NCBI GenBank assembly: GCA_015178975.1
Contig: WHVD01000024.1
Span: 682,001 to 746,000 of the forward strand
Direction: 5' to 3'
From: Hysterangium stoloniferum
Lineage: Eukaryota; Basidiomycota; Agaricomycetes; Hysterangiales; Hysterangiaceae
Length of the DNA stretch: 64,000 bases
Shown one piece after another: positions 1-64,000 of this stretch. Below the pieces are notes generated by a model. It saw nothing but the letters and a program-made list of their open reading frames with translations. It ran no database searches and was not told the origin of the DNA. The translations under genes and the position numbers were made by a program. Position 1 is the first letter of the stretch. Each line of letters begins with the position of its first letter.

Positions 1-2160
1 TGGCATCTCTGTATTTATACTTATTATTATCTATGGCAACATGATTACTCAAATGACAGCCTGATTGACTATATAATTATAGCATTTATGAACTCTAGAG
101 AGTCATCTCACAGACGTATGTACTATTATCTGCCACGGCTGTACGGGGATGTCACGGAGGCTACGAAATTAGTGTGATAAATTAGGAGGATGCTGTAAGA
201 GTATCTTGGGGGCTGGAATATTTAATGAGGGTCAATGGCCACATTTAAACGTGAAGGGAATTTCATGCAGTATATCCTCTGCAAGCACAGTCCCAGCATT
301 CTAGCTGGAAATTGACTCCCTCTGCCTGAATCATGAAAGTGCAGCATGCCCTCCTGCTGAGAATGTACAGAGAAGCTGTATTACGTTGAAATATAACCTC
401 AAGAACTCTACAGCTGCTATATTATGCCGTGACAATTCACCAGAATACTCCTAGCTGTCATGTGTGTGCTTCAAAGTAGACGATCTCACTTGTGTAGCAG
501 TAGCATCTTCTTCGAACTCCATATCAGGGTTGGAAAAGAGGGTGTTTGACCTGGCGAACGTCTTGCTCCATTACTCGACACGATTTCAAATCATGTAACG
601 CCGACATACTGGGAACAAACTAACAGGAGATACCATCATTCCGCTTGTTTCAATCGCTTTGGAGGGAGAATAAATATTGAAGAAACCCGCAAGGTTTGAG
701 GCAATTTGAGAGCACTTCTTCAGTGCTGAGTCCGTGACGAAAACTGCATCGATGATACCTCAGAATGCTTGTGAGATTCTTGGTTTTTGACTAATTGCTA
801 TATATATTGTAGGATTACATGTGTACATCTCCGCGGCAACAATAATTCCTGCACCATTTTTGAGCCGAACAGAGATGAGATGCATCAGGGATTGGGGAAT
901 TTCTCCATTTATTATGTAGAATCCCTAGCCTCCCTACACTTCCTAGATCTATAGTAAGCTTTATACCGACTAGTAACTAGGGATCTCGCGAAAGTAGTGT
1001 GTCTAGCCGTGTCTAGCTGAGCTAGCTCTCCTAGATGACTCTAGACAATATAGACGGCATACTTACTGATCTTCCCGCTTTCCTGATGTGGTAAGAAATG
1101 TTTAAACCGATCCGAGACGAGGTGTGACCATTGCCACTGTCTTCAATGGAGTTGCTGTCATTTTCGGTCTTGCCCCAGGATACTTAAGTTTCATTGGAGT
1201 CGAGAGTGATCCCAACGGTAATCTGATGAAATATTTTTATTGCTATGCTGCTTCACTGATTATTAACCCCCGATTAATTATATTATAATACGTTACCTTT
1301 GCAAGCACCGTATCCTGTACCCAGTAGGTAATGACAGTAGCCATCGATCAGCTAAGAAGTTCGCATGAACCTACAGACTTCATTATTTCCTTGATTAACA
1401 ATCGTGAGAAATCAGAAGATCGGACATTGATTGGGGGGACACACTGAGACTTGCCATGAATGACCATCATGTGGGATAGGAGAGGGACCATTACGGCGAC
1501 CCTTCTGAAGCTCAAAGTGGAGTGGGCAGCAACGAAGGGGCAGATGAGATGACAGACACAGGGCGCGTGTAAGCGCATCCGGGAATGAGGGCTCTGTTCA
1601 CATTGGAAGGACTCCGCCTACAATAGTTCAAACTACGGGTGGGTCACAATTATTGACCTACCTTGTCATCGTAGTATCAAATAATCAGATCCATGCATCG
1701 AGAGCGTGACCTTGGGGATAAATATTCCACTCAGTCTACCGGTAATGTGCTAGCGGGAAGTAAGTATTACCTGACAGGGATTATAAATGCAATTTCGTAA
1801 TAAATATTCTGATTGACGCACCATAATCGCAATAATTCCAAGTTAGACGCTCATGTACCTTAATGAATTCCACAATGAGAGATATGGTCTTACCTCATGC
1901 TGTGTCTAGCTCAGACGCTGCACAAATTCAAGCCGATTGATATGACAAGGTTAAGGAAGAAGTCACGTTGCTTACCAGTAAGTAGACTAGACTATCACTT
2001 GCCCTTGGTTTCTCCTCGTTGAACGTTTTGCTAAAACTAAACAGGGAGCGCGCACTGGCTACAGAGGGTTTGAGGTTGACAAAACCAACTTGAAAGCGAC
2101 AGAGGGTAAGTATCGCTCTGGACTGCATTTATATTATCCATGGCAATGCCACTTCTCGAA
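1..2160 (-). repeat. Family A 5' block, left arm of inverted pair
   Basis: No convincing gene lies here. The block is the reverse complement, with many small differences, of 5,492-7,545. Shared landmarks include a short frame reading SHMMVIHGKSQCV (minus at about 1,450, plus at about 6,130) and a segment reading VGFVNLKPSVASARS near 2,080. The same block precedes the family A genes elsewhere (11.6-13.6 kb, 29.5-31.4 kb). The left edge of the window cuts it, so its full length is unknown. The small open frames are not intact across copies and are probably not genes. Confidence 0.75.
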
Positions 2161-2467
2161 TATCAGAAAAGCCGTGTTGCCTTCTGCTCTGACGCTCAAT
2201 AATCCCCGAAATGCTATATTATAGGGTGACAGGTGTCTACACTATTATTACATGCTATGTGAGCCTTCGTCGGAAGGTCAAAGAAAGTAGCAAAGTACAT
2301 CAGTGCGCTGGAGCCTATTTAGTTCAAGGGAGGTGAGGGGACGTTGCTTATGAAGAGGTTTGACATGCTGTGAATTCTTTGTGAGCACAGCCACAAGTCT
2401 GCAGAACACTCCGACTGACTGCGCCATGAAGACCCCCTTCTAGTGTAAGTACCACTGTTACGCAAAA

Positions 2468-4519
2468 ATGTCTACTGTCAACGAGAGAACTCTGGGGAAT
2501 CACGATGAAGAAACGGTTCAGGCTCGCCTTGAAGACGTTGAGGAGCTACCACCCTTAGTATCCCCAGGTGTATTAAGTTCGGAGAAACGGGACCAGATCA
2601 TCGAGACGGGGATGAGAGATATATTCAGGGAGAAGCTTCGAGAACGATGGGGTTGTAACGAACCCGACCATGATTTATGTTATCGGATCGATGATGAGCA
2701 CATACAACTGTCTCCAAACCATATAGAGGTTTGGGTTGATGAGTGGGTGAGTAAAGTATAATGCTATTTTCGTGTGATCTGTCTCACATCTTGCAATTTC
2801 AGTGTCAAGGAGAAACCAGCTACCATGACCCACCCACGGTTGTCAAGATGTCCACCAACATGACATCTGACCTCAGCCCGAATCGTATTCATGTCGAGGG
2901 CTGGGGAATGATCTCACGGAGTCTTGGGACATCGTCAAGTATTGAAATCAGCCCCGGGTACTACTTTGGAGTCGGTTTGGAAAGGGTCGGCATGAAAGTC
3001 CTTCACAGTGCAAAGAAAGCTTTGCTGATGTTAAAGCTGACAATATACCATCAAATCATGCGTCAATTGGATCAGGACGACGGGACCTTTGGCAAGTTAC
3101 TACGCAAACTGTTAGAATTCAAGACCCATATTAATAGGGAGTCAAGGATAAGTATTATAGACTAGGTAACATAGTAACAAACTCATAGTATTTATACAAG
3201 GTGACGCGGCCCTACATCCCCGTGTGTCCACAAGTTCCAGAGACCACCCCTTTGTCATTCTAAAAATAGACACTGTTGTCCATGATGCTTTCCAACACAA
3301 ACATCTCACGCTGTCAAGACTGGGGAGACTAGTGCAAGAAAGTGTTGATTTAGCGAGGTAGGGCTAACTCGGCGTCAATCATTTAATGCCCTTGAAATAC
3401 TAACATCTGAGTCCTAGACCTACATACCCACTTCAAATTCGGAAACGAGCGTGGATGGTTTTGGAGTCGTGCCCGTTTTATTCACCCCCCAATATACATC
3501 TGAGTAACAAAGCTCGCACTACCTACGTTATGACATTTTTGGCTAGGGGCTTCCGGTGGTATCCCGGCGTTCATTGGTCAGATAGAGAGGCGTCAACTCC
3601 GATTACGCCATCCTTTAGTTAAGTTACCGCTGCACACCAACTTGGATGAGGTTGCATCAACATTCATCATACGCATCGCACGTTATCTATCAGAATGTCA
3701 TGATCACGACCCCATTGTCGCCCTTGTGTATATCGTGGAAGCGATCTGCCATGTGCGTCAACTATCTGTAGAGGAGCTCACGGCGATCAAAGGTTTCATT
3801 GAATTGTTGTTACAACCGTGCGTCGCCACATCACATCATTTCATCCATCCTCCCCACCAAACCATAACAGAGAAAATCACCCACGACGACGTTCGTTTTA
3901 CGAATCTCCTATACGGCTTCTCGTGTGTTGCATCCACCAAGATGCATCGTTTCGAGATATTGCTGGACCTGTATTGAAGGTTTTATTGGACGACATGAAT
4001 TTGCTTATAGGGTCATTGTCACGTCACATTGATTCGGAGATATTGGATTCCCTGTATTGGAGCATTGACTGCTTGAAAACCTCCTTCGACGACAGCACGC
4101 TTCTCACTGATCACATCAGCCAGCTCAATGTCGTTTCTTCGTTCATTGGGCCCATAGTAAGGTCCGTTCACAATATTTTCCCTTCTGGCACCGTCTTACA
4201 TCCGCCTATGAAACCTTCCTACCAGCCTGATTCTGACGTACACGATTCCAAATTGGGATCTCCTATTTTCGGGTGAGGGCATAATCGCGCTGACTCTGAA
4301 ACTGATTGCTGGATCTTCCGACCCCGAATCGGCGTGTACCACAGTGCGCAGCCTCGATATCATTCCCATTCTCGTTTCTCTCCTTACACGTTATGACGTG
4401 ATCCGGGGCTCAATCAACGAAGAATCCAAGATTTACTTGCAAGAGCTCGTTCTCACCGACAATTCCTTCTTATGCGTCGTCGCCACACCTTCCACTCGTG
4501 TATCGGTAGGGTCTAATTA
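2468..4519 (+). pseudogene. Family A gene copy 1, disrupted
   Basis: This copy keeps the family start codon. Exon 1 (2,468-2,746) contains the spaced Cys/His element CNEPDHDLC. The intron at 2,747-2,802 (56 nt, GTGAGT..CAG) joins it to exon 2 (CQGETSYHDPP). About 190 bp of foreign sequence interrupts exon 2 between roughly 3,115 and 3,310. The exon 2/3 intron is visible at 3,358-3,417. Exon 3 carries the family motifs VRQLSVEELTAI and STLLTDHISQLNVVSS, but the frame shifts near 3,950. The last exon (VRSLDIIPILVS, ATPSTRVSVGSN) ends near 4,519. No known domain is recognised. The protein is unlikely to be made at full length from this copy. A conserved short frame follows at 4,595-4,786. Confidence 0.6.
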
Positions 4520-5491
4520 AACCACCATATTAGTGTTGCAGCAACATGGTTGCTCTGACAAAGGTCTTGAACCATCAATTGGACACACGTCCTCATGATT
4601 TCTTCTATAATGGCGACACATCAACGAAAACAGGAAAAGCCCAATAGTGTCGCCTTTTATTCACCTCACTTTACAGCCGGGGTTGCAGATGTTATATCGA
4701 TATACGATTTGAGCCGATGTAACCACGCATATAGTCGCTTTACATTATCGCCCCGGGCTCTGCAGTTGTCCTCATACATGTGTTGAATACATTTGGCGAC
4801 ACTAGCTGTGCCTAGACTAACATCGAATAGAATAATGAGCGACACTGGTTTTAAATAAAGAAGCGCTGAAAGTCTGAAAAACGCCTCCACCGTAGCCATT
4901 TCGATACATGCTCATATTACAGTCAGATCAGTGTTCAATTGACAGAAATCATCCAAGGGCTTCAGCGCGAGCCACTGTGATGGGTGAATTTTTTAAAATA
5001 CTTCTCTTCCATTGAAATCATGACCTGTCATACGTCGAGAAAACATAAGCGCCCATACAGTCACTTTTTCACCATCGCCCCGAGGTCTGCAAGCTGCACG
5101 CATTGATTCCATACATGCATTGAATACATTTACCCGCGCCACAAATGGGTCGACTGACATTCTATTCAAAAACGACAATCATTTCAAACCGAACGCGGAC
5201 TGAGAGTTGTAGGGAGCTACATAATTTGACGCGATTTAATAGCGAAGGTAGTCAGTTACTCGTAATCATCGCTGAGAGGGTCCCTAACTGCTGGTGTATA
5301 TACTGTGAGCACTACCCATGGCTTAAATAACATCGGATTTACTAGAGATAACAATTTCAGTGGAATACCACTAGGTAGTCTCAAAGGAGGCCGTGCCATC
5401 GTTATGCTTGTGTGATTTCCTTGGGAGAACATGAAGCCAGGCCAAGCCATTGGACAACACCATGACCGAAACACCAGCACTTCTCAGTCAT
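4520..5491 (+). repeat. Family A 3' block after copy 1
   Basis: This is the block that follows family A genes. At 4,595-4,786 it has a short frame (PNSVAFYSPHFTAGVADVI) whose amino acids, not just bases, are kept behind other copies (20.2, 28.4, 33.4 and 9.5 kb). That may be a last exon or a separate small gene. The rest is noncoding repeat. It breaks off at about 5,491, where a 5' block in the opposite sense begins, so a rearrangement joint lies here. Confidence 0.6.
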
Positions 5492-7545
5492 GCGCTGCCG
5501 CTTTCAAGTTGGCGTTGTCAACCTCAAACCCTTTGTAGCCAGTGCGCGCTCCCTGTTTAATTTTAGCAAAACGTTCAACGAGGAGAAACCAAGGGCAAGT
5601 GATAGTCTAGTCTGGTTACTGGTAAGCAACGTGACTTCTTCCTTCACCTTGTCATATCAATCGGCTTGAATTTGTGCAACGTCTGAGCTAGATACGGCCT
5701 GAGGTAAGACAAAATCTTTCATTGTAGAATTCATTAAGGTAAATAAGGGTTTAACTTGGAATTATTGCGATTATGGTGCGTCAATCAGAATCTTTATTAC
5801 GAAAGTGCATGTATAATCCCTGTCAGGTAATACTTACTTACCGCTAGCCTATTATTACCTGTCTGACTGGGTGGAATATTTCTCCTTAAGGTCCCGCTCT
5901 CGATGCATGGATCTAATTATTTGATGCTACGAGGACGAGGTAGGTCAATCCTTGTGACCCACCCATAGTTTGAACTATTGTAGGCGGAGTCCTTCCAATG
6001 TGAACAGAGCCCTCATGCCCGAATGAGCTTACACGCGCCCTTTGTCTGTCATCTCATCTGCCTCTTCGTTGCTGCCCACTCCACTTTAGGCTTCACAAAG
6101 GTCGCCGCAATGGTCCCTCTCCTATCCCACATGATGGTCATTCATGGCAAGTCTCAGTGTGTCCCCCAATCAATGCTTGATTTTCTCATTTTTCACGATT
6201 GTTAATCAAGGAATTAATGAAGTCTGTAGGTTCATACTAACTTCTTAGCTGATCGATGGCTACTGTCATCACCAAATGGGTACAGGATACGCTTCTTGCA
6301 AAGGTAACGCGTGATAATGTAATTAATCGGGGGTTAATCATCAGTGAAGCAGGATAGCAACAAAAATATTTCATCAGATTACCGTTGGGATCACCCTCGA
6401 CTCCAATGAAACGTAAGTATCCTGGGGCAAGACCGAAAATGGCAGCAACTCCCGTGAAGACAGTGCGAATGGTCGCACCTCGTCTCGGATTGGTTTAAAC
6501 ATTCCTGCCCACATCAGGAAAGCGGCAAGATCAGTAAGTATGGGGTCTATATTGTCTGGAGCCATCTAGGAGAGCTAGCTCGGCTAGACACACTACTTTC
6601 GCGAGATCCCTAGTTACTAGTCGGTATAAAACGTAATATAGATCAAGGAAGTGTAGGGAGGCTAGGGCGTCTACATAATAGGTGTAGAAATTCACAAATC
6701 CCTGATGCATCTCATCTCTGTTCGGCTCAAACATCGTCCAGGAATAATTGTTGCCTCTGAGATGTACACATGTAGTCCTACAATATATATAGCTATTAGT
6801 CAAAAACCCAGAATCTCAAAACCATTCTGAGGTATCATCGATGCAGTTTTCGTAACGGACTCAGCACTGAAGAAGTGCTCTAAAATTGCCTCAACTTTGC
6901 GGGTTTATTCAATATTTATTCTCCCTCCAAAGTAATTGAAAAAAGGGGAATGATGGTATCTCCTGTTAGTTTGTTCCCAGTATGTCGGCGTTACGTGATT
7001 TGAAATCGTGTCGAGTGATGGGGCAAGACGTTCGCCAGGTCAAACACCCTCTTTCCAACCCTGATATGGAGGTCGAAGAAGATGCTACTGCTACACAAGT
7101 GAGATCGTCTACTTTGAAGCGTACACATAACAGCTAGGAGTGGTTTGGTAAATTGTCACGACATAATATAGCAGCTGTCGAGTTCTTGAGGTTATATTTC
7201 AACGTAATACAGCTTCTATGTACATTCTCAGCAGGAGGGCATGCTGCACTTTCATAATTCAGGCAGAGGGAGAGTCAATTTCCAGCTAGAATGATGGGAC
7301 TGTGCTTGCAGAGGATATACTGCATGCCATTCCCTTCACGTTTAAGTGTCCCCATTGACCCTCATTAACTATTATAGCCCCCAAGATACTCTCACAGCAT
7401 CGTCCTAATTTATCACACTAATTTCGTAGCCTCCGCGACATTCCCATACATCTGTGGCAGATAATATTACGTCTGTGCGATGACTCTCTAGAGTTCATAA
7501 ATGCTATGATTATACAGTCAACCAGGTTGTCATTTGAGTAATAAT
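5492..7545 (+). repeat. Family A 5' block without a gene, right arm of inverted pair
   Basis: This is an inverted copy of 1-2,160 in the orientation that would precede a minus-strand gene, but no gene follows. Together the two arms frame copy 1 as a palindrome about 7.5 kb across with a 3.3-kb centre. No supported coding region lies inside. Confidence 0.75.
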
Positions 7546-9204
7546 GTTGACATGGATAATAATAAGTATAAATACAGAGATACCATCGTCATCGGTCCTC
7601 ATCGGCTGCGCTTGACCTCATCCATACTATCAATATTGTGTCCACAATACATTGAGTTTAAAACATTATTTATCCCGCCAATACGGACTGAATTCCTGGT
7701 GTACCCTTTCCATATCAAGGGACTTGCATCTTCCGGAAGATCTGAGCAAAGAAAGGAAGATCACCAGAGTCGGCAAGTCGGTTGGAAAATCCAAGAGGAT
7801 TTCCGAGTGACTTTTCTCGAGGTGGATGAGGGTTTGACTATCCTTGGTGATGCGGAGTCGTCAGGGTCGTATTAGTAAACCGCGCATCTAATTCTTCATA
7901 TTTGCGTACAAATAGTGAAACGATTAAGTCGTATTATTGTCTGTCTTGTTCAGACTCGAAATTCAAAATTCAAAATCACAATTAGTGGAATGATCTTCAG
8001 CCAACTGAATTGAGAGAGGTAGGGGAAATGCCTGGATAGCGAGTAAAATAAAATGTCCTCGGGTGTCGTGTCAGGTAAGCGACTGAAATATTGAGACACA
8101 ACATAAACGGGATTTCCTGTGGATTGGAACCTCCATGGAACCGGTCATCGTGGCTCGTTTTAAGGTCTTATTTGATCGAAACCACGAGCTACCTTTCTCT
8201 TATCCACTGTAAAAGGTAAAAGGTCATGACTGATGAGAAGTGCTGGTATTTTGATCATCGTGTTGTCCAATGGGTTGGCCTGGCTTCCTCTTCTCGCAAA
8301 CAAACAACATAATAATAAAGGTGGAACGGCCTCCTTTGACACTATTTCCTAGTGGTATGCCATTTAAATATTTATCGCTAGTAAATCCGACATGACTACA
8401 GCTACGGTCAGTCCTCGCAATATATTCAAAACCAGTCTAGAGCACCTCACAGCGATCATTACAAATGATTGTATGGGCTCTTATACGTCGCGACCTATGA
8501 CAGCTTTGTTATCAAGTTGAAGTAGAATTACCTTAAGGAATTCACCCCACAGTGCCTCGCATGGTGTGAAGGTCGTCGGGTCTATGGCACGGCCTCCTTT
8601 GACAACAGGTCCTAGTGGTATGCGATTGAACTTTTTATCGCTAGTAAATCCGATATAACTCCAGCTACGGTCGGTGCTCGCAATATATTCAACACCAGTC
8701 TAGAGAACCTCGCAGCGATCATTACAAGTGACTAAATTCGCCTTTAAATCGAGTCAAATTATGTAGTTTCATTCAACTCTCAAATCCACATTCGGTTTAA
8801 AATCTTTGTCTTTTATAAATTGGATGACAGTCTAGACATTGCTGGTGTCCACAAGTGTGTTCAACGGATGTAGGGCATAAACGCGAGGAATCTGCTTAGC
8901 TTGCGGCGAGGGTGAAAAGTGAATGTATGCGCTCTTATACGTCGCGACTCATGGCAGCTTTCCTTTCAAGTATTCAATGAAGTAGAATTAGCTTAGGGAA
9001 TTCACCCAACAGTGCCTCGAACAGTGTGAAGCACGTCGGTTCTAAGATCATGGATCCTGTCGATTCAACACTGGCGTGAAGGGAACATGAGCTTGAAGGA
9101 GACATGCATCGAAATGGAGCCGGGGGAGGCTTTTTCAGACCTTCTATAATTTATCGTTTAAATCCCATGTCGCTCATTCGGAGGTTAGTCCAAGCATGAC
9201 TAGT
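7546..9204 (-). repeat. Family A 3' block belonging to copy 2
   Basis: Read on the minus strand this follows the copy 2 gene. It matches the 3' blocks at 33.3-34.4 kb and 21.1-22.6 kb. A plus-strand open frame at 7,534-7,875 (113 codons) is not kept in the matching stretch at 21,060-21,400, so I do not call it a gene. Two stretches near 8,340-8,460 and 8,585-8,720 repeat each other (bases around 'cctttgacac..tagtggtatg'), indicating a local duplication. Confidence 0.6.
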
Positions 9205-9412
9205 TGTAAGCCTGGCGCCCCAGTCTTACGCTTTTTCCTTTTGTTCCATTCTTATTGTTCCACTCTTATTGTTCCGTCCTTTTGTTCGTAGCACAGATAT
9301 ATAGTCTAGGTAGTTTTCCGTCTCTTTAGACTTATGTCTTGTTCTGGACAATACACCGTGGTCCTGTCAACTCGTGTGACCGCCAGTGATCCCAAGTGAC
9401 GACGGGATTACA
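9205..9412. mobile_element. Solo LTR with 5-bp target duplication
   Basis: A 208-bp fossil insert runs from TGTAAG to TTACA and is flanked on both sides by CTAGT (9,200-9,204 and 9,413-9,417). The undisturbed target is visible in the matching 3' block near 33,580-33,600, where sequence on either side is continuous and has one CTAGT. Runs of 'attgttccactc' inside match the solo LTR at 59,280-59,502, so both belong to one LTR family. No internal region is left. Confidence 0.85.
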
Positions 9413-9699
9413 CTAGTCCACTCAAATGTATTTAACACATGTATGGGGACAATAGCAGAACTGCCAGAGATGATACAAGGTGACTATATGCGTTCTTACA
9501 TCGGCTGAAATCATATATCTTTATAACATATGCAACCCCGGGTGCAAAGTGGATTGAATAAAGGGTGACACAATTAGGCTCCTGCTGGTTTGGTTGGGAT
9601 GTGTCGCATTATCGAAGAGAAATGATTAGGAAGTGCTTCCAATGAATGGTGCAGTACCCTGTCAGGGAAACTGTGCTTCCCCAACACTCATATCGGCGT

Positions 9700-11563
9700 C
9701 TAGTTAGAACCCACGGACACACGAGTGGAAGGTGTCGCGACGACACAAAGGAAGGAACGCACGGTGAAATCCAAACACTCAAGGCGAGAACGGATGTATT
9801 CGTCATTGGTAGAGCCGCGCATTATGTCACAATGTGGAAGGAGTAAAATGAGAATGGCGATGGGATCGAGACTGCGCACCGTGGTACACGCGGATTCAGG
9901 GTCGGAAGATCCAGCTATCAGCTTCAGAGTCAACGCGATTATGTGCTCCCCACACCACAGGAGATACCAATTTGGAATCGTGTGCGTCAGAATCAGGCTG
10001 TAGGAAAGTGTCGTAGGCGGATGTAAGACGGTGCTGGACAGTCAAATATTGTGAACGTACCGCACGATGGGCCCAATCAACGATGAAACCACATTCAACT
10101 GGTTGATGTGATCGGAGAGAAGCATGCTGTCGTCGAAGAAAATTTTCAAGCAGGAAATACTCCAAAATAGGGAATGTGGTATCCTCAAACCGACATGATG
10201 TGACGATAACGCTATATTCATATTTGTGTCGTCCACTAACACCTTCAATACAGCTCCGGCAATATCTCGAAACCATGCATCTTGGTGGATGCAACACACG
10301 AGAAGCCGTATAGGAACGGCAGAATGGAGAGATGGTTGCCGGTTACTCTGTTTGTTATGGCTCTGGCTGGATGACATGATGTGTGATGTCGTGACGCACG
10401 GTTGTAACCAGCTTTCAATGTAACCTCTGATCGCCGTGAGCTCCTCTACAGATAGTTGGCGCACGTGGCAGACCGCTTCCACGATATACACAAGGGACAG
10501 GGGTGAGTCATCATGAAATCCTTTTAGATAACCGGCAATGTGTATAATAAATGTCGATGCAACCTCATCAAAATTGGTGTGCAGCGGCGACTTGACTAAA
10601 ACGTTGTAAAGTGATGACATAATCTCAGGTGACGCGTCTCTATTTGACCAATAGGCACCGGGAGACCATAAGAAGGCCGACCCCAAAGATGCCATAAGCT
10701 GGGTAGTGTGACCTTTCCTACTCCACGGTAAATACACTGGGAAATTGTTTAAAACCATCGCCGCTCTTCTCCGAATATGCCCTGGATATGTGGGTCTGCG
10801 AAAACGTCAGTATTTCGAGTGTATTCAAGATTGACGCTGAATTATCCCTACCTCAATAAATCCACACTCTCTTGAACCAGTCTTCCCATTATTGCAGGCG
10901 TGATATGCTGGTGTAGAAATTGTCTAAAGGCCCCGTCGTCCTGACGCAATCGACTTGTGATGTGCTGGTATATTATCAGCTTCGCGATCAGCGAAGCTGC
11001 CTTGGCAATGTGAAGGAATTTCATCCCAACCCTTTCCAAACCGACTCCACAGAATTACCCGGGGCCAATGTCGATCATTGAAGATGTCCCGACATACTGT
11101 GAGATCATTCCCCAGTCCTCGGCATGGCTGTGATATGGGCTGGGGTTACTTGTCGCGTTGTGGGATATCCAAGACATGTTAATAACACTCGGTGGGTCAT
11201 GGTAGGTCGTTTCTCCTTGCCACTGAAACGTGCAGGACGTGACACAAAATAACAAGGAAATAGCATCATACTTTACTCACCAACTCCTCAACCCAAGCCT
11301 CTATATGATGTGCAGACAGTTGTGTGCCGCTCTTCATCGGCCGACAGATAACATAAATCATGTCCGGGTTCGTTACAGCTCCATAGTTCCTTGAGCTTCA
11401 ACCTGAACCTTTTCCTCATCCCCATCTCAAGCATCTGGTCCTGTTGCGTTGAGCTCAATACACCTGGGGAAACTAAGGGTGGTGGTTCCTCAACGCCTTC
11501 AAGGTCCGACTCAGCTGTTGCCAGATCGTGATTCCTCAGCGTCGTCTCGTTGAAAGTAGAGAT
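9700..11563 (-). pseudogene. Family A gene copy 2, nearly complete but with lost start
   Basis: All four family exons are recognisable. Exon 1 lies at about 11,285-11,563, with the usual start codon altered. Exon 2 is at 10,848-11,245 (QGETTYHDPPSV). Exon 3 is at about 10,067-10,835, one long open frame containing VRQLSVEELTAIRGYIESW and CCIHQDAWFRDIAGAVL. The last exon (LILTHTIPNWYLL, then VRSLDPIAILILLLPH) ends at 9,700. Exon 1 loses frame near its end, so I class the copy as damaged. Exons 3 and 4 closely resemble those of the copy at 31.5-33.3 kb, suggesting recent common origin. Function unknown. Confidence 0.6.
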
Positions 11564-11599
11564 TGGTGGTTAGCAGTCGTACTTAGACAGGAAGGGGTG

Positions 11600-13640
11600 T
11601 CATGATTTTATTGCACAGTCAGTCGGAGAGTTAATTCCACCAAGGTACAGCTTGTGGCCGTGATTACACAGTGTTCACAGCAATTAATCCCTGCCCTCCT
11701 GGTTCCCTCACCTTCCTTGAACCACAGGCTCCAGTGTACTAAGTTACCTCTGTACTTTCTTCCGCCTCCCGCTGAAGTCACACAGCATCTAATAATAGTG
11801 TAGTAGATCGTCACCCCATAGTCTAGTATTCTTGGTGTTCTTGAGCATCATAGATGAAAGCAATACGACCTTTCTGATATTGAAGAAGCGACATTGCCAT
11901 GGGATAATATAAATACCGTCAAGAGCGATGCTTCCTGGCTGCTGCCTTCAAGGTGGCGCTGTGAACCTTAAACCTTATCAGGCAAGATTGCGCGCTTCCT
12001 GTTTAATTTTCTTTCAACAGCAATGTGATTTCTTCATTCACCCTTGCCGTATCAAGGGGCTTGAACCTTGTGAAATGTCTCAGGGAGACAAAGGGGGGTA
12101 CCAGAGTTCTCAAGGTAGATTTCAATTTGTTGAAATCAGTTCTTGAAAAGAATCATAAGGAAAGATAATCATAATTTCCGTTTGACCTCTGTGACTCATA
12201 GGAGGGAGCCGCATAGCATAATTACAATAAACCTATACTACCTATATATGCCATGAGAACACTAGCTGTGTGGCAACAGAGGATTATGCACACTCAAACA
12301 ATAATGGGGTCGCACATTGCCGGTGTAGAACCTTGTGCTTGCTCCCACAGCCGTATATTATAACACAGAATAACTTAAATGTCCCTGGTTGTGGCGTGTC
12401 CATAAGTGGGCGTATTAATCCAACACTTTCTCCTTATTATTTTCTGTCTGTCCGAGTGGAATGTTTCCCCCCAGGCTCACACTATTCATGTGTAGAGGAT
12501 GCTCTTCGACGGAACTATGACAAGGAAGATCAAAAGACTGTGACCTATCCGTAACTTGACCTATTCCAGTATGGCAAGATTCACCATGCTGGGCTATGCT
12601 TATACGTGTCCCCCTTCTGGAATCTTACCACCCCCTTCATTGGTGGTCACTTCACTGTCCTTTGAATTCCAAACCGGTTTCTGTAACAGTCCCTCTGAGT
12701 TCCCACACGATAATCGCCCATTGCAACTCTGAGTTTGTGGCCCGAATCCATCTTTCATTTTCTCATGTTTTGATAATCTTTCAGTCGGGGAATTAATGAG
12801 CTACTTTGAGTCCACACTAAAAATATAAGCTAATTATTGGCTATGGTATAACAAAGTGGGCGGAAGCTATGATGCTTGCCAAGGTAATGCACCATAATGT
12901 CATGACTCTGGGCTCTGGGAATAATCTTCAGTGCAGTAGCATAACAGCAAACATATTCTTCCCACTATCTTTGGGATAATTAATATGCAATATTCATTCA
13001 GAATGCCATTGGTGTCACTCTGCACGAGAATACAACTTCGGTATGATGGAACACAACCGGAATTCTGTTCAAAGACAGTGGCAACGATCGACCCGGCATC
13101 AGACTGATTCAAAAACAATCCAGGAACATGTGCTGCCTGTGAGATACATATATGTAGTCCCAAAACAAATTTAATTATGCAAGTCACAAAACATAAGCCC
13201 TCCAAAGTTCAAGGTATCATCGACACAATCCTCGTCACCAATGCACCACAGTTACAGTGAGCACAAGACATGACTGTATCCATTCTCAACCCAAATAATA
13301 GTTCCCAGGGATGCATACGTGTAGTCCTAAAATAAATTTAATTATTAATTCCAAATGACAAGTCCTACAAATTCAAAGTGTCATCGACCCAGCATTGGTC
13401 ACGGACTCAGCACAGAGCTGTAATAAGAATAAGAAGTGTTTGTATGCGCTGAGAAATTCCCGCAAGTTACCCACGTTAATGCTTAATTGTCCTCCAAAGC
13501 GAACTAAAAAAGGAGAAATGACGAGATCCTCCTCTTAGTTTGTTCCAAGTATGCAGGCGATATCTGATTAAAGATCGTCAAATTATAGAGCAGGACATTC
13601 ACCAGATAAAACCTCGTTTTTAAAGCTCTGATATCGAGTT
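11600..13640 (-). repeat. Family A 5' block upstream of copy 2
   Basis: This is the repeat that lies upstream of family A genes, here reading away from the copy 2 start. It shares 'cttcctggctgctgcc' with 19.2 kb and 'tggaatgtttccc' type stretches with 25.4 kb. I see no gene. At about 13,640 it runs directly into a C-terminal gene fragment, the same joint seen in inverse order at 29.5-29.65 kb. Confidence 0.6.
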
Positions 13641-13649
13641 CAAAGGATA

Positions 13650-14300
13650 TGCTACTCATACATCAGTGAAAGGTGTGGCCACCACTAAAAGGAAGGGGAG
13701 GCCAGGGGAAACTAAATGTTCAAGACACTCAATGGTGAACCGGTTCATGATGCGCTGTCCATTGTGTCTTGATGCCTTGATTTATGAGGCGGCAAACAAG
13801 AATTGTGACGGTATTGGTACCATGAGCTGCGTTGCACGTGAATTCCGGGTCAGAAGGTGCAGATACTATTGGCTTCAGTGCAATAGCAATGAATTTTACA
13901 CATCCGACAACCACGGCCAATATGGACTAATTTGAGTCAGAATTAGAGATGAGTTAATTTATTGTGCGAATGTAAGACAATGGTGGAAGATAAAGAATAG
14001 AGAATGTAGTGTCAAAGGACTCCATGAGCGAAGAAAAACCATTCAGCTGGTTAATCAGCAGCATATTGTCATATTGATGACCATTTTGTCCACAATGATA
14101 TTCGAAACAGCTCCAGAAACATCCTCGAAAATACGAATTTTGTTGAACACAACATATTAAAAGCTTCATCTGGCACTGAAGTGCATAGACAAGAAACATT
14201 GTTATTTGATTTTGTAATGAAGTGTTGCATTTAGATGATTTTATGTGAGAGCTCATGCCTAGTGGACTTGCTTCATTTATTTCCCCAGGCAAATCAGGAG
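13650..14300 (-). pseudogene. Family A 3' gene fragment, heavily decayed
   Basis: On the minus strand one can follow worn versions of family motifs: a CCVQQNSYFRG-like stretch corresponding to CCIHQDAWFRD, then NQLNGFSSL for NQLNVVSSL, then a decayed version of the last exon. There is no 5' half. The same fragment-to-block joint occurs at 29.3-29.65 kb in the other orientation, so it was already present before those units were copied. Confidence 0.55.
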
Positions 14301-14766
14301 ACACAAACAGATATTTTAATGAACCTATTACATGTTATTGCAATCTATGGCTCTTTATTAATAACTATAATATATTGTCATGAGCAAATCGATCCTCTCA
14401 CTTATCCCAAGTATCTGTGGTTCCAATCCGCTAAATGTCCATCTGATTAACTATGATAGCGTGTATTTACAAGCCTTATAAATGCTTTCAAGTAATCCTA
14501 ACGGGCATTTGATGCTATTTTTTGACAATTGTGGCAACCTGGTTGAGCGGAAGAAACCAACTTCTCTTCTCCTGACAAGAAAATCACATAGTAAACCTCT
14601 GCTTCAAGCAACCCTCAGACGCTTCTCCATACAGTATCACATCGTTGCCGTCTTCCAAGGACGATCGGAGTGGTCGGAAGTTAAGGTAAGACACTAGTAT
14701 GAGAAGTTAGTGAGGTAAAGTTACAGTATAATTCAGGCTATATGTTTCAAGGAGGATGAGACGGCC

Positions 14767-16020
14767 TTGTTTACAAATAGGGCGATGAAACCCTGTGTCT
14801 CCTGTGTAAGCACGGTCACAAGGCTACATCTTAATATCAACTCTCTGGCTGACTGCACCATAAAGGCTCAGCCATCCATTTGGTACGAGTACTCCTGCTA
14901 CAAGCCAATGTCTACTTTCAACGAACCGATGTTGAGGACTCACGGCATGGCAACGGTTGAAACCCTGGTTGAAGGAGCTGAGGAGCTACCAATGTTGCCT
15001 TCCCCGGGTGTATTGAGTTCAGAACAACAGAAGCACATTATTATGATGGAAATAAGAGAGATATTGGGGGAAAATGTTCTGTTAATAATACAAGTCTTTG
15101 CATAAACTGAGACCAGGATTGAATCCACAATGATGAGTTTATGCGCATATATGTGGATATACTATGGTGCCATAAGGGGAACTAACTCCTTTTATTATAT
15201 ACTTCTCCTTTAATGATTCAATTAGCTAGAAACTTCGAGTATCTAAATCTCCCCTTTGTACTCTCCTAAACACCCCCCTAAACAATTACAAAGTAAATAA
15301 AAGGACACAATTCGCCATATACCTCAGTGAAGGTTATTCACTCACTGAGCCGCATATAAAGACTCAATCCTTTCTTATTCTTGTCTCAAACCTTAACAGC
15401 TTCGGGAGTCATGGACCTATAGCAAACCCATACATCAATTATGTGACCGGGCCACGATGACGACCAGCACGTACCACTGTTTCAAGAAGACGTAGAAGTT
15501 CGGGTCAAGGTATGGTGCAAGAAGGCACGAAATGAAGTATCGTTATTGTGTACACTGTTGACAGACTCTATGTTTCATTGCTAAGAAGAGAGAAACTACC
15601 ACGGCCCACCGAGCAATGTTCCCATGTGAGGGACATCTAACAATGCCACATTCAGCCCATATCACAATCATTCCGTGGACTGGGGAGTGGTCTCACGGCA
15701 TGTTGGCTTGACAGGTTCCGGGAGCAAGAATTTAACTCTAGGAAGACTAGGCAGACTAATTTATATATACAGCCGAGAGGTCACATTGCCACGCTTATGA
15801 CATCTTTGGGTTATATGGTCCCCCGGCATCAATCAGTCAATAAATAAGTAATACGTCAACTCCAATCATGTCATTACTTTATACTGCTATCCGGCTTTTC
15901 GTGCGTTGCATCCACCAAGGTGCATGGGGGGGGAGATATTGTTGGAGCTATATTGAAGAGTATATTGGACGGGGTAAACATAGCCATAGCATAACTGACG
16001 CTTTATATTGCTTATGATAT
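14767..16020 (+). pseudogene. Family A 5' gene fragment, heavily decayed and interrupted
   Basis: Exon 1 is recognisable from about 14,908 (MSTFNEPMLRTHGMATVE, then EELPMLPSPGVLSSEQ). It is cut by a probable solo LTR at 15,075-15,398. Beyond that insert, worn pieces of exons 2 and 3 can be followed to about 16,020 (stretches matching 'gagaaactaccacggccc' and 'gttgcatccaccaaggtgc'). Many substitutions and gaps make this one of the oldest-looking copies. Confidence 0.55.
15075..15398. mobile_element. Probable solo LTR inside a family A fragment
   Basis: The 324-bp insert starts TGTTCTGTTAA and ends CCTTAACA, giving short inverted TG..CA ends, with a TATA-like 'catataaag' about 45 bp before the end. 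The gene sequence resumes on its right side ('gcttcgggagtc' against the family's 'gcttcgagaacg'). I do not see a matching 5-bp target duplication, so the class is likely, not certain. It is a fossil with no internal genes. Confidence 0.5.
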
Positions 16021-16989
16021 ATTGAAATTATTGGGGAGTGACGGTCATTTTATAGAAGTGTTCTTCGAAGAGAGCAGGCTCTCGTCTCCAGATAATACAA
16101 GAGTAGTAACCTTGTGATGACACTCTGTCCAGGTGCGCGATGATTAGGATAGCCTTCTTCCCGAATTTATGAGAAAGGATTAGCGTACTTCTCTGCATCG
16201 GTGTGAATTTTAGCCTCCCAAAATCAGAGTGGCATGATGGCGCATCATCCAAGCATACAGTCTTGGTTTGCGTCTACTGACGAGGTGATTCTTTCTATTT
16301 CCGGATGACAGCTGTATGTGCTGTGCGAGAACCAATTATCTCTCTTACTCACACCATTCAACTTTCAATGTCATATCAGTCTCAAATGTATCCGGTTTAC
16401 GTCTAACCTTCCTCTGAATCATCTGAAACATTGGTATAGTTTCACTCTTCGGAATTTTGCGTTGATGAGAAAGTGACCCTGCAGTATTGGGTCAAGCTTT
16501 CACCAGGGGAGAGCCAGTTTGAGGGCCAACACTGTGCCTGGCACTGTAAAGGCCCTCCCCTTATCAAAAGCATTTTCTTGGAAAATAATGGATCATGTCG
16601 ATTGCACACTAGATTGAAGATAAGATACACCTGATCTATTGAGATTTTATTTAAAAATACTTCCTTCATGATTTGGTTGTTAATCCAACCACTGGTAATG
16701 GCCGCGAATGTATTCAACACATGTATGGTCACAAGGTGCAGGGCTCGCAGCGATGGGGAAAAGTGATTATATGCGCTCTTACATTGTCTCAAACTATATA
16801 GCTGTGTACAATTTGCAAATCCAGCTATAAAGTAAGTTATTTAAAGGGCGACGCTATTGAACTCCCACTAGTTTGGGTGAGATGTTCACGGGATTATGGA
16901 AGAAAAATGATGAGGAAGTACATCCAATTGATAGTGCAAGACCTTTGTCAGGGCAACCATGTTCCGCAACACTGATATGGGGGGTCTAA
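16021..16989 (-). repeat. Family A 3' block after copy 4, with unassigned part
   Basis: From about 16,440 to 16,989 this is the 3' block of the minus-strand copy that follows. It includes a worn version of the conserved tail frame (QCKSAYNHFSPS at about 16,770). From 16,021 to 16,440 I see nothing I can assign. Confidence 0.45.
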
Positions 16990-18851
16990 TTAAACGTTAC
17001 CAACACAAGGTCTGGCGACCACGCAAAGGAAAGAATGTGCGGTGAAATATAAACGCTCAAGCTGGTAACTGATAGATTGGTGATTGGTCGAGCGACGCAT
17101 TGTCTCACAATGTGGAAGGAGAGAAGTGATAATGGCTAAGGTGTCGAGGCTGCGCACTGTGGTACACGCGGATCCGGGGTTGGAATATCCAGCTATCAGT
17201 TTCAGAGTCAACCCCATTATGCACTCACCGGACTCCAGGAGATCCCAACTTGGATTCCTGTGCGTCAGAATCAGACTGGTAGGACAGTTTAATGGTCAGA
17301 TATAAGTTGGGGCGGGAAAATAAAATATTGTGAACATACCGTACGATGGGCCCAATGATCGAAGAAACCACATTCAACTGACTGATGTGATCGGTGAGAA
17401 GCGTGCTATCGTCGAAGAAGGTTTGCAAGGAGAAAATACTCCGATACAGTGAATGCAATGTCTCCAAGTTAAGATCAAGTGTCAATGATGATATATGCAC
17501 GTTTATGTCGTCCAATAAAACCCTCAATACAGCTCCAGCAATATCTCGAAACCATGCATCTTGGGAGATGCAGCACATGAGAAGCCGTATAGAATATTGA
17601 TAAAAGGAACGTCGTTGTGTGTGATGTTGTCTGTTATGGTTTTGGTGGGCAGGATGAAATGGAATGATGTCGTGACGCACGGTTGTAACCAGAATTCAAT
17701 GAAACCTCTGATTGCAGTGAGCTCCTCTACAGACAGCCGACACATGTGGCAAATCGCTTCCACGATACTCGCAAGGCCGATAAGCGGTAACGTATTATGC
17801 AATCCTGTTAGATAACCCGCGATGTGTATAATAAATGTCGATGCAACCTCTTCCAAGTTGGTGTGAAGCGGTGACTTGACTAAAACATTGTAAAGTGATG
17901 ATGTAATCACAGTTGACGCGTCTCTATCTGACCAATGAACGCCGGGACACCACATGAAGGTCCAAGCTAAAGATATCATGAGGTGGGAAGTGTGACCTTT
18001 GTTACTGCGGATTATTGCCTCCAAACCTCCGGAAAAGGCTGGGAAATCATCGAAAATCATTGCGGCTCTTCTCCGAACTTGACGTGGATATGTGGGTCTA
18101 CGACTCAGATATGAGTGTGTTCAAGATTAACGCGAAGTTATCCCTACCTCATTAAATCAACACTCTCTTGAACTAGCATTCCCAGTCTTCGCAACGTAAT
18201 ATGCCTTTGTAGAAACTTGCTAAAGGCTCGGTTTTCTCGATACAATCAACTTAGGATTTCCTTGTATATTGTCAGCTTTGGCATCAGCGAAGCTGTCTTG
18301 GCACGGCGAGGGACTTTCATCGTAACCCTTTCCACACCGACTCCACAGTAATATCCGGGGCCAATTTCAATGCTTGAAGATGTCCCGACATACTGTGAGA
18401 CGATTCCCCAGTCATCGGCTTGACTGCGATATGGGCTGAGGTTGGATGTCTTGTTGATGGATATCTTCACAATCATTGGTGGATCATGGTGGCTCGTTTC
18501 TCCTTGGCACTGGAATGTGCAGGATGTGAGGCGCGTCACATGGGAACAGCATCACACTTTACTCACCAACTCTTCAACCCAAACCTCTATATGGTTTGCA
18601 GACAGTTGGATGTGCTGCTCGTCATCGGGGGCCCGATAAAATAAATCATGTCCGGGTTCGTTACAGCTCCATCTTTCCTTGAGATTCAACCGGAATCTTT
18701 CTCTCTTCCCCATCTCAATCATCTGGTCCGGTGGCGGTGAGCTCAATATACCTGGGGGAACTAAGGGGGGCAGCTCCTCTATGCCTTCAAGGTGCATCTC
18801 CGCCGTTTCCAAATCGTGATTCCTCAGAGTCGTCTCGTTTAAAATCGACAT
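16990..18851 (-). pseudogene. Family A gene copy 4, start kept, exon 3 shifted
   Basis: This copy has a good start (MSILNETTLRNHDLETAE) at 18,851 and the Cys/His element CNEPGHDLF, in which the last Cys is replaced by Phe. Exon 2 (CQGETSHHDPP) ends near 18,150. Exon 3 runs from about 18,090 with WCPGVHWSDRDAS and LSVEELTAIRGFIEFW. It changes frame at about 17,560, where two overlapping frames each carry part of the conserved sequence. The last exon (LILTHRNPSW, VRSLDTLAIITSLLPH) ends at 16,990. Whether the frame change is damage or an unrecognised intron is open. No known domain. Confidence 0.55.
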
Positions 18852-18859
18852 TGGTGGGC

Positions 18860-19861
18860 AGCAGTCGTACTGACACTAGAAGGAGTGTCGTGCTTTTGTG
18901 GCGCAACCAGCCGGAGAGTTAATTCCACCAAGGTACAGCCTTGTGGCCATCCTTACCCAGCTTTCACAGCAGTTCATCCCTACTATCGTACACAATCTCC
19001 CCTCACCTTCTCTTGAACCATATAGGCACCAATGTACGAAGTTACCTCCTCCCGCTGAAATCACAAAGCATCTAATAACAGTTTAGTCGATTGTCACACC
19101 ATAGTATAGTATTTCCGGTGTTCTTGAGCATCAAAGTTGAAAGCAATACGGCCTTGCTTATATTCGATAAGTGACATTGTAATGGATAATATAAATATTG
19201 TCAAGGGCGATGCTTCCTGGCTGCTGCCTTCAAGTTGGCGCTGTGAACCTTAAACCCTACCAGGGAAGATTGCGTGCTTCAGGTTTAATTTTATCAAAAC
19301 TTTCAATGTGTAGTATTTTTGGTGTTCTTGAGAAAGATAGATGAAAGCAAATACGACTTTTATGATAGCAAGAAGCCACATCGCCATGGATAATATAAAT
19401 GCCGTCAAGAGCGATGCTTCTTGGCTGCTGCCTTCAAGTTGGCGCTGTGACCCTTAAACCTTATCAGACAAGATTCCACACTTCCTGTTTAATTTTCTTT
19501 CAACAATGTGATTCCTACATTCACCCTTGCCATATCAAGCAGCTTGAGCTGTGTAACGTGTGAGACAAAGGGGAATACCGGAGTTTTCAAGGTAGATTTC
19601 ATTTTGTTGAAATCAGTTATCGAAGCTCACAGAATCATCAGGAAAGATCAACAGAATTTCCGTTTGACCTCTGTGACCCGGATGAAGGAAAAGCATAGCG
19701 TTATTACGATAAACCTGTACTACCTATATATGTCACGAGAACACTAGCTGCGTGGCAACAAAGAATTATTCTACACCCAAACAACAAAGGGGCAGCACAT
19801 TGCCGGTATAGAACCTTGTGCATGCTCCCACAGCCATATAGCATAACAAATGTCCCTGGTT
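18860..19861 (-). repeat. Family A 5' block with a 209-bp tandem duplication
   Basis: This upstream block of copy 4 carries two successive versions of one segment, starting at about 19,104 and 19,313. Each begins 'tagtattt..ggtgttcttgag' and contains 'gatgcttc.tggctgctgcc'. Other 5' blocks hold it once (11.8-12.0 kb, 24.5-24.7 kb). The block ends abruptly at about 19,861 at a hairpin insert. No gene is seen. Confidence 0.6.
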
Positions 19862-19898
19862 TCACACACATATATATTGGGCGTCAATTATAGCTTTG

Positions 19899-20062
19899 CC
19901 TCAGTCCGTTATACTACAAATATACGAGACTGAGGTGAGCTGTCTATTTATCAAATAGACAATTTCCTTAACTAACCTCGCATGTACTAGAACTACATTC
20001 TAGGTACCTATTGTATAGTCCGTTATACTACGAATATACGAGACTGAGAACTACATTCTAGG
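19899..20062. repeat. Small hairpin-pair insert, copy 1
   Basis: Two near-identical hairpins lie at 19,899-19,935 (CCTCAGTC..GACTGAGG arms) and 20,017-20,048 (AGTCCGTTATAC..TATACGAGACTGAG). The second is bracketed by a direct repeat, AACTACATTCTAGG (19,991-20,004 and 20,049-20,062). The whole sits exactly between a family A 5' block and a family A 3' block. The same layout with different bracketing sequence occurs at 23,425-23,575. No coding potential. Its class is unknown to me. Confidence 0.6.
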
Positions 20063-20109
20063 GTATCACTTTTAACAAGTCCAGGAATGACTAGTACATT
20101 CAAATATAT

Positions 20110-20764
20110 TCAGGACATGTATGGGAACAACTGCAGAACTTGCCGCGATAATACAAAATGACTATATGCGCTCAAATTATATATCTTTATAACATCTGGA
20201 CCCCCGGCTGCAAAGTAAGTTGAATAAAGGACGCCGCTATTGGGCTCCTCCTGGTTCCATTGAGATATGTCAGAGAAATGATTAGGAAGTGTTTCCAATC
20301 CACGGTGCAAGACCTTTGTCAGGGGCAACCGTGTGTCCCTAACACCCATATGAGCGTCTAATGAGGCCCTACAAACGAGTGGAAGGTGTGGCGACCACGC
20401 AAAGGAAGGAACGTGCGGTGAGATCTAAGCGCTCAAGCAGGTAACTCCTGGATTGGATATCGGTCGAACCGCGCATTATGTCACAGTGTCGAAGAAGATG
20501 AACAAGAATTGGGATAGTATTGAGGCTGCGCACTGTGGTACACGAGGATTCGGGCTCGGAAGATCCAGCGATGAACTTCAGAGTCAGCGCGATTATACAC
20601 TCACCGGAATATCGGAGATGCCCATTTGGAATGGTGTGCGTCAGAATCAGGCTGGTAGGAAGGTTTCATGGGCGGATGTAAGACGATGCTGGAAAATCAA
20701 ATATTGTGAACGTACCTTGCGATTGGACCAATGAGCGAAGAAACGACATTCAGCTGGAACATGT
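20110..20764 (-). pseudogene. Family A 3' gene fragment with conserved tail frame
   Basis: Only the last exon region survives (about 20,360-20,740, minus). It is followed by an open tail frame of 79 codons at 20,110-20,349 (LTKVLHRGLETLPNHFSDIS, EEPNSGVLYSTYFAAGGPDVI). This is the best-preserved version of the downstream frame seen behind other copies, and here the two halves of the tail are in one frame. No upstream exons are present, so the fragment is not a working gene. Confidence 0.55.
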
Positions 20765-22661
20765 GGTCAATGAGAATCACTTTCCATCTATAATGTTGGG
20801 ACTTTTCTTGCAGAGGACATACCACATGTCATTCATTCATGTTTAAATGGGCCTATTGACCCTCAATAAATATTCCAGCCCGCAAGATACTCTCATAGCA
20901 CCCTCCTAATTGATCACGCTAATGTCTTACACTTCTTGACATCTCCGTACATTCATGGTAGATAATAGTGTATATGTGAGTGATCACCGCATAATACGAC
21001 GACTCTAGAGTTCATGAATGCTATAAGGACAGTCAATCAGGCTGTTATTTGAGTAATCGCGTCGACATGGATAATACGTATGAATATAAAGATGCCATCT
21101 TCACCGGTCCTCATCACCTACTCTTGACCTCACCCGTATTCAATCCTATCGATATTGTTGCCACAAGACATCCAGGTTAACCAATGCTTTACCGCCCCAA
21201 TGAGGACTGAATTCCTCGTGTGCCATTCCAGTATAAAGCGACTTGCATCTTCTGGAATGTCCGAGCAAAGCAAAGAAGAGAGCTAGAGTTGGAAAATATG
21301 CTGGAAAATCCATGAGGATTTCAGAGTAGCATTTCTCGAAGTGGGTCACCGTGGAGGTTGAATATTCTTAGTGATAGGGAGCCGTTCGGGTTGTATTAGT
21401 AAACCGCGCATCTAATCCTTCATATTTGGGTACAAATAGTGAAACGATTAATTCGTATTATTGCATGTATGGCTAAGACTCGAAATGAAATAGTTCAAAC
21501 ATGACAGTTGGGGAAATGATGGCAAACTTAAATGGGAGCAGTAGGGGAAATGTGGGGGTAGCGAGCAAAATAAATGGTCGTGGCGTGTCGTGTGACCCGA
21601 ACGACTGAACTATTCAGCCACAACTTGAACGAGATTTATTTGATAGGAACTACGACCTACCTTTCTCTTATCCAATGTGAAAAGTCATGACTGATGAGAA
21701 TTGCTGGTATTCTGATCATCGTGTTGTCCAATGGCTTGGGCGGGCTTCCGGTTCTCCCAAACAAATAACACAACAATAACGGTGGCACTTCCTCCTTTGA
21801 CACCACCTAGTGTTATTGCATCGAAATTGTTATCGCTAGTAAATCTGATGTGACTCCAGCCACGGTCAGTGCTCGCAATATATTCAACACCAGTCTACAG
21901 AACATCGCAGCGATCCTTACAAGTGACTATTTTCGCCTTTAATTGAGTAAAATTATGTAGCGTCATACAACTCTCAGATACGCGTTCTGTTTGAGTTTAT
22001 AAATAGGATGCCAATCTACCCACTGGTGGTGCCCGTAAGTGTATTCAACGGATGTATGGCATCAACGACTGGAACATACAAGGTCGCGGCGCGGGTGAAA
22101 GGTGACTGTATGCGCTCTTATATTTCACGACCTGTGGTAGATTTGTTGGCAAGTTTTCAATGAAATAGAAGTTGTTCAAGGAAGTGGCCCAAGCCTCGCA
22201 TGGTGTGGAGGTCGACGTAAGATCATGGATCCTGTCGGCCGAACACTGGCGTGAAGGTAACAAGAGCCTGAACGAGACATGCGTCGAAATGGAGACGGAG
22301 GAGGCCTTTTCAGACTTTCAATAATATCGTATTTAAAACAAGTGTCGTTCATGCGGAGGTTATTCCAGGAATGACGAGTGCCCTCAAATGCATTTAAAAC
22401 ATGTATGGGGACAAACTGAAGAACTCCCGGCGATAATACAAAGTAACTATATGCGTTCTTACATCGGCTCAAATCATATATCTTTATAACACTGGGCCCC
22501 CGGCTGCAAAGTAGGTTGAATAAACGGCGACGCAAGTGGGCTCCTCCTGGTTTGGTTGGTATGTGTCGGCAGTATCTGAGATAAATTATTAGGGAGTGTT
22601 TCCAATGGATGGTGCAAGACCTTTGTCAGTGTAACCGTGTTTCCCCAACATGGGAGTCTAA
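20765..22661 (-). repeat. Family A 5' remnant plus 3' block of copy 6
   Basis: From 20,765 to about 21,060 the sequence matches 7,260-7,530 (5' block edge). From there to 22,661 it matches the 3' block of copy 2 (7,546-9,640), including a TAGTAAACCGCGCATCTAA stretch at about 21,397. This is the 3' block of the copy that follows on the minus strand. The frames here are short and not shared between copies. Confidence 0.55.
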
Positions 22662-24386
22662 TCACCCTACCGACACACGAGTGGAAGGTGTGGCGACTAC
22701 ACAAAGGAAGGAGCGCACGGTGAAATCCAAACACTCAAGGTGGGAACTGAGGTATTCGTCATTGGTCGAGCCACACATTATGTCACAATGTGGAAGGAGA
22801 CAAATGAGAATGGCGATGGTATCGGGGCTGCGCACCGTGGTACACGCGTATTCGGGCTCGGAAGATCCGGCTATCAGCTTCAGAGTCAACGCGATTATGT
22901 GCTCCCCACACCACAGGAGATCCAAATTAGGAATGGTGTGCGTCAGAATCAGGCTGTAGGAAAGTTTCATAGGCGGATGTAAGACGGAGCTGGAAGGTCT
23001 AATATTGTGAACGTACCTTACAATGGGCGAAATGAACGAAGAAACGACGTTCAGCAGGTTTCGATGGCCGAAGCCAAAGATGTCATAACCCGAGTGGTAC
23101 ATTTCTTCCCCTGCTGTGTATAGATTTCTAAGTTCTGCAAAGCCATTATCGCTCGTTTCCGAATTTGAGTCGGGTATGTGGGTCTAGGGCCTCTGACATG
23201 AGTATTTGTTGGATAACACCGTAGAACCTCCCTTACTATATTTGGATGAACAAGAGTACGCAGGGTCGAAGTAATAAGAGACCACGTGGACACATAAGGA
23301 ACCAAGGTGTAGCCGCATGTCTCGTTGCTCTCTTTATCTCATATTCCCCTTACTCAATATTTCCTTTGTTCCTATCACTAATTGATATATTCAGTAAATA
23401 TACTGTAGCCAGAACGTATCCACACCTCAGTCCGTTATACCCATATACGAGAGTGAGGTGAGCCGCTTTACTTTTATTTATCCGTTTTGGTATACTTACA
23501 TGTACTTTAGTTTATTATTAGGAATTTTATATATTAGTCCGTTATACCCATATACGAGACTGAGTTTATTATTAGTCTTACTTTCTAACAGTATTTCGTG
23601 CATGACGCTTTGTTATCCCTACCTCACTAAATCAACACTCTCTTGAACTAGTATTCCCATTCTTGGGGGCGTCAAATACGTTTGTAAAAACTTGTTAAAG
23701 GGCTCGTCTTCTCGATACAATCGACTTGTGATTTCGTTGTATATTGTCAGCTTTACCATCAGCGAAGCTGTCTTGGCACTGTGAAGAACTTTTATCCCAA
23801 CCCTCTCCATACCGACTCCACAGCAATACCCGGGGCTAATTTCAACACTTGAGGATGTCTCAAGATACCGTGATGTCATTCCCCAGTCCCTGGCATGACT
23901 GGGATATGGGCTGAGGTTGTATTTCCTGTTGGTGGATGTCTTAACAATAGTTGGTGGGTCATGGTAGCTCGTTTCTCCTTGACACTGATATGTGCTGGAT
24001 GTGACACAGATCCAATGGAAATAGCATTACACTCTACTCACCAACTCGTCAACCCAAACCTCTATATGGTTTGCAGACAGCTGTAAGTGCTGCTCGTTAT
24101 CGGGGGCCCGATAACATAGATCATGACCTGGTTCATTGCAGCTCCATCGTTCCCTGAGCTTCAACCGGAATCTTTTCCTCATCCACTCTTCATTGATCTT
24201 GTCCTGTTGCGCCGAGGTCAATACAGCTGGAGAAACTAAGGGTGGTAGTTCCTCAACGCCTTCCAGGTGCGACTCAGCCGTTTTCAAATCGTGATTCCCC
24301 ACTGGCAGGGTCATCTCGTGGAACGTAGAGGTGGGTAGTGTCGTATTTACGCTCGAATGGGATATCGCGTCACCGCCATGAGCCAT
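22662..24386 (-). pseudogene. Family A gene copy 6, central part deleted
   Basis: Exon 1 (NHDLKTAESHLEGVEEL, CNEPGHDLC) lies at 24,027-24,313 and exon 2 (GISPGYCCGVGMERVGIKVL-like) at 23,620-24,005. A hairpin-pair insert lies at 23,425-23,575 where exon 3 should begin. Only its edges remain: PTYPTQIRKRAIM near 23,180 and NVVSSFISPIVRYVHNI near 23,000. The last exon (LILTHTIPNLDLLWCGE..) runs on to 22,665 without interruption. About 600 bp of exon 3 are missing compared with the copy at 31.5 kb. This copy helps to fix the last exon's start, since its frame is open across the junction. Confidence 0.55.
23425..23575. repeat. Small hairpin-pair insert, copy 2
   Basis: The layout matches 19,899-20,062. 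One hairpin lies at 23,425-23,458 and a second at 23,536-23,564, the second bracketed by the direct repeat TTTATTATTAG (23,511-23,521 and 23,565-23,575). CATGTACT precedes the first bracketing repeat in both inserts. Spacing is nearly equal while the bracketing repeats differ. That is what an element duplicating its target would leave. It lies at the deletion joint of family A copy 6. Confidence 0.6.
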
Positions 24387-24389
24387 ATA

Positions 24390-26385
24390 AAATGCAGTGT
24401 ATTAAGTTACCCCACTACGTTCTTCCGCCTCCCGCTTAAGTCACACAGCATCTAATAATAGTGAAGTCGATTGTCACCCGATAGTATAGTATTTCTGGTG
24501 TTCTTAAGCATCAGAGTTCAAAGCAGTACGACTTTTCTGATATTCGAAAAAGTGACATTGCCATAAATGCTGTTAAGAGCGATGCTTTCCGGCTTCTGCA
24601 TTCAAGCTGTGAACCTTAAACCTTATCAGGGAAGATTGAGCGCTTCCTGTTTGATTTTAGCCAAAATTTCAACAAGGAGAAACCCAGCTCACGTGATAGT
24701 CAAGTCGGGTTTATTTCGGGTTTATTCTGGACAATGTGATTTCCTCATTCACCCTTGCCATGCTAAGCGGCTTGAATTTTGTGGACCCCCTGAGGCATAC
24801 AGAGAGGAATCCCAGAGTTCTCAAGGTAGGTTTCATTGTGGGTTTCATTGTGTTGAAATGAGTTCTCGAACCTCATAAGAATCTGTTAGATTTTTGGGGT
24901 AAAGCGAGCAGTCGGAGTCATATAGTGACCGGGTCGTCAATACCCACATTAATTACCGCTCTCGTTGTTAGTATATATAACCGTAATTACGCATGAAACC
25001 CCCCATGCGTGTATAACCAACAATATCACTCAGACAGTATTGCGCTCGTCCTCTATAGGTCTGGTTATATTTTCGCCGAAAAAGTTAACAGAATTATGAG
25101 GCAAGATAAGTATAATTTCCGTTTGAGCTCTGCGTGTCGTAGGAGGAAAATAGGTAGTGTCATTACAAGAAACCTACACTACCTATATACGCCTTGAAAA
25201 TAGTCCCCGTGTGGCAACAAAGGATTATGCTAAAATCAAGGAACAATGGGGCGGGACATTGCCGGTGTAGAAGCTCGTGCATGCTCGCACAGCCCTATAT
25301 TCTAACACATTGAGCTACGCAAGTGTCGGAATTAAATGTTTCTTGTTGTGTCGTGTCGATCGCGGTTTGTATTAATTCAATCCTTTCTAGCAGATCGCCT
25401 TATTATTATCTCTCTGTCTGATTGGAATGTTTCCCACCAGCATCACACTATTGATGCGTGGAGAATGCTCTTCGAATTCAAATGACAAGTTAGACGAATG
25501 ATTGTGGCCCAGGCAGAGCTCTTCCGGTATGTCAAGATTCACCATGGTGTGCTATGCGTATACATACCCCTTGTCTGCCATCATACAAGAGGATTTCAGA
25601 CTCTGTCTCGAGGGGTCGAACATGAATACGTTCTTGATGCGTAGCTGTCAGGGTCGTATTAGTAGACCGCTGGTCTAATCCTTCATTAAGGGGTATTATA
25701 GGGGAAATATCCGGATACCGGGGACAATAAATTGTCCTCGCGTGTCGTGTGACGCGTACGAATATTGAGACACAACATAAACGAGATTTCCCGTGCATTG
25801 GCTGCTCGATGAGGCGGGTCGTCGTGACTATTTGTGAGCTCTTATTTGATAGGAACCACGAGCTACCGTTCTCTCGTTCAATATGAAAGGTCATGACTGA
25901 TGAGAAGTGCTCGTGATTTAATCATCGTGTTGTCCAATGACCTCACCCGGCTTCCTGGTCTCCCAAATGAATAGCACAGGAATAAAGGTGGAATCGCCGC
26001 ATTTTACACGCACAATTGGTATGGCATTGACATTGTTATCGCTAGTTACTCCGATGTGACTCCAGCCACGGTCAGTGCTCACAATACATTCAACATCATT
26101 CGAGAGAACCTTGCAGCGTTCATTACAAGTGACTATCTTTTCCTTGAAATGAACTCAAACTATGTAGCTTCATACAACTCTCAAATCCACGTTCTGTTTG
26201 AGAGGTAACTTAGTACCCTGGAGCCTATATGGTTCAAAGAAGATGAGGGGACGAGGAAGGCAGGGATCAATTGATGTGAGTGCTGTCTAATCACGGCCCC
26301 AAGCTGTACATTGGTGGAATTAACTCTCCGACTGGCTGCGCAATAAAAGCATGACACCCCCTTCGAGTCTAAGTACGACTGCTAC
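24390..26385. repeat. Joined family A blocks between copies 6 and 7
   Basis: From 24,390 to about 25,560 this is the 5' block of copy 6. At about 25,560 it switches to a 3'-block piece ('cagggtcgtattagtagacc' at 25,648, as at 7,864). At about 26,200 it switches again into the leader just upstream of copy 7 ('ctgtacattggtggaattaac'). No supported gene. The switches are block joints with no inserted element visible. Confidence 0.5.
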
Positions 26386-26391
26386 CCACCA

Positions 26392-28234
26392 ATGTCTACT
26401 TTCAACAAGATGACGCTGAGGAATCACAATTTGGCAACGGCTGAGTCGCAACTTGAAGGCGTTGAGGAACTGCCATCCTTAGTTTCCCCAGGTGCATTGA
26501 GCTCAGCGCAACAGGACCAGATGCTTGAGATGGGGATGAGGAAAAGATTCCTGTTGAAGCTCAAAAAAAAAGGATGGAGCTGTAACGAACCAGAACATGA
26601 TTTATGTTCCCGGGCCCCGATGAAGAGTAGCACATACAACTGTCTGGAAACCATATAGAGGCTTGGGTTGAGGAGTTAGTGAGTACAGTACGATGCCATT
26701 TCCATGTGATTTCTTCCACGTCCTGCATATTTAAGTGGCAAGGAGAAACAACCTACCATGACCCGCCTAGTGTTGTTTACATGTATTGCATATCCCACAA
26801 CACGACAACCAACCTCAGCACATATCGCAGTCATGCCGAGGACTGGGGAATGGCCTCAGATTATGTCGGGAAATCTTCAACAGTTGAAATTGGCCCCGGG
26901 TACTACTGTGGAATCGGTTTGGAAAGGGTTGGGATGAAAGTCCTTCACATTGCCAAGACAGGTTCGCTGATCGCGAAGCTGACAATATACCACCAAATCA
27001 TCAGTCGATCGGTTCAAGACGACGCGGCCTTTGGTAAGTTCCTTCAAAAGCATCTTAAGCTGCCAAGACTTGGAAGGCTAGTTCAAGAGTTAGGTAGGGA
27101 TAACTCGCGTCAACCTTGAATACACTGGAAATACTCATGTCTGAAGTCGTAGACCCACATACACGACTGAAATTCGGAAACGACTGGGGATGGCCTTAAA
27201 TGTGGTCGCGGTTTGCCCTTATAGACAGCAGAGGAACATCATCCCCTCTTTGGGTGCGGCCTTCATATGGTGTCCTGGGGTGTATTGGTCAGATAGAGAC
27301 TGGCCAAATGAGATTACGTCATCACTTGACAACGTTTTAGTCAAGTCGCCGTTGCACACCAACTTGGATGAGGTTGCATCAGCATTTGTCGTACGGTTAG
27401 CTCGTTCTCTATCAGACTTTGATCATCTCATACCCCTTTGGGGCCTTGCGATTATCTTAGAAGCCATCTCCCACGTAACTATCTGGACAGGAAGTCGGTG
27501 ATCAGAGGTTACATTGAATTGTGGTTAGTACAACCGTGCGTCACGACATGACAGCATTTCATCCCGCCCACAAAACCATAAACAGACAAAATCACTGGCG
27601 ACTATCTCCCGATTATGGGCATCCTATAAAGCTTGTCGTGTGTTGCATCCACCAAGATGCATGGTTTTGATATATTTCCGGAGCTGTATTGAATGTTTTA
27701 GTGGACGACATACACATGCATATAGCGTGATTGACACGTCATATTGATTTGAGGACATCACATTCCCTGGTTTGGTGTATTTACTACTTGAAAACCTTCC
27801 TCGACGACAGGACGCTTCTCACCGATCACATCAACCAGCTCAATGTCGTTTCTTCGTTCATTGGGTGTATCGTAAGGTCCGTTCACAATATTTTACCCTT
27901 AAACACCTCTTACCTCCCATGGCACTGTACTGCCAGCGTGGTTCTGATGGAAGCCAATCGAAATTACCCGCTCTTATATTCTGCCGCGACAATAATGGAG
28001 GTTACTCTGAAGCTGATAGGTGGATCTTACGAGCCCGAATCCGTGTGTTCCACAGTGCGCAGCCTCGATACCATTTCCATTCTCATCTCTCTCCTTCTAC
28101 ATTGTGACGTAATGCACGGCTCGACCAATGACCAATGCATCAGTTACTGGGCTGAGCGTTTGGATTCCACCGTGCGTTTTTTCCTTTGCATAGTCGCTAC
28201 ACCTTCCACTCGTGTGTTGGTAGGGTCTCATTAG
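26392..28234 (+). pseudogene. Family A gene copy 7, disrupted
   Basis: The family start is kept (MSTFNKMTLRNHNLATAE) at 26,392. Exon 1 has a run of nine A at about 26,564-26,572 and a frame change before its end. Exon 2 runs from about 26,740 to 27,090 (KWQGETTYHDPPSVVYM, GPGYYCGIGLERVGMKVL). Exon 3 (WCPGVYWSDRDWPNEITSS, LVKSPLHTNLDEVAS) loses frame near 27,500. It resumes at 27,731-27,890 (DRTLLTDHINQLNVVSSF). The last exon ends at 28,234 (CIVATPSTRVLVGSH). The truncated copy at 41.6-42.5 kb is its closest relative in the window. Confidence 0.55.
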
Positions 28235-29285
28235 ACCCCATATCAGTGGTGGAGGAACATTATTCCCTGACAATGGTCCTGCAACATCAATTGGACACAC
28301 TTCCTAATCATTTCTCTTAGATAATGCCGATACATCTCAACCAAACCAGGAGAAACCTAATAGTGTCGTCCTATATTCGACTCACTTTGCAGCGGGGGTT
28401 GCAGATGTTATAAAGTTACATGACTTGAACTGATGTAAGAACGCATATAGTAACTTTGTATTATCGCCGTGAGCTCTGCAGTTGTCCCCGTACATGTGTT
28501 GAATACCTTTCGGGGCACTAGCCGTGCCTAGACTAACATCCGGATCATGAACGACACTTGCTTTATATACGATATCACTGAAGGTCTAAAAAAGGCTTCC
28601 CCCATCACCATTTCGATGCATGTCTCGTTCAGGCTTATCATACCTTCAGGCCAGTGTTCAGTTGACAAGATCCATTAATCTTCAAACTGAGGGTCTTCAC
28701 ACCGTGTGAGGCAATGTGTTGGGGGAATTCCTTAAACTAATTTTCTTTGATTGAAAACTTGACACTACAGTTGCCGTAGGTCGATCAATATAAGAGTTTA
28801 TCTAGTTATTTTTCACCACCACTATGAGTTCTGCATGTTGCACGCGTTGATGCCATACTTGCATTGAGTACACTTACGGGAACCACCCATGGCTAGACTG
28901 ACATCATATTTATAAATGACAATCATTTCAACAGAACCGGCACCCGGTTGAGAGCTGTATGAAGCTACATAATTTGATGCAATGTAAAAGTAAAGATAGT
29001 CACTTGTAATGATCGCTACGAGATTCTTTCGAGTGGTATTAAATATATTCCGAGGACTACCCATCGCTGAAATCACATTGCATATACAAGGGATAACAAT
29101 TTCAGTCGAATACCACTACGACATCTCAAAAAGGGCGGTCACATCGTTATTCTCGTCTCATTTGTTTGGGAGAACAGGAAGCTGGGCCACCTCAACATAC
29201 ATAATAAAAACACCGACACTTCTTCACATGTCGTGAACTTTCACCTTAGATAAGAGAGAAAGTAGCTCGTGGTCATGTCAGGGGG
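28235..29285 (+). repeat. Family A 3' block after copy 7
   Basis: It matches the 3' blocks at 4.5-5.5 kb and 33.3-34.4 kb, including the tail frame (EKPNSVVLYSTHFAAGVADVI) at about 28,350. The block is entirely repeat and ends at a joint with a decayed gene fragment near 29,285. No other gene is seen. Confidence 0.55.
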
Positions 29286-29500
29286 ATCACATGAGTCCAT
29301 ACTGGCCGCGGTTGTCGGATGGAAAACCAGTCGCCATTACGCGGAAGCCAATAAGATCTGCATCTTCTGGCCCTGAATTCGCGTGCAGCGCAGCTCAAGA
29401 TCTGGATACCGTCGCAATTCTGGTTTGCTTGCTTCCATATAAAATCATCAAGACAAAATGCATAGCGCATCAACAACCGGCTCACCATTGAGTGTCTTGA
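29286..29500 (+). pseudogene. Family A last-exon fragment, decayed
   Basis: A worn last exon (stretches like SSGPEFACSAAQDLDTVAILVCLLP, family form SSDPESACTTVRSLDTIAILISLLP; quoted here only as a comparison of short motifs) is fused to a 5' block at about 29,560. It has the same fragment-plus-block order as 13,640-14,300 but the opposite orientation. Confidence 0.5.
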
Positions 29501-31440
29501 ACATTTAGCTTTCCTCGGCGTCCCCTTCCTTTTTGTGGTGGACATACCTTTCACTGAGGTATGAGTAGCTTTTCCTTCGAACGCCATATCAGAGTTAAAA
29601 AATGCGGTTTCATCTGATGAACGTCCTGCTGTATAACCTGGCACGATTTCCACTAGGTGTCGCCGGCATACTTAGAACAAACTAAGAGGAGGTTCTCACA
29701 ATTTCCGCTTTTTTAGTTCTCTTTGGAAGACAATTAACCATTGCGTAGTTTTCAGGAATCTCAGAGCGCATACAATAACTTCTTATTCTTATTACAGCTT
29801 TGTGCTGAGTCCGTGGCGAACGCTGGGTCGATCATACCTTTGAATTTTTAGGACTCGGAATTTGTGACTAATAATTAAATATATTTTAGTACTACATGTA
29901 TGCCTCTCACTGGCAACGATTATTCGGGTTAAGAACACATACAGTATGTCTGGTGCTCACTGCAACTTTGGGATGTATTAGTGGCGAGGATTGTGTCGAT
30001 GATACGTTTAACTTTATAAATTTATTTTTGTGACCTATAATTGAATATAATATGGGAGTACATATACATCTCACAGACAGGCCATGATCCTGGATTGTTT
30101 GTTCCACCATACCCAAGTTGTATTGTCGCCCAGAATGACAGCGATGGCACTCTGAATAGATACCTCCGTCCGTTAGTTATCCCAAAGAGATTGGGAAGAA
30201 TATATTTGGGTTGTCCTACTGCACTGAATACTATCCCCAGGGTCATGACATTATGATGCATTACTTTGGCAAGTGTCGTAGCTTCCGCCCATATCATAAA
30301 AAATGAGAAAATGAAAGATGGATTCGGGCAACAAACTCAGAGCTGCGATGAATGACTATCGTGTGGAAATGAAAAGGGACTGTTACAGAGACATTTTTGG
30401 AGTTGAAAGGAAAGTGAAGTGACCAGCAATGAAGGAGGCGGTAATATGGCAGACAAGGGACAGATACGCATAGCCAGGTATGGTGAATCTTGACATACCG
30501 GAAGTGCTCTGCCTGGAATACGTCAAGCTACGGGAGGGTCACAATAAGTGATCTTCCTTGGCAGTGTTACTTCTAAGAGCATTCACCACGCATCAATAGT
30601 GTGAGACGCTCAATGTGTTATAATATAGGGCTGTGAGAGCATGCACAAGGTTTTACAGCGGCGATGTACTGCCCCATTCTTTGTTTGAATACAGCATAAT
30701 CCTTTCTTGCCACACAGCTACTGTTCTCAGGGCATATATAGGGAGTGTAGGTTTCTGGTAATTACGGTATCCGTTTACCGCCTACGAGACACAGAGGTCA
30801 AATGGAAATTATATTTGTCTTTCCTTATGATTCATATAAGCTTCGAGAACTGATTTCAACACAATTAAATCGACCTTGAGAACTTCGGTGTTCCTCTTTG
30901 TATTCTTCATATTTCACAAATTTGAAGCCGCTTCATATGGCAAGGCTAAATGAAGAAATCACATCGCTACAATAAATCCGACTCAACTATCACCTGACCT
31001 GGGTTTCTCCCTCATCAAAGTTTGGACAAAATTAAACAGGAAGCGCCCAATCTCGCCAGATCAGGTTTAAGGTTCACAGCGCCAACTTGAAGCCAGGAAG
31101 CATCGCTCTTCACAGCAACTATATTATCCATGGCTATGTCACTTCTCCAATATCAGAAAAGTCGTATTTCTGATGCTCAAGAACACCAGAAATACTATAC
31201 TATGTGACAATCGACTACACTATTATTAGATGCTGTGTGACTTCACCGGGAAGCATAAGAAAGTAGTGAGATAGGTTAGAACACTGGAGCCTATATGGTT
31301 CAAGGAAGATGGAGAGACCACGACGGCAGGGATCAACTGCTGTGAAACCTGTGTAAGCACGGCCACAAGGCTGTACCTTGGTGGAATTAACTCCCCAAAT
31401 GACTGCAGCATAAAAGCGCGACACCCCCTTCGAGTCTAAG
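29501..31440 (+). repeat. Family A 5' block upstream of copy 8
   Basis: This is the upstream block of the best-preserved gene copy. It is the inverse counterpart of 11,600-13,640. I see no gene inside. The last 200 bp ('ggtggaattaactcccc' at 31,380) recur immediately before other copies (26,320; 18,920 inverted) and so probably include the gene's promoter and leader, but I can point to no defined promoter motif. Confidence 0.55.
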
Positions 31441-31475
31441 TACGACTGCTACCCACAAATTCTATTTTCAACGAG

Positions 31476-33306
31476 ATGACGCTGATGAATCACGATTTGG
31501 GAACGGCTGAGTCGTGTCTTGAAGGGGTTGAGGAACTACCACCCTTACGTTCCCCAGGTGTATTGACCTCAGTGCAACAGGACCAGATGCTTGAGATGGG
31601 GATGAGGAAAAGATTCCAGTTGAAGCTCAAGGAACGTTGGAGCTGTAATGAAGCTGGACATGATTTATGTTACCGGCCCCCGGATGGAGAGCAGCACATA
31701 CAACTGTCTGCAAAACATATAGAGGCTTGGGTTGAAGAGTTGGTGAGTAAAGTTTGATGCCATTTGCATTTTATTTTTATTGCATCCTGGACATTGCAGT
31801 GTCAAGGGGAAACGACCTACCGTGACCCACCGACTGTTGTTAAGATGTCTTGGATATCCCACAACACGACAACCAACCTCAGCCCATATCGCAGTCATGC
31901 TAAGGACTGGGGAATGGCCTCACAGTATGTCAGGACAACTTCAATGATTGACATCGGGCCCGGGTATTTCTGTGGAGTCGGTTTGGAAAGGGTTGGAATG
32001 AAAGTCCTTCACATTGCCAAGATAGCTTCGCTAATTGCGAAGCTGACGATATACAAGCACATCGCGAGTCTATTGGATGAAGACCACAGTAGAAAGCGTC
32101 TACGCCAGCATCTCAAGCCTCCAATACTGGGAAGAGTAGTTCAAGACAGTGTTGACTTATTGAGGTAGGGATAATTCACCATCAATCTTGAATACGAAAT
32201 ACAGACGTCTTCGTAGACCCACATATCCACCTCAAATTCGGCGAAGAGCGACGATTATTTTAGTGACGTTGCAGGGGTATTTATCGTGGAGGAGCAACGT
32301 TCACACGACCCAGCTTATGGCATCTTTGGGTTCGGCCTTCTTAGGGTGTTCCGGTGTTTGGCCAGGTTCAGCGTCAACTGAAATTACGTCATCACTGTAC
32401 AACACTTTAGTCAAGTCGCCGCTGCACACCAACTTGGATGAGGTTGCATCAACATTTATCATAAAAATTTCCGGTTCTTTAACCTATCATAATCCGTTTC
32501 ACATGAGCGGCCTTCCGTATATCGTGGAAGCGGTCTTCCACGTGCGCCAACTATCTGTAGAGGAGCTCACAGCGATCAGAGGTTACATTGAAAGGTGGTT
32601 ACAACCGTGCGTCTCGACATCACACATCATGTCACCCAGCCAGAGCCATAACAAACAGAGTCACCGGCAACTATCTCTCCATTATGACGATCCTATACGG
32701 CTTCTCGTGTGTTGCATCCACCAAGATGCATGGTTTCGAGATATTGCTGGACCTGTATTGAAGTTGTTAGTGGACGACACAAATATGAATATAGCGTCAT
32801 GGTCACGTCATGTCGGTTTGAGGACATCACATTCCCTATTTTGGAGGATTGAGTCCTTGAAAACCTTCTTCGACGACAGCACGCTTCTCTCCGATCACAT
32901 CAACCAGCTGAATATGGTTTCATCGTTAATTGAACCCATCGTGCGGTACGTTCACAATATTTGACTTTCCAGCACCGTCTTACATCCTCCTACGACACTT
33001 TCCTATAGCCTGATTCTGACACACACTATTCCAAATTGGGAACTCCTCTGTTGTGGGGAGCAGATAATCCCGTTGACTCTGAAGCTGATAGCTGGATCTT
33101 CCGACCCTGAATCCACGTGTACTACGGTGCGCAGCCTTGATCCCATCGCCATTCTCATTTTACTCCTTCCACATTGTGACATAATGCGCGGCTCTACCAA
33201 TGACGAATACATCCATTCCCGCCTTGAGTGTCTGGATTTCACCGTGCGCTCTTTCCTTTGTGTCATCGCGACACCTTCCACTCGTGTGTCGGTAGGGTCT
33301 AATTAG
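31476..33306 (+). CDS. Family A gene copy 8, uncharacterised four-exon protein (reference member)
   Basis: I do not recognise this protein. Exons at 31,476-31,742, 31,800-32,164, 32,217-32,945 and 33,009-33,306 join by GT..AG introns of 57, 52 and 63 nt into 1,659 nt with no internal stop, about 552 residues. The usual family start (about 30 bp upstream) is altered here, so the next in-frame ATG is used. Residues 60-70 hold a C-x4-H-x2-C-like element (CNEAGHDLC) followed by a Trp-rich strip (HIEAWVEEL). Exon 2 gives GPGYFCGVGLERVGMKVLH. Exon 3 is helix-rich (LDEVASTFII, VEELTAIRGYIERWL, FRDIAGPVLKLLVDD), as in helical-repeat proteins. The last exon is Leu-rich. No signal peptide or membrane segment is evident. 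At least six relatives in this window share exon borders, which supports the model. An altered start means translation is uncertain. Confidence 0.6.
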
Positions 33307-34380
33307 ATGCCAATATGAGTTTTGGGGAAGCACGGCTGTCCTGAAGAAGGTACTGCACCATCGATTGGATGCACTTGCCACTCATTTCTCTTCGATAATG
33401 TGACACATCTCAACCAAGTCAAGAGGAACCCAATTGCGTCGCCCTTTATTCGACCCACTTTGCAGCCGGGGTTGCAGATGTTATAAAGGTATATTATTTG
33501 AGCCGATATAAGAACGCATATAGTCACTTTTTATCATCTCCGGGACTTCTGCTGTTGTCCCCATAAACGTGTTAAATACATTTGAGCGGACTAGTCATGC
33601 TTGGACTAACCTCCGAATAAGCGACATGTGATTTAAATAAGATATTGTAGAAGGTCTGAAAAAAGCCTCCCACGTCTCCATTTCGATGCATGTCTCCTTC
33701 AAGCTCATGTTCCCTTCACCCCAGTTTTGAATCGACAGGATCCATGATCTTAGAACCGACGTCCTTCACACTGTGCGAGGCACTGTTGGGTGAATTCCTT
33801 AAGCTAATTCTACTTCATTGAATACTTGAAAGCAAAGCTGCCATGGGTCGCGACGTATCACAGCGCATACAGTCGCTTTTCACCCTCGCCGCGAGCTTAG
33901 GCGTTTATGCCATACATCTGTGCAATACACTTGCGGACACCACCAGTGTCTAGACTGTCATCCGATTTATAAAAGACAATCATTTCAAACAGAACGTGGA
34001 TTTGAGAGTTGAATGAAGCTACATAATTTGACTCGATTCAAAGGCGAATATAGTCACTTGTAATGATCGCTGCGAGGTTATTTAGACTGGTTTTGAATAT
34101 ATTGCGAGCACTGACCGTAGCTGTAGTCATATCGGATTTACTAGTGATAAAAATTTCAATCGTATACCACTAGGACGGGTTGTCAAAAGAGGCCGTGCCA
34201 CCTTTATTCTTGTATTCTTTCCTTGCCAGAACAGGAACCCGGGGCAAGCCATTGGACAACACCATGATCAAAATACCTGCACTTCTCACAAGTCATGAAT
34301 TTTCACATTGGATGAGAGAAAGGTAGCTCGTGGCTCCAATCAAATAAGACCTAAAAAATAGCCACGACGACCCGAACCTC
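33307..34380 (+). repeat. Family A 3' block after copy 8
   Basis: This is the downstream block with the tail frame (CVALYSTHFAAGVADVIKV near 33,440). It holds the empty version of the site occupied by a solo LTR at 9,205 (single CTAGT context near 33,590). It gives way to unrelated family B sequence at about 34,380. Confidence 0.6.
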
Positions 34381-34745
34381 CCAAGGCCGTGTATTCGAGC
34401 ACCTTGTTATGAAGAATCCGCGCAATTAATATGCAAAGCGCATATACCCAATCATCGTGCGCATATTTGACTAGGAATATAAATTTTAATGTATCAGTTA
34501 ATATATCTTCTACCGAAGGGCTTCCGCCGGGATCGCCCCGCATTCACCCCCGTGCAATATTTAGGCCCACCTGATGTCGTGTCACAGGTTTAATGTATAC
34601 CAAGGCAGTGCACTACCGATGGCGTAGACCCTACGACTATGCCAGTCAAGAAGGAGGGTAGGTAGTCAACGAATTTCACTCGGCCTCCCCAGATATAAAC
34701 ACCAATACGTGTTTCTCGTCATTATACAGTCTCCACACTTGAGCC
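34381..34745 (+). repeat. Family B leader region
   Basis: Upstream sequence of the family B gene, shared with 44,858-45,353 and 63,303-63,427 ('cagtcaagaaggaggg', 'ctcggcctccccagat', 'ataaacacc'). The matching leader at 44.86 kb adjoins an LTR. I see no defined promoter motif. Confidence 0.5.
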
Positions 34746-37700
34746 ATGTATTTCGGCTGTTTCAGCCCTCCTGGCGATCCTCCACCATTTGATGGATGCT
34801 CGAAACCTCGTGTTATTGTGACCAGTGTGACTACTGGTTGTGAGAAAGAAGCCAAGCTAAAATAGAGACGATGTCTCCATATTAAATCTACAATTCAAAA
34901 AGCAGGGGCAAATAAAGAATTTGATCCCCAAGACGTCCGAAAATCGGCTCAAATACCATACACGAGTCACATACCACAGCCCACGGCCTCCCATGACCGA
35001 CATGAACATTAGCGACTTCCCTATCATGGGTCCCTAGGGCACCCATGTCAGATTAAGCGCCATCAAGAAGCATCCTTCCAACGCTTCAAACAGGCGATCC
35101 CGATCACACATCGATCCTTCGTTTCTGGTCTCTCTCCGTCTGTTGCCAAATAGAGGTTGTGTAGGGTATCGGCCGATATGGTTTCATTACATCTAAAACA
35201 ATAAAGATAAATACTCTTATTTTTGTCCATAAATAATTCAGAATTATCGTCATTCCGCTGATGTCAAAATGAAAGAAAATAGTTTACCGATTTGTACTTT
35301 GGCTTGATCTATCTTAAGAAAACACGTCAGGCTGTGCGGGACACTTGAAAATCACTATTCATCGCCTTAATAAATATCTGTACAATCTGCCCAGCATTTC
35401 TTGATCTTCTAAGTTTGGATGCATGGTTCCTAATGCTATCGCTTGATACTTTTGGCGCTCTAATATTTCCCATTGGTATAGGCTTGTTCCTTACCACCCC
35501 AGGTTTACTCTGCACTACGACCGAATCCAATCACTTGAGAATAAAATCATCACTTCTACAACGACGATGAAGCCCCTTGGTTTCACCAAACCTATTGTGG
35601 TCAGGAGCAGGATCACTCTGACGGCGGTAATGCACCTATCAATGTTCCTGTGTTAGGACATGTATCTGCCCTTCTTTCGCACATTGAACCATACTCATAT
35701 CACTGCCAAGCACCAATGTCGACACCGCCTCACAAAGAATATTATCAGTCATCCTTCATCACTGCGTCTCGGATATGCAGTTCAAGGTGTTGAATATACT
35801 GACGGATATGTCCATATTTCTTGGCTACCAGCTCCCGCATTTTAACCGAGGTTTTAGTCCCTTCGCGGCTGCCGTCACAGGATTCAAGCCATTGGCAAAC
35901 ATCGAGTTAAACATGGAGCAGTTGCAAGATTGTTCGGTTTGCTTCCAGTGAGTGATATGAAACGCTCCTTATATTCGGTTTGCTACAATGACGTGTGAGT
36001 GGCGGTGGCGATTATTTGTTGCTTGTGATGTTGTCACTTACCGGTTGCGTTCCCGTTAGATGGCATCCATTCTCAAAAGGCAGCCTTGTGACGGTGTTGA
36101 TGAGCAAGCCATTCAAAGGCGGACCCAGCCGCGTCGCGCACCTGCCACACGCGCTGCGTGTACACATCGAGGAGACGATCTGTCGTGAGCTCAAGCAACG
36201 GTCAGTGTTATATGGAGCGATGAATAACACTGGAGGCACCCCAAGATTTTTGGAGTTGGAAAACCTTTAGAAAATCTTGCTATTTGGCCAAATTTTCTAA
36301 GCATTTTTTGAACACAAAAACTGTTTGAAAATTTTGAGTATTAGCAGGTTTTTCTGAGGCCAAAAATTGTATCTGAAAATCCTAAAAATCTGCATCAGGA
36401 AATTGTAAGGAAACATTGTTAGAAATAGCCTATTTTTTATGGATTTTATGAATGAGAAAACTCTTAAAAAACCCTGTATTTTGTTAGGGTTTTTCCACCC
36501 AACATAATCCTATGAAAACTGTAATAATGTGCCTAGAGAAATTAATTAAAAACTACATATTTCTACTCAATTTTGCCCCTCAGGGAATTGAGTGAAAACT
36601 GTGATTTCCTGTCTGAAAAAATCTTGTGAGAAGACAAAGTTTTCTTAAAGTTTTGTCAAGGGGAAAACCATAATGAAATTTAAAATTTAATCATGTGAGT
36701 TTTTGTGACACTTTGTGACTTTTTGCAATACTTTGCGACTTTTTACGACACTTTGCGACTTTTTGCGACACTTTAGCGACTTTGTGTGACACTTTGCGAC
36801 TTTGTGTGACACTTTGCGACTTTGTGTGACACTTTGTGACACTGTGCGACTTTTTGCGACACTGCAAGACTTTTTGCGACACTTTGTGACTTTGTGTGAC
36901 ACTTTGTGACACTTTGCGACTTTGTGACACTTTGCGACTTTGTGTGACACTTTGCGACTTTGTGTGACACTGCCGCTTCCTCTCCCCACCCACATCACTC
37001 CCATAACACTCCCCCTCTTCTCACTCGCACCCGCCGAGCTGAGTCCGATCCCGAGCTGCGGTGTCCCCAGGCCCATGTTCAGCGTGCCCCCGCCACTGCC
37101 CGCATTGCTATTCCGCCCACTGTTCCTGCCGCCTCCACCCGGACCACCCACGCCGCCACCAGACGCACCCCGCGGGATGCCAGAGAGATAGTCCAGCCAC
37201 GACCCGCCGTCTTCTCAGCGAGGCATTGTACGGGCTCCAGTCTTGCCCTGGTCCACCACCGCTGCCGCCGCCGCCACCACCACCTGACCCCCCTCCTGCA
37301 GACCCGGGCTGTACACCCGGCCCACCGCCATCACCATGCACAGGCCAGGCCATCTCCAGCACACCAGCCCCCGCGCCAGCACTCTGCCCCGCACCTCCAG
37401 CGGCACTACCCCCCGTGCTCGCTGCGCCCGCCGCCAGGAGCGACGCAAATGGATTGTGGCTGTGGTGGTACGCGTTCTGGGGGTGGTGCACATGCGTGTG
37501 CTGCGGCGGCACGGGGAAGAGATGCGGTTTGTACGGCACGTGGACGTGCAGCTGGGCGTGCAGGTATCCGGTTGCGTAGCCTCCTCCCCCTCCTCCCCCT
37601 CCTCCCCCCTCCCCCTCCTCCCCCCCTCCCCCTCCTCCACCACCGCCGCCACCAGGGCCACCAGGGCCCCCTGCCGACACGGGTCGACGCAGTGCTGTGT

Positions 37701-40330
37701 CTTCTGAAGCTCTGTCCGCCGCCGCCTCCGCCGCCTGTCCCCGGCCCTCCCCCTGCTGCGTGGGGTTGTTATACCCCCCGGGGACGTTGTCCCGCCCCCG
37801 CTGGGTGGCGGCGCCGCCCTGCCCGGGGCCTACTACTCCAGCAGCCACCACTACGCAGATGCCGTGCCCACGCTGAACGGACCCGCCATCTACGCGGACC
37901 CTGACAACCACTTCCCCCCCACCACGACATGGCACCCCGCCTTCCCGCCCTCCGAGAAGCTCGAGAGCCCCACCTTCCCCAAGCTGGGGCACAGGTACGG
38001 CGGCCACAGCCCGCACGGGCCACACGGTGGCAGCGGCGGTGGCGGTGGCGGACACGGACACGGGCACGGGCAGTGGGGGCGGCAGCGGCGGAGAGGGGAG
38101 GGCGGCGCGCCGGGGTTTGGGAGGCTGACGGCGCCGGTTTTCTCCCAGGGCCCTCGGGGCTCGCCGACCATGTCGAGCTCGAGCACCACCACGACGAGCT
38201 GGAGTGGTGCGGCGGGGGTTGGATCGGGGGCGGGGCCGGGCTGTTTCTCGCACGCACGCGGGGAGGCATACGACTCCCACCACACGTCGTATACCGGCTC
38301 ATATCACCTGTACACGTCGACGACGCGCCAGTCGTACCAGCACCTGTCGGGCCTGGGGACCACGCTTGCGCTGTTCCCCACAAATGTGCAGCATGGCAGT
38401 CTGTGGAGCAGTATGCGGACGATGAAAATGGAGATATGAATGGGATCGTTTCACCATCGTCTCCTCTGGCCAGCTCCCTTTTGTTATTTCTCCCCCCACT
38501 TCTATTCCTGTCCTCTCTACCTACACTTCGACTTCGATTCCCCTTTTCTTGCTCACCATATTATATCGCATCATCATGCCCACACCACCTCTCCCCGTCT
38601 TGTCACCCCGCCCCGGCCAGTGCTGCGCCAGCTTTCAAGATTTGTCCAAGTAAAAGTATATTCTACCTAATATGTTTAATGTCTCGTTTATATCCTGTGC
38701 CTGATGATACTGGTATTGATACTCAACTACCTGTACCTATAGACCCTGCCTTGTCACAAAATGCTTTGTGACTTTGTGTGTGGGATGTCACACAAAGTGT
38801 CACAAAAAGTATTATGAATCAAAACCCTATTACATTATACCATTATATCTCAGTCGACAGGTAGATAGGAATTGACTGAGGTAGCTCTTGGTACTTGTAA
38901 GTGTATTTATATGTCTCCGGATGATACCCATAAATCACATGCTTCTCACTGACTCCCAATTGTATTACATCTTAGAGCATGCGTAAGCCCTCATTTCACA
39001 ACAAAAAGTCGCAAAGTGTAACACAAAGTTGCAAAGTGTCGCAAAAAGTCGCAAAGTGTCACAAAAAGTTGCAAAGTGTCACACAAAGTTGCAAAGTGTC
39101 GCAAAAAGTCGCAAAGTGTCACAAAAAGTCGCAAAGTGTCACACAAAGTCACAAAGTGTCACAAAAAGTTGTGCAGTGTTGCAATGCAAAAAGTCGCAAA
39201 GTGTCACACAAAGTCACAAAGTGTCACACAAGTCACAAAGTGTTGCAAAAGTCGCAGAGTGTCACACAAAGTTGCAAAGTGCCACAAAAAGTCGCAAGTG
39301 TTGCAAAGTGTCACACAAAGTCGCAAAGTGTCGCAAAGTGTCACAAAAAGTCGCAAAGTGTCGGAAAGTGTCACAAAGTCACAAAGTGTCGCAAAAAGTC
39401 ACGCAGTGTCGCAAAGTGTCACACAAAGTCGCAAAGTGTCACAAAAAGTCGCAAAGTGTCACAAAAAGTCGCAAAGTGTCACACAAAGTTGCAAAGTGTC
39501 ACACAAAGTCGCAAAGTGTCACACAAAGTCACAAAGTGTCGCAAAAAGTCTTGCAGTGTCGCAAAAAGTCGCTGTGTGTCGCAAAGTGTCACACAAAGTC
39601 GCAAAGTGTCACACAAAGTCGCAAAGTGTCACACAAAGTCGCAAAGTGTCACAAAGTCGCAAAAAGTCGCAAAGTATTGCAAAAAGTCACAAAGTGTCAC
39701 AAAAACTCACATGATTAAATTTTAAATTTCATTATGGTTTTCCCCTTGACAAAACTTTAAGAAAACTTTGTCTTCTCACAAGATTTTTTCAGACAGGAAA
39801 TCACAGTTTTCACTCAATTCCCTGAGGGGCAAAATTGAGTAGAAATATGTAGTTTTTAATTAATTTCTCTAGGCACATTATTACAGTTTTCATAGGATTA
39901 TGTTGGGTGGAAAAACCCTAACAAAATACAGGGTTTTTTAAGAGTTTTCTCATTCATAAAATCCATAAAAAATAGGCTATTTCTAACAATGTTTCCTTAC
40001 AATTTCCTGATGCAGATTTTTAGGATTTTCAGATACAATTTTTGGCCTCAGAAAAACCTGCTAATACTCACAATTTTGAAACAGTTTTTGTGTTCAAAAA
40101 ATGCTTAGAAAATTTGGCCAAATAGCAAGATTTTCTGAAGGTTTTCCAACTCCAAAAATCTTAGAGTGCCTCCAGTGTAATGAGATACTTGACAATGATT
40201 TTCTAGACATGCTGCAGTGATCGGCGATGCGTGTATTGCCTTGATATACATCGCTCTTGTATTCACGCTGTTCGGCGCCATCCTGTACTTCATACACTCT
40301 CGTCTTGAAAACGCGACACGTCAGACCTGA
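34746..40330 (+). CDS. Family B gene: predicted membrane protein with a transposon in its last intron
   Basis: Unrecognised protein. The first exon starts MYFGCFSPPGDPPPFDG at 34,746, with a likely 69-nt intron at 34,837-34,905. Middle exons are less certain but include a hydrophobic stretch (FGALIFPIGIGLFLTTP) at about 35,440. The 3' part is clear: exon to 35,786, intron 35,787-35,880, exon 35,881-35,994 (VARLFGLLPVSDMKRSLYS), intron 35,995-36,059, exon 36,060-36,200 (LPHALRVHIEETICRELKQR), and last exon 40,207-40,330. The last exon encodes a membrane helix (ACIALIYIALVFTLFGAIL) and stops at 40,330. Phases agree across all these joins. The last intron is 53 nt (GTCAGT..CTAG) once the 3.95-kb element and one TAA are set aside. 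Two membrane segments suggest an integral membrane protein. The 5' exons could be wrong. Confidence 0.5.
36690..36975. repeat. Left subterminal array of the CACTA-like element
   Basis: About a dozen copies of a 16-22 bp motif around 'gcgactttgtgtgacac', varying as 'gcgactttttgcgacac'. It is the inverse of the right array. Such arrays bind the transposase in plant CACTA elements. A binding role here is inference. Open frames through it (many KVSQ/KCHT repeats) are artefacts of the period. Confidence 0.85.
36976..37800 (-). pseudogene. Captured host gene piece 1 (Gly-rich), minus strand
   Basis: On the minus strand a plausible protein can be followed: RGRDNVPGGYNNPTQQGEG near 37,780, ALRRPVSAGGPGG, a Gly/Glu-rich tract, then YATGYLHAQLHVHVPYKPH, QHTHVHHPQNAYHHSHNPF and LEMAWPVHGDGGGPG, then a block ending DYLSGIPRGASGGG near 37,160. 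A single-base frame change occurs at about 37,205. The mixed, non-repetitive sequence between the Gly runs suggests real coding ancestry. It reads into the subterminal array without a stop of its own. No domain recognised. The opposite strand is also open because of GC richness. Confidence 0.4.
37801..38439 (+). CDS. Captured host gene piece 2 (His/Ser/Gly-rich), plus strand
   Basis: The plus strand is open from about 37,707 and becomes protein-like at 37,820 (GAYYSSSHHYADAVPTLNG, then NHFPPTTTWHPAFPPSEK). A Gly/His run (GGGGGGHGHGHG) follows, then a Ser/Thr/Tyr-rich tail (SYHLYTSTTRQSYQHLSG), with a stop at 38,439. An in-frame ATG lies at 37,864, giving 191 residues, but the frame starts earlier, so the true start was probably left behind. 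About 250 bp of pyrimidine-rich sequence after the stop resembles a 3' untranslated region. It stands back to back with the minus-strand piece at about 37,800. It may be the other half of one host gene inverted, or a second gene. Function unknown. Confidence 0.45.
   Translation: MGGGAALPGAYYSSSHHYADAVPTLNGPAIYADPDNHFPPTTTWHPAFPPSEKLESPTFPKLGHRYGGHSPHGPHGGSGGGGGGHGHGHGQWGRQRRRGEGGAPGFGRLTAPVFSQGPRGSPTMSSSSTTTTSWSGAAGVGSGAGPGCFSHARGEAYDSHHTSYTGSYHLYTSTTRQSYQHLSGLGTTLALFPTNVQHGSLWSSMRTMKMEI
38752..39712. repeat. Right subterminal array of the CACTA-like element
   Basis: More than thirty copies of a motif around 'gcaaagtgtcacacaaagtc' and 'gcaaaaagtcgcaaagtgtc', the inverse of the left array but about three times longer. 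A solo LTR splits it at 38,810-39,003. The very long Lys/Ser/Val open frames in all three phases (212 to 248 codons) reflect a period not divisible by three with few stops, and are not genes. Confidence 0.85.
38810..39003. mobile_element. Solo LTR inside the CACTA-like element, AAAAG duplication
   Basis: A 194-bp fossil LTR, minus orientation (TGTTGTGAAATGAGGG on the minus strand), is flanked by AAAAG at 38,805-38,809 and 39,004-39,008. It matches the LTR at 44,654-44,857, so the source family is the copia-type element present there. It must have arrived after the array existed. Confidence 0.85.
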
Positions 40331-41587
40331 GCGCGCGGCTGATCGCGCACCGCCAGTATATGACGGTAAGGTTGAGGGCATCAACCCGGCTGATCACCCA
40401 CCCGCTGTGGATGACGGTAATGTCGAGGGCACACACGCGGATCCCGACTCTACCCCACGTATCCTGTGGGAAGACAAGGGAAAGGGAGTCGACATTAGAG
40501 AGTATGGCCCCCTCATCCTGGATGGATCGCTGTTCACAGGATCATTCGCCCAGCGCATTGTGAAAGGTTTGTCCAAGGTCTTGTAATTAATGTCATCATA
40601 TACTGACTTGACTTAATTTGAGCAGGACCTAATGCTGGGACGTTCCATCTCCACATCGTTTCCAAGGCGAATACCACCATTCCCCCCAAGTTCACTGCCG
40701 GTCATGATATTGTGGATGTGGATGACGGTAACGTCAAAGGCGCCGATGAAGAGCCGGACTATACCCCACGTATCTTATGGGAAGACAGGGGAAGGGGTCG
40801 ATCTTAGAGAGTATGACCCTCTCATGCTGGATGGATCGCTGTTCACGGGATCATTCGCCCAGCGCATTGTGCAAGGTTTGTCCGACGTCGTTTAATTAAT
40901 GTCATTGTATACCTATTTGACTTAATTTGAGCAGGACCTAACGATGAGACGCTCCATCCCCACATCAGTCTCAAGACCAATACCACCATCCACCCCAAGT
41001 CACAAACTGCCGGTGATGATGGATCGGAGTGTATGGTACCGGGTTCGTGTGGTTTATTTTACTTTTCATAATATATTACTTAAATATCCTACTATTCACA
41101 GAATCTTCCCTCATCCACCACGACGATGAAGCCACTGATCAGAAAGTGTTCGCCAGTACGAACACGCAGACAGACCTGTCTCCAGCATTTGGTTCGTACA
41201 CTTCATCCCTTCGCGCGGATCTGTAAAAACTCATCAAAATCCGCGATAATTGCAGATATCCCTGTGACAGCCTTGCTCCCGGTTTCCCCATTCGTTCACC
41301 ATGCTGTGTCTTGCCAATTCGACCCCTCGCACGCTAGTGCTACCCCCGCCGCGATGGACAGTGAAGGGATCAATAATCATGGATACGGACAAGGTAGTGA
41401 CTCCTTTATCCTAATGCGTCATTTATTAAATTGATATTTTGTGCAAATATAGAAGTCTATGCAAACACGTCGTATAGGAGCAATCTGGGGCGGCTCATCA
41501 TCTAGTACGCAGTACGTTGCACCACTCCTTTCTCTCATATATCATTAACTTTAATTAAATTTAGGATCTGCCCTCACACGACGGTAC
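40331..41587 (+). pseudogene. Family D gene, 3'-truncated copy
   Basis: This starts just after the family B stop. Exon-like stretches read HPPAVDDGNVEGTHADPDS, TPRILWEDKGKGVDIREYG and LDGSLFTGSFAQRIVKGLS. The last of these modules is repeated at about 40,715-40,890 (DDGNVKGADEEPDYTPR, LMLDGSLFTGSFAQRIVQG). Intron-like ends (TTAATTTGAGCAG at about 40,612-40,625 and 40,923-40,936) follow each module. Downstream, SPAF joins IPVTALLPVSPFVHHAVS over a GTTCGT..TTGCAG intron at about 41,190-41,253. At 41,587 it breaks into a family A fragment, so the 3' exons seen in the second copy are lost. Function unknown. Confidence 0.45.
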
Positions 41588-42493
41588 GGGCCAGTCGATC
41601 GGTTCAAGACGACGCGGCCTTTGGTAAGTTCCTTCAAAATCATTTTACGCTGCCAAGACTTGGAAGGCTAGTTCAAGAGTGTGTTGATTTAGTGAAGTAG
41701 GGATAACTTGCATCAACCTTGAATACACTGGAAATACTCATGTCTGAAGTTGTAGACCCACATACACGACTGAAATTCGGAAAGGACTGGGGATGGTTTT
41801 ATATGTGGTCGCGGATTACCCTTGTAGACAGCGGAGGAACATCATGACCTCTTTGGGTGCGGCCTTCATATGGTGTCCTGGGGTGTATTGGTCAGATAGA
41901 GACAGGCCAAATGAGATTACGTCATCACTTTACAACGTTTTAGTCAAGTCGCCGTTGCACACCAACTTGGATGAGGTTGCACGAGCATTTGTCGCACGGT
42001 TAGCTCGTTCTCTATCAGACTTTGATCATCTCATACTTTGGGGCCTTGCGATTATCGTAGAAGCCATCTCCCACGTGCGTCAACTATCTGGACAGGAAGT
42101 CGGTGATCAGAGGTTACATTGAATTGTGGTTAGTACGGCCGTGCGTCACGACATGACATAATTTCATCCCCCCCACAAAACCATAACAGACAAAACCACT
42201 GGCGACTATCTCCCGGTTATGGGCATCCTATAAAGCTTGTCGTATGTCGGATCCACCAAGATGCATGGTTTTGATATATTGCCGGAGCTATATTGAATGT
42301 TTTAGTGGACGACCTACACATGCATATAGCGTGATTGACACGTCATATTAATTTGAGGACATCACATTCCCTGGTTTGGTGTATTTACTACTTGAAAACC
42401 TTCTTCGACGACAGCACGCTTCTCACCGATCACATCAACCAGCTCAATGTCGTTTCTCCGTTCATTGGGTGTATCGTAAGGTCCGTTCACAAT
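41588..42493 (+). pseudogene. Family A gene copy 9, both ends missing
   Basis: It begins mid exon 2 (matching 27,008 onward) directly after family D sequence. It runs through exon 3 (GAAFIWCPGVYWSDRDRPN, LHTNLDEVARAFVARLARS) and ends within RSVHN at 42,493, where a 51-bp tandem repeat starts. It is nearly the same as the corresponding part of copy 7 at 26.4-28.2 kb, so the duplication is recent relative to the other copies. Confidence 0.6.
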
Positions 42494-42625
42494 ACGAGGC
42501 GTGCACAGGTTCGGATTCGGATTCGGTGCGGCACACGCTTCTCAACGAGGCGTGCACAGGTTCGGATTCGGATTCGGTGCGGCACACGCTTCTCAACGAG
42601 GCGTGCACAGGTTCGAGTTTGGTTC
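42494..42625. repeat. 51-bp tandem repeat, about 2.5 copies
   Basis: The unit starts 'acgaggcgtgcacaggttcg' and ends 'cacgcttctca'. Two full copies are essentially identical and a third is partial. It marks the junction of truncated family A copy 9 and a decayed copia element. The near identity implies recent expansion. Confidence 0.8.
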
Positions 42626-44857
42626 AGGTCGACTTCGTAGCGTGAGTGTCTGCGACGATAAAGCGAGCGGCTAGTCAAAGCCGTACAAGTCTAGTGGTTT
42701 CAGCCCCACTCGGCGTTGCTTGATAGTGCTCTTCAAGCTAGGTTATACGGTTGAGTTAGAGTTTGAAAGTTCAGAATACACTTGACTCGGTTTGGGTACA
42801 AAGAACGCGTTGCAAACGTATCAGACATTGGAGGAAATTGCATGCAGAGGTCAGGGTAAGGTAACTGTTCCACATCACAGTGGACAGTGTCAATGATGTT
42901 GAACACATATGCAATATATACGGTGGCGATGAGAGAACAGAGCAGAAGTAATTGAACTCAGACGTGGAATTGGCCAAAGAAATGCGAGTGACCGGGTCAG
43001 CGATGGTTCCAACGCCTGTTCCACGCACAAGGGGCTTGTTTTCTTTGTCGATAAAAACAACGCTTCCCCCCCTCCGAATATGGGGTAGCATCCAGCTTTG
43101 TGAAAAGGTCCGATCGATAGGAGATTGTGTGAAAATCCAGGAGTATGCCAAACGTTCAGGAAGCTAATATTAACAGATTTTCCATTGAAAATTACCCTTT
43201 TAGTGACTGTGCCAACACCATGTATTTGGAAATTTCCTCCCGCAGTGGCTATTGTTCCTTGTTTCCCGTTAAATGATGTGTAAGATAGGAAGTCACCAAT
43301 GTTTACAAAGCAATGGTCGCTGGCTGTCGAATCAGCGTATGTGAGGTTACGGGGTTGGATGGACTTGGTTGCTTGAGTGACGAGAGCGTAAAAGTTGTCC
43401 CCAGATGTAGATGCTACGGATTCTGTACGGACTCGAGCAATTTCGGCGGTAGGTGTCTGTGGCTCTGATTTTGGGGTAAATTGTCCATTGACATTCCCTT
43501 TTCTCTTCCACCAGTCTGTGAACTGGCCCTCATGTCTCCCCCAGGCTTAAACACTTATCGATGGTATATCCGGTCTTTCGGCATACGGGATTCGACCATA
43601 CTAATGAACTTCGGGTTGCTTTTTGTTACATTGTCACTAGTGCCTGGCTTGTTTGGACGGCTGGCCCTCTATATCGCGCTAGCGTCGCGTCGTGCATTGT
43701 GAGTCTCGCTATAACCGCCGCCGATGTCTTCTGACGGTATAGTGTGGCTAATGTATATAGACCACTCCCCCGGCATTGATCCTAAAATGATGGTGCGAAA
43801 AATCAAGGCCGTCAATCTTGCTACCCTGTCCAATCGCCTTTTTCCAAGCTTCTCCAAGGACTGCAAAATGCGCTGTTACTGTATATCAGCACCGTCGGTA
43901 TGTCTTTGTTATGGCAAGTGCGTTCCACGCCTCTGCTGCAGTTTGGGTTGTTTTTATTCCAAAACCGAGTGGATTCTTAACATTGAGGACAATCATGCTC
44001 CTTGCGTACGCATCGCACTGTGGCCATTCATCCAGTGTTGGTGTCGTGGATCCCCAATACCTCGTCGACGTTGGTGTTGGAACATTCAGGGGTCAGTGTG
44101 GGTTTAATGATACTTCCATATAGGTACCCTTGCATTAGCTGCGGATAGGATGGTTTCTTTCCAAGAGTACCACGTGTTTCCATTGAAACACTCATCGGTA
44201 AGAAGTTGGAACAACGATGGCTGTGTTGGCATGTTTAGGTGTCAGGTATAGTCAGATTGGAGTTCGTTATGATCGGGTCGGGGTCAGCGTGGTCGGGGCC
44301 AATATTCAGATTGGGGTTCAGTACGTTTGGTTCGCACACAGGGTCAGTTAGGGTTCGGGATCAGCTCCTTGATCGTAGCTGAGTCGGTTCGGGTTCGTTA
44401 TAGTCGGATTGGGGTCAGCGCGGTCGGGGGACAATAGTCGGTGCGATGGCTGGATCAAGGATCAATTCAGAGGTCAGCGTTCGGCTTGTCTCGATTTGTT
44501 GTTTAGTAACTTGGGTCGTGGATCAGGCTCAGGATAGTTTACTTCAGTGATCGGCTGGGGTCAGTTTTGTATTTAGATCGGGGTTGATTGGTTCGGAATC
44601 CTTGTATCATGTTATCAATATCTGTTCAGCAACTTGGGACGGGGCCCATAACGTATTATCAATGGAGACCCTATAACAATAATTATATCTCAGTCGACGG
44701 GTAGATAGGAATAGACTGAGGTAGCTCTTGGTAGTTTGGGTGTATTTATACGTGACTTCGGAACAAAAGGGACGGAGATACCCGTAAATCACGTGCTTCT
44801 CACCGACTCCCAATTGTATTACGTCTTAGAGCATGCGTAAGCCCTCATTTCACAACA
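42626..44857 (-). mobile_element. Ty1/copia-type LTR retrotransposon fossil, 5' part only
   Basis: On the minus strand a 204-bp LTR (44,654-44,857) is followed by a leader rich in 'gggtcagcg' type repeats. A gag region (PSLFQLLTDECFNGNTWYS, typical of copia gag) starts near 44,240 and is followed by a worn zinc-knuckle region and protease-like region to about 42,800. Integrase, reverse transcriptase, RNase H and the other LTR are absent, so it is truncated as well as broken in several places. The LTR matches the solo LTR at 38,810-39,003. It is clearly older than the copia copy at 58.9-63.3 kb, judging by its decay. Confidence 0.65.
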
Positions 44858-45353
44858 GAAGGGCCTCCGCCGGGATCGCCCCCGCCATGCTAGCATTCAC
44901 CCCCGTGCAATCTTTAGCCCCACCTGTTGTCGTGTCACAGGTTTAATGTACAATACAATGCACTACCGATGCCATAGACTCTACGACTACCACAGTCAAG
45001 AAGGAGGGCAGGTAGTCAACTGTTACAAATAGTATGACTTAGTTCAAGGAGTAGTAAGAATCCACTAAGGAATACATAGTTTCATGAGGTTCGTATTTAA
45101 GTACAAGAAGACGGTAGCAAGGATCATGGGTCATGTGGTCATATAATACTGGACAATAGAACAATTAGCCTACAACGTGAACAAAAAGAATAGTGAGACA
45201 AAAGTCCCGATAGAGACGTACAATAATCCAAACGGGGTTCCGTGCCCCTTTCAACTTTATAGGTACGCATTAGCCTAATTCCAACATCAACGAATTTAAC
45301 TCGGCCTGCCCAGATATAAACACCATACATTATACAGTCTCCACACTTGAGCC
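44858..45353 (+). repeat. Family B leader, second copy
   Basis: It matches the leader at 34.4-34.7 kb. It starts right at the copia LTR edge ('gaagggcctccgccggg' here, 'gaagggcttccgccggg' at 34,512), so the LTR element inserted at this point. About 240 bp between 45,020 and 45,290 is absent from the first leader. No gene is seen. Confidence 0.5.
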
Positions 45354-47712
45354 ATGTATTTCTGCTGTTTCAGCCCTCCTAGCGATCCTCCACCATTTGA
45401 TGGGCGCTCCAAGCCTAGTGTGATTGTGACCAGTGTGACGACTGGTTGGTGGAGAAAGAAGCAAAGCTAAAAATAGAGACGATGTCTCCATATTAAATCC
45501 ACAATTCAAAAAGCAGGGGCAAATAAAGAATTTGATCCCCGAGAGGTCCGAAAATCGGCTCAAATACTATACACGTGTCACGGACCACAGCCCACGGCCT
45601 CTCATGACCGACATGAACATTAGCGACTTGCCTATCATGGGTCCCAAAGGCACCCATGTCAGATTGAGCGCCATCAAGAAGCATCCTTCCACCGCTTAAA
45701 ACAGGCGATCCTGATCACACATCGATGCTTCGCTTCTCAAACGTCTGGTCTTTCTGCGTCATTGAACCAGTGTAGTTTGTGCATTGACATTAACCCAACC
45801 CATACTTTTTTTTAAACATAATAAATCGAATTTTATGGCTTGATCTATCTTCTTGAGAAAACGCGTCAGACTGTGCGGGACACTTGACAATCACTATTCA
45901 TCGCCTTAATAAATATCTACACAAACTGCCCAGCATTTCTTGGTCTTCCAAGTTTGGATGCATGGTTCCTAATGCTATCGATTGATATTTTTGGCGCTCT
46001 AATATTGCCCATTGGTATAGCCTTGTTCCTTACCACCCCACCACCGAATCCAAAAATCATAACTTCTACAACGACGATGAAGCCCCTCGGCTTCACCAAA
46101 ACTATTGTGGTCCGGAGCGGGATCACCCATCCGCTGTGGATGCGGGTCATGTCGAGGGCATCCCGGGTGATCACCCACCCGCTGTGGATGACAGGAATGT
46201 CAAGGGCAACGACCCGGCTTATAACTCATCTCCTGTGGATGACGGGGACGTCGAGTGCACCCACGCGGATTCCGACTCTACACCACATATCTCATGGGAA
46301 GACAAGGGAAGTACGGCCCCCTTATGCTGAATGGATTGCTGTTCACAGGCTCATTTTCCCAGCACTTGCAAGGTTTGTCCGACGCGTGTAATTAATGTCA
46401 TCATATACTGACTTAATTTGAGCAGGACCCAATGCTGGCACGTGCCATCCCCACATCGTTCCCAAGGCGAATACCACCATCCGCCCCAAGTCACAAACTC
46501 CCGGTGATGATGGATCGGGTGTATGTGGTACCGTGTTCGTGTGGTTTATTTTCACTTTTAATAATATATTACTTAACTATCCTACTATTCACAGAATCTT
46601 CCCTCATACACCACGACGATGACGCCACTGATCAGAAAGGGTTGGCCAGTACGATCACGCAGACAGACTTGTCTCCAGCATTTGGTTCGTACACTTCATC
46701 CCTTTGCCCGGATCTATAAAAACTCATCAAAATCCGCGATAATTGCAGATATCCCTGTGACAGCGTTGCTCCCGGTTGTCCGATTCATTCACCATGCTGT
46801 GTCTTGCCAGCTCGACCCCCCGCACGCTAGCGATACCCCCACCACGATGGTCAGTGAAGGGATCAATAGTCATGGATACGGACAAGGTCGTGACTCCTTA
46901 ATTCTAATGTGTCATTGATGAAATTGATATTTTGTGCAAATATGGAAGTCTATGCAGACACGTCGTCTAGGGGCATATGGGCGGCTCATCATCTAGTACG
47001 CAGTACGTTGCACCACGCTTTTCTCTCATACGTCATTAACTCTCATTAAATTCAGGAACTGCCCTCACACGACGGTACTTGGCACGGTGTCCTTGCCGGA
47101 CGAGCTTCTGAGCAGGCCGGATCCTGTGCCGAGGCCAAGGTCTTCACCTCCTGACTTCCCTGACTTCAAATATCAGGAGATACCTCGTTAGTTGTGACCT
47201 ATTTTAATACCAAATTAAACAAAAAAAGTGACGACCACCCTAGCGGTCGCAGCTCCTAAAGTGATACCAAGCACAAGGTCTCCGACCGATGGACATCCCA
47301 GCCGTCCTTACCGGGACGAAGCCGAATCTGACGGGTCGCCTGCATCAATTCACAACCCTAAGACCCAGAGCCAGTATAAAGGACATGGTGATAGTTCGCA
47401 TGTCTCGGACGATCCGTCCTCCGGGGCGGGAACGTCTTCGGGTTGCAGGTGAATCCCGTCGGCTATTTTTCTGACACCAACTAACATTGATTTCTTAGCA
47501 GAAAAAAGCGTTTCAAACATAGGTCGTCAACAGCTCAGCCCCATTACGATGGAAAGACAAAAGAGAGGCGAGACAAGGCCTTTCATAACAGAGGAGAACC
47601 GCCAACACGGTTAGACAAGCATGATTTCGTGTCATTAATCTTGGCGATTATACTTACCTGTTACCATCTAGGCAAGTGGCTAATGCCTCAGTGTGACAGC
47701 ACTTGCGCCTGA
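45354..47712 (+). CDS. Family B/D fused gene: predicted C-terminally anchored protein
   Basis: The 5' part repeats family B: start MYFCCFSPPSDPPPFDG at 45,354 and hydrophobic FGALILPIGIALFLTTP at about 45,985. Near 46,125 it passes directly into family D sequence (DHPPAVDDRNVKG, SPVDDGDVECTHADSD). The family B exons for VARLFGLLPVSD and for the B membrane helix are missing, so a deletion seems to have fused neighbours. The 3' end is well supported. An exon ending 47,186 (LPDELLSRPDPVPRPRSSP) joins 47,229-47,448 (SPTDGHPSRPYRDEAESDG), then 47,499-47,712 by a 50-nt intron with a CTAAC branch site. The last exon is basic (SRKKRFKHRSS) and ends with a membrane helix (DFVSLILAIILTCYHLG). Middle exons contain damage, so the product is uncertain. 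Function unknown. Confidence 0.45.
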
Positions 47713-48149
47713 AACGAGGTGGCAACTCGTTGGAAAGCCAGTCCCGCATGTCCAACGACCCATCGCAACGTTCGGCAAAGACACTTGGCGGACCTCCAGC
47801 TCCTCGGACGGAACCATTTCGTCGGGCTGCGCCTCCACCACAACGTAACCGACGGCGGAAAGAGAAGCAAGCCGATTAAGCAGGGGCAGAAGCAAAGCAG
47901 GGGCAAGAGGGCAGCGGCGGACGAATAGTAGGGGCAGTGGCGACGAGGAGTAGTGGCAGCGGGCAGACATAATTTTTTCTTTTCCAGTTCTCCTCCTCCT
48001 TCTTTTTTCTTTGGATGTTTCTACTTCTTTCTTTTCATCCATTTCTCTGGTTAATGGGCTAGTGGGGTCACTCGGTTGGTTCTGGCTCGTATCTTTGAGA
48101 ACGGGGTGCGTTGTTTTATCACCTTTCTCCATATGTTGACCCATTTATT
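47713..48149. other. Unassigned stretch between families D and C
   Basis: The minus strand is open here (154 codons, 47,680-48,144) with a Lys/Arg/Glu-rich strip (EKRRRRRTGKEK). I have no relative in the window and no domain to support it. The plus strand shows a pyrimidine tract at 47,970-48,030. Left as unknown. Confidence 0.3.
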
Positions 48150-48939
48150 ATTGTTCAGCTGTGTCCTGTTTGGGAGTACTGTGTCTTTGGAGTTTCCTAG
48201 GCCGAATGCGGGCTGTGAAAGCACCTGAGACGTCACTGAGGAGGTCCTGCGTCGTGGATAATTAAACGTACGTCCATCTCTTAGACCGTCGTAGTCCTTT
48301 CTAACGTTATATTCCCTCTTTCTTCCTCTTTCAGCGGCTTGGTACCGGGGCATCCACGCAAGGCCTTGCTCGCAATTCATGACTGCTGCAGTACACAGCA
48401 TTCTCATTTGTTTTTGGTCTCGTCTAACGCAAATGTTTTAAGTGCCGTAACCGAGGCACGGCTGCGCAGCACCCACTTCTGCCAATTCGACATAGTACTG
48501 AGCCGACTCAAGATTAGCTGGTGGACCTTCGGCAATGTTCAAAATTAACACCCAGTGAGTTGTCTATTATCCTATATATTGCGTAAGTTAGACACTAACA
48601 CCTCTATACACCTATATATTTCTTTGCAGGAAGTGAATATCGGGTTACTAACTCCGATTTTGTAGGGCTTTCTTGGCTTCGACCCCACCCTCCCGCGACA
48701 GCTCTGTTAGCGGCCTACCTCGGACTGTCTCAGCTGGGATGGGTACAATCCGGCGAATGGCGGCACTGCAACGATGTAACTGTAAGTTCCTCTCGCTCCC
48801 GTACAGTGATTTTTTGGTCCTGATCTTATCCGATCTGCAGCGGTCCCAACTACCGGTTTGGTTGTCCATCGCCAGCACTCCCCCTCTGTGGCCGTCTCAG
48901 GGTGTAGCATGGTTATCAGCCCTACCGAAACTCTGGTAG
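48150..48939 (+). pseudogene. Family C gene copy 1, spliced, uncharacterised
   Basis: Three introns read on this strand: 48,268-48,334 (GTACGT, CTAAC, CTTTCAG), 48,555-48,629 (GTGAGT, CTAAC, TTGCAG) and 48,781-48,840 (GTAAGT, CTGCAG). The exon after the second reads RVTNSDFVGLSWLRPHP, then SQLGWVQSGEWRHCND, and the last exon reads LPVWLSIASTPPLWPSQ, stopping at 48,939. A second copy lies inverted at 50,391-50,640, where the exon join is in frame (MFRINAQ, then RVTICDFVWLSSLRP). Here one extra base puts the join out of frame. The start exon is not identified. Unknown protein. Confidence 0.4.
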
Positions 48940-49059
48940 GCTTCCGTTCATGATAAACATTTTGACACTGCATTATGACATCTTGTTTAGATGACACATA
49001 AGTACTAACAAACAGACCTTTACCTCCAGCCATGTTCTTGAAGTGAACGAGTTGAACCA

Positions 49060-50390
49060 AGCCGCGTTTCACCCTTGGAAAATCCAAGAGGATTTCAAAG
49101 TAAATTTTCTCGGGAAGTCTGAGGGTCGAACTTGGATATCCTTAGGCCCCATGGTCGTATTAGTAAACCGCGTATCTAAATCTTTATATTTGGGTACACA
49201 TAGTGAAACAATTAAGTCGTATATTCTCTCTCGTTCTCAGACTCGAAATGAAATAAAGAAAACATGACAATTGGTAGAATGATTTCTAGTCAATTGAAAT
49301 GGGAACAGGAGGGCAATGTCCACTTCGCGAGTAAAATACATTGTCCTTAGTGGGGTATTCCATTGAAATTGTTATCGCTAGTAAATCTGATGTGACTCCA
49401 GCCACGGTCAGTGCTCGCAATATATTCACCACCAGTCTAGGGAACATCGCAGTGATCATCTCAAGTGACTATATTTGCTTGTAAATGGAGTGAAATTTTG
49501 TAGCCTTATGCAACTCTCTAATCTGTGCTCTGTTTGAAATGATTGTCCTTATAAATAGGATGTCAGTCTAGCCACTGGTGGTGCCCGCAAGTGTATTAAA
49601 CGGATGTATAACATTAACGCGTCGACCCTGCAAAGCTCGGGGCGACAGTGAAAGGTGACGACATGCGCTCGTAGATTTCGCGGCCTATGGGAGCTTTCTT
49701 GTCAAGTTAACAATGAAGTAGAATTAGTTTAAGGAATTTCACCCTCTCACAAGTTGAATGAAGGTTATCGGTTCTAAGATCAGGGAGGTTAGTATAGGGA
49801 TGACTAGTGCCCTTAAATGTATTCAACAAATGTATGGGACAACCTCGGAACTCGCAGAGATAATATAAAGTGACTATATGCTTTCTTACTTCGGCTCAAA
49901 TCATATATCCTTATCCAATTTGGAACGCCGGGGTTGAATACAGGGTGACACAATTCGAATCCTCCTATTTTGGTTGAGATGTGTTGGAATTATAGAAGAC
50001 AAATTATTAGGACATGTGTTCAATCGATGGTGCAAGACCTTTGTCAGGGCAAACATGTTGCCCCAACACTCATATGGGCAGCTGATTAGGCCCTACCGAC
50101 AGATGCGTGGAAGGTGTCGAGATGACACAAAGGAAGGAATGCACGGTTAAATCCAAACGCTCAAAGTTGTAATTGATGTATTCGTCATTGGTCGAGCTGG
50201 GCATTGTGTCACAATGTGGAAGCAGAAAAATGAGAATGGGGATGGTATCGAGCCTGCACACTGGTACATGCAAATTCGGGGTCAGAATATCCCCCTATCA
50301 GCTTCAGATTCAATAGTATTATGTGCTCACCACACAATAGGCCATCCGAATTTGGAAGTGCCCCAGAATCAGGCTGGTTGGAAGGAGTTT
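49060..50390 (-). pseudogene. Family A fragment: 3' block and last exon
   Basis: The sequence rejoins family A at about 49,060 ('ggaaaatccaagaggatttc' as at 7,787) and runs through the 3' block to a decayed last exon at about 50,075-50,380 on the minus strand (RLDTIPILIFLLPHCDTMPS, then STPSTHLSVGPN). No upstream exons remain. Family C copies lie on both sides in opposite orientation. Confidence 0.55.
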
Positions 50391-50640
50391 GTCACGGCAG
50401 GTCGGGGCCGAAGCGAGGAAAGCCATACGAAATCGCAGATGGTAACCCGGTCTTGAGTCCTGAAAACAAATGTATAGGTGTATAGTGGTGTTAGTCTCTA
50501 ACTTAGGATAATAGACAACTCACTGAGCGTTAATTCTGAACATTCCCATACCTCAGCAGTGAGGAATTGCAAGTAAACCTTTGCATGGATGCCCTGTTGC
50601 ACCAAGCCGCTGAATCCAAGCACTTGAATGAAATAATTAC
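50391..50640 (-). pseudogene. Family C gene copy 2, fragment
   Basis: On the minus strand an intron (about 50,462-50,536, GTGAGT..TTTTCAG) separates MGMFRINAQ from RVTICDFVWLSSLRPRPAV, in frame. It corresponds to the middle of family C copy 1 in inverse orientation. The two ends are lost to a family A fragment and a family B fragment. Confidence 0.4.
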
Positions 50641-50946
50641 TCTACAACGACTATGAAGCCCCTCGGTTTCACCAAACCCATCGTGGTCCTAAGCGGGATC
50701 ACTCTGATGGCTGCGATACTCCCATCGATGTTCCTGTGTCAGCTGCTGTTGATTCCACAGTTGAACTTCTCCATGATTCCTGGCATCATTTCAATTTATA
50801 CTTGGATATTCACAGACAGCATCTCAAACACTCAGTATGTTTATCTACCATTCTTTCTCGCATTGCCACATGCACTACCATGCTCACAGCAGCAATATGA
50901 GTATGGTGGATGTGGCAATGCATTATACGATATACGAGACTGAGGT
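50641..50946 (+). pseudogene. Family B exon fragment ending at a hairpin
   Basis: It matches the family B exon at 35,555 onward (bases 'atgaagcccctcggtttcac'), in the frame reading YNDYEAPRFHQTHRG, then diverges. It ends at 50,922-50,946 in half of the hairpin motif ('tatacgagactgagg') described at 19.9 and 23.4 kb. Confidence 0.45.
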
Positions 50947-50984
50947 ATATTATAATTAGGTCTTATTTTTCAACACGAAAAGAA

Positions 50985-51273
50985 TTCTCCACGCATCAAT
51001 AGTGTGATGCTAGGGGGAAATATTCCAATCAGACAGACAGATAATAATAAGGCTATCTGCCGGAAAGGATTGAATTAATACAAACCGTGATTGAGCTGCC
51101 ACAAACAGACACATTAATTCCGACATTTACGTAACTCAAGGTATTAAAATATAGTAAGGCTATCTGCCGGAAAGGATTGAATTAATACAAACCGTGATCG
51201 AGCTGCCACAAACAGAGACATTAATTCCGACATTTACATAACTCAAGGTATTAAAATATAGTAAGGCTATCTA
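50985..51273. repeat. 107-bp tandem duplication of a family A 5'-block piece
   Basis: Units start 'taaggctatctgcc' at 51,048 and 51,155 and a third begins at 51,262. The two full units differ at about three positions. The sequence is the inverse of part of the 5' block at 25.32-25.45 kb. Helitron sequence starts a few bases into the third unit. Confidence 0.75.
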
Positions 51274-51274
51274 G

Positions 51275-52350
51275 CTACAGACTCACCACACCTGTGATAT
51301 AGCCCCAGGAATCCAGAAATACTCAAGAGAAGAGCCACCTCTGATATAGAGAGTAGAGGGCCAGAAGGGAGGCAGATTCTGTCTGCAGGATAACCTGATA
51401 ATAAATAATTATTAATTAGAAAAAGCCACATTAAATGGGATTGAATACAGTGTTAACAGACCTTGACAAAGGTTTAATATCTTGAGAAATAATTGCAGGT
51501 GGCAATGTTGAGGAAAAGACAGCTGGGTGAGAGGGGGAAGGGAGATAAGAGTGGCAGCCTTGAGGCTTGACCACGGGCTTCCTGCGTTCCCACACTGGCC
51601 AAGAGAATGCTCCCACGGCCTTGAAAAAGCTCCCACGCCGTTACAGTGTCACATAAAATACCTCCGTGCGTTAGAAAATACTTCCACGCACGTTAGAAAA
51701 TACTCCTGCGGCGCCACAAATGCTCCCGCACTGTCACAAAAGCTCCCGTGCTGTCACAAAAGCTCCCGTGCTGTCACAAAAGCTCCCGTGCTGTCACAAA
51801 AGCTCCCGTGCTGTCACAAAAGCTCCCGTGCTGTCACAAAAGCTCCCGTGCTGTCACAAAAGCTCCCGTGCTGTCACAAAAGCTCCCGCGGCACCATTAA
51901 ATACTCCCGCGAGTGCAGAAATGCACCCACGCTGACTAATTAAAGAGTTCAGGCACTAATGCGCCCTCACCGGGACAGCTTGCCCTCATCGGGATTTCTG
52001 GGCCCGATCGGGAGAAACTCGGACGCTCCGTGCCCTCGCAAACAGGGCCTGCGGCACCTAAAAGCGCCCACCACCCACCGTACAACTTTACTTTATATGA
52101 TTGGACAAGCTTAGGAACCCTTGCTACGCTGCGGGGTGGTCGCTTCGTGACCAGCCCCACAACTTCACTGCGGGCTCCAGCTTGTTGGGGGGCGAAGCCC
52201 CCCAAACCCCCCCACATCGACAACTCTTAAGTATTGATCATAATCAAAATGATCTACCCCACCACTTTGCTATGCAAACCCCCCACCTCCACAACTCTTT
52301 ATTATCTAATACAATCATTGTCAGGAAAAAAACAATCAAAATATATCAAA
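51275..52350 (-). repeat. Helitron 3' region with minisatellite and hairpins
   Basis: This lies downstream of the helicase on the minus strand. At 51,719-51,890 there are eight or nine copies of a 20-bp unit, 'ctcccgtgctgtcacaaaag'. At 52,133-52,210 lie two strong hairpins, one GGTCGCTTCGTGACC-like and one with a 9-bp stem around GGGGGGCGAAGCCCCCC, as expected near Helitron 3' ends. Between 51,275 and 51,430 the sequence resembles 58,760-58,880 in the same orientation, suggesting a second Helitron 5' remnant. I cannot fix the exact 3' terminus. Confidence 0.5.
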
Positions 52351-52353
52351 TTC

Positions 52354-55300
52354 TCAATCTAATAATACATCTTTGTACACTATATTTGCAGTTCTCTTTG
52401 ACTCCTTCTCTAATAATATTTTAACCCTATTCCAACTTCTTCCCCTTGAAAGTCCCACATACAATTGCCCATGTCCAAACACAGCCGTTCTCAAATCTAA
52501 TCCTACTAATTTCAAAGATTGTCCCTGTGACTTGTTAATCGTCATTGCAAATGCCAGTCATACTGGAAACTGAACCCGATGAAGTTTAAAAGGGAGTTCA
52601 TCATCATTTGTAATGATTTTAATCCTTGAAATAAATGCCTCTTCCCCAGCACATGGTCCAGTTAAGATCCGCACCAAAAGCAAATGATTTTCCATTTTCA
52701 GTAGTCGCAATTTTGTACCATTGAAAAGTCCCATCTGTGGATCTATGTTCCGTAGTAGCATTAAAGGTACTCCTGGCTTCATCTCAAGTCTACTTGGTGA
52801 AATTCCACCAAAGTTGAGACTATTTAAATATTCCACAGGATAGACTTCTGCCTCCATGTCACCCTCTGCAGTGTCAGCACTGTGGTAGACACGACTCACT
52901 CCAGGGAATCTATTTAGAAGTTCTGAATTAATTTCTTCCACATCTGAATTCCTGGGACACAGAATAGCACAGTCTAAGAAGTCTCCATCTTGCCAATCTC
53001 TTTGGTCTCCATCCACATGGATGTCTGGATATATCTCAGCAATTAGATCAGACATTTCTGGACCACAGATCATATGAGGAGGGATATCCATTGTATGATC
53101 CAAAGGCAAATCCTTTCCATGGCCTACATCTAAGAGCCACTGAGCAAACTGATCACTGTGTGGATCATGCTGATCAACCCGCATATTCTTTTTCAAGAAA
53201 AGTACCTTGACATGGTTCCAGAGTTGAGATTTTTGAATACATTCACCAATAATCTCTTCTTTAGAGGCACATTGTACAACAGGCAAAGTCTGCTGAAAGT
53301 CACCTCCCCAGGCAACAGGAATGCCTCCAAAGGGGAGAGCATCTTTGTCTAATACATCCCTTAGAGTTCTGTCGACTGCCTCACATATGAAATGTGACTG
53401 CATTGGAACTTCATCCCAGATGATGAGGCATACTTGCTTCATGAGCTCTGCCTTTTCTGAGCCCTTTTTGATGTGACATGAGGAGTTCTTCTCACAGGGA
53501 ACAGGGATTGCAAACATGCTATGAGAGGTGCGACCACCTTTCAGAATCATTGATGCAATTCCAGATGAGGCGACACAAAGGACAATGTAGCCTTTGGCAC
53601 GACATGCATATGCAAGAGTATTCCATACAAAGGACTTGCCAGTGCCACCTGGGCCATTGACAAAGAACATTTTGCCCTGCTGCTGCTCATCAACTGCCTT
53701 GATGATAGTGTCAAAAGCCACTTGTTGTTCAGGATTGAACTTTTCAAGATTGGCTTGGGCACTGGCATGCTCATGATCAAGATTATAATTCTTCTGCTCC
53801 CTAATGAGACGATTGCCAATGAACTGATCCCAATTCTCAGTGATTTGTGGCATGGTTGGATAGAGTGAAAGAGACTTTCCAGAATAGCGGAGGATTTTAT
53901 CAATCTGATAGAGATCAAAGTCATAAATTGTGTGAGGTGCTGCATTGTCAATGTTATATGTAACCCTCAGGATCCAGTCCAAATCATCACAGATAAATTC
54001 TTTGAACTCATCCCAGAGTTCTTGAGGTTGTGCAGGGGAGGACATGGTCAAAATGATGATGAACAACCTGCGAAGTTGAAGGCCAGGCTGTATGCGACTG
54101 GCTTCTCTGAGGCACATGTTCCACTGGCGATCATCTTCAAGCAAACCACATGCAACACAGGCTTGTTGAAATGTGGGATGGGTCTCACCCTGAAAAGTCC
54201 TTAGATTTTCAAATGAGGTGGCACCTTGGATGACAGTGAGCAATGTACGGAGGTGGAATCTTTCACCACAGGCAGCATTGACAAAATGGATGTGTCCTAT
54301 GGAAAAACCACTTTGACGTGGCTTCCATGATTTAGTCCTAGCTACAAATGTAAAATACTTGGGAAAATCCATATATACAATGTGTCCCTGGCACAGCGAC
54401 AATTGTAGCCAATAAGATCCTTGGCATTAGCTTCAAAATAAGCCATTAAAGTTGTGCCAGCACGCTCTGCCCTTTGTAAAGCCTCAGCAGGACCCTGATC
54501 AGCATCAAAAATGACAGTGTTTTCCCCAGGGAGGTGGACATGAAGTGCCATTACTGCAGGAACCTGGGTGTGGAGTTCATTGCACATTAATCACCAGACA
54601 GACTCATGTGCATTAACATATCGTGCATCAAGATACTGTTTAATCTCATCTGGTGTCTTTCCAACCTCCATAGTTGTGCGATCAGGGCCTTTGTAACAGT
54701 ATTTATGCATATACTTCATTGATCTATTGGTAAAGACCAACTCGACATTGATATGGCACTCAAAGGTGAGAAGCAGAATAGGAGAGTAAGGAAAAACATA
54801 TCTGTTGTCATATGTAAACTTGGGAGTTACATAAACCCTCCCATTGTTGGGACGAAGGTAGAATGGATAGCCTTCCTGATTGACAATGGTGGCTTCACAC
54901 CAATCCTTTGGGAAGAATTTACCACATGTACCATTGGCCATACAGGCAGCATTTGGATGATGAAGACTGCAGGGCCATGGGTCATGAGTTGACCTACTAA
55001 ATTAAATAGTCTGGGATGTGTTTCAGGATCTGGAAAACAGGCAGAAATAATTGAATCGACATCTGCAGGTGTCCTTGGCTTATCCTGCTCCTCAAACCAT
55101 ATAAGACACTGCATGTGTGGAAGACCCCACTTTTGAAATTCAATGACATGGATATGTGCTACTGTTTTACCAAAGATATGGCCCTCTGTAATCATTTTCA
55201 GCATTTTAGCCTCTTTGATAGCAAAGACACGTGAGACCAAATCAGGGCGATCAGCAGGGGTCTGGCCAGGAAGCAATTCACGGGTGACCTCCTCCCAATT

Positions 55301-58111
55301 GGGATTAGCAGTCATGGTGATGAAGCAGCTGGCATTGCCATACTTGCGTGCAATTGCAAAAGAATTTTGCAGACTTTGCCTCATATCCCTTGAACCACCA
55401 GTAAATGAAGAAGGGAGTATGACCCTCTGACCGATACTATTGGGATTGATATCATCATTTGAAAAAGCATCAATGACCTGGTTGTAGAGTTCTGCACGTA
55501 TCCTTGGTTGATTTTCACTCAGAAACTTCAATCTGCTCTGTTCTGTGACTGCCCAGGCATCAACAATGTACTGCTGGAACAGCGTTTGTGCATAAAAAAT
55601 GGTTTTAGCTTCATTTGCTCTAAGAAATAGGTGATAGGCATAATATTCACACTGGGTCACCTTACGACTTTTGTCTTCTTCTTCAGCTTGTTCATACTGC
55701 TGTGCAGCCTGGGGCTGCCAATTATTATTTGCATAGGGAATGTCCCATGACCAACCACGCTCACCCCTGGGAAAGAGCATGACATAATGAAGGGGTGTAC
55801 AAATGGCCTATCCTTCATGCAATCGATGGAAAGGCCCCCCCCTTCTCTGAACAATAATATCCCTTGGATCACCCTGACCTGTATCACCATCTCCAGGCAC
55901 AATGACTGAACCGGTTGGAAGGTTGTACCGTCGGGGATCAGTAAAAGCCTTGTAACTCAGTCTAACATGTACCCTTGGAGTCTCTGCCTGTGTCCTCAAT
56001 CGCTCATGTGCCTGGCGATAGAGTACTATAAAGGGATTATATTGCTCCATCATGTCCTGCAAGTCAGAAAAGGTTTGATAGTTTAGATTCCGATTTGCCC
56101 TGTGATTCTGCCTTATCTGCAATGCATTCCCCAGTGCATCCTCATGTGCCAGTGCAGGATCATGGATGTAAAGCTGAGCATAACTGGGTGATACATCTTC
56201 CCCGTATGGGATTAAGGAACCATGCTCATGATACAATCCACCATGTATTTTAAAGACATATGGGCCCCGACCACCTTGCAAGACAGACTCATCTAATTTG
56301 ACACCAAGTGATATAAATGCAAATGCATTATTATTTGCACGAATATTTTTGTGAAATTCCTTGGCATTGTCTGTATTATCCTCAAGAAGAGACTTTAAGG
56401 TATGAGGGACTGGTTCAAATATTGGAAGGATGATCTTTCCTTGCTTGCAACACTTGCCAAACTTTGGTGTTGTCCGAGAGCTAGCTGACAGATGCTCATC
56501 ATCCATCCAGTGTAAAGCTCCACAGTGTGAACACTGTATGTTCATATGTCCCACATCATATCTTGGAAACCTGGCCTCCACAACTGGCTGCCGTCCAATG
56601 GGTAATTGTGCAACAGGAAGTGGAAGTGGAGGGATGGCTGCAGGGTCTGGAATGGCTGGGGGTGGGGCATTGACTGCAGGTAGGGCAATGGCTGGGGGTG
56701 GGGCAAGTGGGAGAATAACTGGAGGTGGAGGAATAGCTGGGGGTAGGCCCAACTGTAGCTGTTGCTGTGAATTTGCTGCTGGAAAAACAGGTGGATGGTG
56801 ATGTGGTGGTGCTAGCTGCAACATGGGTACCTGTTGTTGTGGAACTGGATTTCCAGGTGGATGGTGAAGCTGTGGTGGTTCCCACTGTACAATAGGTGGT
56901 TGTTGTTGTTGCTGTGGAACTGGATTTCCAGGTGGATGATGAAGCTGTGGTGGTGCCCACTGTACAATAGGTGGTTGTTGTTGTTGTGGAACTGGATTTC
57001 CACCTGGATGGTTATGCTGTGGTGGTGCTAACTGCAAAATGGGTACCTGTACCTGAGGTTGTGGAATAGCATTAATATGTTGCTGCTGTGGAACTGGATT
57101 TCCAGGTGGATGGTGAAGCTGTGGTGGTGCCCACTGCAAAATAGGTGGTTGTTGTTGTTGTGGAGCTGGATGGTGATTCTGTAGTGGTGCTAACTGTAAA
57201 ATGGGTAGCTGTGCCTGGACTTGTGGAACTGCATTAAATGATGCATGACTATGTTGTAGTGGAGCCGATGAATGACTTTGCTGTACTGGTGCAGGTACAT
57301 TTCCTGGTTGATTTCCTGGTTGATGACCATGCTGTGGATGTGGTGCTGATTGTAAAATCGGTGGCTGTAGTTGTTGAGCAGGTTGGTCTAATGGTGGTAA
57401 AGCATTATACTGAGCATACAGAGCAGCTACTGCAGCAGAGCCAATTGCAGGCTGGACGGCTTCAATTGGTTGCTGCAGTTGAACAGCTACATTGCCTTGT
57501 GTACAAGCTGGTGCCTGTGGCTGAACAGGTACATTTTCTGGTTGATGATCCTGCTGTATATGTGCAGCTGCATTTCCTTGTCCATGACCCCGTCCCCGCC
57601 TAATAGGTTTTTTTAATGGTGGCAAAGCCAAATACTGCCTTTGCAAGGCAGCCACTGCATCAGAACCAACTATAGCAGAGCCACCTGTAGCAGAGCCACT
57701 TGCAGCAGAGCCACTTGCAGCAGAGCCACTTGCAGCAGAGCCACTTGCAGCAGAGCCACTTGCAGCAGAGCCACTTGCAGCAGAGCCACTTGCAGCAGAG
57801 CCACTTGCAGCAGAGCCACTTGCAGCAGAGCCACTTGCAGCAGAGCCACTTGCAGCAGAGCCACCTGGCTGAGCAACCAAAAATGGATTGTCAGATTGAC
57901 CTCTACTAACAGGAAGATGAAGATCTCGGAATGGTTGAGCAGGAGGTGGTATATTAGAATTCACAGCTAAACACCGATGACGATCAGATGGAGATGTCAT
58001 TTGCAATTGTGCCCTATGCTGCCTTCGCTCCTCCTCTCGATCACGCTCAGGTGTTTGATCCATAATGATATAGCAATCACAGTAGCAGCAGCAGAGACAG
58101 AAACCCTGCAA
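52354..58111 (-). mobile_element. Helitron Rep-helicase gene, damaged
   Basis: Rolling-circle transposon protein. From 58,111 downward come a Pro/Gln-rich N-terminus with 15-bp repeats (GSAAS units) and PVPQQQ-type repeats, a Cys pair region (CSHCGALHWMD), then a Helitron_like_N Rep domain (PLHYVMLFPRGERGWSWD at about 55,770). The nuclease motif reads EFQKWGLPHMQCLIW, so the second His of HUH is Gln here. The paired-Tyr helix is KYMHKYCYKG near 54,700. The PIF1-type helicase follows (GPGGTGKSF near 53,650, [30 protein letters not shown] near 52,445). About five lesions (in-frame stops and frame changes) split it, for example the UGA just before [13 protein letters not shown] near 52,570. It is therefore not functional as read, though decay is modest. 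Confidence 0.9.
57686..57866 (-). repeat. 15-bp tandem repeat encoding GSAAS
   Basis: About twelve near-perfect copies of 'ttgcagcagagccac' inside the Helitron N-terminus. Each copy encodes Gly-Ser-Ala-Ala-Ser in the minus-strand frame, and the period of 15 keeps the frame open. It is probably a flexible linker and prone to length change. Confidence 0.9.
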
Positions 58112-58880
58112 GAGAGGGGGAAGAGAGGAGGGACAGAGAGTTGGAGTGAATTAGGCTAAAATAATCCAAAGGAAATTACAGGAAAAGGACTCACTTTCAA
58201 TACTCCACTTATACTTATAGAAAGTGGTCACAAAGGCTGTAGAGAATGCCAGGGAAAAGAAATTCAGACAAATAGGTGTAAAATAGCCCAAAAACGCGAA
58301 GATTAATGCATAAATAATTTTTAACAGAATGAGGCAAGGTACCAATACTAACCTGGAGGTATGAGCAAGAATAGAAACAGAAATCAAGGCAAAAAGACAC
58401 AGAATAGAGAGTCAATTTCACTGTATAAATAATATTTGAGCAAAAAAAGCTAAGGTTAATTACAGGGACAGGACTCACCTTCAATACTCCACTTATACTC
58501 ACAGAGAGGACTCAAAAAAGCAGTGGAGAGTCCAAGGGAAAAGAAATTGAGACAAATAGGTCTAAAATAGGCCAAAATTGGCAAAAATAATGCATAAATA
58601 TATTAACACAGCATGAGAAAGCCCAAAACATACCTGATATTATGGAATAGTCTTCAGACTGTGTTTATGAATGAGAACAACACCCAGGAAAGGGTGATTC
58701 CACTGCAAATAAATTATTTAATCATTTAAAAAAGCGAACATTAATTAATAATTGGTAGGACCTCACCACACCTTTTATATTGCCTGAGGACTTGGGAAAT
58801 GCTTCAAAGAAGATAAATGTTCAATAAGGGGGCCAGGGCCAGTGGATAGCCAGACTATACCTGCAGAATAACAACGCTTT
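58112..58880 (-). repeat. Helitron 5' leader with repeated splice-like cassettes
   Basis: Upstream of the Rep start on the minus strand are two related cassettes of about 285 bp (roughly 58,165-58,450 and 58,455-58,740). Both share 'caatactccacttatact' and 'agacaaataggt'. On the minus strand each contains GGTGAGTCC, which resembles a 5' splice site. A third GGTGAGGTCC lies near 58,765. Repeated untranslated exons or plain duplication are both possible. The right edge against the copia element is near 58,880. Confidence 0.5.
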
Positions 58881-59279
58881 GGAGCCCTAAGAAAACCATC
58901 GAGCCAGATGTATTGATTTCGGTTCTTGTTGAAGAATCGGGACAGATGGGCATTAAGCGGCTTGGATGTGGTAATGGGGAAGGTAGTTCAAAAACTTCCA
59001 AGGATGATGAGGCCTTGGTGGTTACGGCTGCAAAACGTGGTGAGAGTGACGACAAGGAGAAGGGAAAGAAGAAGAAACTAATATGTTGGAAGTGCGGGGG
59101 CGAAGGGCATATCAAGAAAATGTGCCCAAGCAAGAAAAAGGAGTCTGACGACTCTGGGAAGGGCAAGGATCAGAAGAAAGACGGGAAAGCTAAGGAAAAA
59201 GCTTACACATCATCCGATTCTGATTTAGAGTCGAATGGGGTGTTCCACGTCAACGAATTATCTTCTGAGGATTACATGC

Positions 59280-59502
59280 TGTAAGGGAGTGGCACTCCCT
59301 ACACTGTGATTTGGTAATATTTGATCCCATTGTTCACCATATCCCATTGTTCCACTCCCATTGTTCTCACTCCTATTGTTCTCATCCCCATTGTTCTCCA
59401 CTTGTATATATTTTGTACATGTGGATTATAATACAGTAGTGGTTTATTCCTCATCACTCATTCTAGTGTCTGTCTGCACCTGCAGCAGATACTAGTCTTA
59501 CA
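59280..59502. mobile_element. Solo LTR nested in the copia element
   Basis: A 223-bp fossil running TGTAAGGG..CTTACA with a TATA-like 'tgtatatatttt' and pyrimidine-rich 'attgttccactc' repeats shared with the LTR at 9,205. Flanks (ATGC against GTGC) are only an imperfect match for a target duplication. Confidence 0.7.
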
Positions 59503-62500
59503 GTGCCCAGTTTAGAAAGTGTTTCGGATTCATCGAATGAATCTGAAGTGGAGGGGGGTGAGGGAGATAATGAAAGTGACTGGTTCTCGGAAGTGGGCGA
59601 TGAGAACAACAGCTTGTTGGGTTGCGGCTGGGAAACCGAGGATTTATTGGAGGCTGGACAAAGCGAAGAATCGCTTACTGGTATTGACTCCGATTTGGTT
59701 GAGGAGGTATCTTGGACCCACGTCCTAAGGAAATGCCATGCCGCAGAACCTGTAGAAACAACTGTGAACATTAACGAGGATCGTCCAACTGAGTATCCGA
59801 GGAAGGAATTATATGACTCCGGAACAACCAGACACATCTCACCTTACCGAGAATCTTTCGACAATTTTGTTGAAATTCCTCCAAAGCCCTTTACGGTGGC
59901 AAACAAGAAGTCGTTTAATGCTGTAGGAATGGGTGAGATGGTTATTGAGGTCCCTAATGGCCTCCATACCTCGAAATTGCAGTTGATGGAAGTCCTGTAT
60001 TCTCCGGAGGTCGGTTATACATTGGTGTCAATTGGCCAACTAGATGAGCTGGGATATGAGACGACGTTTGGGGGAGGAAAATGCATCATTTGTGGGCCTG
60101 ATGGCGAGATGATTGGTGTATTCCCCAGAGGCAACAAAGGGCTGTACCGAAATGTACAGGAGCCCGATGCCGTAAACATTGTATACGACGAGGTTTCCGT
60201 GATGGAATTACATTGCCGAATGGGGCACATCGCACCCCAAACAGCTCGGAAGCTAGTGGAGAAAGGGTTAGTCACTGGGGTGAAGCTGGATACTTCATCG
60301 AATGAGCCTACCTTTTGCGAGGCTTGTACCTATGCCAAAGCAATGCATAAACCTGTTGCAAAAGAGCGTGAAGGGGAGCGGGTGAAAGAATTTGCAGAGG
60401 AAGTTTATACAGACCTCTGGGGACCATCGCCAGTCACAACCTTGGGTGGACAACATTACTATATTACATTCACGGATGACAAAACTCGACTCACTCACAT
60501 TTATCTTCTTCGGAAGAAAAGTGATGTGCTGGAGGCCTACAAAACCTTTGACGCATGGTGCGAGACCTAGCAAAGTGCATGGGTGAAAATCCTCCACTCG
60601 GATCAAGGTGGTGAATACCTAGGAAAGGAGTTTACTGTTTATCTTGAGAGACGAGGCACGAAGCAGAAACTTACCGTTCATGATACACCTCAGCACAATG
60701 GAGTTGCGGAATGGCTAAATAGGACGGTTGTGGAGAAAATTCGGGCAATGCTACATGCCAGCAGTTTACCTAAATTCCTATGGGGCGAGGCAGCTCGACA
60801 CGCCATTTGGTTAAAAAAGAGGACATCGACAAAAGCACTTGATACTTTAACACCATGGCAGGCAGCAACTGGCAAACAGCCTGATCTTCATGGGCTTCGT
60901 GAATGGGGATGTCCAGTATGGGTGCGCATTGAGGGTGGAAATAAGCTAGGTGGTCGTGTGGAAGAAGGTCGGTGGATAGGTTTTGATAATCGGAGCAAGG
61001 GAGAAAGGGTTTACTGGCCAAAGAAAAAGTCAGTAACGGTCGAATGGAATTTATGGTTCGACAAGACGAATGTAAGGGCTCCAGATACACTCGAGGGGGA
61101 GGATGATTTCCAGATTGAGTTACCAAGAGCCCAGGCCGACAATCCAATTGTCGACAATTCATCTACTCCCGATCCAAAACCTAAGGACTCACTGCTTCCT
61201 GAAAAATCTCCACCAGAACCTGTCGCAGAACGCCCAAAGTGTGTGCGTAAACCTGCACAACATGTCAAGAACATTCTTGCTGGTAAAGCGGCGGATGAGA
61301 AACCTACCCGTGGGGTTCAGTTGCCGGATCCCGAGTCTCAAAATGAGGGGGAGCATGGTCTTCACATTGATGACGATGAAGATGACGATGTGGAGTATGG
61401 TATGCTTGCAGAGATGCGAGAGGCGGAGGCAATTGAGCCGAGAATGCTTGAGGAGGCGAAACATCGTCCAGATTGGCCGTTATGGGAGAAGGCGATTGAG
61501 GAGGAGCTACAAATGCTGAAAAATGCCGGCACTTGGGAGTTAGTAGAAGCGCCTGTAGGAGCAAATATCGTTGGGTCGAAGTGGGTTTTTCGGGCGAAGA
61601 AAGACGCGGCCGGCAATGTTGTTCGTTACAAGGTGCAGCTAGTTGCACAGGGATTTTCGCAAGTACCTGGGGTCGACTACTTCGATACCTACGCTCCCGT
61701 CGCCAAGTTGGCGTCCATCCGTGCGGTTCTAGCCATAGCTGCGCACCATGATATGGAGCTTGATCAGATTGACATCAAGGGTGCGTATCTGAATGGAGAA
61801 CTTACTGGTGACGAGGTTGTCTATATGCGTCAACCTCCCGGTTATTCCAAACCGTCATTGTCATCTTCGAGGTTAGTTGCCAGGCTTCGGAAAACCTTAT
61901 ATGGTTTGAAGCAGAGTGGGCGATGCTGGTACCACTGTTTGATACAGATTCTGGTCGACGAAATGGGTTTCACCCAGTGTGATGTCGATCAAGCGGTGTT
62001 CTTCAAACGAGAGGGGGAAAAGCTGATGGTCGTTGTGGTACATGTGGATGATTGTACAATTGCAGCGACGTCAAAGTTGTTGGTGGTAGAGTTCAAGGGG
62101 GAGATTTGAAAGCACGTCGAAATTTCTGATCTCAGCGAGCTACACTGGTTATTAGGCATCGAAGTAAAGAGGGACTGTGGCGCACGTACCCTATCTCTTT
62201 TGCAATGTTCTTACATTGACGCAATCCTTCGTCGATTTAACTTAGAGGACATGAAACCGATTTCGACGCCTATGGACACCCATGTCCATCTCTCAACATC
62301 TCAAGCACCAGCTTCAACGGCGGATTTCGCATTCATGCGAGATGTCCCATACCGTGAGGCCATCGGATCGTTGATGTACGCGGTGCTGGCAACGCGCCCG
62401 GATATCGCGTTCGCAGTGACAGCGCTCTCGAAGTTTTCCAGTAACCCCGGTGTTGCTCATTGGGAAGCTGTGAAATGAGTATATTGTTATTTGAAGGGCA

Positions 62501-63071
62501 CGAAAGAGTTGTGGTTGACTTACGGTGGTGAAGTGCGGGTGTTACCTGGGTATGTGGATGCAGATGGCAGCATGGGGGAGGATCGACATGCAATTTCAGG
62601 ATTCACATTCATTATTGATGGGGGAGCGGTTTCGTGGTCGTCCAAACGGCAGGAGATAGTGTCATTATCGACAACAGAAAGCGAGTACGTGGCAGCTACC
62701 CACGCTGCCAAAGAGGCGCTTTGGATTCGATCTCTATTGATCCAACTTTTCGGCGTCACTTTTGGCACAGACGTTGAGCTCGATACACAGTCCTCAGGTG
62801 ACAGTCATGACCATCAACACCCTCCTACAACCTTATTTTGCGACAATCAGTCAGAAATCGCACTCACTAAAGACCACAAATATCATGCAAGAACGAAACA
62901 CATTGATATTCGATATCATTTCATTCGTTGGATCGTAGAACAAGGTAAAATTCGGCTTGTTTTTTGCACAACAGACGACATGGTTGCAGACACTTTAACA
63001 AAAGCTTTACCATCTCCGAAAGTAAAACATTTTGCCATCGAACTCAGACTATGCTCAGCTTGAGGGGGAGT

Positions 63072-63302
63072 GTTGGAATTGCAAGCCTGCGTGTATTCCG
63101 TCAATCGATTACCTAAACAGGTTGTATTACCAATTATGCTCATTTCGTCATTCGCTCCAATTATCTCATATACATAGCATGACATACATCTTGGAGCTGT
63201 ATTTGTATATAAATACCTTAGTTGTTGTATCTCACGAACTAACAAACCCAAAGCATTACTTCGTCTACTTAAACTTTGTGTGCACTCTTTGTATTTAAAC
63301 TA
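63072..63302 (+). repeat. 3' LTR of the copia element
   Basis: It begins after a purine tract (TTGAGGGGGAG) with TGTTGGAATTGC and contains a TATA-like 'tgtatataaatacc' near 63,207. The right edge is set by the start of family B sequence ('actaccgatgcc') at about 63,303. No second copy is in the window. Confidence 0.7.
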
Positions 63303-64000
63303 AAACTACCGATGCCATAGACCCTACGACTACCACAGTCAAGAAGGAGGGCAGGTAGTCAACGAATTTAACTCGGCCTCCCCAGATATAAACACCAATA
63401 CATTATACAGTCTCCACACTTGAGCCGTGTATTTCGGCTGTTTCAGCCCTCCTAGCGATCCTCCACCATTTGATGGGTGCTCCAAGCCTAGTGTGATTGT
63501 GACCAGTGTGACGACTGGTTGGTCAAGAAAGAAGCCAAGCTAAAAATAGAGACGATGTCTCCATATTAAATCCACAATTCAAAAAGCAGGGGTAAATAAA
63601 ATAATTTGATCTCCGAGACGTCCGAAAATCGGCTCATATACTATACACGAGTCACGTACCACAGCCCAAGGCCTCCCATGACCGACATGAACTTTAGCGA
63701 CTTGCATGTCAGATTAAGCGCCATTAAGAAGCATCCTTCCACCGCGTAACACAGGCGATCCCGATCACACATCGGATGCTTCGTTTCTCAATCGTCTGGT
63801 CTTTCTGCGTCTTTTCCCAAATAGAGGTTGTGTAGGGTATCGGCCTATATGGTTTCATTATATCTAAAATAATGAAGATAAATACTCTTATTTTTGTCCA
63901 TAAATAATTCTGAATTATCGTCCTTCCGCTGATGGCAAAATGAAAAAAAAAATAGTTTACCGATTTGTACTTTGACCATGCTCAGTGGGCTGCCTGATTT
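63303..64000 (+). pseudogene. Family B unit, 5' part, running off the window
   Basis: Leader and first exon of family B. The first codon here is GTG instead of ATG (VYFGCFSPPSDPPPFDG at 63,427). The likely first intron acceptor ('ttcaaaaagcag') is kept. A 24-bp, frame-preserving gap near 63,703 separates it from the other two copies. The window ends before the membrane exons. Confidence 0.5.

Follow-up and report, generated by a model that had tools for sequence, protein, structure and literature searches.

Among fungal DNA transposons, EnSpm families are characterized by 5′-CAC..GTG-3′ termini and 3-bp target duplications, as set out in passages of PMC12730594; for Plavaka elements—whose transposases resemble those of EnSpm—the same passages give termini of the form TGT..ACA or CATCA..TGATG and duplications of 2 or 2–3 bp. 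Removal of DNA transposons from mRNAs has been described as SOS splicing, in the portion of PMC13247085 considered here a metazoan process in which the ends are ligated by RTCB and not by the spliceosome. Within the sections of open-licence papers covered, we found no report of a transposon inserted in a short fungal intron in the manner described below, and the nearest literature in those sections concerns stwintrons in Hypoxylaceae (PMC9024468, PMC8469720).

The locus lies in a 64,000-nucleotide window of the Hysterangium stoloniferum genome (part of contig C157), where a transposon of almost 4 kb interrupts one copy of a many-copy gene, hereafter the family B gene. In our assessment this is very probably a non-autonomous CACTA/EnSpm-type transposon in a genuine short spliceosomal intron of that gene. 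It would have arrived by cut-and-paste transposition at a TAA mid-way in the intron, presumably moved by a transposase supplied from elsewhere. The element and its parts are as follows (TIR, terminal inverted repeat).

36,225–36,227, no strand: target-site duplication TAA, left copy (a single TAA in the element-free sister copy, L009)
36,228–40,177, no strand: 3,950-bp DNA transposon of CACTA/EnSpm type, apparently non-autonomous, assigned from its ends and from related copies genome-wide
36,228–36,971, + strand: left TIR, 744 nt, with sub-terminal repeats of about 10 bp at its inner end
36,976–38,650 (approximate limits), no strand: GC-rich internal segment with open frames, possibly captured sequence
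38,990–39,715 (approximate limits), no strand: tandem array of about 10-bp repeats on the element's right side
39,455–40,177, − strand: right TIR of 723 nt, sharing 95.4% identity with its left counterpart
40,178–40,180, no strand: target-site duplication TAA, right copy

An earlier note on this DNA had described CACTGG/CCAGTG ends flanked by TAA, and this held at the positions given above: the element starts with CACTGGAGGCAC and ends with GTGCCTCCAGTG, with TAA on either side. The identity of its left end to the reverse-complemented right end extends over 744 aligned columns, and the outer arms of the inverted repeats (539 nt) are 98% complementary; arrays of about 10 bp form the inward portions of these repeats as well as a large share of the element's right half. 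Sub-terminal short repeats are a trait of CACTA/EnSpm transposons, and here both TIRs carry repeats of this kind at their inner ends, together with the CAC..GTG (CACTA-like) termini typical of the group, in the form CACTGG...CCAGTG. A Pfam scan of two frames of the GC-rich internal segment returned no family above the cut-off and no transposase. Genome-wide, 103 matches to the frame within this segment were found, of which six (itself counted) reach ≥92%; several adjoin matches to the element's TIR and others do not, and the segment is possibly captured host sequence.

We searched the whole genome (111 Mb, 554 contigs) for further copies. Its end pattern, with up to two mismatches allowed, occurred at 202 forward and 197 reverse sites and a control pattern at none on either strand; taken with perfect 3-bp target duplications in ten out of ten other copies tested, this argues that the ends are not a product of chance. 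The ten end pairs, chosen from 100 sites listed of the 399 TIR sites, carried seven different triplets (CCA, TCA twice, TAA twice, ACA, CAG, TTA twice and TTT), and two more pairs of the family had TAT and ATG duplications (C442 and C323). Given 3-bp duplications and CACTGG...CCAGTG ends, we therefore classify the element as CACTA/EnSpm-type and apparently non-autonomous. Plavaka and KDZ transposases have 68 and 71 matches, respectively, in this genome and none in any of 14 control genomes, which together with the short introns would suggest a basidiomycete-like fungus; PF02992 has 12 matches. Although the Plavaka, KDZ and Tnp2 families occur in the genome, comparison by eye with the 100 listed of the 399 TIR sites placed none of them inside a TIR pair, the PF02992 matches included, and no transposase with these element ends was found in that comparison; membership in CACTA/EnSpm consequently rests on structure. 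A Plavaka identity was considered and rejected, the termini being CACTGG..CCAGTG and not the TGT..ACA or CATCA..TGATG given for Plavaka in the passages cited above; in the one Plavaka locus examined (8.5 kb), inverted repeats did not exceed 34 nt and matches to the window element did not exceed 16 nt.

Other copies of the family were searched for an autonomous partner. In the 12-kb copy on C442, a large insert contains long frames, one of which gave only a weak RNase H-like match (RVT_3, E 0.023, below the cut-off). In a 5.6-kb copy on C80, the inner 4.2 kb (L108, G000:C80:144500-148700) consist of 10-bp arrays throughout, GATTCACATA-like at first and then, on the opposite strand, GAATCTATCT-like, unlike the arrays of the window element. 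Minisatellites thus seem to differ between element copies, each breeding its own kind.

The interrupted gene has dozens of copies in the genome and encodes a predicted protein with a C-terminal hydrophobic helix; frames of 350, 253 and 174 aa from relatives matched no Pfam family above the cut-off. Its parts in the window copy are given below.

34,541–41,593, + strand: part of the repeat unit carrying the gene; for the most part it runs colinear with L009, the element-free sister, in four pieces of 94.6–96.4% identity
35,995–36,059, + strand: intron A, 65 nt, GTGAGT...GTTAG; absent from the earlier note
36,060–36,200, + strand: exon 2, 141 nt, from the gene model and alignment
36,201–36,227, + strand: 5′ part of intron B, donor GTCAGT, with one TAA counted here
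40,181–40,206, + strand: 3′ part of intron B, branch-like CTTGAC and acceptor TTCTAG
40,207–40,330, + strand: exon 3 with the hydrophobic helix (about 40,232–40,294) and an early stop (40,328–40,330) particular to the window copy

Setting aside the element and one TAA left exactly the 53-nt GTCAGT...TTCTAG intron that had been proposed, and across it ICRELKQR continues in frame into HAAVIGDACIALIYIALVF, again as proposed. The join was further said to lead to a membrane helix and a stop: both are present in the window copy, but the stop is not the family's end, and relatives continue into a repeat tail. It is a one-base length difference just 3′ of the helix, seen in the window copy only among 16 aligned rows, that gives the early stop. 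Likewise, the statement that neither flanking frame makes sense without the join applies to the window copy but not to many of its siblings, which are open whether or not the segment is removed.

The surroundings are rich in other repeats. Another family B unit, at 44,855–47,078 of the window, is without the stretch homologous to about 35,617–40,391, that is, most of the gene, and has GATCAC at the break; further along lie a Helitron on the − strand (52,558–55,780; PIF1 helicase PF05970, Helitron_like_N PF14214) and a Copia-type retroelement on the + strand (59,503–62,109; PF22936, PF13976, PF25597, RVT_2 PF07727). Elsewhere in the genome, four family B copies (L031–L034; C388, C157:763k, C157:871k and C231) have a frame that joins LFG to PVRLHPF, lack the greater part of intron A together with adjacent exon 1 sequence, and have open frames of 217–240 codons; a deletion or a processed copy would both fit. 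Further family B units (L043–L047; C338, C348 and the start of C524) sit within near-perfect palindromes, located on short contigs or at a contig end, whose arms measure about 3.5 kb, 7.2 kb and at least 9.2 kb and are 99.7–99.96% identical—young inverted duplications or an assembly artefact.

We searched the same genome with the joined flanks and scored 40 of 170 candidates, which makes the resulting counts a lower bound. At least 39 element-free places run straight across the join (base by base for those fetched), the best among the 40 of 170 candidates being C524:121506-122351 (L009) at 95% identity. An element-free 53-nt form, which the earlier note had recommended seeking, is therefore present in L009, but as a paralogous copy in the same genome. 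These places also bear on the idea that a rearrangement placed two unrelated fragments side by side as flanks, their in-frame join being fortuitous: the region is indeed highly repetitive and shuffled, but at least 39 uninterrupted counterparts refute such an origin, and we grant it virtually no probability.

The comparison took in the window and 67 other stretches, 68 in all; the region is covered by 50, of which 44 are distinct, and the other 18 were dropped. With the window included, intron B measures 54 nt in 21 of the 44 copies, 53 in 19, 52 in two, 57 in one and 70 in one, and two further copies have 63 nt. The 70-nt form, in L057 (G000:C524:341600-343000), is due to a 16-nt tandem duplication that doubles the branch-like motif. 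GT-AG ends are found in 39/44 copies and TTGAC in 41/44, the window copy having both (GTCAGT...CTTGAC...CTAG). Diverged copies have GTGAGT...ACTTGACAATGATTTTCTAG, mostly at 53 nt (52–63 overall), with an in-frame TGA at the donor; they uphold the earlier proposal that the CACTA-like element sits inside an intron, one that is real and ancestral.

As expected for a U2 intron, removal opens the frame across homologues: with introns A (65 nt) and B taken out, a three-exon frame of about 178 codons is open in 17/44 copies. Thirteen of these are open either way (two of them, L014 and L028, having lost the AG of intron B) and four (L013, L052, L063 and L084) are closed when intron B is retained, so that only four copies discriminate directly. 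Exons 2 and 3 joined without intron B are open in 25/44 copies, and reading through from exon 2 to exon 3 is open in 18/44; among the 16 copies with a GTGAGT or GTAAGT donor, exons 2 and 3 are open in six when spliced versus one when read through. In L084, removing the 53-nt intron B and the 65-nt intron A yields one open three-exon frame, the other two frames having several stops. This comparison of copies argues that intron B is genuine by descent.

A different reading takes the 53/54-nt segment as coding, the window copy as one base short and the element as lying in an exon. The 54-nt length in 21/44 copies, the open passage from exon 2 through the segment to exon 3 in 18/44 and the single frames, about 253 codons long, that many copies have would all suit it, but the 253-codon frames reach exon 2 from intron A, out of match with the exon 1 frame. 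Moreover, the diverged copies, which have GTGAGT and a TGA in frame and measure 52, 53, 57 and 63 nt here, are at odds with a coding segment, as is the three-exon frame of L084, open only with both introns removed; we hold this reading very improbable. The related suggestion that the open 54-nt form of most close copies is a decayed exon and not an intron was overturned by forty further stretches, many of them diverged, with a canonical GTGAGT intron and an in-frame stop.

A more plausible variant, compatible with a genuine intron in the family as a whole, is that the intron was real in ancestors and became exonised, that is, translatable, in the window's own clade. In that clade of 27 rows, the donor is GTCAGT in 22, the length 54 nt in 20 and read-through open in 17; as the donor change deleted the in-frame stop and the one-base length change preserved the frame, the former intron could be translated in 17/27 copies (e.g., L025, L017 and L018), through exonisation or drift. 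However, GT-AG and the branch-like motif are mostly retained, the spliced form is about as often open, the near-neutral rates described below mean that both changes may be drift, and the window copy itself, at 53 nt, is closed when read through. We therefore regard exonisation as possible but rather unlikely; the counts from the window's clade do not discriminate between the spliced and the read-through form. On the midpoint-rooted tree, the 53 nt of the window/L009 pair may be either original or the result of losing one base from 54.

Returning to the insertion into a genuine intron, the window and L009 copies are sisters (support 100/99), and L009 has the same 53-nt segment with a single TAA and no footprint; the insertion thus most likely postdates their split, the alternative being perfect excision from L009. 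A frame-breaking length difference in exon 1 is common to the two copies, a second exon-1 length difference in the window copy is absent from the other 15 rows of the alignment, and L009 has a stop in exon 3. Since this damage lies outside the element and is in part common to an element-free sister, the window copy was decaying before the insertion. The earlier suggestion that the host gene could still be spliced around the element is not supported as a means of preserving a working gene, given the frame breaks in exon 1 and after the helix, one of them common to L009. With the copy already in decay, it would presumably have made no difference that the element landed in an intron and not in an exon. 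Sequence comparison shows the element, its duplication, the ancestral intron, the element-free sister and the frame damage partly common to that sister.

Mean pairwise differences among copies are 0.120 in exon 1, 0.105 in intron A, 0.110 in exon 2, 0.099 in intron B and 0.114 in exon 3. With exons (0.110–0.120) about as different as introns (0.099–0.105), the copies are drifting almost neutrally, and retention of GT-AG is consequently no proof of present splicing. By codon position (1, 2 and 3; 44 rows), the differences are 0.116, 0.085 and 0.159 in exon 1, 0.133, 0.108 and 0.090 in exon 2, and 0.152, 0.060 and 0.130 in exon 3, a hint of past constraint at exons 1 and 3 but not at exon 2.

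Could the intron still be spliced? When both element ends (600 + 606 nt plus a spacer) were folded as RNA, 562 of 573 left-arm bases paired with the right arm, suggesting that a transcript would form a long stem drawing the intron halves together; the fold speaks to looping out as a possibility and to nothing beyond it. The inverted repeats might in this way loop out almost 4 kb and restore donor, branch and acceptor to a spacing of about 53 nt, leaving the transposon silent in the mRNA. Against this, a 4-kb intron is unusual in a setting of introns of about 55 nt, silencing may act on long double-stranded RNA, and the donor in the window's clade is GTCAGT, not GTGAGT, in 22/27 rows; we therefore consider such splicing improbable, and with the window copy decayed, the question is largely moot. 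Were looping out real, it would offer a general route by which fungal genes with short introns could accommodate long-TIR elements. Recognition of short introns in fungi probably spans their limited length, which is why removal of an intron with a 4-kb long-TIR insertion, if seen in transcripts, would matter more than the insertion itself.

The event is an ordinary, if tidy, insertion of a familiar type; its value is as a clean example in which a CACTA-type insertion, its empty site and the short intron around it could be established from one genome via paralogous copies. Compared with fungal EnSpm (CACTA, CMC/CMCT clade), the window element differs in being without a recognised transposase and in holding 10-bp arrays, a GC-rich segment and inverted repeats of about 744 nt, and it agrees in its CAC..GTG termini and 3-bp duplications, as given in the passages of PMC12730594. 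Its removal from a transcript would, like SOS splicing as portrayed in the cited portion of PMC13247085, excise a DNA transposon; yet SOS splicing is there metazoan, with RTCB and not the spliceosome joining the ends.
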